Shown here in pieces: positions 1 to 46,168 of a DNA stretch of 46,168 nt. The DNA lies in the IMG/VR virus record IMGVR_UViG_3300042371_000665, positions 1 through 46,168 of that record, one strand, 5' to 3'. The DNA is from a virus. Numbering within the stretch: position 1 is the first letter of the stretch; the number at the start of each line of letters is the position of its first letter. The translations under genes and the position numbers were made by a program. Under the pieces are notes generated by a model that searched no databases, had not been told where the DNA came from, and saw only the letters and a program-made list of their open reading frames with translations.

Positions 1-235
1 TCCCTATAATACTTTCTTTGCTTGAAACTGTAACACGATAAATATTTCCTATTTTAGTAGGTGTAACTATTCTTTTATTGTCGTCTATTGTTGGTTTTTT
101 AAAGGTTATACAATCTCTCTTTACAGAGTAAACAACTTGAGAGTCAAAGAAATTATTATTTGAGTTTACTGCGTATGAATTTACCTTATTGTTAGAGTAT
201 ATCTTTAGAGTTGTGTTATTTTCTTGTTGTTCCAT
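1..235 (-). CDS. Partial hypothetical protein, C-terminus beyond left edge
   Basis: An open frame starts at an ATG at 235 and stays open to the left edge (78 codons). The start lies two bases after the exonuclease stop, so the two are probably co-transcribed. The visible part is rich in Asn, Lys, Val and Thr, begins MEQQENNTTLKIYS, and alternates polar and beta-branched residues as a small beta-rich domain would. I do not recognise a family. It is likely the next gene of the leftward array; the true length cannot be seen. Confidence 0.6.
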   Translation of the reverse strand, partial: MEQQENNTTLKIYSNNKVNSYAVNSNNNFFDSQVVYSVKRDCITFKKPTIDDNKRIVTPTKIGNIYRVTVSSKESIIG

Positions 236-237
236 AA

Positions 238-945
238 CTAATTAAATTCTACTTTATCAAATTCTTTACAGGGTTTACAATCTTCCCTTAGTTTAAGCAT
301 TAAGTGATTTACTTTTAAGACCTCTTTCCATTTGCCTTTATAAACCTTCTTGTACTCTCTTGCTACGCTCAATAACAAAAACTTTGAGTTTTCTAATACC
401 TTAGATGCTCCTTTATCTCCTATCCCTTTAACACCTTTTACATTATCTGAAGCATCACCCATTAATAGTTGCTTGTGAAAGTTGAAGTTTGCTTGTTCTT
501 TGGTTATATTCTTAATCTCTCCAAAACGTGCGTGATATAAATCATAGCTTGTAACTGGGAATGTATGATAGTCTTTATCATTTACTGCAATAACAACTTC
601 ACTCAAGGGGTATTCGCTTTGTAAATACTTTATAGTAGATATTATAGAGTCATCAGTTTCAACCCCTACAGATAAGTAAGGGTTGTATGTCTGAATTATG
701 TATTCCTTTATCTCCTTAAAATTTAAAGGAAGTTCTTTATTTACTCTATTAGCTTTATAAGAAGGGTTTAAAATCTTTCTGAAGGTGGTATTACCTTTAC
801 TCTCTAAAAAGACTCTGTAATGACTTGATTTAGTATCTACAACTACTTGAGAGATAATTTCATCTACCCTATCGCAATATTCATCAAGCGACTCTATGTT
901 TTTGTATAGAATTGAGTCAAAATCTATAAGCACTATTTTATCCAT
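238..945 (-). CDS. 5'-3' exonuclease, FEN/T7 gp6-like (RNase H-type)
   Basis: A 235-residue flap-endonuclease-family protein. Near the N-terminus, IVLIDFDSILY supplies the first metal-binding Asp. A central segment has ETDDSI, and NDKDYH carries further acidic residues. Residues about 165-185 (GDASDNVKGVKGIGDKGASK) are the helix-three-turn-helix DNA-binding motif typical of 5' nucleases. The family removes RNA primers and degrades or trims 5' ends during replication and recombination. The size fits stand-alone phage enzymes such as T7 gp6 or T5 D15 rather than a DNA polymerase I domain. It is the largest replication gene seen at this end, and its polymerase and primase partners probably lie further left. 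Confidence 0.9.
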   Translation of the reverse strand: MDKIVLIDFDSILYKNIESLDEYCDRVDEIISQVVVDTKSSHYRVFLESKGNTTFRKILNPSYKANRVNKELPLNFKEIKEYIIQTYNPYLSVGVETDDSIISTIKYLQSEYPLSEVVIAVNDKDYHTFPVTSYDLYHARFGEIKNITKEQANFNFHKQLLMGDASDNVKGVKGIGDKGASKVLENSKFLLLSVAREYKKVYKGKWKEVLKVNHLMLKLREDCKPCKEFDKVEFN

Positions 946-965
946 ATATTTTTATGTTAAAGCTT

Positions 966-1166
966 TTAAAACGGACAATATTCTTTTTTAGGTTTAGGAA
1001 TTAAGTCTTTATATTCTCGTTTAATTTTTTCAGCAATGGCTTCACGAATGAATCTAGCAGTATCAATATTGTATGATTTCATCTTTTTAAGTGTTAAAAG
1101 TTGTGTTTCTGAAATTCTTATAACTTTAGTATATTTTAAAGGTGCTTTCATAGTTTTGTAATACAT
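966..1166 (-). CDS. Small ribbon-helix-helix-like protein
   Basis: A 66-residue basic protein. Residues about 10-50 contain a beta-strand-like stretch (YTKVIRISETQ) followed by two helices (LLTLKKMKSY, TARFIREAIAEKIKR), the pattern of ribbon-helix-helix DNA-binding proteins. The tail is Lys/Pro-rich. An ATG five codons in (MKAPLKYTK, at 1151) is an equally good start. It lies directly downstream of the half attC-like element near 1186. It may be a transcription regulator or plasmid-type antitoxin; no toxin partner is obvious. Confidence 0.65.
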   Translation of the reverse strand: MYYKTMKAPLKYTKVIRISETQLLTLKKMKSYNIDTARFIREAIAEKIKREYKDLIPKPKKEYCPF

Positions 1167-1186
1167 TTATATCGTGTAGCAAGTAG

Positions 1187-1498
1187 TTATGTGCCATACG
1201 AGATTTGCAGACACCCAATTGTAATACTATTATGATAGCCGTCATAGTAATACTCATCGCTTTCGTGTATCCATTCAAATCTCCATTGCTTACGAAGTGC
1301 TATTGATAAGTAGCAATATTTCCATCTGAATATCTTACCAGCGATAAAGTGATTAAATCCACCATATTCTTTCAATCGGCTATCAAATAGTTCGACACCA
1401 AACCAAAAGAACATATTGGAGAAAGTACGGCACATAACAGCAAGTATATTCAATTGCGGTTTCTGTTGTTTATCAGAGTTTTGTACTTCTAATTTCAT
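1187..1498 (-). CDS. Hypothetical cassette-borne protein
   Basis: A 103-residue protein rich in Trp, Tyr and Phe (MFFWFGVELFDSRLKEYGG, then IFRWKYCYLSIALRKQW). I do not recognise a family. Its first 21 codons run through one arm of the attC-like palindrome at 1434-1561. An alternative start at 1435 sits in the GTTATG that ends that palindrome and gives an 82-residue protein. A purine-rich AAGAAGGA precedes the longer start. The stop lies inside the ATAAC of a third, half element at 1186-1190. The arrangement suggests a second mobile cassette gene beside the methyltransferase. Confidence 0.6.
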   Translation of the reverse strand: MKLEVQNSDKQQKPQLNILAVMCRTFSNMFFWFGVELFDSRLKEYGGFNHFIAGKIFRWKYCYLSIALRKQWRFEWIHESDEYYYDGYHNSITIGCLQISYGT

Positions 1499-1561
1499 TC
1501 CTTCTTAATTTAAAGTTTTGTGATTCTAAGTCCGCAACTAAATATACTTGCAAAACGTTAT
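1434..1561 (-). repeat. attC-like imperfect palindrome B (128 bp)
   Basis: On the minus strand the element reads ATAAC, a 5-nt spacer GTTTT, a 20-nt arm (1551-1532), a 72-nt centre, a second 20-nt arm (1459-1440), a single T, then GTTAT. The two arms match at 18 of 20 positions as an inverted repeat. Outer ATAAC/GTTAT, the asymmetric 5/1 spacer and arms beginning GC and ending GG are shared exactly with the element at 2289-2418, although the arm sequences differ. Conserved geometry with divergent sequence is what integron attC sites show. The outer boxes only partly match the classical attC core, so the assignment is an inference. Confidence 0.6.
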
Positions 1562-1570
1562 GCACAAGCA

Positions 1571-2254
1571 CTAATTTTCGTTTTCAAAAAGACGTTCTGC
1601 TCGTTTTTGCTGTAATTTACTACCTCTTTCTTCCGATGCTATTGCTATTTCATTATTTAATTCAAAGCAAATACCATTTCTGTTTGTTTCATCACAAGAA
1701 ACTCCAGTTGAACCAGAACCTCCAAATAAATCCAATACGGTTTCGTTTTCTTTAGTAAATCCATTTATTAGCATTTTTATTAATTCAACAGGTTTTTGCG
1801 CTCCGTGAATTTTATCCGAATCCGTTTTAAAATTTAACACACTTGGTAAATGTGTAAATGCTCCGTGAGGTTTAAACTCTTTAAAACTTTGATTTGCGTA
1901 AAAAATAAGTTCGTGTCTTTTTCTAACAGGTTTTCCCATTCCTATTTTGTTTTTATCCCAAATCAACAATCCTATATTTTGCCAATCATAAAAAGTTGAA
2001 AAAAGAATAGGATAAAATTTATCATCGCAAAAGAAAAATACAGGTGCATCAGGTTTCAATACTCTTTCAAGTTTCTTTTTCATTTCAGTAAAGTAAAATT
2101 CTTGAATTGATAAATCAGCCAAGTTTTTAAACTTCTTTCTTCCAAATGCGGTTATTACAGGTGTTGAATAAGGCGGGTCTGTTATTAGCAAATCTACGCT
2201 ATTATTTGGCATTGAATCTAAGCCAATCATACAATCTTCATTTATTATTTTCAT
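1571..2254 (-). CDS. DNA adenine/cytosine-N4 methyltransferase, DPPY type
   Basis: A 227-residue SAM-dependent amino-methyltransferase. Catalytic motif IV, LLITDPPYST, comes near the N-terminus, and the SAM-binding motif FGGSGSTG comes near residue 190, so the order is catalytic-then-SAM (beta-class architecture). The start at 2254 is chosen because family members usually begin a few residues before NEDCMIGLDSMP. An in-frame ATG at 2290, inside the end of palindrome A, would add 12 residues. No restriction endonuclease is adjacent. In a phage such enzymes usually modify the phage's own DNA against host restriction. The gene sits alone between two attC-like palindromes, which suggests acquisition as a mobile cassette. 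Confidence 0.9.
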   Translation of the reverse strand: MKIINEDCMIGLDSMPNNSVDLLITDPPYSTPVITAFGRKKFKNLADLSIQEFYFTEMKKKLERVLKPDAPVFFFCDDKFYPILFSTFYDWQNIGLLIWDKNKIGMGKPVRKRHELIFYANQSFKEFKPHGAFTHLPSVLNFKTDSDKIHGAQKPVELIKMLINGFTKENETVLDLFGGSGSTGVSCDETNRNGICFELNNEIAIASEERGSKLQQKRAERLFENEN

Positions 2255-2288
2255 AAGTTCGTTTATTTTAAAATTCCCGTGCCAGTGC

Positions 2289-2418
2289 ATAACAGCAATT
2301 TGGCAATATGTCGGTTTTGGTTATTAATTTAATGTTCGTTTTGTACTTTTAAAATCAGTCATAAACTGAAAGTCTTGGCTTCCTTAATCCGCCACATCGC
2401 CAAGTTGCGGAACGTTAT
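2289..2418 (-). repeat. attC-like imperfect palindrome A (130 bp)
   Basis: On the minus strand: ATAAC, spacer GTTCC, a 20-nt arm (2408-2389), a 74-nt centre, a second arm (2314-2295), a single T, then GTTAT. The arms match at 16 of 20 positions as an inverted repeat. The centre holds a small nested hairpin (TCAGT/ACTGA). Its geometry equals that of the element at 1434-1561. The left end overlaps the TAA stop of the ERF gene, so insertion occurred exactly at the end of that gene. Higher GC and different base texture from the surrounding phage DNA support a foreign origin. Confidence 0.6.
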
Positions 2419-3038
2419 CTCACTTCTACTCCGATTAAATCCTCTTCCTTTAAACCTAGATTCTTAACCTGTTCTTTAGTCAAGTATTTAGATGTAGCTA
2501 ATTGTTTAAGAGTATTTTCTTTGTTAGTCTTCAATAACTCTTGTAGTTTAGTCATGTCTACTATCGGGGTTTTCTCTGCTTTAGCTGAAGGTGTAACTAA
2601 CTCTTTACCGTGCATATTAGTTGCATCAGAATCTTTAGTATCATCAATTAAGAACATACCATTTAAGGCGTATTTTCTAGCGTAAGATGATGTTGAACCA
2701 GTTAGTTGAGCCGAGTCCATACCTTTCTTACTTTCCTCTTCTCTAGCCAATGCTTTAGTCTCTTGACTCTCTATTCCATTAGTTACAATTACAGTTGCTT
2801 CAACATATATTCTACCTCCTATTTCCACAATACTATCTGAAATATGCATCCTTAATTTATGTCTCCCTAACAAAGGTTTTACTGCTTCTAAGATGTCCTC
2901 TTGATTTCTATAAGAGTATTTACCAAAAGAATTAAATTGTCCTTTAGGTGCTTTTAAATTGCTTTGTATCTCTTGTATTCTCTCTGTGAAACTCAATGCT
3001 ACTGCTTCTACTGTTTCTTTTTTTGCTACTGTTGCCAT
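2415..3038 (-). CDS. erf: ERF-family single-strand annealing protein
   Basis: A 207-residue recombinase of the ERF superfamily. The N-terminal two thirds hold the family core: FTERIQEIQSNLKAPKG, then FGKYSYRNQEDILEAVKPLL, and the signature GSTSSYARKYALNGMFLIDD near residues 115-135, followed by DTKDSDATN. ERF proteins bind ssDNA and promote annealing, often for genome circularisation or recombination-dependent replication. The C-terminal part (about 145-207) is a Lys-rich linker and small helical tail. The nearby FEN-type nuclease could supply resected ends. The stop codon is shared with the start of the attC-like palindrome A. Its 25-nt leader is identical to that of the gene at 3361-3630. 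Confidence 0.92.
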   Translation of the reverse strand: MATVAKKETVEAVALSFTERIQEIQSNLKAPKGQFNSFGKYSYRNQEDILEAVKPLLGRHKLRMHISDSIVEIGGRIYVEATVIVTNGIESQETKALAREEESKKGMDSAQLTGSTSSYARKYALNGMFLIDDTKDSDATNMHGKELVTPSAKAEKTPIVDMTKLQELLKTNKENTLKQLATSKYLTKEQVKNLGLKEEDLIGVEVR

Positions 3039-3062
3039 TTTGATTTTATTTTAAGGTTTAAA

Positions 3063-3356
3063 TTATAATAATTTTTTTGTACTAATTTCGTAAATGCAAG
3101 GTTGGTTTATTAACTTTAATAATATAAATAAATACTCGCTTTCACTATAATCAATTCTGCTTTTCTCGTTAAACTTTGTTAGTAGTTTTAATCCATTGCC
3201 ATCATCCTCTATTTGAAACGCTATTGTGTTTTTTATATGTAAATTCCAAATGTCGCTATTAGAGTAATACAAAGTGTGCTTGTTGTTGTCTAATACTTCA
3301 TAGTCAAATTGATATTCTCCGTCTACAAATATAGACTGTTTTTTGTTATTATCCAT
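3063..3356 (-). CDS. Hypothetical early protein
   Basis: A 97-residue protein with no family I recognise. It is predominantly beta-strand-like (SIFVDGEYQFDYEVL, HTLYYSNSDIWNLHI), with a more hydrophobic C-terminal stretch (YLFILLKLINQPCIYEI) that is too short and interrupted to be a clear membrane helix. It is transcribed between two recombination-region genes with short gaps on both sides. The AT-rich codon use matches its neighbours. Confidence 0.6.
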   Translation of the reverse strand: MDNNKKQSIFVDGEYQFDYEVLDNNKHTLYYSNSDIWNLHIKNTIAFQIEDDGNGLKLLTKFNEKSRIDYSESEYLFILLKLINQPCIYEISTKKLL

Positions 3357-3360
3357 TTTT

Positions 3361-3630
3361 TTATTTAAGGTTTTTAATTAATTCCTCTACTCTATTTAAC
3401 TCTTTTAAGACTTCCTCTGCTGATTCTGTACCCCAAGTACATTTTTGCAAGAAACCTACAAGTGCGGTCTTTAAATTAGGGTAGTAATAATCCTCTGTAT
3501 GCTCTTTAGTTTCTCCAGTTCCTTGTATTCTTTTTGTATCACCTTTTTTAAATGATTCTCTTTGTTCAAAGAACTGCAATACACAATTATTTTCATCGTA
3601 TACTATTCTGTAATTTTTGTTTAATTCCAT
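3361..3630 (-). CDS. Hypothetical early protein
   Basis: An 89-residue protein. The N-terminal half is beta-rich (NYRIVYDENNCVLQFFEQR). The middle carries DYYYPNLKTALVGFLQKC, a phrase I associate with small conserved phage proteins of unknown function. The C-terminus is an amphipathic helix (AEEVLKELNRVEELIKNL). Its 25-nt leader is identical to that upstream of the ERF gene, suggesting shared expression control. No catalytic motif is visible. Confidence 0.65.
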   Translation of the reverse strand: MELNKNYRIVYDENNCVLQFFEQRESFKKGDTKRIQGTGETKEHTEDYYYPNLKTALVGFLQKCTWGTESAEEVLKELNRVEELIKNLK

Positions 3631-3659
3631 TTTGATTTTATTTTAAGGTTTATATTTAA

Positions 3660-3845
3660 TTAGTTTTTTAAAATTTCAGCATCTTCAAAATCTAATTCTT
3701 TTTCATCTACTTTATTCCAAAGTTCTAAATAGTTTTGCTCTATAAAATCAATTTCATCCATTTCACCAACATTGTCAGGAATCTCTATTTCTTCTGTAAT
3801 TGCTTTATAATATCTTTTTACAAATGTTACTGTAATTGTTTTCAT
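3660..3845 (-). CDS. Small acidic hypothetical protein
   Basis: A 61-residue, strongly acidic protein. It opens with a beta-strand (MKTITVTFVKRYYKAI) and continues with an Asp/Glu-rich region (EIPDNVGEMDEIDF, KELDFEDAEIL). Small acidic phage proteins can be DNA mimics or inhibitors, but nothing here shows that function. It is spaced regularly in the leftward operon, 14 bases after its upstream neighbour. Confidence 0.6.
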   Translation of the reverse strand: MKTITVTFVKRYYKAITEEIEIPDNVGEMDEIDFIEQNYLELWNKVDEKELDFEDAEILKN

Positions 3846-3859
3846 ATTTAATTTAAGTT

Positions 3860-4090
3860 TTAATTTACGTTATATTCATCTGAATTTTCTAATCCACTAT
3901 ACCAGTAGTCAGGGCAATCGCTTTGGTCTATCATATTACCACAAGCAAAACAATCAATTTGTTCTTCATTTATTTCGTGTAATAATACACTACCACAATT
4001 ACCACAAGTAACTAAATTTACACCTGATAAACTCTGCATTTTCTCTTGTAGTCTAATTTGTTCAATTACTTTTTCTCTTACTGTTTTCAT
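3860..4090 (-). CDS. Small zinc-ribbon protein
   Basis: A 76-residue protein with an N-terminal amphipathic helix (about residues 5-22) followed by a zinc ribbon: Cys29-x2-Cys32 (CGNC) and Cys47-x2-Cys50 (CFAC), with a further Cys59. The Cys pairs are 15 residues apart, as expected for a zinc knuckle that binds nucleic acid or protein. The tail is acidic. Zinc ribbons of this size in early phage regions often bind host transcription or replication factors; here the partner is unknown. Confidence 0.7.
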   Translation of the reverse strand: MKTVREKVIEQIRLQEKMQSLSGVNLVTCGNCGSVLLHEINEEQIDCFACGNMIDQSDCPDYWYSGLENSDEYNVN

Positions 4091-4138
4091 ATTATTTTAA
4101 TATTAAAGGTTAAAAAAATCTAGTCTTTCCCAGTGTCA

Positions 4139-4246
4139 AACCAAGTTATAATTTATCGGAATATTATGAATACAGTCTGCTTTAATCCGATAGTTGATAC
4201 GACCATTATAACGACCTACATTCAAGGCTAGTGAAGGATTCTTATC
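4139..4246 (-). other. Gene gap with start-less open frame, possible gene remnant or RNA
   Basis: The 167-bp gap at 4091-4257 has no ATG-started gene but is richer in G and C than its surroundings. On the minus strand 4246-4139 is an open frame of 36 codons reading like real protein (NPSLALNVGRYNGRINY), ended by TGA and followed in frame by a few more sense codons. The same DNA holds a 7-bp inverted repeat TATCGGA/TCCGATA. It may be a decayed gene end or a structured RNA; I cannot decide. Confidence 0.3.
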
Positions 4247-4257
4247 TTAAAACAGAC

Positions 4258-4491
4258 CTATAATTTTTGTTCTTTATATGCTTCCTCTATATCTTCTATT
4301 TGGTCTTGAACTAAATCTGTTATATCGTTTCCGTATAACTCAACTTTAGTAACATAGACTTCCCCTCCTTCATCTTCATATCCTGCATCTCCATTGTCTA
4401 AATATAATCTCCCATTGATTCTATCTGTATAGTCAAATTCAATGTCTAAATTTAAACCTTTGTATGTTATTGTGCTAAATCCTGTTTTCAT
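4258..4491 (-). CDS. Hypothetical protein, paralogue of the gene at 4654-4875
   Basis: A 77-residue acidic protein. It shares a pattern with the gene at 4654-4875: an opening ITYKG strand, an acidic middle, then EVYVTKVELYGNDITDLVQDQIEDIEEA, which aligns with EITNITLNGIDASELLESQIEEFEQE. The two are likely products of a local duplication, with one gene now between them. Its ATG lies inside the upstream 58-residue gene, which ends 17 bases into it, so translation may be coupled. Function unknown. Confidence 0.65.
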   Translation of the reverse strand: MKTGFSTITYKGLNLDIEFDYTDRINGRLYLDNGDAGYEDEGGEVYVTKVELYGNDITDLVQDQIEDIEEAYKEQKL

Positions 4492-4651
4492 GAATTTCGT
4501 CTATTTGTTGTTTACATTCTTCAATGGTTTTTCCGCATCCTGTCGGGATTTCATTATCAATTAAACTTTCAAATACTAAATAAGACATTTCTAGTTTTGG
4601 TATTTTATATTCGTTATCTTTAATAATGTAGTCTTTATAAATTAGCATCAT
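4475..4651 (-). CDS. Small hypothetical protein (58 aa)
   Basis: Starts at tandem ATG codons at 4651 and ends with TAG at 4475, overlapping the start of the next gene by 17 bases. The protein begins MMLIYKDYIIKDNEYK and has a helical C-terminus (TIEECKQQIDEIHE). The TGCGKTIEEC stretch superficially resembles a P-loop, but the protein is far too small and the glycine spacing is wrong. Placement between two paralogues and tight spacing support a real gene. Confidence 0.55.
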   Translation of the reverse strand: MMLIYKDYIIKDNEYKIPKLEMSYLVFESLIDNEIPTGCGKTIEECKQQIDEIHENRI

Positions 4652-4653
4652 GA

Positions 4654-4875
4654 TTAATGATTTCTGTTTGTTATATTATCAATTACTTCTTGTTCAAACT
4701 CCTCTATTTGGCTTTCTAATAATTCAGAGGCATCGATTCCATTTAAAGTAATATTTGTAATTTCAAATTCTTCATCACATCCAGGATAGTCATGCGTTTG
4801 TCTTTCTTCAGGTTGGTAGTAATAGTTATATTCAAACTCAAAACCTTTGTAGGTTATTATTTCTTTGTGTTTCAT
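4654..4875 (-). CDS. Hypothetical protein, paralogue of the gene at 4258-4491
   Basis: A 73-residue acidic protein with the opening IITYKGFEFEYNYYY, an acidic stretch (CDEEFEITNITLNG) and a C-terminal helix (ELLESQIEEFEQEVI). The order of these blocks matches the gene at 4258-4491, so the pair is paralogous. The fold is probably a small antiparallel sheet packed on one helix. Function unknown. Confidence 0.65.
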   Translation of the reverse strand: MKHKEIITYKGFEFEYNYYYQPEERQTHDYPGCDEEFEITNITLNGIDASELLESQIEEFEQEVIDNITNRNH

Positions 4876-4882
4876 AATAATA

Positions 4883-5137
4883 TTAAATTAGATTAGTTAA
4901 TTGTTCTTTTACTTTATTAAACGCTTCTTTAAATTCTTCTTGTGTACATTCTACATTTGTTTCTGAAATTGCCAAGCCTATATGACCTATTTGTATTGCA
5001 GAGTTATTACCTAAGTCTGTTACTTGTATGCAATTGGTTTCATTATATACTTTATAATGATGACAATTACTTTTCATGTAAAACGGTAATTCTACATTTA
5101 CTTTTTCCTCTATTATCTTCTTTATTGTGATTTCCAT
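4883..5137 (-). CDS. Conserved-type small phage protein
   Basis: An 84-residue protein. It begins with a beta strand (ITIKKIIEEKVNVELPFYMK), then SNCHHYKVYNETNCIQVTDLG, and ends with a helix (TQEEFKEAFNKVKEQLTNL). This block order resembles a small protein I associate with Bacteroidota phages; its role is unknown. It is the only leftward gene with a clear TAnnTTTG box, at 5159-5152, 15 bases before its ATG, so it probably starts a transcript inside the array. Confidence 0.7.
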   Translation of the reverse strand: MEITIKKIIEEKVNVELPFYMKSNCHHYKVYNETNCIQVTDLGNNSAIQIGHIGLAISETNVECTQEEFKEAFNKVKEQLTNLI

Positions 5138-5151
5138 AAATTCTTTTTTAG

Positions 5152-5159
5152 CAAAGTTA
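5152..5159 (-). promoter_or_regulatory. Bacteroidota-type -7 box (TAACTTTG)
   Basis: On the minus strand the sequence TAACTTTGC lies 15 bases upstream of the ATG at 5137. It matches the Bacteroidota -7 consensus TAnnTTTG and the GC extension shared by most other boxes in this window. No clear -33 TTTG is visible. It is the only such box I find in a plausible position inside the leftward array. Confidence 0.6.
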
Positions 5160-5185
5160 ATATTGTTTTTTAGTTGTGCAAGTTT

Positions 5186-5311
5186 TTAAGCTATTCTTTT
5201 AAATGCTTTTGTCATTACTTCGTTATCACTTACATCACCTCCTAGATTTTTAAACCAGTAGTAAAATGCTTGTGCTTCAATTTCCCAATTTGTTAAGTTG
5301 TTGTTTTCCAT
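5186..5311 (-). CDS. Small hypothetical protein (41 aa)
   Basis: Begins at an ATG at 5311 and ends with TAA at 5186. The peptide opens MENNNLTNWEIEAQAFYYWF and contains NLGGDVSDNEVMTKAFKRI, giving two probable helices. Spacing to the next upstream gene is 7 bases. No known family. It ends just before the TAnnTTTG box, so it is probably the last gene of its transcript or reads through. Confidence 0.5.
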   Translation of the reverse strand: MENNNLTNWEIEAQAFYYWFKNLGGDVSDNEVMTKAFKRIA

Positions 5312-5318
5312 TTTAGTT

Positions 5319-5435
5319 TTATTTTTTAAAAATTTCATTATAAATTTCACTAATCATAAATATAACTACTCCAGTTACTACAATACATAATACTGTAAGT
5401 ATGTAAACCTGTAATATTTCTATATAATTTTCCAT
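5319..5435 (-). CDS. Single-span small membrane protein (38 aa)
   Basis: Begins at an ATG at 5435 and ends with TAA at 5319. It is almost entirely one membrane helix (ILQVYILTVLCIVVTGVVIF), followed by a short charged tail. Small single-span proteins like this recur in the array (7151-7267, 8112-8213, 10993-11100). They may act on the host inner membrane; function unknown. Confidence 0.5.
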   Translation of the reverse strand: MENYIEILQVYILTVLCIVVTGVVIFMISEIYNEIFKK

Positions 5436-5440
5436 AAATT

Positions 5441-5632
5441 TTAATTTAAGTGTTTAATTAATTCTTCGTAAACAAAATCTCTATCTTTATTTATTTCGTC
5501 TAGTTCTTCTTCGGTAGCTTCTAAGCCTTTATAATCACATTTGACTATATAAGCATCCACAAAGTCATTACTATCGCTTAAATCGATTCCTTCAAACTCT
5601 ATATTTTCTATTCTATTAAATTCTATTTCCAT
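5441..5632 (-). CDS. Conserved-type acidic small phage protein
   Basis: A 63-residue acidic protein. The phrase DFVDAYIVKCDYKGLEATEE, followed by ELDEINKDRDFVYEELIKHL, resembles a small protein I associate with Bacteroidota phages, where its function is unknown. Fold expected: a strand pair followed by a C-terminal helix. It sits in a run of evenly spaced early genes. Confidence 0.65.
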   Translation of the reverse strand: MEIEFNRIENIEFEGIDLSDSNDFVDAYIVKCDYKGLEATEEELDEINKDRDFVYEELIKHLN

Positions 5633-5638
5633 AATTTC

Positions 5639-5890
5639 TTAATTTCTATAATTTATAAATAAGTAGTCTGCATCATCTTCTTCAGCATCATTCATTAGGT
5701 TTTCAAGTCTAGCATATCTACTATCTTGTTTCCATTCTTTTGTGGCTTGTTCAACTGTTTGTAAAAAATAGTCGTCTTGACAATCATATCCTTTGCTTTC
5801 CAGTATGTTTTGAGCGTCTTTCATTGTTTCAGCTTCAATAGTTTTTATAATCCTTCCTGAATTATAAGATGTAAGGTTAAATGTTTCCAT
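5639..5890 (-). CDS. Hypothetical early protein
   Basis: An 83-residue protein opening with METFNLTSYNSGRIIKTIEA, followed by a helix (TMKDAQNILESKGY) and an acidic C-terminus (NDAEEDDADYLFINYRN). The arrangement of an N-terminal strand followed by EAETMKDAQ resembles small phage proteins in which a helix follows a beta hairpin. Its ATG overlaps the end of the gene at 5877-6194 by 14 bases, suggesting translational coupling. Confidence 0.6.
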   Translation of the reverse strand: METFNLTSYNSGRIIKTIEAETMKDAQNILESKGYDCQDDYFLQTVEQATKEWKQDSRYARLENLMNDAEEDDADYLFINYRN

Positions 5891-6194
5891 AAGTTTCTTT
5901 ATCTAATTCTCTTAATTGTTTTAATATTTCTATTTGTGTTTTTAAACCTTCTATTATTCTGTTATCGGTTTCAGTGATTTTCTTTAATATATCTATTCTC
6001 TCTCTTTGTATGTCAAAAAGTTTTTGCTCTGTACTTTCGGTTTTTAGTTCTTTTAAAACCTTATCAATTACATAGATTTGTGAGTTAAAACCCTCTGTAC
6101 TTCTGTTCCATTCTCCAGATAAAGCCATTTTTGCATCCTCTTTTAATAGGTTTAAAACTCTAATACTTTCTAATATTTTTTCGTTGTTGTTCAT
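5877..6194 (-). CDS. Coiled-coil hypothetical protein
   Basis: A 105-residue protein, nearly all helical, with heptad-like runs (EKILESIRVLNLLKEDAKMA, then RERIDILKKITETDNRIIEG and LKTQIEILKQLRELDKE). It probably forms a dimeric or trimeric coiled coil. The C-terminus overlaps the next gene by 14 bases. No enzyme motif. Function unknown. Confidence 0.6.
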   Translation of the reverse strand: MNNNEKILESIRVLNLLKEDAKMALSGEWNRSTEGFNSQIYVIDKVLKELKTESTEQKLFDIQRERIDILKKITETDNRIIEGLKTQIEILKQLRELDKETYGNI

Positions 6195-6200
6195 CTTGTT

Positions 6201-6392
6201 TTATTTAAAAATTGTTGTATCTACGTTTTTGTTGTATTGCTTCCATATTTTAAAAGCATCACTAAATTTAATATTTCTTTCTATTTGTAATACTTTAACT
6301 TCATTCTTCATCTTGTTATATGCCAAGTCAATTTCATCAATTATAACTTGTAAGCATACTTTTTGTGTACGTGGTCTTTTTTCTTTATTCAT
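6201..6392 (-). CDS. Basic helical hypothetical protein
   Basis: A 63-residue basic protein, mainly helical (CLQVIIDEIDLAYNKMKNEV). Its start, ATGAATAAAGAA, overlaps the TAA of the upstream gene (6385-6561) in an ATGAATAA arrangement. The same arrangement is used one gene further upstream, which suggests coupled translation or a recent duplication of the junction. Family unknown. Confidence 0.55.
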   Translation of the reverse strand: MNKEKRPRTQKVCLQVIIDEIDLAYNKMKNEVKVLQIERNIKFSDAFKIWKQYNKNVDTTIFK

Positions 6393-6561
6393 TATTTAGT
6401 ATTTTTCTAATTTCGGTTTCTGCGTTGTAAGACTCTAAAAAATATTCCTCTATACTTTCCTTTAGTTTTGTTATTTCGTTCCTTAAAAACGTGCTTTCTA
6501 TAGCGTTTGAGTAGTCTAATATAAATTCTACTTTATCCAGTATTTCGGTTTCTTTATTCAT
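6385..6561 (-). CDS. Small acidic helical protein (58 aa)
   Basis: Begins at 6561 with ATGAATAAAGAA and ends with TAA at 6385, inside the next gene's start. The peptide (MNKETEILDKVEFILDYSN, then EITKLKESIEEYFLES) is acidic and helical throughout. The start overlaps the stop of the gene at 6554-6700, so three consecutive genes are coupled by overlapping start and stop codons. No known family. Confidence 0.5.
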   Translation of the reverse strand: MNKETEILDKVEFILDYSNAIESTFLRNEITKLKESIEEYFLESYNAETEIRKILNNE

Positions 6562-6700
6562 CTTTATAGTTATTTAATTTTTTCCATTTATCTAAAAAAT
6601 ACAATCCAGTTGCTAAGTCGTCTTTGCTTATATGGTCTTTTGCAAATATTTCTTTTATTCTCCTTTCAATCATTTTTATATCTATCTTTTGAAATTCCAT
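6554..6700 (-). CDS. Small helical hypothetical protein (48 aa)
   Basis: Begins at an ATG at 6700 and ends with TAA at 6554. Its helices (IKMIERRIKEIFAKDHI, then DDLATGLYFLDKWKKL) are amphipathic and mixed-charge. It overlaps the start of the next gene by eight bases. No motif is visible. The even packing and unbroken frame support a real gene. Confidence 0.5.
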   Translation of the reverse strand: MEFQKIDIKMIERRIKEIFAKDHISKDDLATGLYFLDKWKKLNNYKDE

Positions 6701-6701
6701 T

Positions 6702-6890
6702 TTATTTTTCTAGTTTAAAATTATTTAACTCTTGTATAAAAGCGTTTAATCTATCTATGTTATAGCTAAAAACACTACTTTGTTTGTAGTCTAGTTGTTC
6801 GCATATTGCGTAAATATCATTTTTCATTTCATCGGCTAATAAAATGCTTTTCTCTTTTATCTCTTTTAATTGTTTATCTAGTTTATCCAT
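6702..6890 (-). CDS. Small helical hypothetical protein (62 aa)
   Basis: A helical, mixed-charge protein: LDKQLKEIKEKSILLADEMK, then a second helix NIDRLNAFIQELNNFKLEK. Likely a helical hairpin or short coiled coil. One base separates its stop from the ATG of the next gene. No recognised family. Confidence 0.55.
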   Translation of the reverse strand: MDKLDKQLKEIKEKSILLADEMKNDIYAICEQLDYKQSSVFSYNIDRLNAFIQELNNFKLEK

Positions 6891-6897
6891 TTTTATT

Positions 6898-7149
6898 TTA
6901 GTATTTTATAATTGTGTTAATCGGTTTAATTGCTTGTTGGTATTTTTGTTCTTTTCCTACTACTTCATAAAAGCATACTTTTAAGGCTTCTTTTTCATCG
7001 TAGGTTATATGTACATCAAAAGTTCTTTTTTCTACCTTAAATGCGCTCCATTCGTCTATAAACGTATCTATATAAATATCTTTAGAATAATTATCGGTTG
7101 TTATAGTTAGTTTTTGTAAAAAAGGGTTTATTGTTACTTCAAAATCCAT
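6898..7149 (-). CDS. Hypothetical early protein, beta-rich
   Basis: An 83-residue protein of alternating strands (FEVTINPFLQKLTITTDNYS, then KRTFDVHITYDEKEALKVCF). It probably forms one compact sheet. No catalytic or metal-binding pattern. It precedes the single-span membrane protein at 7151-7267 with a one-base gap. Confidence 0.55.
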   Translation of the reverse strand: MDFEVTINPFLQKLTITTDNYSKDIYIDTFIDEWSAFKVEKRTFDVHITYDEKEALKVCFYEVVGKEQKYQQAIKPINTIIKY

Positions 7150-7150
7150 T

Positions 7151-7267
7151 TTAGTTTTTTATAATTGTTAGTAAAATTAAAAATGCCAATAAAAGAAAAA
7201 TTATCAGCATTACTTTATATCCTCTACATAAGGTCTTTTCTAGTTCTGTTTTGTTTTTAGCTTTCAT
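7151..7267 (-). CDS. Single-span small membrane protein (38 aa)
   Basis: Begins at an ATG at 7267 and ends with TAA at 7151. A basic N-terminus (MKAKNKTELEKTLCRGYK) is followed by one strongly hydrophobic helix (MLIIFLLLAFLILLTII). The charge pattern predicts a cytoplasmic N-terminus. Function unknown; one of several tiny membrane proteins in this array. Confidence 0.5.
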   Translation of the reverse strand: MKAKNKTELEKTLCRGYKVMLIIFLLLAFLILLTIIKN

Positions 7268-7278
7268 TTTGTTTTTTT

Positions 7279-7401
7279 TTAAAATATTACTCTTTTACTT
7301 TCTGTTATTTTATAAATTCCGTCTTTGTCTAGTTCGTATTTTTGTAGTTCATAGCCTATTATTAAGCCGTCTTTGTATATCTCTATTTCTTTAATTTCCA
7401 T
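7279..7401 (-). CDS. Small hypothetical protein (40 aa)
   Basis: Begins at an ATG at 7401 and ends with TAA at 7279. The peptide is a run of strands (MEIKEIEIYKDGLIIGYELQ, then GIYKITESKRVIF), suggestive of a small beta sheet. It is spaced 7 bases from its upstream neighbour. No family recognised. Confidence 0.45.
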   Translation of the reverse strand: MEIKEIEIYKDGLIIGYELQKYELDKDGIYKITESKRVIF

Positions 7402-7408
7402 TTTGTTT

Positions 7409-7555
7409 TTAGTTTATTTCTTTACTAGATTGCATTGTAAAGGTTTTATATTTTTCTATCATTCTATTTTCAAAGTTATCTAAACTTTCGTTATTGTTGT
7501 ATATTTCAGTTTTTAAACCAGTTTGTGTTAATAACACTATTTTATATGTTTTCAT
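7409..7555 (-). CDS. Small hypothetical protein (48 aa)
   Basis: Begins at an ATG at 7555 and ends with TAA at 7409. It begins MKTYKIVLLTQTGLKTEIYN and continues with a helix (DNFENRMIEKYKTF). Three bases separate it from the upstream gene. Short but well packed between neighbours and in the same AT-rich codon style. Function unknown. Confidence 0.45.
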   Translation of the reverse strand: MKTYKIVLLTQTGLKTEIYNNNESLDNFENRMIEKYKTFTMQSSKEIN

Positions 7556-7558
7556 ATT

Positions 7559-7723
7559 TTAGTCTTTATTTAATATATTTATAGCTTGTTCCATTCCGTA
7601 AATTTGAGCACTTAAATAACTCGTTGTGTGAAAATCTTTTTGTTCTCTTGCTTCGGTTTTTTCTTCTTTTAATTTCCAGATTAATTGGTTTATTTCAAAA
7701 ATTTTATCGTTTATATTTTTCAT
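7559..7723 (-). CDS. Small helical hypothetical protein (54 aa)
   Basis: Begins at an ATG at 7723 and ends with TAA at 7559. Charged helix-rich sequence (NDKIFEINQLIWKLKEEKTE, then YLSAQIYGMEQAINILN), consistent with a helical hairpin. It sits between two other small genes with gaps of 3 and 12 bases. No recognised family. Confidence 0.45.
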   Translation of the reverse strand: MKNINDKIFEINQLIWKLKEEKTEAREQKDFHTTSYLSAQIYGMEQAINILNKD

Positions 7724-7735
7724 AGCTTATATTTT

Positions 7736-7948
7736 TTAGTTAATTTCAAAATCAAAGGGTTCTGCGTCTAGTGAATAATCAAATGTAATTCCAAAAGGGG
7801 CAAAATTTTCTTGCCATTGGTTAAGTTCTGAATAGTCAAAACCTTCGCTTCCTTCCTCTTGAAACCTTTCCCATAGTGCAAAAATACCTTTGTTTTTTAA
7901 TTCTGTTTCAAATTCTTCTATATTGCTAAAATCGTCTTTAAGTTTCAT
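7736..7948 (-). CDS. Acidic hypothetical protein
   Basis: A 70-residue, very acidic protein (DDFSNIEEFETELKNKGIFA, then SEGFDYSELNQWQ and YSLDAEPFDFEIN). High net negative charge in a small early phage protein fits a DNA-mimic inhibitor, but that is inference from composition only. No sequence motif confirms it. Confidence 0.55.
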   Translation of the reverse strand: MKLKDDFSNIEEFETELKNKGIFALWERFQEEGSEGFDYSELNQWQENFAPFGITFDYSLDAEPFDFEIN

Positions 7949-7959
7949 AATTTATATTT

Positions 7960-8082
7960 TTAAATGTTTACTAGTATTGCTATTGTATTTCCTCTAATTG
8001 TTACAATTTCTTGCTTCATAGGTTGGATGTATTTTCTATAATCAATTTTTTTAGGTTTTGGAAATTCTATTTTTGTTTTCAT
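7960..8082 (-). CDS. Small basic hypothetical protein (40 aa)
   Basis: Begins at an ATG at 8082 and ends with TAA at 7960. The N-terminus is rich in Lys and Pro (MKTKIEFPKPKKIDYRKYI) and the C-terminus is a hydrophobic strand (TIRGNTIAILVNI). Gaps of 11 and 29 bases to its neighbours. No family recognised. Confidence 0.45.
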   Translation of the reverse strand: MKTKIEFPKPKKIDYRKYIQPMKQEIVTIRGNTIAILVNI

Positions 8083-8111
8083 AATTTATATTTTAATTGT
8101 TGTTATTTAAT

Positions 8112-8213
8112 TTACTCTTTGTCTTTATCATGTAATTTTATTAGAATGAATACCCCAAAAAATATTGTTGATACTAACCAAAAAATTGATATTATTTTTA
8201 TTATATTTTCCAT
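8112..8213 (-). CDS. Single-span small membrane protein (33 aa)
   Basis: Begins at an ATG at 8213 and ends with TAA at 8112. One membrane helix (IIKIISIFWLVSTIFFGVFI) is followed by a charged tail (KLHDKDKE). It lies directly downstream of the lipoprotein gene at 8228-8599, so both could act at the envelope. Very short, so confidence is limited. Confidence 0.4.
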   Translation of the reverse strand: MENIIKIISIFWLVSTIFFGVFILIKLHDKDKE

Positions 8214-8227
8214 TTTATCTTTATATT

Positions 8228-8599
8228 TTATTTGTTAAAAAATTGTATTAAGCAACCCGTTTGCACTATATTAGAATTAACATTTATTACCTCTTTATTC
8301 TCACTAATTACTTTAAATCTATTTATACATTGTGTATCATTTATTATTTTAGCTTCGTAATACCGTCTTTTTATCAATCCTATATTTATACTTTTTTCTG
8401 TAGTGTTTAAAATAGTATCAATTTGTGTAGTACTTAAGTCAATTAAAATTAATCTACTTTCTTTGTTGCCTTCCCATTTTATTAAAGACGTTATTTTTAA
8501 GGGTTTTTTATTGTTGTTTAAGTCTTCATTTATTATTTCGGGTGTACTGCAACCAATTAATAAAAATAGGGTTGCAAATAATGTTATTTTAGTATTCAT
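8228..8599 (-). CDS. Predicted lipoprotein, early region
   Basis: A 123-residue protein with a signal sequence and lipobox (FATLFLLIGC, Cys about residue 17), so it should be lipidated and held in the host envelope. The mature part is beta-rich with two further Cys residues (QCINRF and TGCLIQFF) that could form a disulphide outside the cytoplasm. Phage lipoproteins expressed early are known in other phages to block superinfection (T5 Llp, TP-J34 Ltp). That role is plausible here, but no sequence match supports it. Confidence 0.65.
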   Translation of the reverse strand: MNTKITLFATLFLLIGCSTPEIINEDLNNNKKPLKITSLIKWEGNKESRLILIDLSTTQIDTILNTTEKSINIGLIKRRYYEAKIINDTQCINRFKVISENKEVINVNSNIVQTGCLIQFFNK

Positions 8600-8605
8600 T
8601 TTATT

Positions 8606-8770
8606 TTAATTTAGAGTTGTTATGTTTTCAATTTTCCATGTTATTAATTTATAATCATTTAAGCTATAAAATTCAATTAAATTATTAATTTGATAATGGT
8701 CTTTTGTAGGTAAAATAAATTTTTTGTTTTTACCGTCTGCACCTTTCATTTTTAATACTATTCTTTCCAT
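8606..8770 (-). CDS. Small basic hypothetical protein (54 aa)
   Basis: Begins at an ATG at 8770 and ends with TAA at 8606. It begins MERIVLKMKGADGKNKKFIL and ends in a beta strand pair (DYKLITWKIENITTL). It probably forms a small mixed alpha/beta fold. It lies immediately upstream of the lipoprotein gene in the same transcript. No recognised family. Confidence 0.5.
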   Translation of the reverse strand: MERIVLKMKGADGKNKKFILPTKDHYQINNLIEFYSLNDYKLITWKIENITTLN

Positions 8771-8776
8771 TTTATT

Positions 8777-8941
8777 TTAGTTTTTATAAATGTATTCATA
8801 TTTGCCTATTTTAGTTTCGAAATTTGCTATTTTAAAGTCTTCTAATGAATGATTTTTTATTTTATAGCTTATCAGTTCACCAAGATTAAAAAGTTCGCAA
8901 ATTGTGTTTATTTCGTTGTTTAATTTTGCAAGTGTTTTCAT
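8777..8941 (-). CDS. Small hypothetical protein (54 aa)
   Basis: Begins at an ATG at 8941 and ends with TAA at 8777. An N-terminal helix (TLAKLNNEINTICELFNLGE) is followed by strand-like segments (FKIANFETKIGKYEYIY). Six bases separate it from the next gene. No family recognised; well-packed position supports it being real. Confidence 0.45.
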   Translation of the reverse strand: MKTLAKLNNEINTICELFNLGELISYKIKNHSLEDFKIANFETKIGKYEYIYKN

Positions 8942-8944
8942 AGT

Positions 8945-9058
8945 TTATTTTGATAAATTAAAGTATGTGATTAATAAAGGTATTTTATAAAATGTATGTA
9001 TCATTATAAAATGATTTTTATATATTCTCTTTGGTATAAAATTTCTATTGTGTTTCAT
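8945..9058 (-). CDS. Very small basic hypothetical protein (37 aa)
   Basis: Begins at an ATG at 9058 and ends with TAA at 8945. The peptide is basic and aromatic (MKHNRNFIPKRIYKNHFIMI). It fills an otherwise empty gap between two genes with 5 and 3 bases to spare, which is the main support. It could also be a chance frame in AT-rich DNA. Confidence 0.35.
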   Translation of the reverse strand: MKHNRNFIPKRIYKNHFIMIHTFYKIPLLITYFNLSK

Positions 9059-9063
9059 GGTTA

Positions 9064-9432
9064 TTAAATTTCTATTAAATGCCCTGTTTTTAATTGTGTA
9101 AAATAATTTCTTCTAAATTGTCTAAAATTTAAATACTTTTGACTTTCTCTTTTAATTTCTTCTTTATAAAATTTACCGTTAATATTTGCAAAACTAAAAT
9201 TCGTTTCGTCGATTGCTTCGGGCGTACATTCAAGCCAAGCCCCTAAATGTGAATTCATAGTATTATAGTATTTTAAACTGTCTTTAATTACTAATTTCAA
9301 ACCAAACATTAAAAGCATATTTTCATATTCTTGTATGTTTACAAATTTTATCCCTGAATTTATAAGATGTTGTTTTCTTAATTCTGTTTTTATTTTTTGT
9401 TCTTCTTTATATGTGCAAATAATTGTTTCCAT
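9064..9432 (-). CDS. Hypothetical early protein
   Basis: A 122-residue protein with a helical, basic N-terminus (EEQKIKTELRKQHLINSG), a central region (EYENMLLMFGLKLVIKDSLK), and a C-terminal segment rich in Tyr, Phe and Arg (KYLNFRQFRRNYFTQLKTG). No catalytic pattern stands out. A terminator-like hairpin lies just upstream at 9453-9478, so its expression may depend on read-through or a separate start. Function unknown. Confidence 0.6.
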   Translation of the reverse strand: METIICTYKEEQKIKTELRKQHLINSGIKFVNIQEYENMLLMFGLKLVIKDSLKYYNTMNSHLGAWLECTPEAIDETNFSFANINGKFYKEEIKRESQKYLNFRQFRRNYFTQLKTGHLIEI

Positions 9433-9452
9433 AGTTTTATAGTTTATAAAAA

Positions 9453-9478
9453 AGCCTTATAAGTTATTTTATAAGGCT
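9453..9478 (-). terminator. Terminator-like hairpin inside leftward array
   Basis: A perfect 10-bp stem (AGCCTTATAA with its complement) and a 6-nt loop. On the minus strand the stem is followed by five U residues. It sits in the 76-bp gap between two leftward genes. It could attenuate the operon or separate two transcripts. It resembles the hairpin at 11180-11208 in sequence. Confidence 0.55.
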
Positions 9479-9508
9479 ATATTGTTTTTAATTTATATGT
9501 GTTTTATT

Positions 9509-9706
9509 TTACCTAAATTCGTTAAATGTATAGTCTTTATCAACTACTTTGTTATTGACCTTTAAAACGTGTATATGTTCGTAATTATCATATAATTTTA
9601 ACTTTGCGTTGTCTATGTTTTCGGCTTCTACTGTTTCAGTTATTTTATAACTTTTGCCTATTGCGTTTTTTTGTTTTCCAGTAAATTGGATTTTAAAATT
9701 TTTCAT
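9509..9706 (-). CDS. Conserved-type small phage protein
   Basis: A 65-residue protein. The pattern NFKIQFTGKQKNAIGKSYKI, followed by TVEAENIDNAKLKLYDNYEH, resembles a short phage protein I associate with Bacteroidota phages: a beta hairpin, a helix, then a strand. It is followed by the terminator-like hairpin at 9453-9478. Function unknown. Confidence 0.65.
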   Translation of the reverse strand: MKNFKIQFTGKQKNAIGKSYKITETVEAENIDNAKLKLYDNYEHIHVLKVNNKVVDKDYTFNEFR

Positions 9707-9710
9707 AATA

Positions 9711-9935
9711 CTATAGTGTTTTAAAGATTAGATTTTTTACTTTGTTTGAGTCTTCATTATTAAAATAATTATCATTAATATAATTTAAGGCGTCTTTTTT
9801 TTGTTGCTTGCTTAATTCATTTATAAGGCTTTTAACTTGTTTGTTTTGTCCGTTTGTTTCGCTTTCTATGATATAATTAAAATATTCATTGATATTTTTA
9901 AAATCATATTCTTTTATTGTTTTTTGAGATACCAT
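9711..9935 (-). CDS. Helical hypothetical protein
   Basis: A 74-residue Asn/Lys-rich protein, nearly all helical (YDFKNINEYFNYIIESETNG, then VKSLINELSKQQKKDALNYI). No motif is visible. Four bases separate it from the downstream neighbour and from the upstream gene. Confidence 0.5.
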   Translation of the reverse strand: MVSQKTIKEYDFKNINEYFNYIIESETNGQNKQVKSLINELSKQQKKDALNYINDNYFNNEDSNKVKNLIFKTL

Positions 9936-9939
9936 AATT

Positions 9940-10239
9940 TTATAGGTTTTTAAAGTTTTCTAAAATGTTTTCAAATGAATTAGATTTAAAATCTAAATTA
10001 ACTAAAAAGTGTTTGTCTTGTGTGTTGTCTACTAAAAAAGAATAGGACTCTATTAAGTCTATTTTATCCAATATATTAGATATAAAATCCTCTATATTAT
10101 AATTTAAATTACCACTAATAAAAATACTTTTACTGTTGTTTGTTTGCGTTAATTTGAAACGGTCTCCTTTTGTGTTGGTACATGGTATAAATTGAATTTT
10201 TAAGCCCGTTGTATTGGTTAATCTTTTTGAATTATTCAT
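9940..10239 (-). CDS. Hypothetical early protein
   Basis: A 99-residue protein starting at the ATG at 10239 (MNNSKRLTN). An in-frame ATG at 10311 would run into the neighbouring gene and add 24 residues of unlike composition, so the shorter start is preferred. The sequence alternates strands and helices (GLKIQFIPCTNTKGDRFKL, DFISNILDKIDLIESYSFLV). No recognised family. Confidence 0.5.
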   Translation of the reverse strand: MNNSKRLTNTTGLKIQFIPCTNTKGDRFKLTQTNNSKSIFISGNLNYNIEDFISNILDKIDLIESYSFLVDNTQDKHFLVNLDFKSNSFENILENFKNL

Positions 10240-10264
10240 AATATTAAATTTTATAAGGTTGTTT

Positions 10265-10456
10265 TTATATATAGTATTTATCCGCTGTAAATTGTTTGTC
10301 AAAACCCACAAAATTATTTTTCGTTGGTTCTATTTTTGAAACGAAATTTATTGCCTCTTCTCTTGTTAGGTCTCTTTTTAAAATTTGTTTGCGTCTTGAG
10401 ACTCTAAAAAATTTAATTACTTTGTAGGTACCTATGTATTCTTTTTGCGTGTTCAT
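10265..10456 (-). CDS. Small basic hypothetical protein
   Basis: A 63-residue basic protein (YIGTYKVIKFFRVSRRKQIL, then LTREEAINFVSKIEPTKN). The order strand, basic strand, helix, strand resembles small phage proteins made of a beta hairpin and a helix carrying a REEA segment. It may bind nucleic acid because of its charge, but this is not shown. Confidence 0.5.
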   Translation of the reverse strand: MNTQKEYIGTYKVIKFFRVSRRKQILKRDLTREEAINFVSKIEPTKNNFVGFDKQFTADKYYI

Positions 10457-10468
10457 AATTTTATATTT

Positions 10469-10660
10469 TTAAATTTTATTAATTTGTCTTTTTACTTCGC
10501 TTTTAATACATTCCCATTTTATGGTATTTTTAGCCTCTTTAAAGGACTCTTTATTTAATCGGGATGTAATATATATTAATTCGTTTTTAACCTGAATTTT
10601 GCGTTCTATTGAGTTAATTTCGTGTTGAATATTAACTTTGTTGTTTATTCTTTTTCGCAT
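10469..10660 (-). CDS. Small basic helical protein
   Basis: A 63-residue, strongly basic helical protein (MRKRINNKVNIQHEINSIE, then ELIYITSRLNKESFKEAKNT and WECIKSEVKRQINKI). Charge and shape would suit nucleic-acid binding, but no specific fold can be recognised. Third gene of the leftward transcript. Confidence 0.5.
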   Translation of the reverse strand: MRKRINNKVNIQHEINSIERKIQVKNELIYITSRLNKESFKEAKNTIKWECIKSEVKRQINKI

Positions 10661-10676
10661 GGTTTCTAAATTTTAT

Positions 10677-10979
10677 TTATATTAGTTCAAAAAATTCGCT
10701 TTCTAGTATTGCATTTATACATTCATCGTATAAATTTTGTAAGTTTTCGTCTATACTGAAACAGTCGTTTAAAACAACTTTTACAAATGATATTTTTTTG
10801 CTTTTTTCTTGTTTACTGTTTAGGCTTTCATGTGAAGCGAATAAAGTATTTTTTTGTAGTTCTATATCAAAAATAATATAGTCGCTTTCTTGTGTTCTCT
10901 TGTTTATTACTTCAATTTCGAAAATACGTAATTTAGTAATATTGTTAAAATCTTCTTTTAATGTTTTTAATGTGTTCAT
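10677..10979 (-). CDS. Hypothetical early protein
   Basis: A 100-residue acidic protein near the start of the leftward array. N-terminal helix (TLKTLKEDFNNITKLRIFEI), central strands (SDYIIFDIELQKNTLFASHE), and an acidic C-terminus (NLYDECINAILESEFFELI). No family recognised. Genes first expressed after entry often counter host defence; position is the only hint here. Confidence 0.55.
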   Translation of the reverse strand: MNTLKTLKEDFNNITKLRIFEIEVINKRTQESDYIIFDIELQKNTLFASHESLNSKQEKSKKISFVKVVLNDCFSIDENLQNLYDECINAILESEFFELI

Positions 10980-10992
10980 AATATTTATAGTT

Positions 10993-11100
10993 TTATATTT
11001 TATTAATTAAAAAATCTAATAACATTAACCCAAAAATAAAGGTTAAAATCATTATTATTATTATTGTTATCGGGATTAAGTTTTTAAAATAGTTTTTCAT
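10993..11100 (-). CDS. Single-span small membrane protein (35 aa), first leftward gene
   Basis: Begins at an ATG at 11100 and ends with TAA at 10993. Nearly the whole protein is one membrane helix (LIPITIIIIMILTFIFGLML). It is the first gene of the leftward block, just downstream of the tRNA-like minihelix at 11124-11169. Short, but the frame and spacing fit the pattern of its neighbours. Confidence 0.45.
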   Translation of the reverse strand: MKNYFKNLIPITIIIIMILTFIFGLMLLDFLINKI

Positions 11101-11123
11101 TTTAATGTATTTTATAAGTTAGT

Positions 11124-11169
11124 TACTATATACAGAATCGAACTGTATTAAAACCATTATAGTATAGTA
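11124..11169 (-). ncRNA. tRNA-like minihelix (T-arm plus acceptor stem)
   Basis: On the minus strand: TACTATA, a 15-nt linker, TACAG, the loop TTCGATT, CTGTA, and TATAGTA. The 5-bp stem around TTCGATT is a perfect tRNA T-arm (loop pattern TTCRANN). The next 7 bases pair 7 of 7 with TACTATA, exactly as a tRNA acceptor stem would. The D and anticodon arms are missing; only the 15-nt linker takes their place. No CCA is encoded. It may be a tRNA remnant, a tRNA mimic, or a chance structure in the leader of the first leftward gene. Confidence 0.4.
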
Positions 11170-11179
11170 ATATATAAAA

Positions 11180-11208
11180 AAGCCTATCTAAATTAATTAA
11201 ATAGGCTT
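11180..11208 (-). terminator. Terminator-like hairpin in early leader
   Basis: An 8-bp stem (AAGCCTAT with ATAGGCTT) around a 13-nt AT loop. On the minus strand the stem is followed by U residues, the polarity of an intrinsic terminator. It lies upstream of the first leftward gene, so it may act as a leader attenuator or block transcription entering from the right. The stem is related to the hairpin at 9453-9478. Confidence 0.45.
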
Positions 11209-12130
11209 AATCATATATTTTTAAAGTGTATAATTAAAAAGAGATATACAAGCATATTATATAAGTCCTTTTAATCTAGCGAATGCCTTTCGACCTTAAC
11301 GCCGTTAACTAATGTTTTTAAACACGTCAACCGAAATACTATTTTACTGCTTTAATTCTTTTCAAATATTCAAAAAATAAAAGCATACTACATAATAAAA
11401 TCGATTAACTACATAAAAAACCGTTATACTACACTATTAATAAAGTAGATTCTTACAAATTATATGTATTAATAACCTACATTTTAAGATTATATAAATA
11501 CCATAGTATATATAAATGCAATATTTTTAATGAATAACTATAGAACTAATAAACGCAAAGAAATACAATACATATAAGTACAATTTAGTATTATTATAAG
11601 AGTACTAAAAAAATATATAAAGTGAATTTAAGTTTATTACATCACATATATAAGCATACATACATTTATACTATTTTAAAAAAACAAGCCTTTAAAACGC
11701 CTCAAACATACCTTATATTATACCTTATATATGATATGATACAAGGCAAAAAAAATAGTCTCTTGTTTCCCAGGAAATAGGCATAGAGTAAATCTATAGA
11801 TTAAAGTATTACTATAGATATTCGTTATATTAAATAGTTGCTTTAAAACTGGAGGGCAAAGACTACTATACAAAAAGGCAAAAGTTATGCACGAAAATAT
11901 TTGAAACGTTATAGGGGTGGGCAAAATAAAGGGGAAAGGAGGAGAGGGAGGGAAACGTGAAATGGGGGTGGAACCTCACCACTATATCTATCTCATTAAA
12001 ATAACTAAAATATGGGTGTTTTCTTTATAAGAGTAGCCTCTGTGAGTACCAATGAAATAAGGGTCTAACAAACTCGATTACTAGAAAGTTTTTAGTAAAG
12101 GGGTAGTAGTTGTCATATATTTAGTATTAT
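11209..12130. other. Large non-coding region between divergent gene blocks
   Basis: About 0.9 kb with no credible gene on either strand and stop codons in all frames. It is very AT-rich, with many TATA-like and poly-A tracts. Visible structure: a 13-bp near-palindrome TTAACG-C-CGTTAA at 11296-11308, a direct repeat of TACCTTATA at about 11709-11730, and a purine tract with several G runs at about 11925-11970. It separates leftward early-type genes from rightward genes, so an origin, early promoters or a transcription switch are reasonable guesses. Confidence 0.6.
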
Positions 12131-12160
12131 ATGCAGTATAATATATTCATTATTTTATTG

Positions 12161-12168
12161 TATCTTTG
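12161..12168 (+). promoter_or_regulatory. Bacteroidota-type -7 box (TATCTTTG)
   Basis: TATCTTTGC lies 34 bases upstream of the ATG at 12203 and inside a longer in-frame reading frame. This argues that the longer start at 12131 is not used. The 20 bases from TATCTTTGCATAG onward are identical to those at 21289-21308. No -33 TTTG is evident. Confidence 0.65.
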
Positions 12169-12202
12169 CATAGATAAAAACAACAATTTAAAAATCATAA
12201 AA

Positions 12203-12355
12203 ATGGTATTAAAAGAAAAAAAGAAAAGTGTATTGCTATTAAAAGTTAATGATGATGTTTATGCAAAGTTTAAATATTTTTGCATAGAAAATAATTATAC
12301 TATGACAGGTTATTTAAATTACTTAATAAGAGAGGCTGTTAAGGAGCAAAAGTAA
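12203..12355 (+). CDS. CopG/Arc-like ribbon-helix-helix protein
   Basis: A 50-residue protein. A basic N-terminal segment (MVLKEKKKSVLLLKVNDDVY) carries the beta strand, followed by two helices (AKFKYFCIENNYTMTGYLNY, then LIREAVKEQK), the CopG-type layout. The start at 12203 is chosen because a promoter box lies between it and the upstream in-frame ATG. It is the first gene of the rightward block and ends one base before the helicase gene, so it may regulate that operon. Confidence 0.7.
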   Translation: MVLKEKKKSVLLLKVNDDVYAKFKYFCIENNYTMTGYLNYLIREAVKEQK

Positions 12356-12356
12356 T

Positions 12357-13490
12357 ATGATAACAATAGAAGATAGAATAATGGGGTCTGGTAAAACTAC
12401 TAGAGCAATAGATTGGATGAACTCCAATAATAATTATATGTTCATAACCCCTTTTTTATCTGAAGTAGATAGGGTTGTTGATAAAGTAAATAATGTATTT
12501 GAACCTAACACTAAAAATGATAATGGAAGTAAGTTAGATAGCTTATTAAAATTAGCTAAAAGAGGTTCTAACATAGTATCTACACACTCTTGTTTTCAAA
12601 GTTTAACTAAGAAAGATTTTCACATATTTAAAGATTACACCTTAATTTTAGATGAAGTAGTAAATCCTATTGAGGTTTTAAAAATATCTAAAGACGACAT
12701 TAAAATGATGTTAGATACAAATAAAATACAAATACTCGAAGACAAGACTGTTATATTCTTAGAGAAAAACTATGATGGCACATTTACTTATTTTAGAGAT
12801 TTATGCAGGACCTCAAATGTAATCTACGTTAATGATTCATTCTTAATTTGGTGTTTCCCAGTTGAAATATTTACAAGTTTTAAAAACATAAAAATACTTA
12901 CTTATTTGTTTGAAGGTTCATTGTTGTCAGCATACTTTAAATATTTTAATATAGAGTATATGGTAGATAGTCAAGATGATTCAGATGTTAGATTAAAAGT
13001 TAAAAACCTATTAAATATTTATAATGGAGATTGTAATTTATTAGGTAAAGCATCAAACTCTTTGTCTAAGAGATGTTTTGAAAAAAGATTAACTAGTGAA
13101 CAATTAAAAAGCATAAGAAATACTACTAACTATATGTTTACTAAGGTGTTTAAAACAAAGTCAGAAGATAATGCTTACACTACCTTTTTAGATTATGTAG
13201 ACAAAGTAAAAGGCGGAGGTTACTCTAAAGGATTTATACCTGTTAATGCAAGAGCTACAAATGATTATGCAACTAAAAAAAGCATGGCGTATTTAGCTAA
13301 TAGATATGTAGTTCCATCAGTAGATAATTTCTTTAAAGAAAAAAACATAAATATGAATGAGGATTTATGGGCATTAAGTGAATTACTACAATGGATATGG
13401 AGAGGTTGTATTAGAAACGGAGAACCAATGAATTTATACATACCAAACAAAAGAATGAGAGGATTATTAATAAAATGGTTAAATAATTAA
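12357..13490 (+). CDS. Phage helicase-like P-loop ATPase
   Basis: A 377-residue protein. It carries a Walker A motif (MGSGKTT, residues 9-15), a Walker B-like segment (LILDEV, about residues 96-101) and a C-terminal block QWIWRGCIRNGEPMNLYIP with Arg residues like helicase motif VI. This layout fits DEAD/DEAH-like superfamily 2 phage helicases, but some intermediate motifs are unclear. It may unwind DNA at the neighbouring non-coding region, or remodel DNA in replication or recombination. It follows the RHH gene by one base and is likely translated with it. Confidence 0.7.
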   Translation: MITIEDRIMGSGKTTRAIDWMNSNNNYMFITPFLSEVDRVVDKVNNVFEPNTKNDNGSKLDSLLKLAKRGSNIVSTHSCFQSLTKKDFHIFKDYTLILDEVVNPIEVLKISKDDIKMMLDTNKIQILEDKTVIFLEKNYDGTFTYFRDLCRTSNVIYVNDSFLIWCFPVEIFTSFKNIKILTYLFEGSLLSAYFKYFNIEYMVDSQDDSDVRLKVKNLLNIYNGDCNLLGKASNSLSKRCFEKRLTSEQLKSIRNTTNYMFTKVFKTKSEDNAYTTFLDYVDKVKGGGYSKGFIPVNARATNDYATKKSMAYLANRYVVPSVDNFFKEKNINMNEDLWALSELLQWIWRGCIRNGEPMNLYIPNKRMRGLLIKWLNN

Positions 13491-13494
13491 AATT

Positions 13495-13707
13495 ATGGCT
13501 TATACACAACAAACACCACTAGACGTTTTAATATTAAAAACAATAGAAGAAACAAAGCATTGGCATAATGTAGATTGGATAGCTATGAGAAAATTATCTG
13601 ATATAGATTATTTTGAAAGTAGAAGCAACTTCAAAAACGATTACGCCATGAAGAGTTGGAGATTAGGGTTGATAAAAAAATATAATAAAACTAAACAACC
13701 CTTATAA
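13495..13707 (+). CDS. Small hypothetical protein
   Basis: A 70-residue basic protein following the helicase gene by four bases, so likely in the same operon. It contains two helices (LDVLILKTIEETKHWHNVDW and IAMRKLSDIDYFESRSNF), then YAMKSWRLGLIKKYNK. It could be a small winged-helix-like or helicase-partner protein, but no family is recognised. Its 3' end overlaps the convergent gene at 13691-13912 by 17 bases. Confidence 0.6.
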   Translation: MAYTQQTPLDVLILKTIEETKHWHNVDWIAMRKLSDIDYFESRSNFKNDYAMKSWRLGLIKKYNKTKQPL

Positions 13708-13912
13708 ACTCCCCATTCTTATTGTACAAAACAGTTAAATCAAACTTACGGTCTAAAAACTCTAAGACTTGGTTTAGGTTTAAGAAATTAAACGATTGTA
13801 AAAACTGATTTATATTTACTGACTTACTTCCTCCATTCTCAATAAAGTACTTATAAAACCAAGTTGCGTCATATTGCTTGGAGTTTCTGATATTAATATA
13901 CTGTTCTTTCAT
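13691..13912 (-). CDS. Small convergent hypothetical protein
   Basis: A 73-residue protein on the minus strand. A TATATTTG box (13924-13917) lies only four bases before the ATG, so the transcript would be essentially leaderless. The sequence (NSKQYDATWFYKYFIENGG, then NFLNLNQVLEFLDRKFDLTV) is helical and aromatic. Being an isolated minus-strand gene with its own box between two rightward units suggests independent control. Function unknown. Confidence 0.6.
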   Translation of the reverse strand: MKEQYINIRNSKQYDATWFYKYFIENGGSKSVNINQFLQSFNFLNLNQVLEFLDRKFDLTVLYNKNGEFIRVV

Positions 13913-13916
13913 AGAA

Positions 13917-13924
13917 CAAATATA
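13917..13924 (-). promoter_or_regulatory. Minus-strand -7 box (TATATTTG), leaderless geometry
   Basis: On the minus strand TATATTTG ends four bases before the ATG at 13912. If the box has its usual distance to the transcription start, the mRNA begins at or very near the AUG. It is back to back with the plus-strand box at 13938-13945. Confidence 0.5.
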
Positions 13925-13937
13925 AGATATTATTCCT

Positions 13938-13945
13938 TAACTTTG
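13938..13945 (+). promoter_or_regulatory. -7 box (TAACTTTG) for tail-fibre genes
   Basis: TAACTTTGCATAA lies 23 bases upstream of the ATG at 13969 and matches TAnnTTTGCA. It forms a divergent pair with the minus-strand box at 13917-13924. Confidence 0.65.
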
Positions 13946-13968
13946 CATAAATTTTATAAATAAAAACT

Positions 13969-14175
13969 ATGGCTAGAATAAGTAAGTATCCTGATGACAA
14001 TGATATATCATTAAAAGATAAGTTGTTAGGTACAAATGACGATGATAATTATAGTACAAAACAATATTCAATACAACGTTTTATTGATTTTTTAATAGCT
14101 CAAGGTTTTCAAGTAAACACATCTCCTACAGGTATAGGTGTATTTAATTCAGTATTTAACTCAACATTCAATTAA
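13969..14175 (+). CDS. Stand-alone tail-fibre anchor domain
   Basis: A 68-residue protein beginning MARISKYPDDNDISLKDKLL. The pattern MARIxxY, D, iGTD, TKxYS, then a hydrophobic helix also opens the large fibre proteins at 22292-24751 and 28269-30326. Here the domain stands alone. It ends in a short Asn/Phe-rich tail, and the fibre shaft is in a separate gene one base downstream. It probably docks fibres to the tail. Either a split of an ancestral fibre gene or an adaptor for the next protein would explain the layout. Confidence 0.7.
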   Translation: MARISKYPDDNDISLKDKLLGTNDDDNYSTKQYSIQRFIDFLIAQGFQVNTSPTGIGVFNSVFNSTFN

Positions 14176-14176
14176 T

Positions 14177-15982
14177 ATGGACAATACGTCTTTAAAAGCA
14201 CAAATAGATTCTCAAATTACCAATAAAACAGCAGCAGGTAGTATAACACCTACTGTTGTTGGGGATAATTTAAAAGACATTGTAGATTATACAGACCAGG
14301 AAGTAAACCTTAACAAGGTAGTTGATGCTACAAGTAATGTTAAAGGTAAAATTAAACTATCTGGTGATTTAGGAGGTACAGCAGATGCTCCGACAGTACC
14401 TAATCTTACAATAAAGGAGAATAAAAGTAATAAATCTACTTCTGTAGCTACAGATGGTGGTTCTGATGAAAAATATCCAAGCGTAAAAGCAGTTAAGACT
14501 TATGCAGATGGATTAGTAGTAGGTCTTGTAGATGATAGAGGAGGTTATAATGCAAGTGTAAATACATTCCCTGCAAGTGGTGGTAGTGGTACTGCTGGAG
14601 CTATAATGAAGGGGGATTTATGGTTTATAAGTACAGCAGGAACATTAGGTGGTGTATCAGTGGCAGTTGGAGCAAGTGTTAGAGCATTAGTTGATACTCC
14701 AGCACAAGATGCTGCTAAATGGAATATATTAAATACAGGTTTAGGATATGTCTCTGAAAACCAAGCAAACAAAGCTAGTACTATAACTACTGAAACAACT
14801 GATACAAAATACCCAAGTGTAAAAGCTGTTAAGACTTATGTAGATGCAAATAGCGGTAGTATAGCTTTAACAACAGGTAATATTACAGGTGTTTCTGGAA
14901 ATACAGCTATTCTTATTTATGGAATAAACAATGTTACTCAAACTTCTAGTGATACAGATAAAGTAATATTGCCTGAGACAGGTATAAAAGTAGGACAATC
15001 AATTTATATTTTTTGTGAAGATAATATTAGAATAAGAGGTAACGTTGCTGGAACAGCGGTAATAAACACAAACGTATACAACTTTGTTTCTTTTATAGAT
15101 GCAGTTTTAGGAGATAGCTTTAGGTTTACAAAATCAAGTTCTGAAGGGTCATGGGTTTTTGAAAAATTAGAAAATAATTTAAAATCTCAACAAGTCGAAG
15201 CGGTTGATGGTTTTGACTTACCTGAAATAAAAAACATTGATTATATTAGATGTTTTACAAGTGGTCCAGATGGAGCTATCAAACTTACTGGACCTCATAA
15301 TGTAGGAAGAGAATACTATATTAAAAATCCAACAAGTTACGAGATTACCCTTGTAGGTTATGTTGAAAATATAAATGGATTTTCAAACTTTATAATTCCT
15401 CCAAATTCTTACTGGCATTTAATCAAAGAAGATAATGGAACAAACAGTATTACAGCTTTTTCATTATCAATCAATAAAAATGAACTAACATCAAATAAAT
15501 CTACTAACGTTGATTTAGGAACAAGTGATACTTTATATCCTACTCAAAATGCGGTTAAGACTTATGTAGATGCTAATGCAGGTGGAGGGGTTCAAGTTAC
15601 TAAAAGCGTAAAAGTATCATTATCATCATCTCAAATATTAAATTTATTTACAACTCCAATAGAGGTTGTGCCAGCTGTTCCAGGTAAAGTTTTAATTATA
15701 AGACAAGTTTTTCAAAAATATACACACGTTTCTAATGCTTATACAATTGGTGGTAATTTTAGGATAGGTCTAGGCGAGCCAGATTTTGCTTTTGTAAGTT
15801 TTTTTCCAATGATACAAAATTCTGATAATGCAGAAGCATTTAATGCAGTTGCCACATCTTCTTCAACAAGTGGACAAACTTATATAAATCTTCCTTTAAT
15901 TTTAGGATGCCTTACTTCAAGTCCAACGGGTGGAGATGGTACATTAGACTTACATATTGTTTATTTTGAAATAACAATTTAA
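14177..15982 (+). CDS. Tail-fibre shaft/tip protein with KYPSVKAVKTYVD repeats
   Basis: A 601-residue protein; the start at 14177, right after the preceding stop, is preferred to an overlapping ATG at 14138. It opens with a conserved-type segment (NTSLKAQIDSQITNKTAAGS). It contains three copies of a repeat ending in YPSVKAVKTY or YPTQNAVKTYVD (near residues 98, 214 and 455), which are common in fibre shafts of Bacteroidota phages. The C-terminal half is beta-rich and ends with DGTLDLHIVYFEITI. No catalytic motif. It probably contacts the host surface. Confidence 0.8.
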   Translation: MDNTSLKAQIDSQITNKTAAGSITPTVVGDNLKDIVDYTDQEVNLNKVVDATSNVKGKIKLSGDLGGTADAPTVPNLTIKENKSNKSTSVATDGGSDEKYPSVKAVKTYADGLVVGLVDDRGGYNASVNTFPASGGSGTAGAIMKGDLWFISTAGTLGGVSVAVGASVRALVDTPAQDAAKWNILNTGLGYVSENQANKASTITTETTDTKYPSVKAVKTYVDANSGSIALTTGNITGVSGNTAILIYGINNVTQTSSDTDKVILPETGIKVGQSIYIFCEDNIRIRGNVAGTAVINTNVYNFVSFIDAVLGDSFRFTKSSSEGSWVFEKLENNLKSQQVEAVDGFDLPEIKNIDYIRCFTSGPDGAIKLTGPHNVGREYYIKNPTSYEITLVGYVENINGFSNFIIPPNSYWHLIKEDNGTNSITAFSLSINKNELTSNKSTNVDLGTSDTLYPTQNAVKTYVDANAGGGVQVTKSVKVSLSSSQILNLFTTPIEVVPAVPGKVLIIRQVFQKYTHVSNAYTIGGNFRIGLGEPDFAFVSFFPMIQNSDNAEAFNAVATSSSTSGQTYINLPLILGCLTSSPTGGDGTLDLHIVYFEITI

Positions 15983-16020
15983 TGAATTTATTAAACGAAA
16001 TAATTTTATAAAATAACTAT

Positions 16021-16048
16021 AAAACCAACACTTAAAACTGTTGGTTTT
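16021..16048 (+). terminator. Intrinsic terminator after tail-fibre gene
   Basis: A perfect 10-bp stem (AAAACCAACA with TGTTGGTTTT) and an 8-nt loop, followed by CTTTTAT. It ends the fibre transcript and is followed within 7 bases by the TATATTTG box of the next gene. Confidence 0.8.
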
Positions 16049-16054
16049 CTTTTA

Positions 16055-16062
16055 TATATTTG
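16055..16062 (+). promoter_or_regulatory. -7 box (TATATTTG)
   Basis: TATATTTGTATC lies 18 bases before the ATG at 16081, immediately after the terminator hairpin. The box overlaps the earlier in-frame ATG at 16060, which is therefore unlikely to be the start. Confidence 0.55.
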
Positions 16063-16080
16063 TATCAAACAAAAACAAAT

Positions 16081-16410
16081 ATGAAATACGCTGATAAAAA
16101 CCCTTACCTCTTTATAAACAATATAAATGCAGAATTAAAGAATCCTAATCCATTCCTAATATCACTAATGCTATCGTGTAAGTTTAATGGTGTTATGTAC
16201 ACTAACGGAGAAGAGTTTGTAACTATAATTGATGATAGAGTATATACTAGTAAACAAGAGGTAGATATAGATTACATAGGCAAAGGGGAGTTCTTTAAGT
16301 TTGATAAATTATCTTTATTATCATTAGCTGACATACACCAAAATTTAAAGTGGTTTTTTATTGAGGAGTACATAGATTACAATAATGACAACGAAACGCA
16401 TTTGAATTAA
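16081..16410 (+). CDS. Hypothetical protein
   Basis: A 109-residue protein starting at MKYADKNP. An ATG at 16060 is excluded because the promoter-like box overlaps it. It has a mixed alpha/beta pattern (FLISLMLSCKFNGVMYTNGE, then VDIDYIGKGEFFKFDKLSLL). It is flanked by promoter-like boxes on both sides, so it may form a single-gene unit. No recognised family. Confidence 0.65.
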   Translation: MKYADKNPYLFINNINAELKNPNPFLISLMLSCKFNGVMYTNGEEFVTIIDDRVYTSKQEVDIDYIGKGEFFKFDKLSLLSLADIHQNLKWFFIEEYIDYNNDNETHLN

Positions 16411-16414
16411 TTCG

Positions 16415-16422
16415 TAACTTTG
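16415..16422 (+). promoter_or_regulatory. -7 box (TAACTTTG)
   Basis: TAACTTTGCAATC lies 21 bases before the ATG at 16444 and starts four bases after the previous stop. It matches the shared TAnnTTTGCA pattern. Confidence 0.6.
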
Positions 16423-16443
16423 CAATCTAAAAAACGTAGGTAT

Positions 16444-16581
16444 ATGAAAAAAAAATTAAACAAGCTAGGTGTAGAAAATTCTCTGTATAACAACATAAGA
16501 GCTAGTAAAGGCTCTGGGAATAAACCTACAAAAGAAATGTTATCTCAAGAGAAAAAAATCAAAAGTAAAGCTAAGAAGTAA
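16444..16581 (+). CDS. Very basic 45-residue protein
   Basis: Begins at an ATG 21 bases after a promoter-like box and ends in TAA that overlaps the next ATG (TAATG). The sequence (MKKKLNKLGVENSLYNNIRA, then KGSGNKPTKEMLSQEKKIKS) is Lys-rich and lacks hydrophobic core residues, so it is probably disordered or DNA-binding. It heads a run of similarly basic small genes and may be packaged with the genome. Confidence 0.65.
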   Translation: MKKKLNKLGVENSLYNNIRASKGSGNKPTKEMLSQEKKIKSKAKK

Positions 16582-17060
16582 TGTCAAAGACAATTGCGTT
16601 TATAAGAAAAGAGAATAGTGGTTTTAAAAGTTTATTAATTGTAATATTATTGTTTTCATCATTTATTAGTAACGCACAAGAAGCTACTCCTTCTGAATTA
16701 ATATGTTCTAATGAATATAGAAGCAAGTGGTTTGTAATAACACCTCATTTTAAAGAACATAATGGCGTTAATGAAAAAAATTACTTAACTACAATAAAAT
16801 CAAATATAGGAAAATGTAGTAATGGAGACATATTAAAGTTTAGTTTTGTTGATGGTAAGTATATGAATGTTAAATCAGCTAAGGTTTTAAGTTGTAATGG
16901 TACAGAATTAATTTTTCCATTAAATCCTATTCAAAAAGGAGTTTTAGAAATGAAACCTATAAAATTTATACAATACATTAATGGAAACGATGGAGGTAAT
17001 TTCATATATAACTTAACAAAAATTAATGAAGACTATTTTATAAATATATTAATTAAATAA
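16581..17060 (+). CDS. Secreted protein with signal peptide
   Basis: A 159-residue protein. After a basic start (MSKTIAFIRKENSGFKSL) comes a hydrophobic stretch (LLIVILLFSSFISNAQ) ending in a typical signal-peptidase site. The mature part is a small domain with three Cys (ELICSNEYRS, IGKCSNGD, VLSCNGTE) that may form disulphides outside the cytoplasm. Its first 11 residues resemble the start of the next gene (MAKTAAWTRKEG), suggesting an inserted gene fused to a duplicated start. Function unknown; the export target is probably the periplasm or outer membrane. Confidence 0.65.
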   Translation: MSKTIAFIRKENSGFKSLLIVILLFSSFISNAQEATPSELICSNEYRSKWFVITPHFKEHNGVNEKNYLTTIKSNIGKCSNGDILKFSFVDGKYMNVKSAKVLSCNGTELIFPLNPIQKGVLEMKPIKFIQYINGNDGGNFIYNLTKINEDYFINILIK

Positions 17061-17062
17061 TT

Positions 17063-17341
17063 ATGGCAAAGACAGCCGCATGGACAAGAAAAGAAGGGAA
17101 AGACCCAAAAGGAGGTTTAAATGCTAAAGGAGTTGCGTCTTATAGAAAAGAGAATCCAGGTTCAAAATTACAAACAGCAGTAACTAAAAAACCCTCTGAA
17201 ATAAAATCAGGTAGTAAAGACGATAAGAGAAGGACATCTTTTTGTGCGAGAATGTCAGGGGTTCCAGGACCAATGAAGAAACCTAATGGAGAACCTACAA
17301 GAAAGAAACTTGCATTAGACAAGTGGAATTGCGGTAAGTAA
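17063..17341 (+). CDS. Small basic conserved phage protein, DUF6321-like
   Basis: A 92-residue basic protein. TAAWTRKEGKDPKGGLNAKG, followed by SFCARMSGVPGPMKKPNGEP and LDKWNCGK, matches the block order I recall for a small protein (DUF6321) found in many marine and gut phages. The family has no assigned function and may be a structural or DNA-associated component. It is downstream of the secreted protein and upstream of other small basic genes. Confidence 0.7.
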   Translation: MAKTAAWTRKEGKDPKGGLNAKGVASYRKENPGSKLQTAVTKKPSEIKSGSKDDKRRTSFCARMSGVPGPMKKPNGEPTRKKLALDKWNCGK

Positions 17342-17342
17342 T

Positions 17343-17555
17343 ATGATATACGAGCCAAAGAATAGAGTTGATGTTGTAACTCCTAATGGTGATGGATTTA
17401 TTTGGTTGGTTACCGATTACGGACACGAAACAGATACCATATACACAATCATTATAAATTCAAGTAATGAGATTTGGCAGTTTACACATAAAGATATTAG
17501 GGTTAAGAATAATATAACATTTGGAAGAAATAATAATAAACATAAAAACAAATAG
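17343..17555 (+). CDS. Small hypothetical protein
   Basis: A 70-residue protein, beta-rich in its first two thirds (NRVDVVTPNGDGFIWLVTDY, then DTIYTIIINSSNEIWQF) with a basic, Asn-rich tail. The strand pattern suggests a small barrel-like fold. It sits inside a run of virion-type small genes with one-base and five-base gaps. No family recognised. Confidence 0.6.
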   Translation: MIYEPKNRVDVVTPNGDGFIWLVTDYGHETDTIYTIIINSSNEIWQFTHKDIRVKNNITFGRNNNKHKNK

Positions 17556-17560
17556 AAAAC

Positions 17561-17743
17561 ATGAATTTTGAAGCAATTAAAAAAATAGTTACAAGTTCTA
17601 CAGAGGTTAAGAAAAACCCTGTAAACAAATTTGATGCTAATACAGTATCTAAAGGTGTAAGTAAAATTAAGTCTATGAAGGCATCGCCTGCGTCTAATGC
17701 TAAAGCAAAAGTGTCTAAGGTAGTTAAACCTGTTAAAAAATAA
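17561..17743 (+). CDS. Lys/Ala-rich histone-like small protein
   Basis: A 60-residue protein of low complexity. After a short helix (NFEAIKKIVTSSTEVKK), the C-terminal half is made of Lys, Ala, Ser and Val (KIKSMKASPASNAKAKVSKV). This composition resembles the tails of histone H1-like proteins and would bind DNA or pack with it. No folded domain beyond the first helix. Function is inferred from composition only. Confidence 0.6.
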   Translation: MNFEAIKKIVTSSTEVKKNPVNKFDANTVSKGVSKIKSMKASPASNAKAKVSKVVKPVKK

Positions 17744-17746
17744 ATT

Positions 17747-18142
17747 ATGGCAGAAAATAATAAAACTTCAGGAAAAGGTAGTCAAGGAGGATTTTATTCT
17801 CATGTAATGAAAACACCTAGCAACACCGCAACTCAAGATACAGTTAAGCCTAAACTTAGTCCTTATATGCAAAAAAGAGCTGCTCAAGAAATTGTAAAAC
17901 AAAAAAATATTGCAGCAAGAGATTCTATTTTAAACAGAAATGCTAATGCTCAAGGCAAGACAAGAGAAGAAGTTAGAGCTAAACAAGAGAAAGATAAAAA
18001 GAAACCTGATGTATCTCCTTATGGAAGTAATTCTATTAGTTTAGAAGATGCAAGATGTGGAGACTATAAAAAAACTTCAAAAAAAGGCTGCGGAATTGCT
18101 AAAGAGGCTAATAGAGAAAATAGCAAACAAAATTTTAGATAA
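17747..18142 (+). CDS. Basic, mostly disordered hypothetical protein
   Basis: A 131-residue protein rich in Lys, Gln, Ala and Ser. The middle is a long charged helix (YMQKRAAQEIVKQKNIAARD, then EEVRAKQEKDKKKPDV). The end carries two Cys in RCGDYKKTSKKGCGIAKE. It is the last gene before the terminator at 18194-18219. It fits the group of small basic proteins as a possible virion cargo or head-associated protein. Confidence 0.6.
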   Translation: MAENNKTSGKGSQGGFYSHVMKTPSNTATQDTVKPKLSPYMQKRAAQEIVKQKNIAARDSILNRNANAQGKTREEVRAKQEKDKKKPDVSPYGSNSISLEDARCGDYKKTSKKGCGIAKEANRENSKQNFR

Positions 18143-18193
18143 ATAAAAATGTACTTGTATTGCTTCCCATAAGAATAGCGTATATGTCTTCTT

Positions 18194-18219
18194 TTAAGAG
18201 CCTTCATAATCGTTGGCTC
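18194..18219 (+). terminator. Intrinsic terminator after small basic gene cluster
   Basis: A 7-bp stem (AAGAGCC with GGCTCTT) and a 12-nt loop, followed by six T residues. The T tract runs directly into the TATCTTTG box of the next unit, so termination and re-initiation sit within 15 bases. Confidence 0.8.
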
Positions 18220-18224
18220 TTTTT

Positions 18225-18232
18225 TATATCTT
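18225..18232 (+). promoter_or_regulatory. -7 box (TATCTTTG) nested with terminator
   Basis: TATCTTTGTGG begins six bases after the terminator stem and lies 30 bases before the ATG at 18263. Confidence 0.6.
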
Positions 18233-18262
18233 TGTGGTATTCTAATTAAATACTAAAATAAA

Positions 18263-18598
18263 ATGAAGGTATCATTCGACTATGATAAAACAATATCTCG
18301 TAAAGACGTGCAAGATTACGCTACATATCTTCTCTCTAAGGGCATAAAAGTATCTATCCTTACATCAAGACCAGAATATAAAATAAGAGAGGTGTACGAC
18401 CTTGCAGATGAGTTAGGAATAGACAAAGTTAGATACACTAATTACGAAAGTAAATCTTTATTCTTAAATGGTTATGACTTACATATAGACGATGACGATA
18501 AAGAACTAAGAGATATAGAGCATTACTCTACTTGTGTTGGTGTAAATGTAAACATACAGAACTGGAGAGAGTTGTGCAATGAATTAATAGGATTATAA
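18263..18598 (+). CDS. HAD-superfamily hydrolase-like protein
   Basis: A 111-residue minimal HAD domain. Motif I is FDYDKTIS (Asp6, Asp8), motif II is ILTSRP near residue 37, and motif IV is IDDDDKE near residues 76-82. No cap domain is present. Small phage HAD enzymes act as nucleotidases or as 3' phosphatases on nucleic acid ends; the sequence does not reveal the substrate. Its stop overlaps the next ATG (TAATG), so it is probably translated with the winged-helix protein. Confidence 0.75.
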   Translation: MKVSFDYDKTISRKDVQDYATYLLSKGIKVSILTSRPEYKIREVYDLADELGIDKVRYTNYESKSLFLNGYDLHIDDDDKELRDIEHYSTCVGVNVNIQNWRELCNELIGL

Positions 18599-19314
18599 TG
18601 TCAGAGGAATTATCTTATAAAGAATGGGCTTGGCAAGAGAAAGTTAAGAGACTTCACAAAAAAGAGAAAGCTAAGAACGAACCTAATAGAGAAAAAAGAC
18701 CTTATTTTAATTATAAAAAAACACAAGCGTATCAAGATAGTTTAAAAAAAGAGGTTAGTAAAGATTACGTATTAAGTACAAGCAAGTTTTTAGACAAACC
18801 TAAAGTTAAGAAAAGGCAAACTATACAAATGGCTATGGGTGAATTTGATTATCTTAAATACTATAAAATTGTAATATATTGGGCTTCAAAGCAATACGGA
18901 ATATCTAAAAATGATTTAGAATTTCTATTTTTTCTTTACAACGAAAGACCGTTTACAAGAGCTCAGTTTGAAGATTTTTGCTATATAATGGTTTGGGATA
19001 AAAATCGGTTTAATAAGTATATAGATAATGGATATATAGAGGAGTATGCTAAGAGAGGGGAATTAGGCAGAAGTAATTCACTGCCAATACACAAATTAAC
19101 CTACAATATGCGTAGAAAGATTAGAGCAATATACGATAGGTTAAATTTAAACGTATTAACTTCTGAAAGCAGTAAACATACTAAGATATTCCAAAAGAAA
19201 AGTGGTTATAACAACAAAAGATTTGCTAAGGCAGTTACAGATATGAATGAAAGAGCAAGGAGTATACGGAATGGAGATATAGATAAGTTGCTGCCTGATA
19301 ATATAGATATATAA
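18598..19314 (+). CDS. Winged-helix DNA-binding protein
   Basis: A 238-residue basic protein. Residues 1-75 are Lys/Glu-rich and probably flexible. Residues about 83-190 look like a MarR-type winged helix: YKIVIYWASKQYGISKNDLE, then FLYNERPFTRAQFEDFCYIM, a recognition helix (KNRFNKYIDNGYIEEY), a basic wing, and a dimerisation helix (NMRRKIRAIYDRLNL). It could regulate late transcription. The gene ends at the terminator shared with the convergent chaperonin operon. Confidence 0.65.
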   Translation: MSEELSYKEWAWQEKVKRLHKKEKAKNEPNREKRPYFNYKKTQAYQDSLKKEVSKDYVLSTSKFLDKPKVKKRQTIQMAMGEFDYLKYYKIVIYWASKQYGISKNDLEFLFFLYNERPFTRAQFEDFCYIMVWDKNRFNKYIDNGYIEEYAKRGELGRSNSLPIHKLTYNMRRKIRAIYDRLNLNVLTSESSKHTKIFQKKSGYNNKRFAKAVTDMNERARSIRNGDIDKLLPDNIDI

Positions 19315-19317
19315 AAA

Positions 19318-19346
19318 AACCGCCAAACACATATTGAATGGCGGTT
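19318..19346 (-). terminator. Bidirectional terminator at end of groEL-groES operon
   Basis: An 8-bp GC-containing stem (AACCGCCA with TGGCGGTT) and a 13-nt loop. Read on the minus strand it is followed by seven T residues, so it mainly ends the leftward chaperonin transcript. It lies four bases after the convergent winged-helix gene and may stop that too. Confidence 0.8.
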
Positions 19347-19383
19347 AAACTACTTCTAGTTTTAACGGATTGAAACCTTAGTA

Positions 19384-19638
19384 CTATTCTACAATTACAA
19401 TAGCACCATATTCTGCTAACACAAGGACTTCTCCTCTATAAGTAATCTTATTACTTCGGTGCATATCATACACTACAGTATCCCCCTCTTTAATTCCTTC
19501 ACATAATTCTCCTGAACTAAGAACAGTGCCTCTCTTAAATTTCTCATTCTTTGTATCTGCTGTTACAGTTAAACCATAGGAGTTTTCTTTCTCCTCTTTA
19601 ATTTCTCTTAAAACTACACTTGCTAAAATTGCTTTCAT
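19384..19638 (-). CDS. groES: GroES-like co-chaperonin
   Basis: An 84-residue co-chaperonin, slightly shorter than bacterial GroES (about 95). It has the opening strand (ILASVVLREIKEE), a region corresponding to the mobile loop (NSYGLTVTADTKN), the turn KRGTVLSSGELCEGIKEGDT, and the closing strand VLVLAEYGAIVIVE. It caps the phage or host GroEL ring. It lies two bases downstream of groEL, the reverse of the usual bacterial order. It probably helps fold capsid or fibre proteins. Confidence 0.88.
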   Translation of the reverse strand: MKAILASVVLREIKEEKENSYGLTVTADTKNEKFKRGTVLSSGELCEGIKEGDTVVYDMHRSNKITYRGEVLVLAEYGAIVIVE

Positions 19639-19640
19639 AT

Positions 19641-21197
19641 CTATTGAACTCTTTTAAAATTAATTGTACAACCTAATTGCATTACTTGACCTGCTACTGA
19701 TACTGCGTTTTCTAAAGCACATCTAACTACTCTTGTAGGGTCTATAATACCGCCTTTAATCATATCTGCATAATCGTATTTCTTAACATCATATCCAACG
19801 CTATCAGAGTGCATATCTAAATTACTCTCAATAACTTTATAATCTAATCCAGCATTTTCAAGTATTTTTCTAAATGGAGCTTTAATACTCTCTTGTAAAA
19901 CGTGATACCCTGCTGATTTAGAATCATTAGGTATATTAAGTTTAAACGAAGCATTATACAAAGCTAATCCACCTCCAGAAACAACACCTTCTTTAATAGC
20001 TGAATTAACCGCATGAATAGCATCATCAACTCTATCTAATCTCTCACTAAGCTCAACTTCTGTAGCCCCACCGATTTTAACTATACTAATACTACTTGAT
20101 AATTTAGCAACTCGGTCTTTTAAAATATTAATCGCTAAATCTGATGTTTGGTCTTCAATACTTAAATTTAACTCTCTTACTCTATTACTAATACTCTCTG
20201 CATTTGATTCTAGCAATTCTAAGACACTTTCTTCCTTACCTACAGTACATTTACTTACTTGACCTAAAATATCAAGTCCTAGGCTCTCTAAATGAGTCGC
20301 AGATAAACTATCAATATATGTAGCTCCTGTAGCAATAGCTAAATCTTCCATATATCTTTTTCTCTTATCGGTGTATTCGTGTTCAGGAGGTGTAAGATGA
20401 GATACTTTGATTTTACCTTGAATATTATTAATTAATAAGATTTGTTTTAAATCATTATTTAAATCAGCTACAATTAATAATTCTTTATTTTCAGTTGCAA
20501 TATGCTTAATAATAAAATCTATTTCATTAAAAGATTTGATTTCACGATTACAAATAAATACATAAGGATTGTTTAATAATTTATTAGAGAATCTTTCATC
20601 ACTATACCCTCTTTCAATAGGCATACCTGAAGTAGTCTTAACATAACTCTCTAATTTCTCTGATGTTTCGTAAGTTACAACACCATTAGTTCCTGCCTTT
20701 AAAAAAGCATCTGCAATTAAACCCCCTAATTCTTCATCGTTATTAGCTGAGATATTAGCAATATCAAAGAAAAACTCATCTACAACGGGTTTGCTATTTT
20801 CTTTTAAAATCTCTACAACCGCTTTAGTCGCTTCCTCAATACCATTCTTTACATCTATAGGTGATGCCCCCTCTAATATAGCTTTTTCTGCACCTACAAT
20901 AATACTCCTAGCTAATACAGTAGTAGATGTTGTTCCATCTCCTGCTTGGTCCACCGTTTTTTGAGCTGCTTGTTTAAGTAATTCAGCTCCACAACTTGCT
21001 AATGGTGATTCTAAGAAAATAGCTTTAGCTACAGATACACCATCTTTTGTAATACTAGGCAATCCACCAGACCCCTCTATTAAAACAGTTTTACCTCTAT
21101 AACCTAAAGTAGAGCCTACTGCATCTGCTACAATATTAATACCCTCTAAAATACCTTCTTTGGCGTTATTCCCAAATGTAACTTCTTTTGCAATCAT
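19641..21197 (-). CDS. groEL: GroEL-like group I chaperonin
   Basis: A 518-residue chaperonin, about 30 residues shorter than E. coli GroEL. Conserved blocks in order: TKDGVSVAKAI (ATP site), AGDGTTSTTVLARSI (catalytic loop), apical domain with PIERGYSDERF, RVDDAIHAVNSAIKEGVVSGGG (includes the equivalent of Asp398), and GGIIDPTRVVRCALENAVSVAG. The Gly-Gly-Met-rich C-terminal tail is missing; the protein ends NFKRVQ. It should form a working ATP-driven folding ring. It is transcribed opposite to the surrounding late genes from its own box near 21240. Confidence 0.95.
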   Translation of the reverse strand: MIAKEVTFGNNAKEGILEGINIVADAVGSTLGYRGKTVLIEGSGGLPSITKDGVSVAKAIFLESPLASCGAELLKQAAQKTVDQAGDGTTSTTVLARSIIVGAEKAILEGASPIDVKNGIEEATKAVVEILKENSKPVVDEFFFDIANISANNDEELGGLIADAFLKAGTNGVVTYETSEKLESYVKTTSGMPIERGYSDERFSNKLLNNPYVFICNREIKSFNEIDFIIKHIATENKELLIVADLNNDLKQILLINNIQGKIKVSHLTPPEHEYTDKRKRYMEDLAIATGATYIDSLSATHLESLGLDILGQVSKCTVGKEESVLELLESNAESISNRVRELNLSIEDQTSDLAINILKDRVAKLSSSISIVKIGGATEVELSERLDRVDDAIHAVNSAIKEGVVSGGGLALYNASFKLNIPNDSKSAGYHVLQESIKAPFRKILENAGLDYKVIESNLDMHSDSVGYDVKKYDYADMIKGGIIDPTRVVRCALENAVSVAGQVMQLGCTINFKRVQ

Positions 21198-21232
21198 ATT
21201 TTTTTAATTTATGTTTTTAATTAAATTATAGG

Positions 21233-21240
21233 CAAATATA
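21233..21240 (-). promoter_or_regulatory. -7 box (TATATTTG) for the chaperonin operon
   Basis: On the minus strand TATATTTGCC ends 35 bases before the groEL ATG. A second match, TAATTTTG, lies at 21274-21267. It is separated by about 50 bases from the rightward box at 21289, so the region is a divergent control region. Confidence 0.55.
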
Positions 21241-21288
21241 CAAATAATACAATATAATCGATAGAGCAAAATTAAGAATATGATTTAC

Positions 21289-21296
21289 TATCTTTG
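21289..21296 (+). promoter_or_regulatory. -7 box (TATCTTTG) for lysis and fibre genes
   Basis: TATCTTTGCATAG lies 44 bases upstream of the ATG at 21341. The 20 bases at 21289-21308 are identical to those at 12161-12180, so the same promoter core is used twice. Confidence 0.65.
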
Positions 21297-21340
21297 CATA
21301 GATAAAAAATGAATTGATACACATATAAATAGTTAATAAA

Positions 21341-21787
21341 ATGGGGTTGAATTGGTTTGTAGAAAATTGGGCGTTAATACTTGGAGGTGGTAGTTTAAGC
21401 ACAGCTTTAGGTTGGTTCTTTGGAGGCAAACAAGCTAAGGAATTAGAGATAAAAAAAGGGGAAAGCGATATTAAGAAAGGAAATTCAGATGCGGTAGCTT
21501 CTATGCAAGTAGTGTACGACCAATTTTTATCAGACTACAAAGAGAGAATGAATGAAGTAATGCTAGAACTAGCAAGTATAAAAGAACATAATAAACAACT
21601 ACAAAGTCAATTTAATGATATTCAATTAGCATACGCAAAGGAAGTTGAGAAGTCTCAAAATTGGGAGAAACTACATAGAGAATTAAGCGATAAGTATAAT
21701 TCATTAGAGAAAGACCATGATTCATTAAAAGTGCTTTACGAAAAATTAAAAGCAGATTTTGATAAGTATAAAAAAACAACAAGATGA
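21341..21787 (+). CDS. Membrane-anchored coiled-coil protein, holin/spanin-like
   Basis: A 148-residue protein. A short N-terminal hydrophobic segment rich in Gly (NWALILGGGSLSTALGWFFG) is followed by a long charged coiled coil (about residues 45-145). The C-terminus overlaps the endolysin start by four bases. Position and topology fit a lysis accessory: a holin with an unusually long cytoplasmic coil, or an inner-membrane spanin. Other Bacteroidota phages appear to carry similar genes beside their lysozyme. Exact role unproven. Confidence 0.6.
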   Translation: MGLNWFVENWALILGGGSLSTALGWFFGGKQAKELEIKKGESDIKKGNSDAVASMQVVYDQFLSDYKERMNEVMLELASIKEHNKQLQSQFNDIQLAYAKEVEKSQNWEKLHRELSDKYNSLEKDHDSLKVLYEKLKADFDKYKKTTR

Positions 21788-22284
21788 AGACAAGCTTAAA
21801 TGGTGTAAAACTTGTAGAGGGTTTTGAATCTTTACATGATGGAGATTTAAGTAAAGTAGGATTACAACCTAAAATGGACCCAGTAGGGATATGGACAGAG
21901 GGGTATGGTAGAGCAATGCGAGATAATAAAGGAAATTTTATAAAAGGAATTGCAAATAAAGAACTAGCTAATTCAAGAATAACAATACGTACAAAAGAAG
22001 ATGCAAGAGTAGCACTATTGCAAGACTTAGAGATACACGAAAGATTAGTTACTTCAAAAATAAAAATACCTTTAAATCAAAATCAATTTGATGCTTTAGT
22101 TTCTTACTCTTATAATACAGGAGGTTCAAATACTTTATATTCACTTATAAATAAAAAATCAAGCGAAAACGTTATTAGAGTGTGGTTTACAACAAGATAT
22201 ATTACAGGACAAGGTTCTAAAAAACCATTGCAAGGTCTTGTAAATAGGAGAAATGCAGAGGCAAATTTATTTTTTAAAAAATAG
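21784..22284 (+). CDS. GH24 (T4-type) endolysin
   Basis: A 166-residue lysozyme. Catalytic Glu12 (VEGFES), Asp32 (MDPVG) and Thr38 (IWTEGYGR) match the Glu-Asp-Thr triad of GH24 enzymes. Further on, QNQFDALVSYSYNTGGS and GLVNRRNAEANLFF are typical family blocks. No signal peptide is present, so it needs a holin to reach the peptidoglycan. It cleaves the MurNAc-GlcNAc bond at lysis. It overlaps the coiled-coil gene upstream and precedes the large fibre gene by seven bases. Confidence 0.92.
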   Translation: MKTSLNGVKLVEGFESLHDGDLSKVGLQPKMDPVGIWTEGYGRAMRDNKGNFIKGIANKELANSRITIRTKEDARVALLQDLEIHERLVTSKIKIPLNQNQFDALVSYSYNTGGSNTLYSLINKKSSENVIRVWFTTRYITGQGSKKPLQGLVNRRNAEANLFFKK

Positions 22285-22291
22285 TATATAA

Positions 22292-24751
22292 ATGGCAAGA
22301 ATAAAGACATATAAGTTAGACGATAACGTTACTGGTAGTGATATGTGGATAGGCACAGACGGTAACGATGCTAGTAAAACCAAAAACTTTAGCCCTACAT
22401 ATCTTGCAAATTATTTAAATCAAAACGAAGTAATAGATATAGCTAACTCTATACGATATACTTATGATACTATTGATTCTGGTAAAAGTAGAAAAAGCGG
22501 TACACTATCTTTTGCTACAGAAATCGGTGCAGTTGTTCCAATAAGCTCATTAACAACTTTTATATTAAGTAAAAATACTGAAAGCACTAAATTAGTAAGT
22601 GCTTTTTTAAATATACTTCCTGGTACTAAGATTATATTGCAAAAATCTGATTATATAAATATATTTGGTATTTTTAAAGTGGTTAGTGTTACTCAAATAA
22701 CATTAGAGCCTGATTTCTATACGGTAGTTGTAGAATATATTTCTGGCTATGGTAGTTTAGAGGAAGATAAAGATTACATTATATCACTTATAGATTTACA
22801 AGGAGCAGGAGAAGTCGTTCCTACAAAAACAAGTGATTTAATTAATGATGGAGAAGATGGTGTAAATCCATTTATAACATTAGAAGACTTACCGCCTTTA
22901 CCTCCAACTGTGCTTTCAGCTTTGCCATTTACAACTGACCATTTAGCTACAACTAATAATCAATATGTAATAGGAGATTTAGTATATTATGTTGGAAATG
23001 TTTACAGATGCATTGCCAGTAACGATTCTATAATACCTACTAGTACATTATATTGGACAAATATTGGTGCTGGATATCCAATTGTGCAGCAACCTAGTGA
23101 TTGGAACTCAACAAGTGGCAATAATCAAATATTAAATAAACCTACTATTACAACTCCTGATTTACAACAAGTAACAAATGCAGGGAATACAATTGCTTCG
23201 GGTGATTATCTAACAATGGTTACATCTAATTTAGTAGAGGTTGTAAATGTAATTACAAATACTGCTAGTTCACTTACACCAGATGATGGAATTGCTATTA
23301 AAACAGGTGTTTATAAAAGCAATATTAAAACGGATGACTTAACTGTAAATAGAGTTCACCAATTGCCAGATGCAGACGGTACTTTAGCTTTAACTACCGA
23401 TGTAACTGATAAAGTTCCATACACAGGAGCAACTCAAGATGTTGATTTAGGAGCATTTGAAATTACTGCTGCAAAATTAATAAAAGATGGTGGTATTGAT
23501 ACTCAATTTTTAAAAGCAGATGGTTCTGTAGATAATAATACTTATTTAACTTCAGCAGATTTACCTTCTACGCTAGACTTATATGCTACTACATCACCTG
23601 ACCCAGTTATATCAGGTTACACTGCTTTAGTTAGAAACATAACCGATTCAAGATATAACACTACAGCTGTCAATGTTCCAACTCCTACAATTACTGGTAC
23701 TTTAGCATCTCCTACGTTTTGTGGAGCAGTAATTAGCGACTCTGGTATTTTATTAGGTAATCCTGGTGTATTTAACTTTTCAGTAATTGGTAAGATAAGA
23801 AGAACAGGTGGTTCTACTTCTAGTGGTGCAGACTTCTTCTTTAGTATTTATAAAAGAACTTCAGCAGGAGTAGAAACATTAATTGCTAATAGTGCACCAG
23901 TTGTTGTACCTGCTAATGGAGGAGTTTATACTGAATATATTTCAATAGCACTATGGAATAATGGTATCTTTTTAAGTACAGACAGGGTGGTTTTAAAATT
24001 CTATGGAATTAAATCAGGTGGAGGTAGTGGAGCTACTTATGAGTTTCTATTTGGAGGAGCTGACCCAGTAAGAGGTACAGCGTCTGTATCTTCTGCAATA
24101 ATACCTAATATTTATTTAAGAGACATAGCTGACGTTGAAAAAGTACCTGCATTAAATAATGAAGTGTTATATTGGAAGGATGCAGATAGTTTATGGGAAC
24201 ACTCTTTAGTAGAAAATTTAATACCTGATGCAAGTGCAACAGTAAGAGGATTAGTTTCTACAGGAGCACAAACAATTGCAGGAGCAAAAACTTTCTCTTC
24301 TTTACTTACAATGCCATCAACAGGGGTTGCAAGAGTTTTACAAGTTGAATCAAGTGGTCAAATAAGCGGTTTAGATTTACTTGTTTACCCAAGTTTAGCA
24401 GAGTTAGAAACTGTAAAAGGTATTACTACGGGAGTTACAATTCAATCACAAATAAATAATAAACAAGCTTATGCAATTGCAAGAACAGGTTCTGCATTAG
24501 AATTTGATATTCCTGCTATTTATAACACATATTCAAGTCCTTCAACTGCTGCAACACTTACAGATACTTTAGGTACTGCAAGAATAGGAGTAGTTCAAAA
24601 GTTCTATTCATTAAGAGCGACAGAACCTGCATATCCAAGTGCAAGTTATAAAAAGTTAGGTTCAGGAACTTACAAGGCTAGTCCAATTGTAAACATTATA
24701 TTTTTTGAATATTCAGAAGCAGGTAGAATAGAATATTGGATAGTAAATTAA
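22292..24751 (+). CDS. Large tail-fibre protein with MARI anchor
   Basis: An 819-residue fibre protein. Residues 1-50 carry the anchor shared with 13969-14175 and 28269-30326 (MARIKTYKLDDNVTGSDMWI). Next comes a segment with KTSDLINDGEDG and PTKT. Then there are shaft-like parts (VPYTGATQDVDLGAFEITA; ATVRGLVSTGAQTIAGAKTF), motifs frequent in phage fibres. A distinct beta-rich domain lies at about residues 465-610 and may be the receptor-binding part. Ends in EYSEAGRIEYWIVN. No enzymatic motif is visible. Confidence 0.82.
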   Translation: MARIKTYKLDDNVTGSDMWIGTDGNDASKTKNFSPTYLANYLNQNEVIDIANSIRYTYDTIDSGKSRKSGTLSFATEIGAVVPISSLTTFILSKNTESTKLVSAFLNILPGTKIILQKSDYINIFGIFKVVSVTQITLEPDFYTVVVEYISGYGSLEEDKDYIISLIDLQGAGEVVPTKTSDLINDGEDGVNPFITLEDLPPLPPTVLSALPFTTDHLATTNNQYVIGDLVYYVGNVYRCIASNDSIIPTSTLYWTNIGAGYPIVQQPSDWNSTSGNNQILNKPTITTPDLQQVTNAGNTIASGDYLTMVTSNLVEVVNVITNTASSLTPDDGIAIKTGVYKSNIKTDDLTVNRVHQLPDADGTLALTTDVTDKVPYTGATQDVDLGAFEITAAKLIKDGGIDTQFLKADGSVDNNTYLTSADLPSTLDLYATTSPDPVISGYTALVRNITDSRYNTTAVNVPTPTITGTLASPTFCGAVISDSGILLGNPGVFNFSVIGKIRRTGGSTSSGADFFFSIYKRTSAGVETLIANSAPVVVPANGGVYTEYISIALWNNGIFLSTDRVVLKFYGIKSGGGSGATYEFLFGGADPVRGTASVSSAIIPNIYLRDIADVEKVPALNNEVLYWKDADSLWEHSLVENLIPDASATVRGLVSTGAQTIAGAKTFSSLLTMPSTGVARVLQVESSGQISGLDLLVYPSLAELETVKGITTGVTIQSQINNKQAYAIARTGSALEFDIPAIYNTYSSPSTAATLTDTLGTARIGVVQKFYSLRATEPAYPSASYKKLGSGTYKASPIVNIIFFEYSEAGRIEYWIVN

Positions 24752-24757
24752 AAGATT

Positions 24758-25435
24758 ATGAGTTATTATAGACATTTAATATTATCAGACTCTTACGCAG
24801 CAAATCAAGTTGCTCACTATCCATTTGATTCAAATGCAAATGATTTAATAAATGGTATTAATGGAACTTCTACAAGTATTAATTATGGTAACGCTGGTAG
24901 AATTGGTAATTGTGCAACTTTTAGCGGTACTTCTTCTTTAATTCTTTTGCCTGATAATGATAATTTAAGTTTTGGTTCAGGAGCATTTTCAATTAATTTT
25001 TGGTTATACCCTACACAAGTTACAGGAAGTTGGATATTTTCAAAAAAAAATAGTGCAGGTGTTAGAGAATATGATATTTATTATACAGGACCTACAATTG
25101 TAATAAGTTTATATGGTAGTGTTGGCTCGATAGGTAGAACTTTTACAGCTACAGTAAGTTATAATGCTTGGAATATGATTACTTTTACTTTTCCAGGGGG
25201 AACTGCAGCAGGAAATATAAAAGGATATTTAAACTCAAATCTTATTACAATAGCATCTAATCAAACAGTTGCAGGTTATACGGGTATGCCAAACACTGTT
25301 GCAACTGTAAAATTAGGAAGAGATGGAACTGCTGCTAATAATCAATTACAAGGTAGATTAGACCAAACAAGAATATGGAAAGGCAGAGAATTAAACGCAA
25401 CAGAAATATTAGATATTTATAACACACTATACTAA
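24758..25435 (+). CDS. LamG/concanavalin A-like fibre protein
   Basis: A 225-residue protein. From residue about 17 it matches a LamG-like jelly roll: VAHYPFDSNANDLINGINGT, then GNCATFSGTSSLILLPDNDN, FSINFWLYPTQ, and ending in LGRDGTAANNQLQGRLDQTR and IWKGRELNATEILDIYN. Such domains bind sugars. It follows the large fibre gene by six bases, lacks a MARI anchor, and is likely a carbohydrate-binding tip or accessory. Confidence 0.85.
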   Translation: MSYYRHLILSDSYAANQVAHYPFDSNANDLINGINGTSTSINYGNAGRIGNCATFSGTSSLILLPDNDNLSFGSGAFSINFWLYPTQVTGSWIFSKKNSAGVREYDIYYTGPTIVISLYGSVGSIGRTFTATVSYNAWNMITFTFPGGTAAGNIKGYLNSNLITIASNQTVAGYTGMPNTVATVKLGRDGTAANNQLQGRLDQTRIWKGRELNATEILDIYNTLY

Positions 25436-25440
25436 AAACA

Positions 25441-25830
25441 ATGATAAAAACAACAACACCAGTGTCTTATGACTATATAACTCCTTCATTAACAGAGGTT
25501 GTATTTGCAAAAATAGGTCAGAGCATTAGAAACGATGAATCAGAAACTTATACTTTGCACATTGAGGAGTGGGTAGAATTACCTTATACTGCTGAAGTAC
25601 CTGATGGTAACGGAGGTACGGTACAAGAAACATTTACAAATAAAAAAGTAATTCGTAACCATTCAAGAGTTATGACTTTTGTAGAAGCTGATGCTTTAAC
25701 TGACGCATTAGACCAAATGTACACTATAACAGAAACAGGTGCTTACAGACGTAAAAAATACACTGAATTAGGACATTTACTTATTAACAATAGTGAAGAA
25801 GTAAGAGGGGTTCAATGGGAATTAGTGTAA
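25441..25830 (+). CDS. Tail-associated hypothetical protein
   Basis: A 129-residue soluble protein following the LamG gene by five bases. It is beta-rich (ESETYTLHIEEWVELPYTAE) with a helical middle (EADALTDALDQMYTIT) and ends ELGHLLINNSEEVRGVQWEL. Its position after fibre genes suggests a fibre chaperone or baseplate-type accessory. No family recognised. Confidence 0.6.
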   Translation: MIKTTTPVSYDYITPSLTEVVFAKIGQSIRNDESETYTLHIEEWVELPYTAEVPDGNGGTVQETFTNKKVIRNHSRVMTFVEADALTDALDQMYTITETGAYRRKKYTELGHLLINNSEEVRGVQWELV

Positions 25831-26160
25831 ATGAAAGAGATAATAGGATTTTTATTATTTACTCTAGCATTAGTTCTAATATTTTTAATGACTATTGTAA
25901 ACTTTTTTGAAGTGGAAAATAAGAAAGGTTATTTTAGAAGCACAGCTTTAAATTTAGATGTTTGGGGAAATGTAGAGTTTAGAACATTTTGGAATAACCG
26001 TCTTATAAAAGATAAAATATCTTATCCATTTGGATTACAAGGAGAAACAGTATCGAGTGTATTAGGAAAGAATATATTGATTAATAATTTAACAAACGCT
26101 GGAAAAGTTCTTGTGTGGATATTAACCGAGAAGCATTGTATAGATGCAATCAAATTATAA
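25831..26160 (+). CDS. Small membrane-anchored hypothetical protein
   Basis: A 109-residue protein with an N-terminal membrane helix (IIGFLLFTLALVLIFLMTIV) and a soluble remainder (FFEVENKKGYFRSTALNLDV and GKVLVWILTEKHC). It starts immediately after the preceding stop. It lies between fibre genes and the CAP lipoprotein, so an envelope role is likely. No recognised family. Confidence 0.55.
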   Translation: MKEIIGFLLFTLALVLIFLMTIVNFFEVENKKGYFRSTALNLDVWGNVEFRTFWNNRLIKDKISYPFGLQGETVSSVLGKNILINNLTNAGKVLVWILTEKHCIDAIKL

Positions 26161-26171
26161 AAAAATTAAAT

Positions 26172-26642
26172 ATGTTTAAAGTTAGTATAATTGTAACAAT
26201 GTTGATTATGTTTATTTTAACTTGTACATCTGAACCTATACAAGAATCATATCCACCTGTAGAAAAAATATATTTACCAACACCCTCTAACGAAAGTGAT
26301 TCTTTAGTTATATATATTAACAATGAAAGAGCTTTAAATGGACTGCCAAAATTAATACAAGAAAAATTACTAACTTCAATTTGTGAAGAAAAATGTGATG
26401 ACATGATTAAAACAAAAATTGTAAATCACGATGGGTTTTCAAACAGATTTGAAAAAAGTCATGCTATAGTGTTATTAGAAAATGTTGGATGGGGATTCTC
26501 TACAGATAACGCTTTATGTCAAGCATATATGAATAGTACAAAGCATAGATATAATATATTAAATAGAAATATAACACATATAGGAGTTTATACAAAAAAT
26601 TCGTATAATTGTTGTTTATTTGCAAAATATTATACAAACTAA
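26172..26642 (+). CDS. CAP-superfamily lipoprotein
   Basis: A 156-residue protein starting at MFKVSIIVTMLIMFILTC. The lipobox FILTC marks it as a lipoprotein. The mature part fits the CAP/SCP fold: YINNERALNGLPKLIQEKLL, then DDMIKTKIVNHDGFSNRFEK, LENVGWGF, and NSTKHRYNILNRNITHIGVY. The His residues in NHDGF and TKHRYN are positioned as in CAP domains. An ATG at 26115 would remove the signal sequence from the N-terminus, so 26172 is preferred. CAP proteins bind lipids or act as proteases; the role here is unknown. Confidence 0.75.
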   Translation: MFKVSIIVTMLIMFILTCTSEPIQESYPPVEKIYLPTPSNESDSLVIYINNERALNGLPKLIQEKLLTSICEEKCDDMIKTKIVNHDGFSNRFEKSHAIVLLENVGWGFSTDNALCQAYMNSTKHRYNILNRNITHIGVYTKNSYNCCLFAKYYTN

Positions 26643-26654
26643 AAATTAAAACAA

Positions 26655-27011
26655 ATGGAAAAATTAAATTACATTAAAAAAGTATTTATATCTTATTTTC
26701 AAGATATGAAAAGTAAAGAAAAAATAGTAAAAAATCATTGGATTGAACACATTTTTGTAAGCGTAGCTTTTATGATTGTATTCTCTACTGTATTAAAATC
26801 ATCCTTTAAATTAAATGAAGCACTATGGTTTCAATATTTTGTATTATTATTTGTTCCTCTATGTTTATATTGGGGATTTGAAAGAATACAAGGTATGTAT
26901 GCAGAATATAAAGGTAAAGATAGACCTGAGCAATTTGAAAGCGACAAAGACGTTCTTTCTAGTTGGGTTATATCTTCAATAATTGGAATAATAATATACT
27001 CAATTGTATAA
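26655..27011 (+). CDS. Membrane protein, candidate holin
   Basis: A 118-residue protein with a basic N-terminal region and three hydrophobic helices (IFVSVAFMIVFSTVL; WFQYFVLLFVPLCLYWGF; WVISSIIGIIIYSIV). Small proteins with two or three membrane helices near an endolysin are often holins, and the size fits. The charged loop YAEYKGKDRPEQFESDKD separates the last two helices. No holin family motif is certain. Confidence 0.55.
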   Translation: MEKLNYIKKVFISYFQDMKSKEKIVKNHWIEHIFVSVAFMIVFSTVLKSSFKLNEALWFQYFVLLFVPLCLYWGFERIQGMYAEYKGKDRPEQFESDKDVLSSWVISSIIGIIIYSIV

Positions 27012-27022
27012 TTAATTAATTG

Positions 27023-27030
27023 TAATTTTG
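27023..27030 (+). promoter_or_regulatory. -7 box (TAATTTTG)
   Basis: TAATTTTGCATTAA lies 25 bases before the ATG at 27056, in the gap after the membrane protein gene. It fits the TAnnTTTGCA pattern. Confidence 0.5.
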
Positions 27031-27055
27031 CATTAAATATTTAAAACATAAAGTT

Positions 27056-27190
27056 ATGCCATTAAAAAAAGGAGTTAAAAACATTGGTAAAAACATTAAG
27101 ACAGAAATGTCAATGGGAAAACCACAAAAACAAAGTATTGCAATAGCATTGTCAGTAGCAGGTAAAAGTAAAAATAACAAAAAAAAATAA
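27056..27190 (+). CDS. Basic 44-residue conserved-type phage protein
   Basis: Begins MPLKKGVKNIGKNIKTEMSM and continues GKPQKQSIAIALSVAGKSKN, with a Lys-rich tail. The KPQKQSIAIALSxAGKSK motif is widespread in phages and prophages as a short protein of unknown function. It begins 25 bases after a promoter-like box. It is probably a small DNA- or virion-associated protein. Confidence 0.75.
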   Translation: MPLKKGVKNIGKNIKTEMSMGKPQKQSIAIALSVAGKSKNNKKK

Positions 27191-27197
27191 AGAAAAA

Positions 27198-27335
27198 ATG
27201 ATTACAGAAAAAAACAGCGGTGAAAAATACGCTTCTAAAGTTAAACAAGAAAAAAAAGAGAGTAAAGTAACTTCAGGTAAAGGTGCTAAGGCGTTATTAT
27301 TTGGTGTTGCTAGAAAATCTGTTAAAGCAAAATAA
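27198..27335 (+). CDS. Basic 45-residue small protein
   Basis: Begins at 27198, seven bases after the preceding stop. The protein (MITEKNSGEKYASKVKQEKK, then GKGAKALLFGVARKSVKAK) is Lys-rich with a short hydrophobic C-terminal segment. It belongs to the same small basic group as the neighbouring gene. Function unknown. Confidence 0.6.
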   Translation: MITEKNSGEKYASKVKQEKKESKVTSGKGAKALLFGVARKSVKAK

Positions 27336-27353
27336 TTAAGTAAAATATAAAGT

Positions 27354-27716
27354 ATGACTAATAAGAATAAAATAATAGGTGTTTCATCTTTACTAATACT
27401 AATATTGTTATACTTTATATTTACAAGTGTTAACAATCATTTTAATGTATTTAATACTTTAGAGGGTAATAATCAAATACTAAAGCAAAACAATGATTTT
27501 TATAAAGAGCAGGTAAAACAGTTTAAAATAAAACAAGATAGTATTGCATTAATACTTATTGATAATCAAAAAGAAATAGATTCATTAAAAAACAACTTGC
27601 CAATAATCAATACAAATAAAGATAAAAGTAAAAAAGATATTGAAGTATTATTAAATTCTCAAATGCAACAATGGTATGATAATAAAGTAAAAAATCTTTT
27701 AATAAAACAAAACTAA
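27354..27716 (+). CDS. Inner-membrane coiled-coil protein, i-spanin-like
   Basis: A 120-residue protein with one N-terminal membrane helix (IIGVSSLLILILLYFIFTSV) followed by a long charged coiled coil (NNQILKQNNDFYKEQVKQFK, then IALILIDNQKEIDSLKNN). This is the topology of an inner-membrane spanin subunit, which reaches through the periplasm to fuse membranes at lysis. The next gene starts immediately after its stop and encodes a LysM protein, a possible partner. No lipoprotein partner in the overlapping frame is evident, so the match is by topology only. Confidence 0.55.
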   Translation: MTNKNKIIGVSSLLILILLYFIFTSVNNHFNVFNTLEGNNQILKQNNDFYKEQVKQFKIKQDSIALILIDNQKEIDSLKNNLPIINTNKDKSKKDIEVLLNSQMQQWYDNKVKNLLIKQN

Positions 27717-28253
27717 ATGAAAAAAATAATATATCTAATATTTTTATTAACGTACTTGCAATCTACATCTCAAATAACACACTCTGTAAAAAACGGAGAA
27801 ACCTTGTTTGGTATAGCAAAAAATTATAGTGTGTCAATTACTTATTTAAAAAATGCAAATAAATCTGTTTTAAAAAATGGATTAATTATAGGAAGTTCAT
27901 TATACATACCTAAAAAAGAATCTGTAGTTGTTCTTGATAGTGTTCAAAGCAAAGTAATAGCTATAGAGTTAAGTAATTGCGAGTATACTAGAAAAGAATT
28001 GTCTTTAGTATCTAAAATATTACAAAAAACAGAAGATAATTCATCTATTAAAAACAAGTTTATAGATGTTATGATTGATGAAAGAAGTGTTACAAGTAAA
28101 ATAATTGATACAAATGAGAAGTTAGTTTTAAATTGTGAAGAGCAAAACAAACAATTACAATCTGTTATAAAAAAACAAAAAATAAAGAATACAGTGAATA
28201 AAGTAATGTATTTTTTAATTGGTGTTGGTGGTACTTACTTAATGTTGAAATAA
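27717..28253 (+). CDS. Secreted LysM protein with C-terminal membrane helix
   Basis: A 178-residue protein. It has a signal peptide (MKKIIYLIFLLTYLQSTSQI), a LysM domain at about residues 22-65 (HSVKNGETLFGIAKNYSVSI, ending IGSSLYIPKK) that binds peptidoglycan, a helical middle with two Cys, and a C-terminal membrane helix (VMYFLIGVGGTYLMLK). It would attach the cell wall to the membrane. It abuts the i-spanin-like gene, and a role in lysis or envelope disruption is plausible. No enzyme domain is present. Confidence 0.75.
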   Translation: MKKIIYLIFLLTYLQSTSQITHSVKNGETLFGIAKNYSVSITYLKNANKSVLKNGLIIGSSLYIPKKESVVVLDSVQSKVIAIELSNCEYTRKELSLVSKILQKTEDNSSIKNKFIDVMIDERSVTSKIIDTNEKLVLNCEEQNKQLQSVIKKQKIKNTVNKVMYFLIGVGGTYLMLK

Positions 28254-28268
28254 AAACATACAAAAAAA

Positions 28269-30326
28269 ATGGCAAGAATAAAAACATACGCAAAAGACAT
28301 TGTAATAACTGATAATGATATTGTAATTGGTAGTGATGCAGAAAATTTAGGGGAAACTAAAAACTATCAGGTTGGTGATTTAAGAACTTTTATTCTTTCT
28401 GGATTAGCTCCTGAAGTAGGTGGTACTTTAAGAGTTACTGAAGTAAGAGATGATAGTGAAGACTATTTAACTCCTGCTGAAGTACTTAATAATTTAAATC
28501 CAACATTAAATATAGTTAGGTATAATGTAGTTATTGTATCTATGCTTGGAAGTAAATATTTATTTAAACTTCAAGACGTTACGGTTGGAGACGGAGAAAC
28601 ACCAGTTATCGACTCAAACTTTATAGTGTTAAATAAAAAAAATAGTGTAGGAGATGGTACTTCTACATATAAAGGTTTTAATACAACAAGTCAATCTGAT
28701 GAGTTTAGAAGTGTTAAATCTATAGGTTTAAATGTTTCTACAGATGGAAATAATGTATTGATTGAGAATATAGAAGGTCAATATTTAGGAGATGGAACAG
28801 ATATTTATGCTGGTTTAAATCCAACAACAAAAGTACATACATTTAAAAGTGTTACATCAACAGGTATTGAAATAACATCTAGTACTACAGAAGTAAATAT
28901 TGAAAACAAAGTAAGTGAAAACTTAGGAATAGGAGCTCAAGTTTACAAAGGATTAAATCCAACTACAAAAATACATTCGTTTAGAACATTAAAATCTAAT
29001 ACTTTAAATATAGTACAAGATAATGACAATAATTTAGTTACAATAGATACGCCTCAATCTGCTACAATTCCAGCTATTTATATTAACAATGCTTACATTC
29101 CTACATACGATGATTGGCTTAAAGGAAAAGGAGTTGGAACAACTTATAAAGGAGACGGTACTTTAGCCAAGCCATTTACAGATACTATTACCTATACAGA
29201 CCCTATTACTAGCTCTATTACTTCAAATACATCTATATCTAATGCTTTTACAGCATACGTTGGAGCTGGAACTAGGTTAATCCCTGATAGAAGAAATGAA
29301 AAAATAATTATTCAAAATAATAATGGAATTGGCTATGTGTATTCTGGAGATTTTAATTATTCTAATTTAAAACTTGAAATTAATGCTCTTGTAACATCTA
29401 CAAATACAGGTAAATTAATTGATATGGATAATGCTTTGTATTTTTCATCGTCTACATCTGTTAATGTTTTAGCAAGTCTTACTATAAATAAAGACGCTTC
29501 TTTATATATACAAGGTCAAGGATTTTGGAACTCGGGTAACTCAATAGTAACAAACGACTATACTTTTACTAGAGAATTATCTTTACAGGGAGAAGGAGTA
29601 ATTTACGACCAAACTAATTATGATTCATCAAAATACACAATTAATTCAGGTACTTTATTAAACAATAACAACGCAGGAAACATAGCAATAAAAATTAGCT
29701 GTCCTATTTATTCTTTAAAAAACGGTATTTATAACGTAGGTTTTAGTTCAAGGATTAGGTTTAATAATACTTCAATTACATCAGGTGATTTATCAAACAC
29801 AATGGATGTTGCTTTAAAAGCATTTAATCAAAGTGGAGGATTAGTTCAAATATTTGATTGCTCTATATCCGCTAATAATAGTGGAACTCAAAGAAATAAT
29901 GCATTTACATTAGATTCAAACTCTGTGTATATACCTAATTTAGTTGTTAGAAATACTAATTTTAGTGGTAGAGCTGTAAACTGGTTTAATAGATTGCAAA
30001 CAGTTGGTGTATTAGATATTATAAATTGTTATTCTACATATTTTTCTGGAACAAATTTATTTAACAGAACAGGAGTTGATTTATGGAGCATTAATTTTAG
30101 AAATAATATATTTGAAACTATATCAATAGATAATACTAAAGTAGATTTAACTCAGGGGAATACAATTTCATCTATAAACACTATTGGTGCAAACGTGGTT
30201 GAATCATTATGTACTTTTGCAAGTAGAGCATCGGCAACTTCTTCGCTACCTAAATATTCTAAATTTCTAAATACTTTTGGAGTAGCAAGTCCTACAACAG
30301 GTTGGCTCGTAGATATAGTAATTTAA
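28269..30326 (+). CDS. Large tail fibre with MARI anchor, tandem repeats and beta-helix
   Basis: A 685-residue fibre protein. Residues 1-45 are the shared anchor (MARIKTYAKDIVITDNDIVI). At about residues 128-265 there are three tandem repeats of about 45 residues around YKGLNPTTKxHxFRxLKS. From about residue 290 the sequence is a long run of short strands with many Asn, Ser and Thr, like a right-handed beta-helix (pectate-lyase-like fold, no catalytic residues recognised). It is probably a second host-binding spike. Confidence 0.82.
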   Translation: MARIKTYAKDIVITDNDIVIGSDAENLGETKNYQVGDLRTFILSGLAPEVGGTLRVTEVRDDSEDYLTPAEVLNNLNPTLNIVRYNVVIVSMLGSKYLFKLQDVTVGDGETPVIDSNFIVLNKKNSVGDGTSTYKGFNTTSQSDEFRSVKSIGLNVSTDGNNVLIENIEGQYLGDGTDIYAGLNPTTKVHTFKSVTSTGIEITSSTTEVNIENKVSENLGIGAQVYKGLNPTTKIHSFRTLKSNTLNIVQDNDNNLVTIDTPQSATIPAIYINNAYIPTYDDWLKGKGVGTTYKGDGTLAKPFTDTITYTDPITSSITSNTSISNAFTAYVGAGTRLIPDRRNEKIIIQNNNGIGYVYSGDFNYSNLKLEINALVTSTNTGKLIDMDNALYFSSSTSVNVLASLTINKDASLYIQGQGFWNSGNSIVTNDYTFTRELSLQGEGVIYDQTNYDSSKYTINSGTLLNNNNAGNIAIKISCPIYSLKNGIYNVGFSSRIRFNNTSITSGDLSNTMDVALKAFNQSGGLVQIFDCSISANNSGTQRNNAFTLDSNSVYIPNLVVRNTNFSGRAVNWFNRLQTVGVLDIINCYSTYFSGTNLFNRTGVDLWSINFRNNIFETISIDNTKVDLTQGNTISSINTIGANVVESLCTFASRASATSSLPKYSKFLNTFGVASPTTGWLVDIVI

Positions 30327-30332
30327 AAAACA

Positions 30333-30340
30333 TATATTTG
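30333..30340 (+). promoter_or_regulatory. -7 box (TATATTTG) for packaging genes
   Basis: TATATTTGCATTA starts seven bases after the fibre stop and lies 24 bases before the ATG at 30365. It probably starts the transcript carrying terminase and portal. Confidence 0.6.
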
Positions 30341-30364
30341 CATTATTAAAATTAAATTAAACAA

Positions 30365-30577
30365 ATGAAACAAGTTAGAAAAATATCTGTAGGAGATAAT
30401 CTTAAAGATTCAATACATTACCAAGTAGGGAAACCTGCAAATAGTAATTCAGAGATACATGACATAATAAAGGAGGGGGAGTACTTTGATATTTATATAA
30501 AAGAAGAGAACGAAGTTCAACTTTGGAAATCATTTCAAACTAGAGTAATTTGCCACATTGAATATGTAATAGATTAA
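30365..30577 (+). CDS. Small hypothetical protein upstream of terminase
   Basis: A 70-residue protein (QVRKISVGDNLKDSIHYQVG, then EYFDIYIKEENEVQLWKSFQ), beta-rich with a basic start. The KISVGDNLKDSIHYQVG phrase suggests a small OB- or SH3-like domain. It lies three bases before the GroES-like gene and may assist packaging or head assembly. No family recognised. Confidence 0.65.
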   Translation: MKQVRKISVGDNLKDSIHYQVGKPANSNSEIHDIIKEGEYFDIYIKEENEVQLWKSFQTRVICHIEYVID

Positions 30578-30580
30578 TTT

Positions 30581-31117
30581 ATGAAGAGTCCAATATTTTT
30601 TATAGTAAAACCTAAAGGAGATTCGCAGTACGTAAATAATAATGATGGTCTTTTAGTTAGGAATACTTCAATAGAAGATGCTAAGGATGTAAATAGAGTA
30701 GGTATTGTTCACGCAGTACCTACAATCTATAATACAATAGTAGATATTGGAGACGAAGTAGTTTTACACCACAATACATTTAGAATTACATTCAATCAAA
30801 AAGGAATACCTGTTCATTCAAATAGTTACATATCTGATAATTTATATTTTGTATATCCTGAAATGATTTATATGGTAATCAAGCCTAATGGAGAAAAAAT
30901 AAGTTTAGACCCTTTTTGTTTTGTAACTCCAATGATGGAAGATGGAGAGGAAATACCAAATGTTGGTACTTTAAAATACGGTAATAAATTCACAAAAGAA
31001 AATAATTTACTAGAGGGTACTGACTTATTCTTAAAAGAATTTAGCAACTACGAGTTTAACTTTGACAATGAAAGATTGTATAGGGTTAGGAATAATCAAA
31101 TATTAGCAACTGTATGA
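30581..31117 (+). CDS. GroES-fold-like protein beside terminase
   Basis: A 178-residue protein. The segment GIVHAVPTIYNTIVDIGDEV followed by VLHHNTFRITFNQKGIPVHS, then DNLYFVYPEMIYMVIK, resembles proteins in other tailed phages annotated as GroES-like co-chaperonins of unusual length. Its stop overlaps the terminase ATG (ATGA). If correct, the phage has both a canonical groES and a divergent one near the head genes. The alternative is a small beta-barrel head protein. Confidence 0.5.
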   Translation: MKSPIFFIVKPKGDSQYVNNNDGLLVRNTSIEDAKDVNRVGIVHAVPTIYNTIVDIGDEVVLHHNTFRITFNQKGIPVHSNSYISDNLYFVYPEMIYMVIKPNGEKISLDPFCFVTPMMEDGEEIPNVGTLKYGNKFTKENNLLEGTDLFLKEFSNYEFNFDNERLYRVRNNQILATV

Positions 31118-33738
31118 TAGGACTATCTAATGATATAGAGTATGCAATTGATAGTATTATCGAGGGATTAGAGTATGATATAGATATATCAGAAATAACC
31201 GCTGATAAGTTTGACGCTGCAATGAAATCAAAGATAGAGAGTTTTCGTTCTGCTAAACAAATGATATTACGTTGGCAAAACAATCAAAATAGTCCAAATG
31301 AGAGGAAATTAAAAACTTATGTAGAAAGATTAGTCAATGCAGGAGATAAGAGCTTAATAACGCTCAGAATGGCTCTAAGGGATAAGATAGACTATTCATC
31401 TATAGATGCAACTAAACACCACATTGCAATTAAGGCTAAGGCATCAATTCACACAGCTATTGTAGAGATTGATTCTTCTTTAATAGAGTTAAGATTGCAA
31501 CTATCAAGTGAGAATTTTAATTTATCAGATAAAGAGTTTAAAATAGGTTTTCCAGAAAGATATAGTAAAGGCGAATTTTATCCTAAATCACATTACTATA
31601 AAAATTGGTTAGATGATAAAGAAGACGCTATTGTATTAGACCCTAAAGGAAGTAAAGGGGAGATGATTACATTAGATGGTTTAAATATAATATTACCAGA
31701 AGTTCCTAAGAATAAAAAAGATATACTATTTAGTAAAGAAAAAAAGGCTAATCAATATTGGAGGAGAGCACCTGCTCCTGTAGGTTTAAGTACTGATAGT
31801 GTTGATGCTTATACAGAATATATTTTAGAAGAGTTTAGAAGGAGAAGAGAGGGGGTTTGGTTTATGAATAACGGACAGCCTGTGTATTTAACTGGTAATC
31901 ATTATTTTGCAATGCAGTGGTGTAAGATGGAAGATAGTGGTAGTTACATGAACTTTAGATATGCTCAACTTGAAATGTATTACCATACTGAAGCTTGTAT
32001 AATTGATACTAGATGTATAGGTCAATTTTTTGTTAAGTCAAGGAGAACAGGATATACTTATGAGAAAGTGTGTAGGTTCGTGGAGGAGGCAACTTCAAGC
32101 GGAAATGCAAACTTTGGAATTACATCTAAGAGTGATGAAGACGCTAAGAAAGCTTTCTCTAAGTTTAGTTATGCATATCTTAATTTACCATTCTTTTTTA
32201 GACCTGTTGTTAGAGGTAAAGAGGATTCTAAAGTATTTTTAGAGTTTGCTAAACCTTCAAATATGTCTAAGGAGGCTAAGAAAAATAGAGATACAAATAC
32301 AGATGATTACCTTAATACAAAGATAGATTTTCAACCTACAAACGAGGGTTCTTATGATGGACAAAAAATGTTTAGGTATTTAGCCGATGAAAGTTCAAAG
32401 TGGAGTAAAGGTAGAAACTTTTTAAATCACTGGGGTCAAGTATCTCCAACAATGGATGAAGGTGGTACTATTGTAGGGAAAGCATTTGTAGGTTCAACTG
32501 TTGCTGCAATGAAGGATGGTGGATTTGAATTTAGAAGTTTATTTTATCAATCACTAATTAAGAAGAGAGACAATACCACAAATAGAACTCCAAGCGGATT
32601 ATATTCATTCTTTCTTCCAGGACACAAAAATATGTCTGAGTTTACAGATAAATACGGTGTATGTCATGTAGATGTTCCTTACGGAGAAAGTTTTGTAAAT
32701 GTTGAAGGTCAAATAAAAAAAATAGGCTCAATTAAATACCTAGAAGCAAGGAGAGTAGCAAAAAGAAAAGAGAGTGATATAGCTTACAACGATGAGTTGA
32801 GAGCTTTCCCAATGACAATAGATGAAGCGTTTAGAGATGAGTTAGATAATGCTTTATTTAATATGGAAAAGTTAAATGAGCAAATGTCTTTTAACCTTAA
32901 TAACGATATAGATAAAACAGTTGTTCAAGGAAACTTCTCTTGGAAAGATGGTATTAAAGATACTGTAGTAGTGTGGAATCCTAATCCCAAAGGTAAGTTC
33001 TTAATAAATTGGGTACCTATCCCGTCTATGACTAATTTAAGAGAGTTAAAAGCAGGTTTTGGAGGATATTCATTTGCACCATTAAATGATGACGTAGGAG
33101 CTTTTGGTTGCGACCCTTATGATATATCAGGAGTAGTAGATGGAAGGAGTAAAAAGAGTTTAAAAGATAATGATAATTCAGGTGGTTCAAAAGGAGCTTT
33201 AAGCGGTGTAACTTCCTTTACTTTAAAAAATGCACCGTCAAATTCATTTTTTTTAGAGTATGTATCAAGAACGCAAACTGCTGAAATATTCTTTGAAGAT
33301 GTGCTCATGGCTTGTGTTTTCTATGGTATGCCAATTTTAGTGGAGAATAATAAGCCTCGTTTACTATACCATTTTAAGAACAGAGGTTATCGTAACTTTG
33401 CAATTACTAGATTTGATAAAGCAGTTAATAAATTATCTGTTGCAGAAAGAGAAATTGGAGGGATTCCTAACTCATCAGAAGATGTAATACAAATGCACTC
33501 ATCAGCAATAGAGAGTTATATAAATAAATATGTAGGAGTATCTGAAGAGGACAATGAAATGGGTAATATGCCATTTAATAAAACCTTACAAGATTGGTTA
33601 GAGTTTGACATTAGAAATAGAGGTAAATACGATTTAGGTATTAGTTCTGGATTAGCATTAATGGCAATAAATAGAAATTCTTACAGAACAAAAATAGAGA
33701 GTAAACCAATAACAATAAATTTACACAAATACGCATAG
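31114..33738 (+). CDS. terL: Terminase large subunit, crAss-like
   Basis: An 874-residue packaging motor. Residues 1-225 are an extra N-terminal helical region. The ATPase carries a degenerate Walker A (VKSRRTGYTYEK, about residues 306-317) and a Walker B with catalytic Glu (YLADESSKW, about residues 423-431). The nuclease domain starts near FGCDPYDISG (about residues 663-672). The altered Walker A resembles that of other crAss-like terminases, which also lack the classical GKT. It powers DNA packaging through the portal and cuts the genome. The portal gene follows directly. Confidence 0.9.
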   Translation: MIGLSNDIEYAIDSIIEGLEYDIDISEITADKFDAAMKSKIESFRSAKQMILRWQNNQNSPNERKLKTYVERLVNAGDKSLITLRMALRDKIDYSSIDATKHHIAIKAKASIHTAIVEIDSSLIELRLQLSSENFNLSDKEFKIGFPERYSKGEFYPKSHYYKNWLDDKEDAIVLDPKGSKGEMITLDGLNIILPEVPKNKKDILFSKEKKANQYWRRAPAPVGLSTDSVDAYTEYILEEFRRRREGVWFMNNGQPVYLTGNHYFAMQWCKMEDSGSYMNFRYAQLEMYYHTEACIIDTRCIGQFFVKSRRTGYTYEKVCRFVEEATSSGNANFGITSKSDEDAKKAFSKFSYAYLNLPFFFRPVVRGKEDSKVFLEFAKPSNMSKEAKKNRDTNTDDYLNTKIDFQPTNEGSYDGQKMFRYLADESSKWSKGRNFLNHWGQVSPTMDEGGTIVGKAFVGSTVAAMKDGGFEFRSLFYQSLIKKRDNTTNRTPSGLYSFFLPGHKNMSEFTDKYGVCHVDVPYGESFVNVEGQIKKIGSIKYLEARRVAKRKESDIAYNDELRAFPMTIDEAFRDELDNALFNMEKLNEQMSFNLNNDIDKTVVQGNFSWKDGIKDTVVVWNPNPKGKFLINWVPIPSMTNLRELKAGFGGYSFAPLNDDVGAFGCDPYDISGVVDGRSKKSLKDNDNSGGSKGALSGVTSFTLKNAPSNSFFLEYVSRTQTAEIFFEDVLMACVFYGMPILVENNKPRLLYHFKNRGYRNFAITRFDKAVNKLSVAEREIGGIPNSSEDVIQMHSSAIESYINKYVGVSEEDNEMGNMPFNKTLQDWLEFDIRNRGKYDLGISSGLALMAINRNSYRTKIESKPITINLHKYA

Positions 33739-36159
33739 ATGAAAGCCAAAGAAGAGATAGCAGTAATAATTACAAATGCAGGGTTGCCAAGACAAAACGA
33801 CCCTTTTTCTGATAAAATAAAACCTGAGTATGGTCTTAAAGTTGGTAGAGCTATATCTTACCAATGGTTTAAAAGAGATAATGGTACTTGTAGATTTTAT
33901 TCAAATAGAGCTGAAGTAATTAGACGTAGAGCTTACGCACAAGGTATTCAAAATACTGCAAAGTATAAAGACGCTATGAAGCTTAATGGAGATATGTCTT
34001 ACTTAAACCTTAACTTTAACCCTATTCCAATTATACCTAAATACGTTGATGTAGTTGTTAATGGTATGAATGATAAGGATTATAATGTTAGAGCTTTTTC
34101 AGTAGACCCTGTATCAACAAATAATAGAATTGCATATCGTAAAAAACTTGAAAGAGATATGGCTGCTAAAGATTTTCTTTTAAAAGCCAAGAATGAATTA
34201 GGTGTAGATGCGTTTAATACAGATGTAGCTCAATTACCTGAAACAAATGATGAGTTAGATATTCATATGCAAATGAAATATAAGCCATCTATTGAGATGT
34301 CAGAGCAAATGGCTATTGAGACTGTAATGAATGAAAATAAATTTAACTTAACCACTAAAAAGAAAGTAGTAAAGGATTTAGTTGTATGCGGTATTGGAGC
34401 AGCTAAACATCGTTTCACTAAGTCAGAGGGAGTTAAACTTGAGTATGTAGACATTGCTGATTTTGTTTATAGTTATACTAAAGACCCTTACTTTGAAGAT
34501 TGTTATTACTATGGTGAATTTAAAAATAGTTTAGTATCTGAAGTTTATAGAGACTTCCCTGATTTAACAGAGGAGGATAGAGAGAAGATACAAAGTATTG
34601 GTAGTTCTTGGAATAAGTATTACTACTTACACGAAAACAATGCTAATGATGCATTTAAAGATAAAGTAGGATTATTATATTTTAACTATAAAAGTACAAG
34701 ACAAAAAGTTTGGAAAGAAAAAAGCACTAAAAACGGTGGTAAAAAAATAGTTCAAAGAGATGAGAATTTAAAATCATCTAAAGAAGGATTGTATAATGTC
34801 CTTAAAAAAGAAGAGGAAGTTTGGTTTGAAGGCATAATGGTATTAGGTACAGACTTAATATTAAAGTGGGAGGTTGCTAAGAATATGGTAAGACCTAAAT
34901 CAAATCTAAACAAGGTTAAATCTAACTATGTTGTTTGTGCTCCTTTATTACACGAGAGTGGACACATTGATTCGTTAGTTAATAGAATGATTCCATTTGC
35001 AGATGAAGGTCAAATTATAAACCTTAAAATTCAACAGGTTATACAACAAATGAGACCTGATGGACACGAGATTGATATAGAGGGTATTGCTCAAGTATCA
35101 TTGGGTAATGGAAATAAATATGACCATACAGAAGCTATAAATATGTTTATGCAGACTGGTAGTATTTTAACTAGGAATACAACAGTTGGCGGTGAATTTA
35201 ATGGTGGTAAAAGAGTTGTTCAAGAGATTCAAAGCACAGGTTTCCTAAGTAAACTATCTGCATTAGTTCAACAATACCAATTTAAGTTACAAATGATTAG
35301 AGATGTAACAGGTATTAATGAAGCTAGAGATGCAAGTATTCCAGATAAAGACTCTTTATTAGGTGCTCAAAAAATGGCAGCTTTAAATTCTAATATAGCA
35401 ACAAGGCATTTACAAGATGGTATCTTCTTTATTATTAGAGGGATAGCTGAGTGTATCTCTTATAGAATATCTGATGTATTAGAGTACAGTCCTTTAAGAA
35501 CCGATTTAATTAATAAGATTGGTAATAGTGCAATGGTAGATTTAGACTCTATTAAAGATTTGCATTTGTATGATTTTGGAATATTTGTAGACTTAGAATT
35601 AGATGACGAACAAAAAGCTAGACTAGATGCTGATTTATCTTTAGAAATACAAGCAGGAACTTTAGGTGTAGAAGACAAGTTTGCTATTTTAAATATTAGG
35701 GATTACGCATTAGCATACAGAGTATTATCAATGGCTAAAAAGAAGAGAGCTAAGGAAGTTCAAGAAGCTGAAATGGCTAAAATTAAAGCTAATCAAGATT
35801 CTCAAATACAAATATCTCAAGCAGCCTCTCAAAGTAAAGCACAACAAGCTCAAATGGAAGGACAGATTAAAATGCAAGTACAACAAGCTGTTAATCAAGG
35901 TAAAATAGATGAATTAACCAAAGAAGCAGAATTAAAAATGCAGTTAATGGCTAAGGAGTTTGAATACCAAATGCAAATTAAAGCAAGGGAGATTGAAGTT
36001 GGACAACAACAAAATAATGCAATAGAAGATAGAAAAGATGCTAGAACAAAAATACAAGCATCACAACAATCTCAAATGATAGACCAAAGAAATACACAAA
36101 GAGCACCGATAGATTTTGAGAGCGACGGAATGGATTCCTTACAAGGATTTAGACTATAA
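33739..36159 (+). CDS. Portal protein, crAss-like
   Basis: An 806-residue protein starting at the base after the terminase stop. Long alpha/beta core (about residues 50-610), including DVAQLPETNDELDI, QMAIETVMNENKF, GHIDSLVNRMIPFADEGQII and RDVTGINEARDASIPDKDS. The last 120 residues are a Gln-rich coiled coil (QAASQSKAQQAQMEGQIKMQ). The portal ring is the head vertex through which DNA enters and leaves. Length and location between terminase and scaffold support the call. Confidence 0.88.
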   Translation: MKAKEEIAVIITNAGLPRQNDPFSDKIKPEYGLKVGRAISYQWFKRDNGTCRFYSNRAEVIRRRAYAQGIQNTAKYKDAMKLNGDMSYLNLNFNPIPIIPKYVDVVVNGMNDKDYNVRAFSVDPVSTNNRIAYRKKLERDMAAKDFLLKAKNELGVDAFNTDVAQLPETNDELDIHMQMKYKPSIEMSEQMAIETVMNENKFNLTTKKKVVKDLVVCGIGAAKHRFTKSEGVKLEYVDIADFVYSYTKDPYFEDCYYYGEFKNSLVSEVYRDFPDLTEEDREKIQSIGSSWNKYYYLHENNANDAFKDKVGLLYFNYKSTRQKVWKEKSTKNGGKKIVQRDENLKSSKEGLYNVLKKEEEVWFEGIMVLGTDLILKWEVAKNMVRPKSNLNKVKSNYVVCAPLLHESGHIDSLVNRMIPFADEGQIINLKIQQVIQQMRPDGHEIDIEGIAQVSLGNGNKYDHTEAINMFMQTGSILTRNTTVGGEFNGGKRVVQEIQSTGFLSKLSALVQQYQFKLQMIRDVTGINEARDASIPDKDSLLGAQKMAALNSNIATRHLQDGIFFIIRGIAECISYRISDVLEYSPLRTDLINKIGNSAMVDLDSIKDLHLYDFGIFVDLELDDEQKARLDADLSLEIQAGTLGVEDKFAILNIRDYALAYRVLSMAKKKRAKEVQEAEMAKIKANQDSQIQISQAASQSKAQQAQMEGQIKMQVQQAVNQGKIDELTKEAELKMQLMAKEFEYQMQIKAREIEVGQQQNNAIEDRKDARTKIQASQQSQMIDQRNTQRAPIDFESDGMDSLQGFRL

Positions 36160-36181
36160 TAAAAAATATTGATATTTGTAC

Positions 36182-36189
36182 TATCTTTG
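36182..36189 (+). promoter_or_regulatory. -7 box (TATCTTTG) for scaffold and capsid genes
   Basis: TATCTTTGCATAAAA lies 31 bases before the ATG at 36221 and starts 22 bases after the portal stop. It likely drives the strongly expressed capsid unit that ends at the terminator at 38731-38752. Confidence 0.65.
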
Positions 36190-36220
36190 CATAAAATTTT
36201 AATTAAATTAAATATATAAT

Positions 36221-37309
36221 ATGAGCATATTCAAAAAAGTTGATTATGAGGATGAAGCATTAAACGTAGATGCTTTTAAAGACGAACCTACTCTTAGCGT
36301 AGAGGATATTGGAAATAATTTAGGAACTGATTATGTTGATGAAGAGGTTGTAAATGATGTTGCAACTGATGATGTAAGTGATGTTGTAAGTGAAGGAGAT
36401 GTTATAGAGACAACAACTGAAATTAACGAGGACCTAGTAAAAGAATTTTTAAAGAATAAATACGGAGCTGAATTTGAAACATTAGAGGACTTAGTTAAAC
36501 CTAAAGAAAATAGTGGTAAGAAGATTCCTGAAGACGTAGAAAAATATTTAGATTACAAAGAGAAAACAGGTAGGTCTTATTCAGACTTTATGGAAACTCA
36601 AAAAGATTGGAGTAATGAAGACCCCAGTTACGTTCTTAAAAAATACTTGTCTGAAAAGAATCCTTATTTAGATACAGATGAAGTGAATGAAGAGTTTGAA
36701 GAGAAATTCATTTACGATGTAGATTATGATGATGATAAAGACATTAAAACAAAAAAGAGAGAGTTTAAGAAAACACTATCTGAAGCATTAGATTACTTTG
36801 AAAATCAAAAAAATCAATACGCAGTAGCAAGGTTTGACGAGAGCGTGATTCCAGAAGATTACAAAGCAGCTAAGGTTACTTTAGAAAGTTTACAAATTCA
36901 ACAAGAGCAAAATTTAAAGACTCAAGCTAAACAAAGCGAGAACTTTATCAATTTGACAGACGGTTTATTTACCCCTGATTTCAAAGGTTTTGATTTCAAT
37001 GTTTCGGGTAATAAATTAAATTACAACGTGGCAGACGTGGCACAAGTAAAAGAAAGTCAGAAAGATATATCAAACTTCTTTAATCAATTTGTAGACGTTG
37101 AAACAGGACTCCTTAAAAACGCTGGTGGTTATCACAAAGCCCTGCATACTGCTATGAACGCAGATAAAATTGCAGAACACTTTTATGAACTAGGAAAAGC
37201 AGATGCTATTAAAAATGAGGTGTCAAATTCTAAGAACATAGATATGGGGCAGAAAGAAGTGGGAGGCACAGGCGTAGGAAGTAGTCCTAAAATGTTTAAA
37301 ATTTTATAA
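36221..37309 (+). CDS. Acidic scaffold-like protein
   Basis: A 362-residue acidic protein immediately upstream of the major capsid protein, the usual scaffold position. Residues 1-75 are extremely acidic and probably disordered (EVVNDVATDDVSDVVSEGDV). The rest is helical with charged coiled-coil stretches (LDYKEKTGRSYSDFMETQKD and LSEALDYFENQKNQYAV). No protease motif. It should help build the procapsid and then leave or be retained. Confidence 0.75.
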   Translation: MSIFKKVDYEDEALNVDAFKDEPTLSVEDIGNNLGTDYVDEEVVNDVATDDVSDVVSEGDVIETTTEINEDLVKEFLKNKYGAEFETLEDLVKPKENSGKKIPEDVEKYLDYKEKTGRSYSDFMETQKDWSNEDPSYVLKKYLSEKNPYLDTDEVNEEFEEKFIYDVDYDDDKDIKTKKREFKKTLSEALDYFENQKNQYAVARFDESVIPEDYKAAKVTLESLQIQQEQNLKTQAKQSENFINLTDGLFTPDFKGFDFNVSGNKLNYNVADVAQVKESQKDISNFFNQFVDVETGLLKNAGGYHKALHTAMNADKIAEHFYELGKADAIKNEVSNSKNIDMGQKEVGGTGVGSSPKMFKIL

Positions 37310-37334
37310 AAACAATTAATAAAAAAAAGAAAAA

Positions 37335-38705
37335 ATGGCAATATTAAGTATTCCTGGAGTTAACTTTACTCCTTCACCAAAAAAAGAAGTTACATCTTCT
37401 AACTACTTAGAAGCATCTAACTTTAACTTTACAAATCAGTATATGCCTGACTTGTACGAAAAAGAATTTCAAACTTACGGTAACCAATCTATTAAAGGTT
37501 TCTTAGAAAAACAAGGTTCAGAGTATGCTATCTCATCTGACTTAGTAAAATGGACTGAAGAAGGTCGTTTGACTAAAGTGTACAAAGCTGCAACAAGAAC
37601 TGGAAATGTATTTTCTGGAACATCTCTTGTAGCTCACTCTGTAAGAGTAAATGAAACTGTATTAATTTACAACACTGTAACTGGAGTTGAAAATATTGGT
37701 ATTGTAACTAGTGTTGCTGCTGATAACTTTACTGCTGTATCTACACTTGCTGCTGGATTTGGAGTTGGTACTACTGCTGGACAGTTGACTATCTATGTTT
37801 ATGGTTCTGAATTTAGAAAAGGAACTTTAGGACAAGAGACTTCTCTTACAACTGACCCTAACATTTTTGAGAACTCTCCTATCATCATTAAAGATGTGGA
37901 TATTGTAAATGGTTCTGACATGACTCAAATCGGTTGGATTGAAGTTGCCCCTGAATATGGTGGTGGTTATTTATGGTACTTGAAAGATAGAGCTAAAACT
38001 CGTCAACGTTTTGATGATATGCTTGAAATGGCTCTTATCGAGGGTAAAAACTACGAAGCTGCATCTGGTGCTAAAACAGCAGGTTACAAAGGTACTGAAG
38101 GTTTCTTTGAAGCAGTATCTAAAGGAAATATCTTTGAAGGTGTTATCTCTGACATCGAAACTGATTACGAAAGTGTTATCAACAGACTTGACGCTCAAGG
38201 AGCTATTGCTGAAAACTTAATGTTTGCTAAGAGAAATCAAGACCTTGCATTTGACAAAGGTATGGCTGCATTAAACGCAACTTACGCTGGTGGTGCTAAC
38301 TACGGTATCTTTGAAAATGACGTTCAAAAAGCTATTGCTTTGTCTTTCAAATCTATTATGTGGGGTGGTTATACTTTCCATAAAACAGCTTGGAAATACT
38401 TAAATGACCCAACTAAACGTGGAGCTATTACAGGTTTATCTGCAATCAATGGTGTTATTTGTCCTGCTGGTTCTATGTCAGTTTACGATAATATCTTAGG
38501 AGCTAACACTACACTTCCTTTTATGCACATTAAATATCGTTCTAACTCAGGTGAGGATAGACGTTACAAAGCATGGGTTGTCGGTGGAGCAGGTGGAGCT
38601 ACAACTTCATCTCTTGATGCTAATGAGTTACACTTGTTATCAGAAAGATGTCTTACTGTAATGGGTCGTGCTAATTTCGTATTGTTGAAATCTGCTGCTG
38701 TATAG
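37335..38705 (+). CDS. Major capsid protein, crAss-like
   Basis: A 456-residue HK97-fold capsid protein. It opens MAILSIPGVNFTPSPKKE, then NFTNQYMPDLYEKEFQTYGN. An inserted beta domain follows at about residues 88-160 (AHSVRVNETVLIYNTVTGVE). The core has IEVAPEYGGGYLWYLKDRAK, and the end has GAITGLSAINGVICPAGSMS. Its codon use is visibly richer in C-ending codons than neighbouring genes, as expected for the most abundant protein. It has a dedicated terminator and follows the scaffold gene by 25 bases. Confidence 0.92.
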   Translation: MAILSIPGVNFTPSPKKEVTSSNYLEASNFNFTNQYMPDLYEKEFQTYGNQSIKGFLEKQGSEYAISSDLVKWTEEGRLTKVYKAATRTGNVFSGTSLVAHSVRVNETVLIYNTVTGVENIGIVTSVAADNFTAVSTLAAGFGVGTTAGQLTIYVYGSEFRKGTLGQETSLTTDPNIFENSPIIIKDVDIVNGSDMTQIGWIEVAPEYGGGYLWYLKDRAKTRQRFDDMLEMALIEGKNYEAASGAKTAGYKGTEGFFEAVSKGNIFEGVISDIETDYESVINRLDAQGAIAENLMFAKRNQDLAFDKGMAALNATYAGGANYGIFENDVQKAIALSFKSIMWGGYTFHKTAWKYLNDPTKRGAITGLSAINGVICPAGSMSVYDNILGANTTLPFMHIKYRSNSGEDRRYKAWVVGGAGGATTSSLDANELHLLSERCLTVMGRANFVLLKSAAV

Positions 38706-38730
38706 TAATAATATTTTTTGAATAAAGTCA

Positions 38731-38752
38731 AAGGGGAGTTAACGCTCCTCTT
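38731..38752 (+). terminator. Intrinsic terminator after major capsid gene
   Basis: An 8-bp stem (AAGGGGAG with CTCCTCTT, one G-T pair) and a 6-nt loop, followed by TTTC. It isolates the capsid transcript from the next unit. Confidence 0.8.
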
Positions 38753-38772
38753 TTTCTATATAACATAATTTG

Positions 38773-38780
38773 TATCTTTG
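38773..38780 (+). promoter_or_regulatory. -7 box (TATCTTTG)
   Basis: TATCTTTGCAAATAA lies 37 bases before the ATG at 38818 and about 20 bases after the capsid terminator. Confidence 0.6.
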
Positions 38781-38817
38781 CAAATAAATTAAATAATTAA
38801 TTAAAATTAAATTAAAA

Positions 38818-39561
38818 ATGGCAGTAAAAAAAGTTGCAATTGTAGAAGAAGTTAAAAACAAAGTCTACATGCTAAAAGATGGTTTAAGACCATTAACGTA
38901 CACCTTGTCTAATCGTCACAAGGCAGATTTACCCTTACAGTATTTTGACAAAAAGGCAAATACTTTAAAACCAATGAGGTATGCTACAAATCAAGAGAGT
39001 ATATTTATTCCAGAACAAACAGGAGATGTTACATTAGGTAATATTGTATTTGAAGCTGGAGTATTAGTAGTGCCACATGATAATCCTACATTACAAAGAT
39101 TCTTAGATTTACACCCTCGTAACGGTTCTTTATTTGAAGAGATGAATCCAGAGAAAGATGCTCAAGAGGAATTAGAGATTTTAGACCTTGAATTTGAAGC
39201 AGCTAAAATTGTAAGAGAATTAAAACCATCTGAATTAGAGAATATTGCATTATCTATTTACGGAAGTGCTGCTATGGGTATGTCTACATCAGAGTTAAAG
39301 AGAGATTTAAGGATTTACGCTAGAGATTATCCTGAAACGTTTTTAAAGTTAGCTAGTAACGACCAAATTATGTTAAGAGGGTATGCTATTAAAGCTGTAG
39401 CTGAAGATATTTTAAGGCTTGATAATGGTAGATTCTTTAATGGTAAAGACTTAGTGTTGACTGTTCCTTTTGGAGATGATGAGTATGATACTTTAGCAAG
39501 ATACTTTAAAGGTAAAGAAGGGCAATTGTTATTAGAGTTTATACAGGCTAAAATAGATTAG
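38818..39561 (+). CDS. Minor virion/head-associated protein
   Basis: A 247-residue protein. The phrase YTLSNRHKADLPLQYFDKKA, followed by NTLKPMRYATNQESIF, resembles a capsid-associated phage protein of unknown role I recall from other phages. Next come HDNPTLQRFLDLHPRNGSLF and a helical region (AAKIVRELKPSELENIALSI) that ends in KEGQLLLEFIQAKID. The C-terminal half is helix-rich. It is a separate unit between two terminators, so its dose is set independently of the capsid. Confidence 0.7.
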   Translation: MAVKKVAIVEEVKNKVYMLKDGLRPLTYTLSNRHKADLPLQYFDKKANTLKPMRYATNQESIFIPEQTGDVTLGNIVFEAGVLVVPHDNPTLQRFLDLHPRNGSLFEEMNPEKDAQEELEILDLEFEAAKIVRELKPSELENIALSIYGSAAMGMSTSELKRDLRIYARDYPETFLKLASNDQIMLRGYAIKAVAEDILRLDNGRFFNGKDLVLTVPFGDDEYDTLARYFKGKEGQLLLEFIQAKID

Positions 39562-39607
39562 AGGAAAAATCCCCTTATCATTCATAGCTTTGATAGTGGG
39601 TAAATAT

Positions 39608-39639
39608 AATAGGTTGGTATTTAATTATATCAACCTATT
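39608..39639 (+). terminator. Strong intrinsic terminator
   Basis: A 9-bp perfect stem (AATAGGTTG with CAACCTATT), extended inwards by weaker pairs, followed by six T residues. A second, imperfect inverted repeat precedes it (CCCCTTATCA with TGATAGTGGG, about 39570-39600) and may form an additional hairpin. Confidence 0.85.
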
Positions 39640-39671
39640 TTTTTATATAAAATATCATTTTTTTAATTTCG

Positions 39672-39679
39672 TATCTTTG
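39672..39679 (+). promoter_or_regulatory. -7 box (TATCTTTG)
   Basis: TATCTTTGCAAGAATT lies 28 bases before the ATG at 39708 and about 30 bases after the preceding terminator. It likely starts the neck/tail transcript. Confidence 0.65.
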
Positions 39680-39707
39680 CAAGAATTAAACTTTTACAAA
39701 GGTAAAG

Positions 39708-40397
39708 ATGATAGATAAGGTTAGAAGTACTGTTCTCAATATAATGAGTAAAGACGGTAGAGGGTATTTAACTCCATTAGAGTTTAATTCTTTTGCTGAA
39801 TTAGCTCAACGCTCTGTATTTGAAGATGATTTCTTCTCGTACAATAGGTTAATATTAAAACAAGTTAATAGACTTACTGGAGGTGAGTTTGCTGACTTGC
39901 CTAAGAATTTAAGAGAGAGGATAGATAGATTTGCACAATACGCACCATTAACTAAAGTAAGTGGTGTTTGGAGCTATACAACAAATGACGTACATAGAGT
40001 TGAGGGATTAATGTACAACACAACTGATATAGAGGAGGTTTCTAAGTTAGATATAAATAAATTAAATAACACATCATTAGTTTCAAGTTCAATATCATAT
40101 CCTGTTTATACAAGAGTAGGTAGTGATTTTAGAATATTTCCTGATACAATAGTGAATAATGTACAAATGTATTATTTAAGAATACCTAAAACACCTAAAT
40201 GGACTTATGTAACTATTGGAGGTAATCCTATATTCAATCCTAGTGCAAACGATTACGAAGACTTTGATATGCATGAGAGCTGTTTTGAGGCTCTTACAGC
40301 AAAGATTTTATCTTACGCAGGTATGTCTATCAACTCACAAGAAATAACTCAATACGTGGCTCAACAAGAACAATTAGATAATCAGAAAAAATCATAA
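39708..40397 (+). CDS. Head-tail connector/ring protein
   Basis: A 229-residue protein, helical at both ends with a beta-rich middle (KVSGVWSYTTNDVHRVEGLM, then YPVYTRVGSDFRIFPDTIVN). The pattern and position before a second ring protein and the nozzle match crAss-like neck proteins that form rings under the portal. The C-terminus is Gln-rich (ITQYVAQQEQLDNQ). Assignment to a particular ring position is inference. Confidence 0.7.
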   Translation: MIDKVRSTVLNIMSKDGRGYLTPLEFNSFAELAQRSVFEDDFFSYNRLILKQVNRLTGGEFADLPKNLRERIDRFAQYAPLTKVSGVWSYTTNDVHRVEGLMYNTTDIEEVSKLDINKLNNTSLVSSSISYPVYTRVGSDFRIFPDTIVNNVQMYYLRIPKTPKWTYVTIGGNPIFNPSANDYEDFDMHESCFEALTAKILSYAGMSINSQEITQYVAQQEQLDNQKKS

Positions 40398-40400
40398 AAA

Positions 40401-41324
40401 ATGAGTAATATAGTTAAGTTACCACCAATAGATTACTATGAAGACCCTAATGAGAACTGGGGAGGTTATCAATACGTTACAATTAAGGATGTGGTAAATA
40501 GATTTATGCTTACTTATGTAGGTGATGATAGGATATTACCTAGTTCTACAAAAAGGTATCAAGTAATATACCACGCTAAGAGAGCTTTGCAAGAGTTAAA
40601 CTACGATGTATTAAGAGAGATTAAAGCAATGGAGTTGGAGCTTGGAGATAGTTTACAATTAATACTACCAAGTGATTATGTAAATTATGTTAGAATATCT
40701 TATGTAGACCAAAACGGTAGGTTTCACCCGATATTAGAGAATAGAGATACTACAATTATTACTGCTCCTTATTTGCAGGATAATAAGTTTAAAATATTAT
40801 TTGACCAGGATGGTTACCCATTAGAGGGAGATAGTATGACTTTTATTAACGCTCAAGGTACAGATTTAGGAAATGTAAATCAATATGATGCTTGTGGCGG
40901 AGATTGTGGAGATTCAAGTTGTTTAAGTTCACAATGTGGAGGTCCTAACTATGGTGGTGCTAATTATGGACTTGATGCTTCAAGAGCTAATAAGAATGGT
41001 ACTTTTAATATAGATAAAAAATTAGGGGTTATACAATTTAGTTCAGACCTTAAATATAGAATTATTGTATTAGAGTATATATCTGATGGTTTAGAGAGTG
41101 GTGATGAAAGTGAAATTGAAGTTCATAAAATGGCAGAGGCTTGTTTAATTAATTATATAGCTTGGCAAATGCTACACACTAAATACAACATACAAGAATA
41201 TATTGTAAACAGGTTTAGAAAAGAATACTTTACACAATTAAACAATACCAAGATTAGAATGGCAGACTTAAAAGGTGAGAAGATAATGCAGTTGTTGAAA
41301 GGTAGAAGAACGTGGTTAGGATAA
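40401..41324 (+). CDS. Ring/tail-tube protein with Cys-rich insert
   Basis: A 307-residue protein preceding the nozzle gene, the position of the crAss-like ring protein. The N-terminal helical domain contains YHAKRALQELNYDVLREIKA, followed by a beta domain (ELGDSLQLILPSDYVNYVRI). At about residues 163-180 is an unusual insert, DACGGDCGDSSCLSSQCGG, with four Cys (spacing 3, 4, 4) followed by GPNYGGANYG. The insert could bind metal or form disulphides. The C-terminus is helical and basic. Confidence 0.75.
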   Translation: MSNIVKLPPIDYYEDPNENWGGYQYVTIKDVVNRFMLTYVGDDRILPSSTKRYQVIYHAKRALQELNYDVLREIKAMELELGDSLQLILPSDYVNYVRISYVDQNGRFHPILENRDTTIITAPYLQDNKFKILFDQDGYPLEGDSMTFINAQGTDLGNVNQYDACGGDCGDSSCLSSQCGGPNYGGANYGLDASRANKNGTFNIDKKLGVIQFSSDLKYRIIVLEYISDGLESGDESEIEVHKMAEACLINYIAWQMLHTKYNIQEYIVNRFRKEYFTQLNNTKIRMADLKGEKIMQLLKGRRTWLG

Positions 41325-41342
41325 TTAAAGTAAAAATTAAAA

Positions 41343-44300
41343 ATGACTAAAATATCAAATAATTTTATAATAGGTTCTGTTAATAAAGATTTAGATGAAA
41401 GGCTTGTTCCTGTAGGTCAATTGACTGATGCTGTAAATATATCTATATTAACATCTGATGAAGGACAAAAAGGAGTGGCTAAAAATGCTTTAGGGAACGT
41501 TAAGAAAAGTAATTACCTATCACAGTTTGGTATTTTAAATGCAACTACTATTGGTAAAGCTACCTCTGCTTCTAAATACCTTTTATATAATTTTGTTTGT
41601 GGTAGTAATTACGATGCTATTATAGAGTACAATTCATTAACTAATACCTCTGAAATAGTTGTTAAATCTACATCTGTAACAGGTTCTTTAAACTTTAGTA
41701 AGAGTCATAGAGTTAAAGGGGCGGATGTTATTGTGATGGGTGAAGACGGTGGTGATTTATTAGCTTTTACAGACGGATATAATCCTCCTAGAATAATAAA
41801 TATACAAAGGTGTAAATCAAATAATACTTTAGATTACTTTACAAAGTTAGAGTTAAGCGTAATTAAACCACCTCCAAGTATTGATATTGAGACTGAATTA
41901 AAATCAATATCTACACAGGACAGTTCTAATTTTATTAGAGATAAGTTTATTTCATTTGCTTATAGATATAAGTATAATGATGGTTATTATTCTGCAATAT
42001 CAAGTTGGACAGAATACTGTTTTTTACCTAAGTCGTTTGATGTTAATTATTTTACATTAGAGAATGACGGAATGGAGAACACATATAATGCTGTTACCTT
42101 ATCATTTAACACTGGAGAAAGAGATGTTATATCTATTGACTTAATATTTAGAGAAAGCGGAACGACTAATGTATATGTAATTGATAGCTTTGTAAAAGAA
42201 GATGAAGGCTGGGATAATAATACAACTCAAGATTTTACATTTGTTCAGAATAAAATATATAAAATATTACCTGAAGCACAATACTTTAGAAATTTTGATA
42301 ATGTTCCTTTAATAGCAAATGCTCAAACAGTAATAGGAAGTAGATTACTATATGGTAATTTTACTGAGGGTAGAGATTTAGGAGTTGTTTTAGATTATAA
42401 TGTTGAACTTGTAGGAGGTCAAACATCTACTGAATCAGCAGCAGATTATACCATTGAAGATTATGTGTTATCAAGCACAAAATCAAATATAGTTGATTTT
42501 AGTGATGCAGGAAATAGTCCTATTGGAAGTACTGATTATTTAAATAGAAGCACAAATATATTTACATTGCCTCCAAGTAATCAAATGGCTTTTTTATTAA
42601 AACCTTTTACAATTTTTGATGATTCATCATATACGGTAAGATTAGTAAATGCAGATACTGGAGTTACTATACAAGAACAAGGTCCTGGAGTTGGAATACC
42701 TCAAGTAGACGGAGGCGGATATGGACTCTATGTTTACAGTCATTCAGATACAAAAAATGTAGCTATTTATGTAACTAGTAATTCGGGTACAGAATATTCT
42801 TTTGACCTTGAAATGAAACAAGTTGATGATTATGGAGACATTACATATAGAATGTATTATAATGTTAGAAAGCAATTTTCATTAACTAAATCTCCAGGTT
42901 ATTTATATGATAATAATGGAAATGTAATTAAAGACGGTAGCTTAAAGATAGATTTTTCAGGTTTTAATTTTACAGATGGACTATCATTATTGTTTAATTT
43001 TAATTTAACATCTTATTATACTTTTAGTTCTGATTTACCTACACAATCATACTCATTTGTTATTCCAAAATTGTATTCAAGTTTATCTGACTTTTACACC
43101 AACTCAGGTATTAAAGAAGTTATAGAAAATGTAACTAATGGATGGAGTTATTCCTTTAAACAGGCTGCCTTAACGTCTGATGGAACTTTAGTAGATTTTA
43201 CAGGTTTTACTACAAGTATTGATGGAAACTTTATGATAATTAATTTACCTTATCAATCTCTTGACGTAGATGATGGAGGAGTAGACGAGTTAAAATACGA
43301 GTTTTTTAAAATTAATTCAAATGGTTTTGATTTATTATCTTCTACAGACGGATTCTTTAAGAGTTTACACAGTAATAGAGACTATGAAGTAGCAATGATT
43401 TATATGGATGCAGAGGGTAGAAAAACCACTGCTTTAGTTGACTCTTCAAATGCTATAAATGTTCCTGCAAGTCGTTCTGATTATATAAATTTATTGCAAG
43501 TTACTACAATTCACAATCCTCCTGTTTGGGCTGATAGATATAAATTTGCTATTAAACAAGTAAAGAAAGATTATGAGACAATATATGCAAACTCCGTATT
43601 TGAAGACGATAATAATTTAGGATATAGATGGTTAAAATTAGAGGGGCAAAACATAAACAAAGTTAAAACAGGAGATGAATTAATAGTTAAATCTGATGAT
43701 GACGGACCTCTTGAAGATATTAGGACTATTGTAGCTATTGAAGTTAAAGAACAAATAGCTAATTTTATACCTACAGCACCAGCAGGTCTTTATTTAAAGA
43801 TACAGCCAAAAGGAGTAAGTATTAATGAAGGAGAACCTATTGTAGTTTTAGATTCTACAAAGGCACATAATCCTATGTCTGTGTATTTAGATGCTTCAGT
43901 TTTTGATGGTAAAATAACACCTGGCTCAAGGATAAAGATTTATGTTTATTCTGACGAACATAGTAATGGGAACGCTTGGTCTTATGATAAACCTTATTTT
44001 ATATCTAACGCTAATTACGACACTTTAAAAGATTGGTATGAATCTGTATTTCCAGATGCTTGGGGTGATTTTGATGACCAACATATTAATGTTTATTGGG
44101 AAAATGGTAATAATACGTTAAGGATTCAATCAAAAGAAGGAGGGTATAGTGGAAGTGGTACTAGATATTTAACAGCGTCAGTAACTTTTTTACCTGCTGC
44201 ATCTGTTATACTAGAGACCGTTCCTCAAGAAAATACAAATGCTCTTTATTACGAAACACCAAAAACATATAAAATTGTAGGTGGAGAACACAATTCAGGT

Positions 44301-45689
44301 GGTGTAGATAATAATGTACATAGACTAAGAGATGCTTGGAATTGTTTCTGTTGGGGTAATGGAGCAGAGAGTTATAAAATTAAAGATAATTTTAATGCTA
44401 AAAAGCTAATAATAGACTTTAATCCCACCGCAGTATCAGAGGATAAGTATAGACAAATAAATAGGTTTGCTGATTTAACATATAGTGAAGTATTACAAGA
44501 GAGTACAAATGTAAATAGACTAAACGAATTTAACTTATACTTAGCTAATTACAAAGATGATATGCAAAAATCATTTGGTAAGATTGTAACTATAAAGGGG
44601 TTTGATACTAACGTAGATGTATTGCAAGAAGATAAATACTCTGTTGTTTATTACGGTAAAGATTTATTATTTAATGCAGATGGTAGTACTAACTTACAGA
44701 AAATACCTGAAGTATTAGGTCAACAAAAAGCATTAGACGGAGAATTTGGTAATCAACATTCAGACGCATTTGATTTTTATGGATATAATAGATACTTCCC
44801 TGATTTAAAAAGGGGTACTATAATGGCTAAATACAACAATGGTTTAGTACCAATAGCTAATTACGGAATGAATTATTACTTTACAAGATTGTTTAGAGAC
44901 AATACCATTAATAATATTATAGGTGCTTACGACCAACACTTAAATACTTATATCATTAATATTAAATACAATGGAAATCAGTTTGTAACTTGGTTTTTTG
45001 CTGATGAGAGTAATGGTTGGGTAACAAGTCAAACATTTAACCCTGAAGATATGGTTAGACTTAATGGAGAGTTTTACTCTTTTTATCAAGGTGAAGTTTA
45101 CAGACATAATGACACCTCGAATTACAACACTTTTTATGGAGAGGAATACCCATCTTCTTTATCATTTAATATGAATATAGAGCCTGGAACTCGTAAAGTA
45201 TTCAGGACTTTATCTACAGAGGGTACAGATAAATGGGATGCTGTATGTGTTACTGAACTACAAAAAGGAGGTATAAGTAAAAATGACTTTCAAGATAAAG
45301 AAGGGGTTAAGTATGGTTATATAAGAGGAGAGAGTAATGCAATTGATACAGCAACACCATCAGTACAAGGAGTAGGGGTTGTAGCATCTATTAGTGGTAA
45401 CAATGTAATTACAAATCACTCTATACCAAGTTTAATTAGTGTCGGAGATAAAGTATATAATTCTAATCAAGTATTAATTGGAACTATAACTAACATATTA
45501 AGCAATGGAATTACATTAAATACTGTAACAGGTTTAAATGTAAATGACTTTATATTTGCAGCTAAAGGGCAAGAAGTTGAAACATCTGGTTTATTAGGGT
45601 ACTATATGAATGTAACTTTGTCTTTAAGTAAAAATACAAGAACAGAATTGTATCAAGTTAATTCAGAGGTATCAAAATCTTTTATGTAA
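41343..45689 (+). CDS. Tail nozzle/muzzle (stabilization) protein
   Basis: A 1448-residue protein, the largest in the window. It opens ISNNFIIGSVNKDLDERLVP, then GQLTDAVNISILTSDEGQKG and KNALGNVK, the typical start of crAss-like tail stabilization (muzzle) proteins. The rest is beta-rich with many short domains, including DIETELKSISTQDSSN, SWTEYCFLPKSFDVNYF and FPDLKRGTIMAKYNNGLVPI. These proteins form the tip of the short tail through which cargo and DNA leave. It follows the ring protein by 18 bases. A small domain near the end (NNVITNHSIPSLISVGDKVY) looks like an insertion. Confidence 0.88.
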   Translation: MTKISNNFIIGSVNKDLDERLVPVGQLTDAVNISILTSDEGQKGVAKNALGNVKKSNYLSQFGILNATTIGKATSASKYLLYNFVCGSNYDAIIEYNSLTNTSEIVVKSTSVTGSLNFSKSHRVKGADVIVMGEDGGDLLAFTDGYNPPRIINIQRCKSNNTLDYFTKLELSVIKPPPSIDIETELKSISTQDSSNFIRDKFISFAYRYKYNDGYYSAISSWTEYCFLPKSFDVNYFTLENDGMENTYNAVTLSFNTGERDVISIDLIFRESGTTNVYVIDSFVKEDEGWDNNTTQDFTFVQNKIYKILPEAQYFRNFDNVPLIANAQTVIGSRLLYGNFTEGRDLGVVLDYNVELVGGQTSTESAADYTIEDYVLSSTKSNIVDFSDAGNSPIGSTDYLNRSTNIFTLPPSNQMAFLLKPFTIFDDSSYTVRLVNADTGVTIQEQGPGVGIPQVDGGGYGLYVYSHSDTKNVAIYVTSNSGTEYSFDLEMKQVDDYGDITYRMYYNVRKQFSLTKSPGYLYDNNGNVIKDGSLKIDFSGFNFTDGLSLLFNFNLTSYYTFSSDLPTQSYSFVIPKLYSSLSDFYTNSGIKEVIENVTNGWSYSFKQAALTSDGTLVDFTGFTTSIDGNFMIINLPYQSLDVDDGGVDELKYEFFKINSNGFDLLSSTDGFFKSLHSNRDYEVAMIYMDAEGRKTTALVDSSNAINVPASRSDYINLLQVTTIHNPPVWADRYKFAIKQVKKDYETIYANSVFEDDNNLGYRWLKLEGQNINKVKTGDELIVKSDDDGPLEDIRTIVAIEVKEQIANFIPTAPAGLYLKIQPKGVSINEGEPIVVLDSTKAHNPMSVYLDASVFDGKITPGSRIKIYVYSDEHSNGNAWSYDKPYFISNANYDTLKDWYESVFPDAWGDFDDQHINVYWENGNNTLRIQSKEGGYSGSGTRYLTASVTFLPAASVILETVPQENTNALYYETPKTYKIVGGEHNSGGVDNNVHRLRDAWNCFCWGNGAESYKIKDNFNAKKLIIDFNPTAVSEDKYRQINRFADLTYSEVLQESTNVNRLNEFNLYLANYKDDMQKSFGKIVTIKGFDTNVDVLQEDKYSVVYYGKDLLFNADGSTNLQKIPEVLGQQKALDGEFGNQHSDAFDFYGYNRYFPDLKRGTIMAKYNNGLVPIANYGMNYYFTRLFRDNTINNIIGAYDQHLNTYIINIKYNGNQFVTWFFADESNGWVTSQTFNPEDMVRLNGEFYSFYQGEVYRHNDTSNYNTFYGEEYPSSLSFNMNIEPGTRKVFRTLSTEGTDKWDAVCVTELQKGGISKNDFQDKEGVKYGYIRGESNAIDTATPSVQGVGVVASISGNNVITNHSIPSLISVGDKVYNSNQVLIGTITNILSNGITLNTVTGLNVNDFIFAAKGQEVETSGLLGYYMNVTLSLSKNTRTELYQVNSEVSKSFM

Positions 45690-45696
45690 AATAACT

Positions 45697-45704
45697 TATC
45701 TTTG
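45697..45704 (+). promoter_or_regulatory. -7 box (TATCTTTG), leaderless geometry
   Basis: TATCTTTGCTACT ends five bases before the ATG at 45710, so a transcript starting at the usual distance would begin at or next to the AUG. The box starts seven bases after the nozzle stop. Confidence 0.6.
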
Positions 45705-45709
45705 CTACT

Positions 45710-46114
45710 ATGAAAAGTAGATGGTTAACAACTAACGATTATAGTACACTTGTAGATTGGTGGAAGTTTTGGAGATTCTTTCCTCCTACGCAAGAGGTAT
45801 TACCTGAAAATGGTACTTGCGGTATAATGATTACAGATGATAGTGATAATGAAATATGTGCAGGTTTCTTATACTTTACAAATAGTCCTATTGCTTGGAT
45901 AGAGTTTATAGTTAGTAATTATAATGTTAAAGATAAAAACGTAAGAAATCAGGCGTTATTATTATTAATAGATGAGTTAAGTAGTATAGCAAAAGATAAT
46001 GGAAGAAACGTAATATATTCATCTTTAAAGAATGAGAATTTAATGAATAAATACCTTGAAAGTGGTTTTATAAAAGGGGGAGTTAACGCAACAGAAATGA
46101 TAAAGAAATTATAA
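45710..46114 (+). CDS. GNAT-fold protein of the tail region
   Basis: A 134-residue protein. DYSTLVDWWKFWRFFPPTQE, then CGIMITDDSDNEICAGFLYF, SPIAWIEFIVSNY and KNENLMNKYLESGF match a GNAT acetyltransferase-like protein that many podoviruses carry beside their tail genes. The acetyl-CoA loop is weak, so it may be structural rather than catalytic. It begins almost at its promoter box. Another structural gene follows. Confidence 0.8.
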   Translation: MKSRWLTTNDYSTLVDWWKFWRFFPPTQEVLPENGTCGIMITDDSDNEICAGFLYFTNSPIAWIEFIVSNYNVKDKNVRNQALLLLIDELSSIAKDNGRNVIYSSLKNENLMNKYLESGFIKGGVNATEMIKKL

Positions 46115-46118
46115 GTAT

Positions 46119-46168
46119 ATGGGAGTAGCAACATCAATGGCAATTATAGGGGGAGTAGCAAGTGCGGC
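46119..46168 (+). CDS. Partial virion protein, cut by right edge
   Basis: An ATG at 46119 opens a frame that runs off the right edge. The visible peptide, MGVATSMAIIGGVASA, is Gly/Ala-rich and hydrophobic, like the start of internal virion or cargo proteins that follow the GNAT-like gene in many podoviruses. Length and family cannot be established here. Confidence 0.55.
   Translation, partial: MGVATSMAIIGGVASA

Follow-up and report, generated by a model that had tools for sequence, protein, structure and literature searches.

Integrons have been described as rare in Bacteroidota, and a 2022 IntegronFinder survey of complete genomes reported a single complete integron in Bacteroidetes proper, that of Salinibacter (PMC9024848). 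An additional domain specific to IntI has been called defining for the integron integrase (PMC9668308), and in Treponema integrons the integrase is transcribed with the cassettes (PMC3607928). CALINs have also been described in phages, among them the Polaribacter phage P12002L with its methyltransferase (MTase) cassettes (Qi et al. 2023, PMC9892861); the main text of that paper names no Flavobacterium, Bacteroides or crAss-like phage.

The DNA considered here, referred to as the window, is the whole stretch that was analysed: 46,168 nucleotides of a viral record (IMG/VR IMGVR_UViG_3300042371_000665, positions 1 to 46,168). An earlier note on this DNA had compared two of its palindromes with integron attC sites. 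They are very probably attC-analogue recombination sites belonging to two adjacent cassettes, inserted at the stop codon of the ERF gene by the mechanism proposed below. Comparison of sequences gives high confidence that the system would work like an integron cassette system: whole cassettes are gained or lost precisely at the box junction (the 931-bp case below), unrelated single genes stand in tandem arrays, the sites are conserved in structure, and a tyrosine recombinase is linked to them. It is not a classical IntI integron, because the insert that defines the integrase was tested for and is absent.

The system resembles sedentary chromosomal integrons in its tandem one-gene cassettes and structure-conserved site with AAC/GTT boxes, in an end-located tyrosine recombinase that is co-directional with the chromosomal cassette genes (the Treponema type, PMC3607928), in a possible attI-like junction just past the integrase stop codon, and in cargo that is mostly diverse or unknown. 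It differs from them in a recombinase that lacks the IntI insert, carries an N-terminal extension of about 66 aa and falls in a separate clade, and in sites with spacers of 5 and 1 nt, R arms of about 15 nt, a mismatch at position 11 and a G.T pair in the stem; such sites were not found in Pseudomonadota by the covariance model described below (R1). Like the phage CALINs (PMC9892861), it includes attC-type arrays that lack an integrase, reside in virulent phages and carry MTase cargo. Unlike them, it has a rule of gene orientation and phage-encoded integrases at array ends, neither of which is described in the accessible part of that paper, and P12002L is unmatched by R1.

Two cassettes at the end of the ERF gene

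The window phage is of Flavobacterium type. Its terminase is nearest, among isolates, to those of Elemovirus (Flavobacterium; 62% amino acid identity) and of Cellulophaga phages, and the description "crAss-like" was not confirmed, the taxonomic lineage of Elemovirus naming no order. The window also contains a full-length Cpn60/TCP-1 chaperonin gene (19641-21197, minus strand; Pfam 1e-60), and a co-chaperonin is annotated in the Elemovirus relatives found by the terminase match.

Between its ERF and exonuclease genes the window has two cassettes and a small phage gene (Table 1). In the Elemovirus isolate NC_062743, only 25 nt separate the ERF stop from the exonuclease start, and the two genes also abut in one metagenomic relative. 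The empty site anticipated by the earlier note is thus apparently present in a related phage, as judged at the level of gene order and in a phage with a 62% identical terminase. When the surroundings of ERF and exonuclease relatives were searched, one locus had sites and the other 82 of the 83 had none, and a search of the region against plasmids gave no match.

Table 1. Features of the cassette region and the integrases at phage array ends (coordinates are those of the window unless a contig is named)
Feature	Position	Strand	Basis or remark
5'-3' exonuclease gene	238..945	-	directly after ERF in Elemovirus isolate NC_062743
Small phage gene, 66 aa, phrog_25647	966..1166	-	between cassettes and exonuclease gene
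Cassette 2, G-hairpin-R'-ORF-R'', 371 bp	1186..1556	-	last cassette; repeat search, sequence, R1
R'' arm of cassette 2, GTATGGCACATAAC	1186..1199	-	repeat search
ORF of cassette 2, 103 aa	1187..1498	-	first ATG inside hairpin loop
R' arm of cassette 2, GTTATGTGCCGTAC	1425..1438	-	13/14 complementary to 1199-1186
Site B, attC-like hairpin TAAC-GTTTT-stem-loop-stem-T-GTTA	1435..1560	-	geometry scan, folding; R1 114.1 bits, 1e-23 (in R1 training set)
Cassette 1, G-hairpin-R'-MTase-R'', 857 bp	1557..2413	-	boundaries by analogy with FPSV-D15 and own-arm pairing
R'' arm of cassette 1, GTGCTTGTGCATAAC	1557..1571	-	repeat search
N6/N4 DNA methyltransferase gene	1571..2290	-	Pfam N6_N4_Mtase 2e-25; phrog_67 DNA methyltransferase 2e-48
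R' arm of cassette 1, GTTATGCACTGGCAC	2279..2293	-	13/15 complementary to 1571-1557
Site A, attC-like hairpin TAAC-GTTCC-stem-loop-stem-T-GTTA	2290..2417	-	geometry scan, folding; R1 103.9 bits, 2e-21 (in R1 training set)
ERF single-strand annealing protein gene	2415..3038	-	Pfam ERF 9e-39; sequence
Small XerA-like phage integrases at array ends	L095 659-1489; L122 3920-4756; L130 4612-5421; L191 3423-4298		own clade

Both palindromes have the geometry and core pairing first described for them, on the minus strand: TAAC, 5 nt, a 20-nt arm, a loop, the second arm, T and GTTA. A geometry scanner (score of at least 26) returned sites A and B as the only ones in the window and none in six Markov shuffles. 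Folded as single-stranded DNA, both elements beat shuffled sequences on the minus strand (z of -2.6 and -4.5), and did so more weakly on the plus strand (-1.2 and -2.5). The note had placed one element exactly at the ERF stop codon. The two do adjoin, but the element does not merely follow the stop: the TAA of the ERF gene (2417-2415) is itself the TAA of the TAAC box to which cassette 1 is joined.

The DNA had been read as a single MTase gene flanked by two sites, and this has to be revised to two cassettes, each with its hairpin 5' of its own gene and with that gene antisense to the canonical attC direction. Cassette 1 runs from one junction between TAAC and G (TAAC/G, at 2414/2413) to the next (1557/1556), and site A travels with it from G2413; site B belongs in the same way to cassette 2, starting at G1556. 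Beyond cassette 2 no further hairpin follows, and the phage's own sequence begins again at 1185 (TACTTGC...). A second inverted repeat, made up of the R' and R'' arms and absent from the earlier note, encloses each gene and not each hairpin (GTTATGCACTGGCAC/GTGCTTGTGCATAAC for the MTase gene, GTTATGTGCCGTAC/GTATGGCACATAAC for the next ORF). The first ATG of the MTase frame lies inside the R' box, and the in-frame ATG at 2254 is the likelier start. The ORF of cassette 2, which matched no family, could plausibly start at 1414 and encode 75 aa. The hairpin loop was considered as a source of start codons or N-termini for phage cassette genes, but an ATG frame that stays open through the hairpin ran on into the gene in 20 of 84 cases, against 12 of 84 and 18 of 84 for the two remaining frames, with no clear enrichment.

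A family of sites and movable units in Bacteroidota and their phages

By DNA similarity, site A recurs in the Flavobacterium phages 6H, 2A and FPSV-D15 (Duneviridae) and in the lillamy group, where lillamy9-1 has 13 sites, all on one strand. A DNA pattern search of IMG/VR gave 109 stretches, most with additional sites, and the pattern also matched Bacteroidota chromosomes with site arrays, the host counterparts that the earlier note had proposed. R1 was built from 56 non-redundant sites and finds sites in 111 of 198 Bacteroidota genomes. On chromosomes the sites form arrays beside a tyrosine recombinase. The R1 alignment has 22 pairs, with changes on both sides at 18 of 18 stem pairs and 347 double-change cells, compared with 109+-9 after shuffling and no more than 92 with partners slid; because the sites were first chosen by a stem/box scanner that rewards pairing, the paired percentage is partly a matter of construction, and the fixed boxes and spacers are less built in, except for the filtered TAAC, GTTA and two flanking bases.

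The general unit begins with a hairpin of about 120 nt, after which come an R' arm, the gene and an R'' arm that matches R' (G-hairpin-GTTAnnn...gene...nnnTAAC). In 6H, 2A and FPSV-D15 a unit opens with the sequence found in the window (GTTATGCACTGGCACGGG...AACGAACTTATG) and then carries an RNA-ligase-like gene, not the MTase; in 2A and FPSV-D15 it also closes as in the window (GAAAACGAAAAT.TAGTGCTTGTGCATAAC). Identical flanks can thus hold different genes. The clearest case of movement comes from two Flavobacterium phage isolates: FPSV-D15 has exactly 931 bp more than 2A between TAAC and G, with flanks that are 99.9% identical over 900 nt on the left and identical over 899 nt on the right. 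The comparison demonstrates a mobile unit, in keeping with the earlier proposal that attC-like cassettes had been inserted into a phage. Because this insert opens with G and a hairpin, closes with TAAC and contains two cassettes, a hairpin moves, in gene orientation, together with the gene next after it. The canonical assignment of each hairpin to the upstream gene was rejected for phages on this insertion and on homologous cassettes: the clearest homologous pairs in different contexts have the 5' hairpin in common and not the 3' one. One pair shows the opposite and looks rearranged.

The arms argue for the same unit. In 99 of 140 phage units and 28 of 36 chromosomal ones, the two arms of one cassette are complementary at each of the three variable positions, as against 12 of 140 and 2 of 36 for arms facing each other across the same hairpin. 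Pairing between a cassette's own arms continues as far as position 15 and is interrupted by a nearly invariant mismatch at position 11. This is the pattern predicted by an excised circle with its crossover at TAAC/G, and since arm sequences vary between units and match within one, the arm sequence itself is not the signal. The insertion junction falls between the G and TTA of the canonical GTTA. The canonical bottom strand is the more stable in 106 of 117 and 33 of 41 sites, a preference partly selected by the scanner. At one stem pair (columns 31/126 of alignment A2), 52 of 55 sites have G.T. Both this pair and the position-11 mismatch would form G.T on one strand but C.A on its complement, and strand choice may be set in this way.

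On chromosomes, cassette genes follow the canonical attC direction in 85 of 92 scored units (85:7). In phages they run antisense to it in 115 of 116 (115:1; phage versus chromosome, Fisher 1e-48), with one contig, L219, having been moved to the phage class post hoc. L219, from a Chitinophagales bin, was dropped as a chromosomal exception since its genes for a polymerase, a ribonucleotide reductase and an endonuclease show it to be a phage-like contig. The integrase of chromosomal arrays is transcribed with the cassettes; on four phage contigs it again points the same way as the genes, but its place is downstream. As a guess, the reversal in phages may reflect a requirement for co-directional phage transcription combined with an attC direction that is fixed relative to replication.

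Several minor observations concern the distribution of sites. Orientation can flag phage contigs in genome bins, as for L219 (G014:C166). On one chromosome-sized Bacteroidota contig (G206:C1 3222001-3300000, loci L341-L343) sites extend over at least 65 kb, with an integrase at one end. Sites also occur on two contigs binned outside Bacteroidota, L213 (Aminicenantes bin) and L200 (Sphingomonadales bin), which are possibly misbinned phage or Bacteroidota DNA. At L208 and L253 some hairpins are near-identical within one array and others differ, a recurrence reminiscent of the host-specific homogeneity of attC sites in chromosomal integrons.

The recombinase beside the arrays

In 20 cassette-bearing genomes no protein passes the cut-off of the integron integrase model TIGR02249, which proteins of 41 of 200 Pseudomonadota genomes do pass. 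In 13 of the 20 a single protein stands out as the best match, about 350-390 aa long (longer in one case), to which TIGR02249 aligns in part, over about 2-181 and 236-315 with a gap between. This integrase adjoins the array in five of the 13 and in roughly fifteen more genomes of a second sample, giving about 20 genomes with both on the same contig, and the relative orientation of integrase and array is nearly constant. Sites are present in 66 of 70 integrase-bearing genomes (those with a strong match, A1 E<=1e-70), compared with 45 of 128 others (Fisher 2e-17). The earlier note had suggested an integron-like recombinase; host arrays do have a tyrosine recombinase beside them, and it is not a classical integron integrase.

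In the array integrases a conserved extension at the N-terminus (about 66 aa or more) accompanies a SAM-like domain and a phage-integrase domain. Their best or near-best sequence and fold matches are of XerA/XerC type (NF040815, "site-specific tyrosine recombinase/integron integrase"; PDB 5hxy); they differ from such recombinases in being linked to cassette arrays and not to a dif site, and in the conserved extension. In a model of the extension (L263 14200-15240 and relatives, residues 1-66) the order of elements is beta-beta-alpha-beta-beta-alpha, and a weak DUF5710 match was seen in L253 only. A structure search with a model of pTM only 0.51 returned tyrosine recombinases only and gave the N-terminal domain no identity. 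The distance from the stop codon of the integrase gene to the end of the array is 74-115 bp at eight loci, with a loosely shared T-rich/TATAT sequence, and this is a candidate attI.

Four viral contigs encode a XerA-like integrase of 265-290 aa; its gene comes after the final site and shares its strand with the cassette genes. No integrase gene of this type is present in the window, and most phage arrays examined have none nearby. Since most phages show none and 45 genomes with sites lack a strong match, the array integrase is put forward only as the presumptive acting enzyme.

The question arises whether these are after all classical integron cassettes, with true attC sites moved by IntI and found in the phage as a CALIN. 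Much in the architecture would suit this: boxes ending in AAC (R'') and starting with GTT (R'), a hairpin, tandem single-gene cassettes, an adjacent tyrosine recombinase, and a junction that in canonical orientation lies at G/TT. Phage CALINs are moreover on record, the Polaribacter phage with MTase cassettes included (PMC9892861). The enzyme and the sites nevertheless make it rather unlikely. The KGxKDR to LRHS segment measures 77-78 aa in array integrases and 119-125 aa in true IntI, the IntI-specific insert (patch III region) being absent. In the tree, 12 true IntI proteins form one clade (support 99), the array integrases another (87; core 98) and the four phage integrases a third (86). 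R1 finds no site in 200 Pseudomonadota genomes, although 41 of them carry a true IntI above the curated cut-off, and matches neither the neighbourhoods of true IntI genes nor P12002L, which was tried as a family member and rejected. The spacers are asymmetric (5 and 1 nt). The earlier note had seen the core boxes matched only in their AAC/GTT parts. These parts (TAAC/GTTA, to be exact) do occur, to some extent because the scanner was defined by them; the complete RYYYAAC/GTTRRRY consensus is found at 3 and 7 of 158 sites, and the window sites match 5-6 of 7 positions. The idea of a related but undescribed family has thus held up in the form of the R1 family of Bacteroidota, no description of this Bacteroidota and phage cassette system having been found in the open-access literature.

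Proposed mechanism and cargo

The mechanism proposed for the cassette system begins with excision as a circle, in which the cassette's own R'' and R' arms (about 15 bp, with the position-11 mismatch) would pair on either side of the hairpin and rebuild a full site of about 150 nt. A tyrosine recombinase would join the rebuilt site, probably via one folded strand, at TAAC/G (canonically G/TTA) to another site or to a minimal TAAC/GTTA. The candidate enzyme in hosts is the Bacteroidota-specific XerA/IntI-like integrase beside the arrays and, in some phages, the phage-encoded relative of 265-290 aa. Because the window has no integrase gene, an enzyme of the host or of a co-infecting phage, acting in trans, is the likeliest agent of their insertion there.

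The presence of an ERF gene beside integrase-free cassettes, and the lack of a nearby integrase in most phage arrays, could also suggest that phage genes are shuffled by Erf-type annealing or by ordinary recombination of similar hairpins, with no site-specific recombinase. This is unlikely, because most hairpins of different cassettes have little sequence in common, junctions are exact at TAAC/G with arm pairing maintained within cassettes, and four phage arrays end in a XerA-like integrase gene. Non-autonomous transposable units, with the inverted arms of about 15 bp serving as terminal repeats for a transposase, would account for the arms on each unit and for precise movement. They are a very improbable explanation, since the arms differ freely between units and match within one, the 931-bp insertion has no target-site duplication, the arrays are long, head-to-tail and beside a tyrosine recombinase, and the arms of successive units are separated by a hairpin conserved in structure. 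Phages often have intergenic hairpins next to a lone accessory gene, and this general frequency, which no computed result augments, is what would favour a moron gene flanked by ordinary terminators or regulatory hairpins; a loop of about 75 nt, a stem end that lacks a T run, no Rfam family and a fixed box-spacer-arm geometry in common with chromosomal arrays make that reading scarcely credible.

The site-specific cassette system is also in line with the distribution of its elements, which might have proved unique to this phage or fixed in context: they recur elsewhere, they flank unrelated genes, and a relative lacks the cassettes. It is probable that Bacteroidota have a second major cassette-capture system, separate from IntI (sister or convergent), with a patch-less integrase that has its own N-terminal domain. 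Phages would keep a distinct pool of reversed genes, sometimes with their own integrase, and exchange counter-defence genes such as MTases; hosts would stock restriction and defence genes in like cassettes. More than half of the 198 Bacteroidota genomes carry integron-like sites that lie beyond the reach of the classical integrase model. The array integrase offers a testable case of whether folded-site recombination really depends on the IntI insert.

Among 57 phage cargo proteins, N6/N4 methyltransferases are the commonest (15 of 57); single cases are a D12 methyltransferase, a Dam methyltransferase, Mom, an RNA ligase and a Thg1-like protein. The 66 chromosomal cargo proteins include, once each, an Eco47II-type endonuclease, Shedu, an Argonaute-like protein, DndB, a MazF-type toxin and a beta-lactamase-family protein, as well as transporters. 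Bacteroidota arrays thus hold restriction, Shedu, Argonaute-like and toxin genes, and because phages carry like cassettes rich in MTases, genes of attack and defence may circulate on one movable format. MTase-type cargo plausibly shields phage DNA from restriction, in which case the cassettes would give phages a route to gain counter-restriction genes rapidly. They would also explain variable gene blocks in Flavobacterium phages. The N6/N4 MTase of the window is of the kind known from orphan phage DNA methyltransferases, here placed in a movable cassette. Its closest relative (76% aa) belongs to another virus with no such sites nearby, so this gene also exists outside cassettes.
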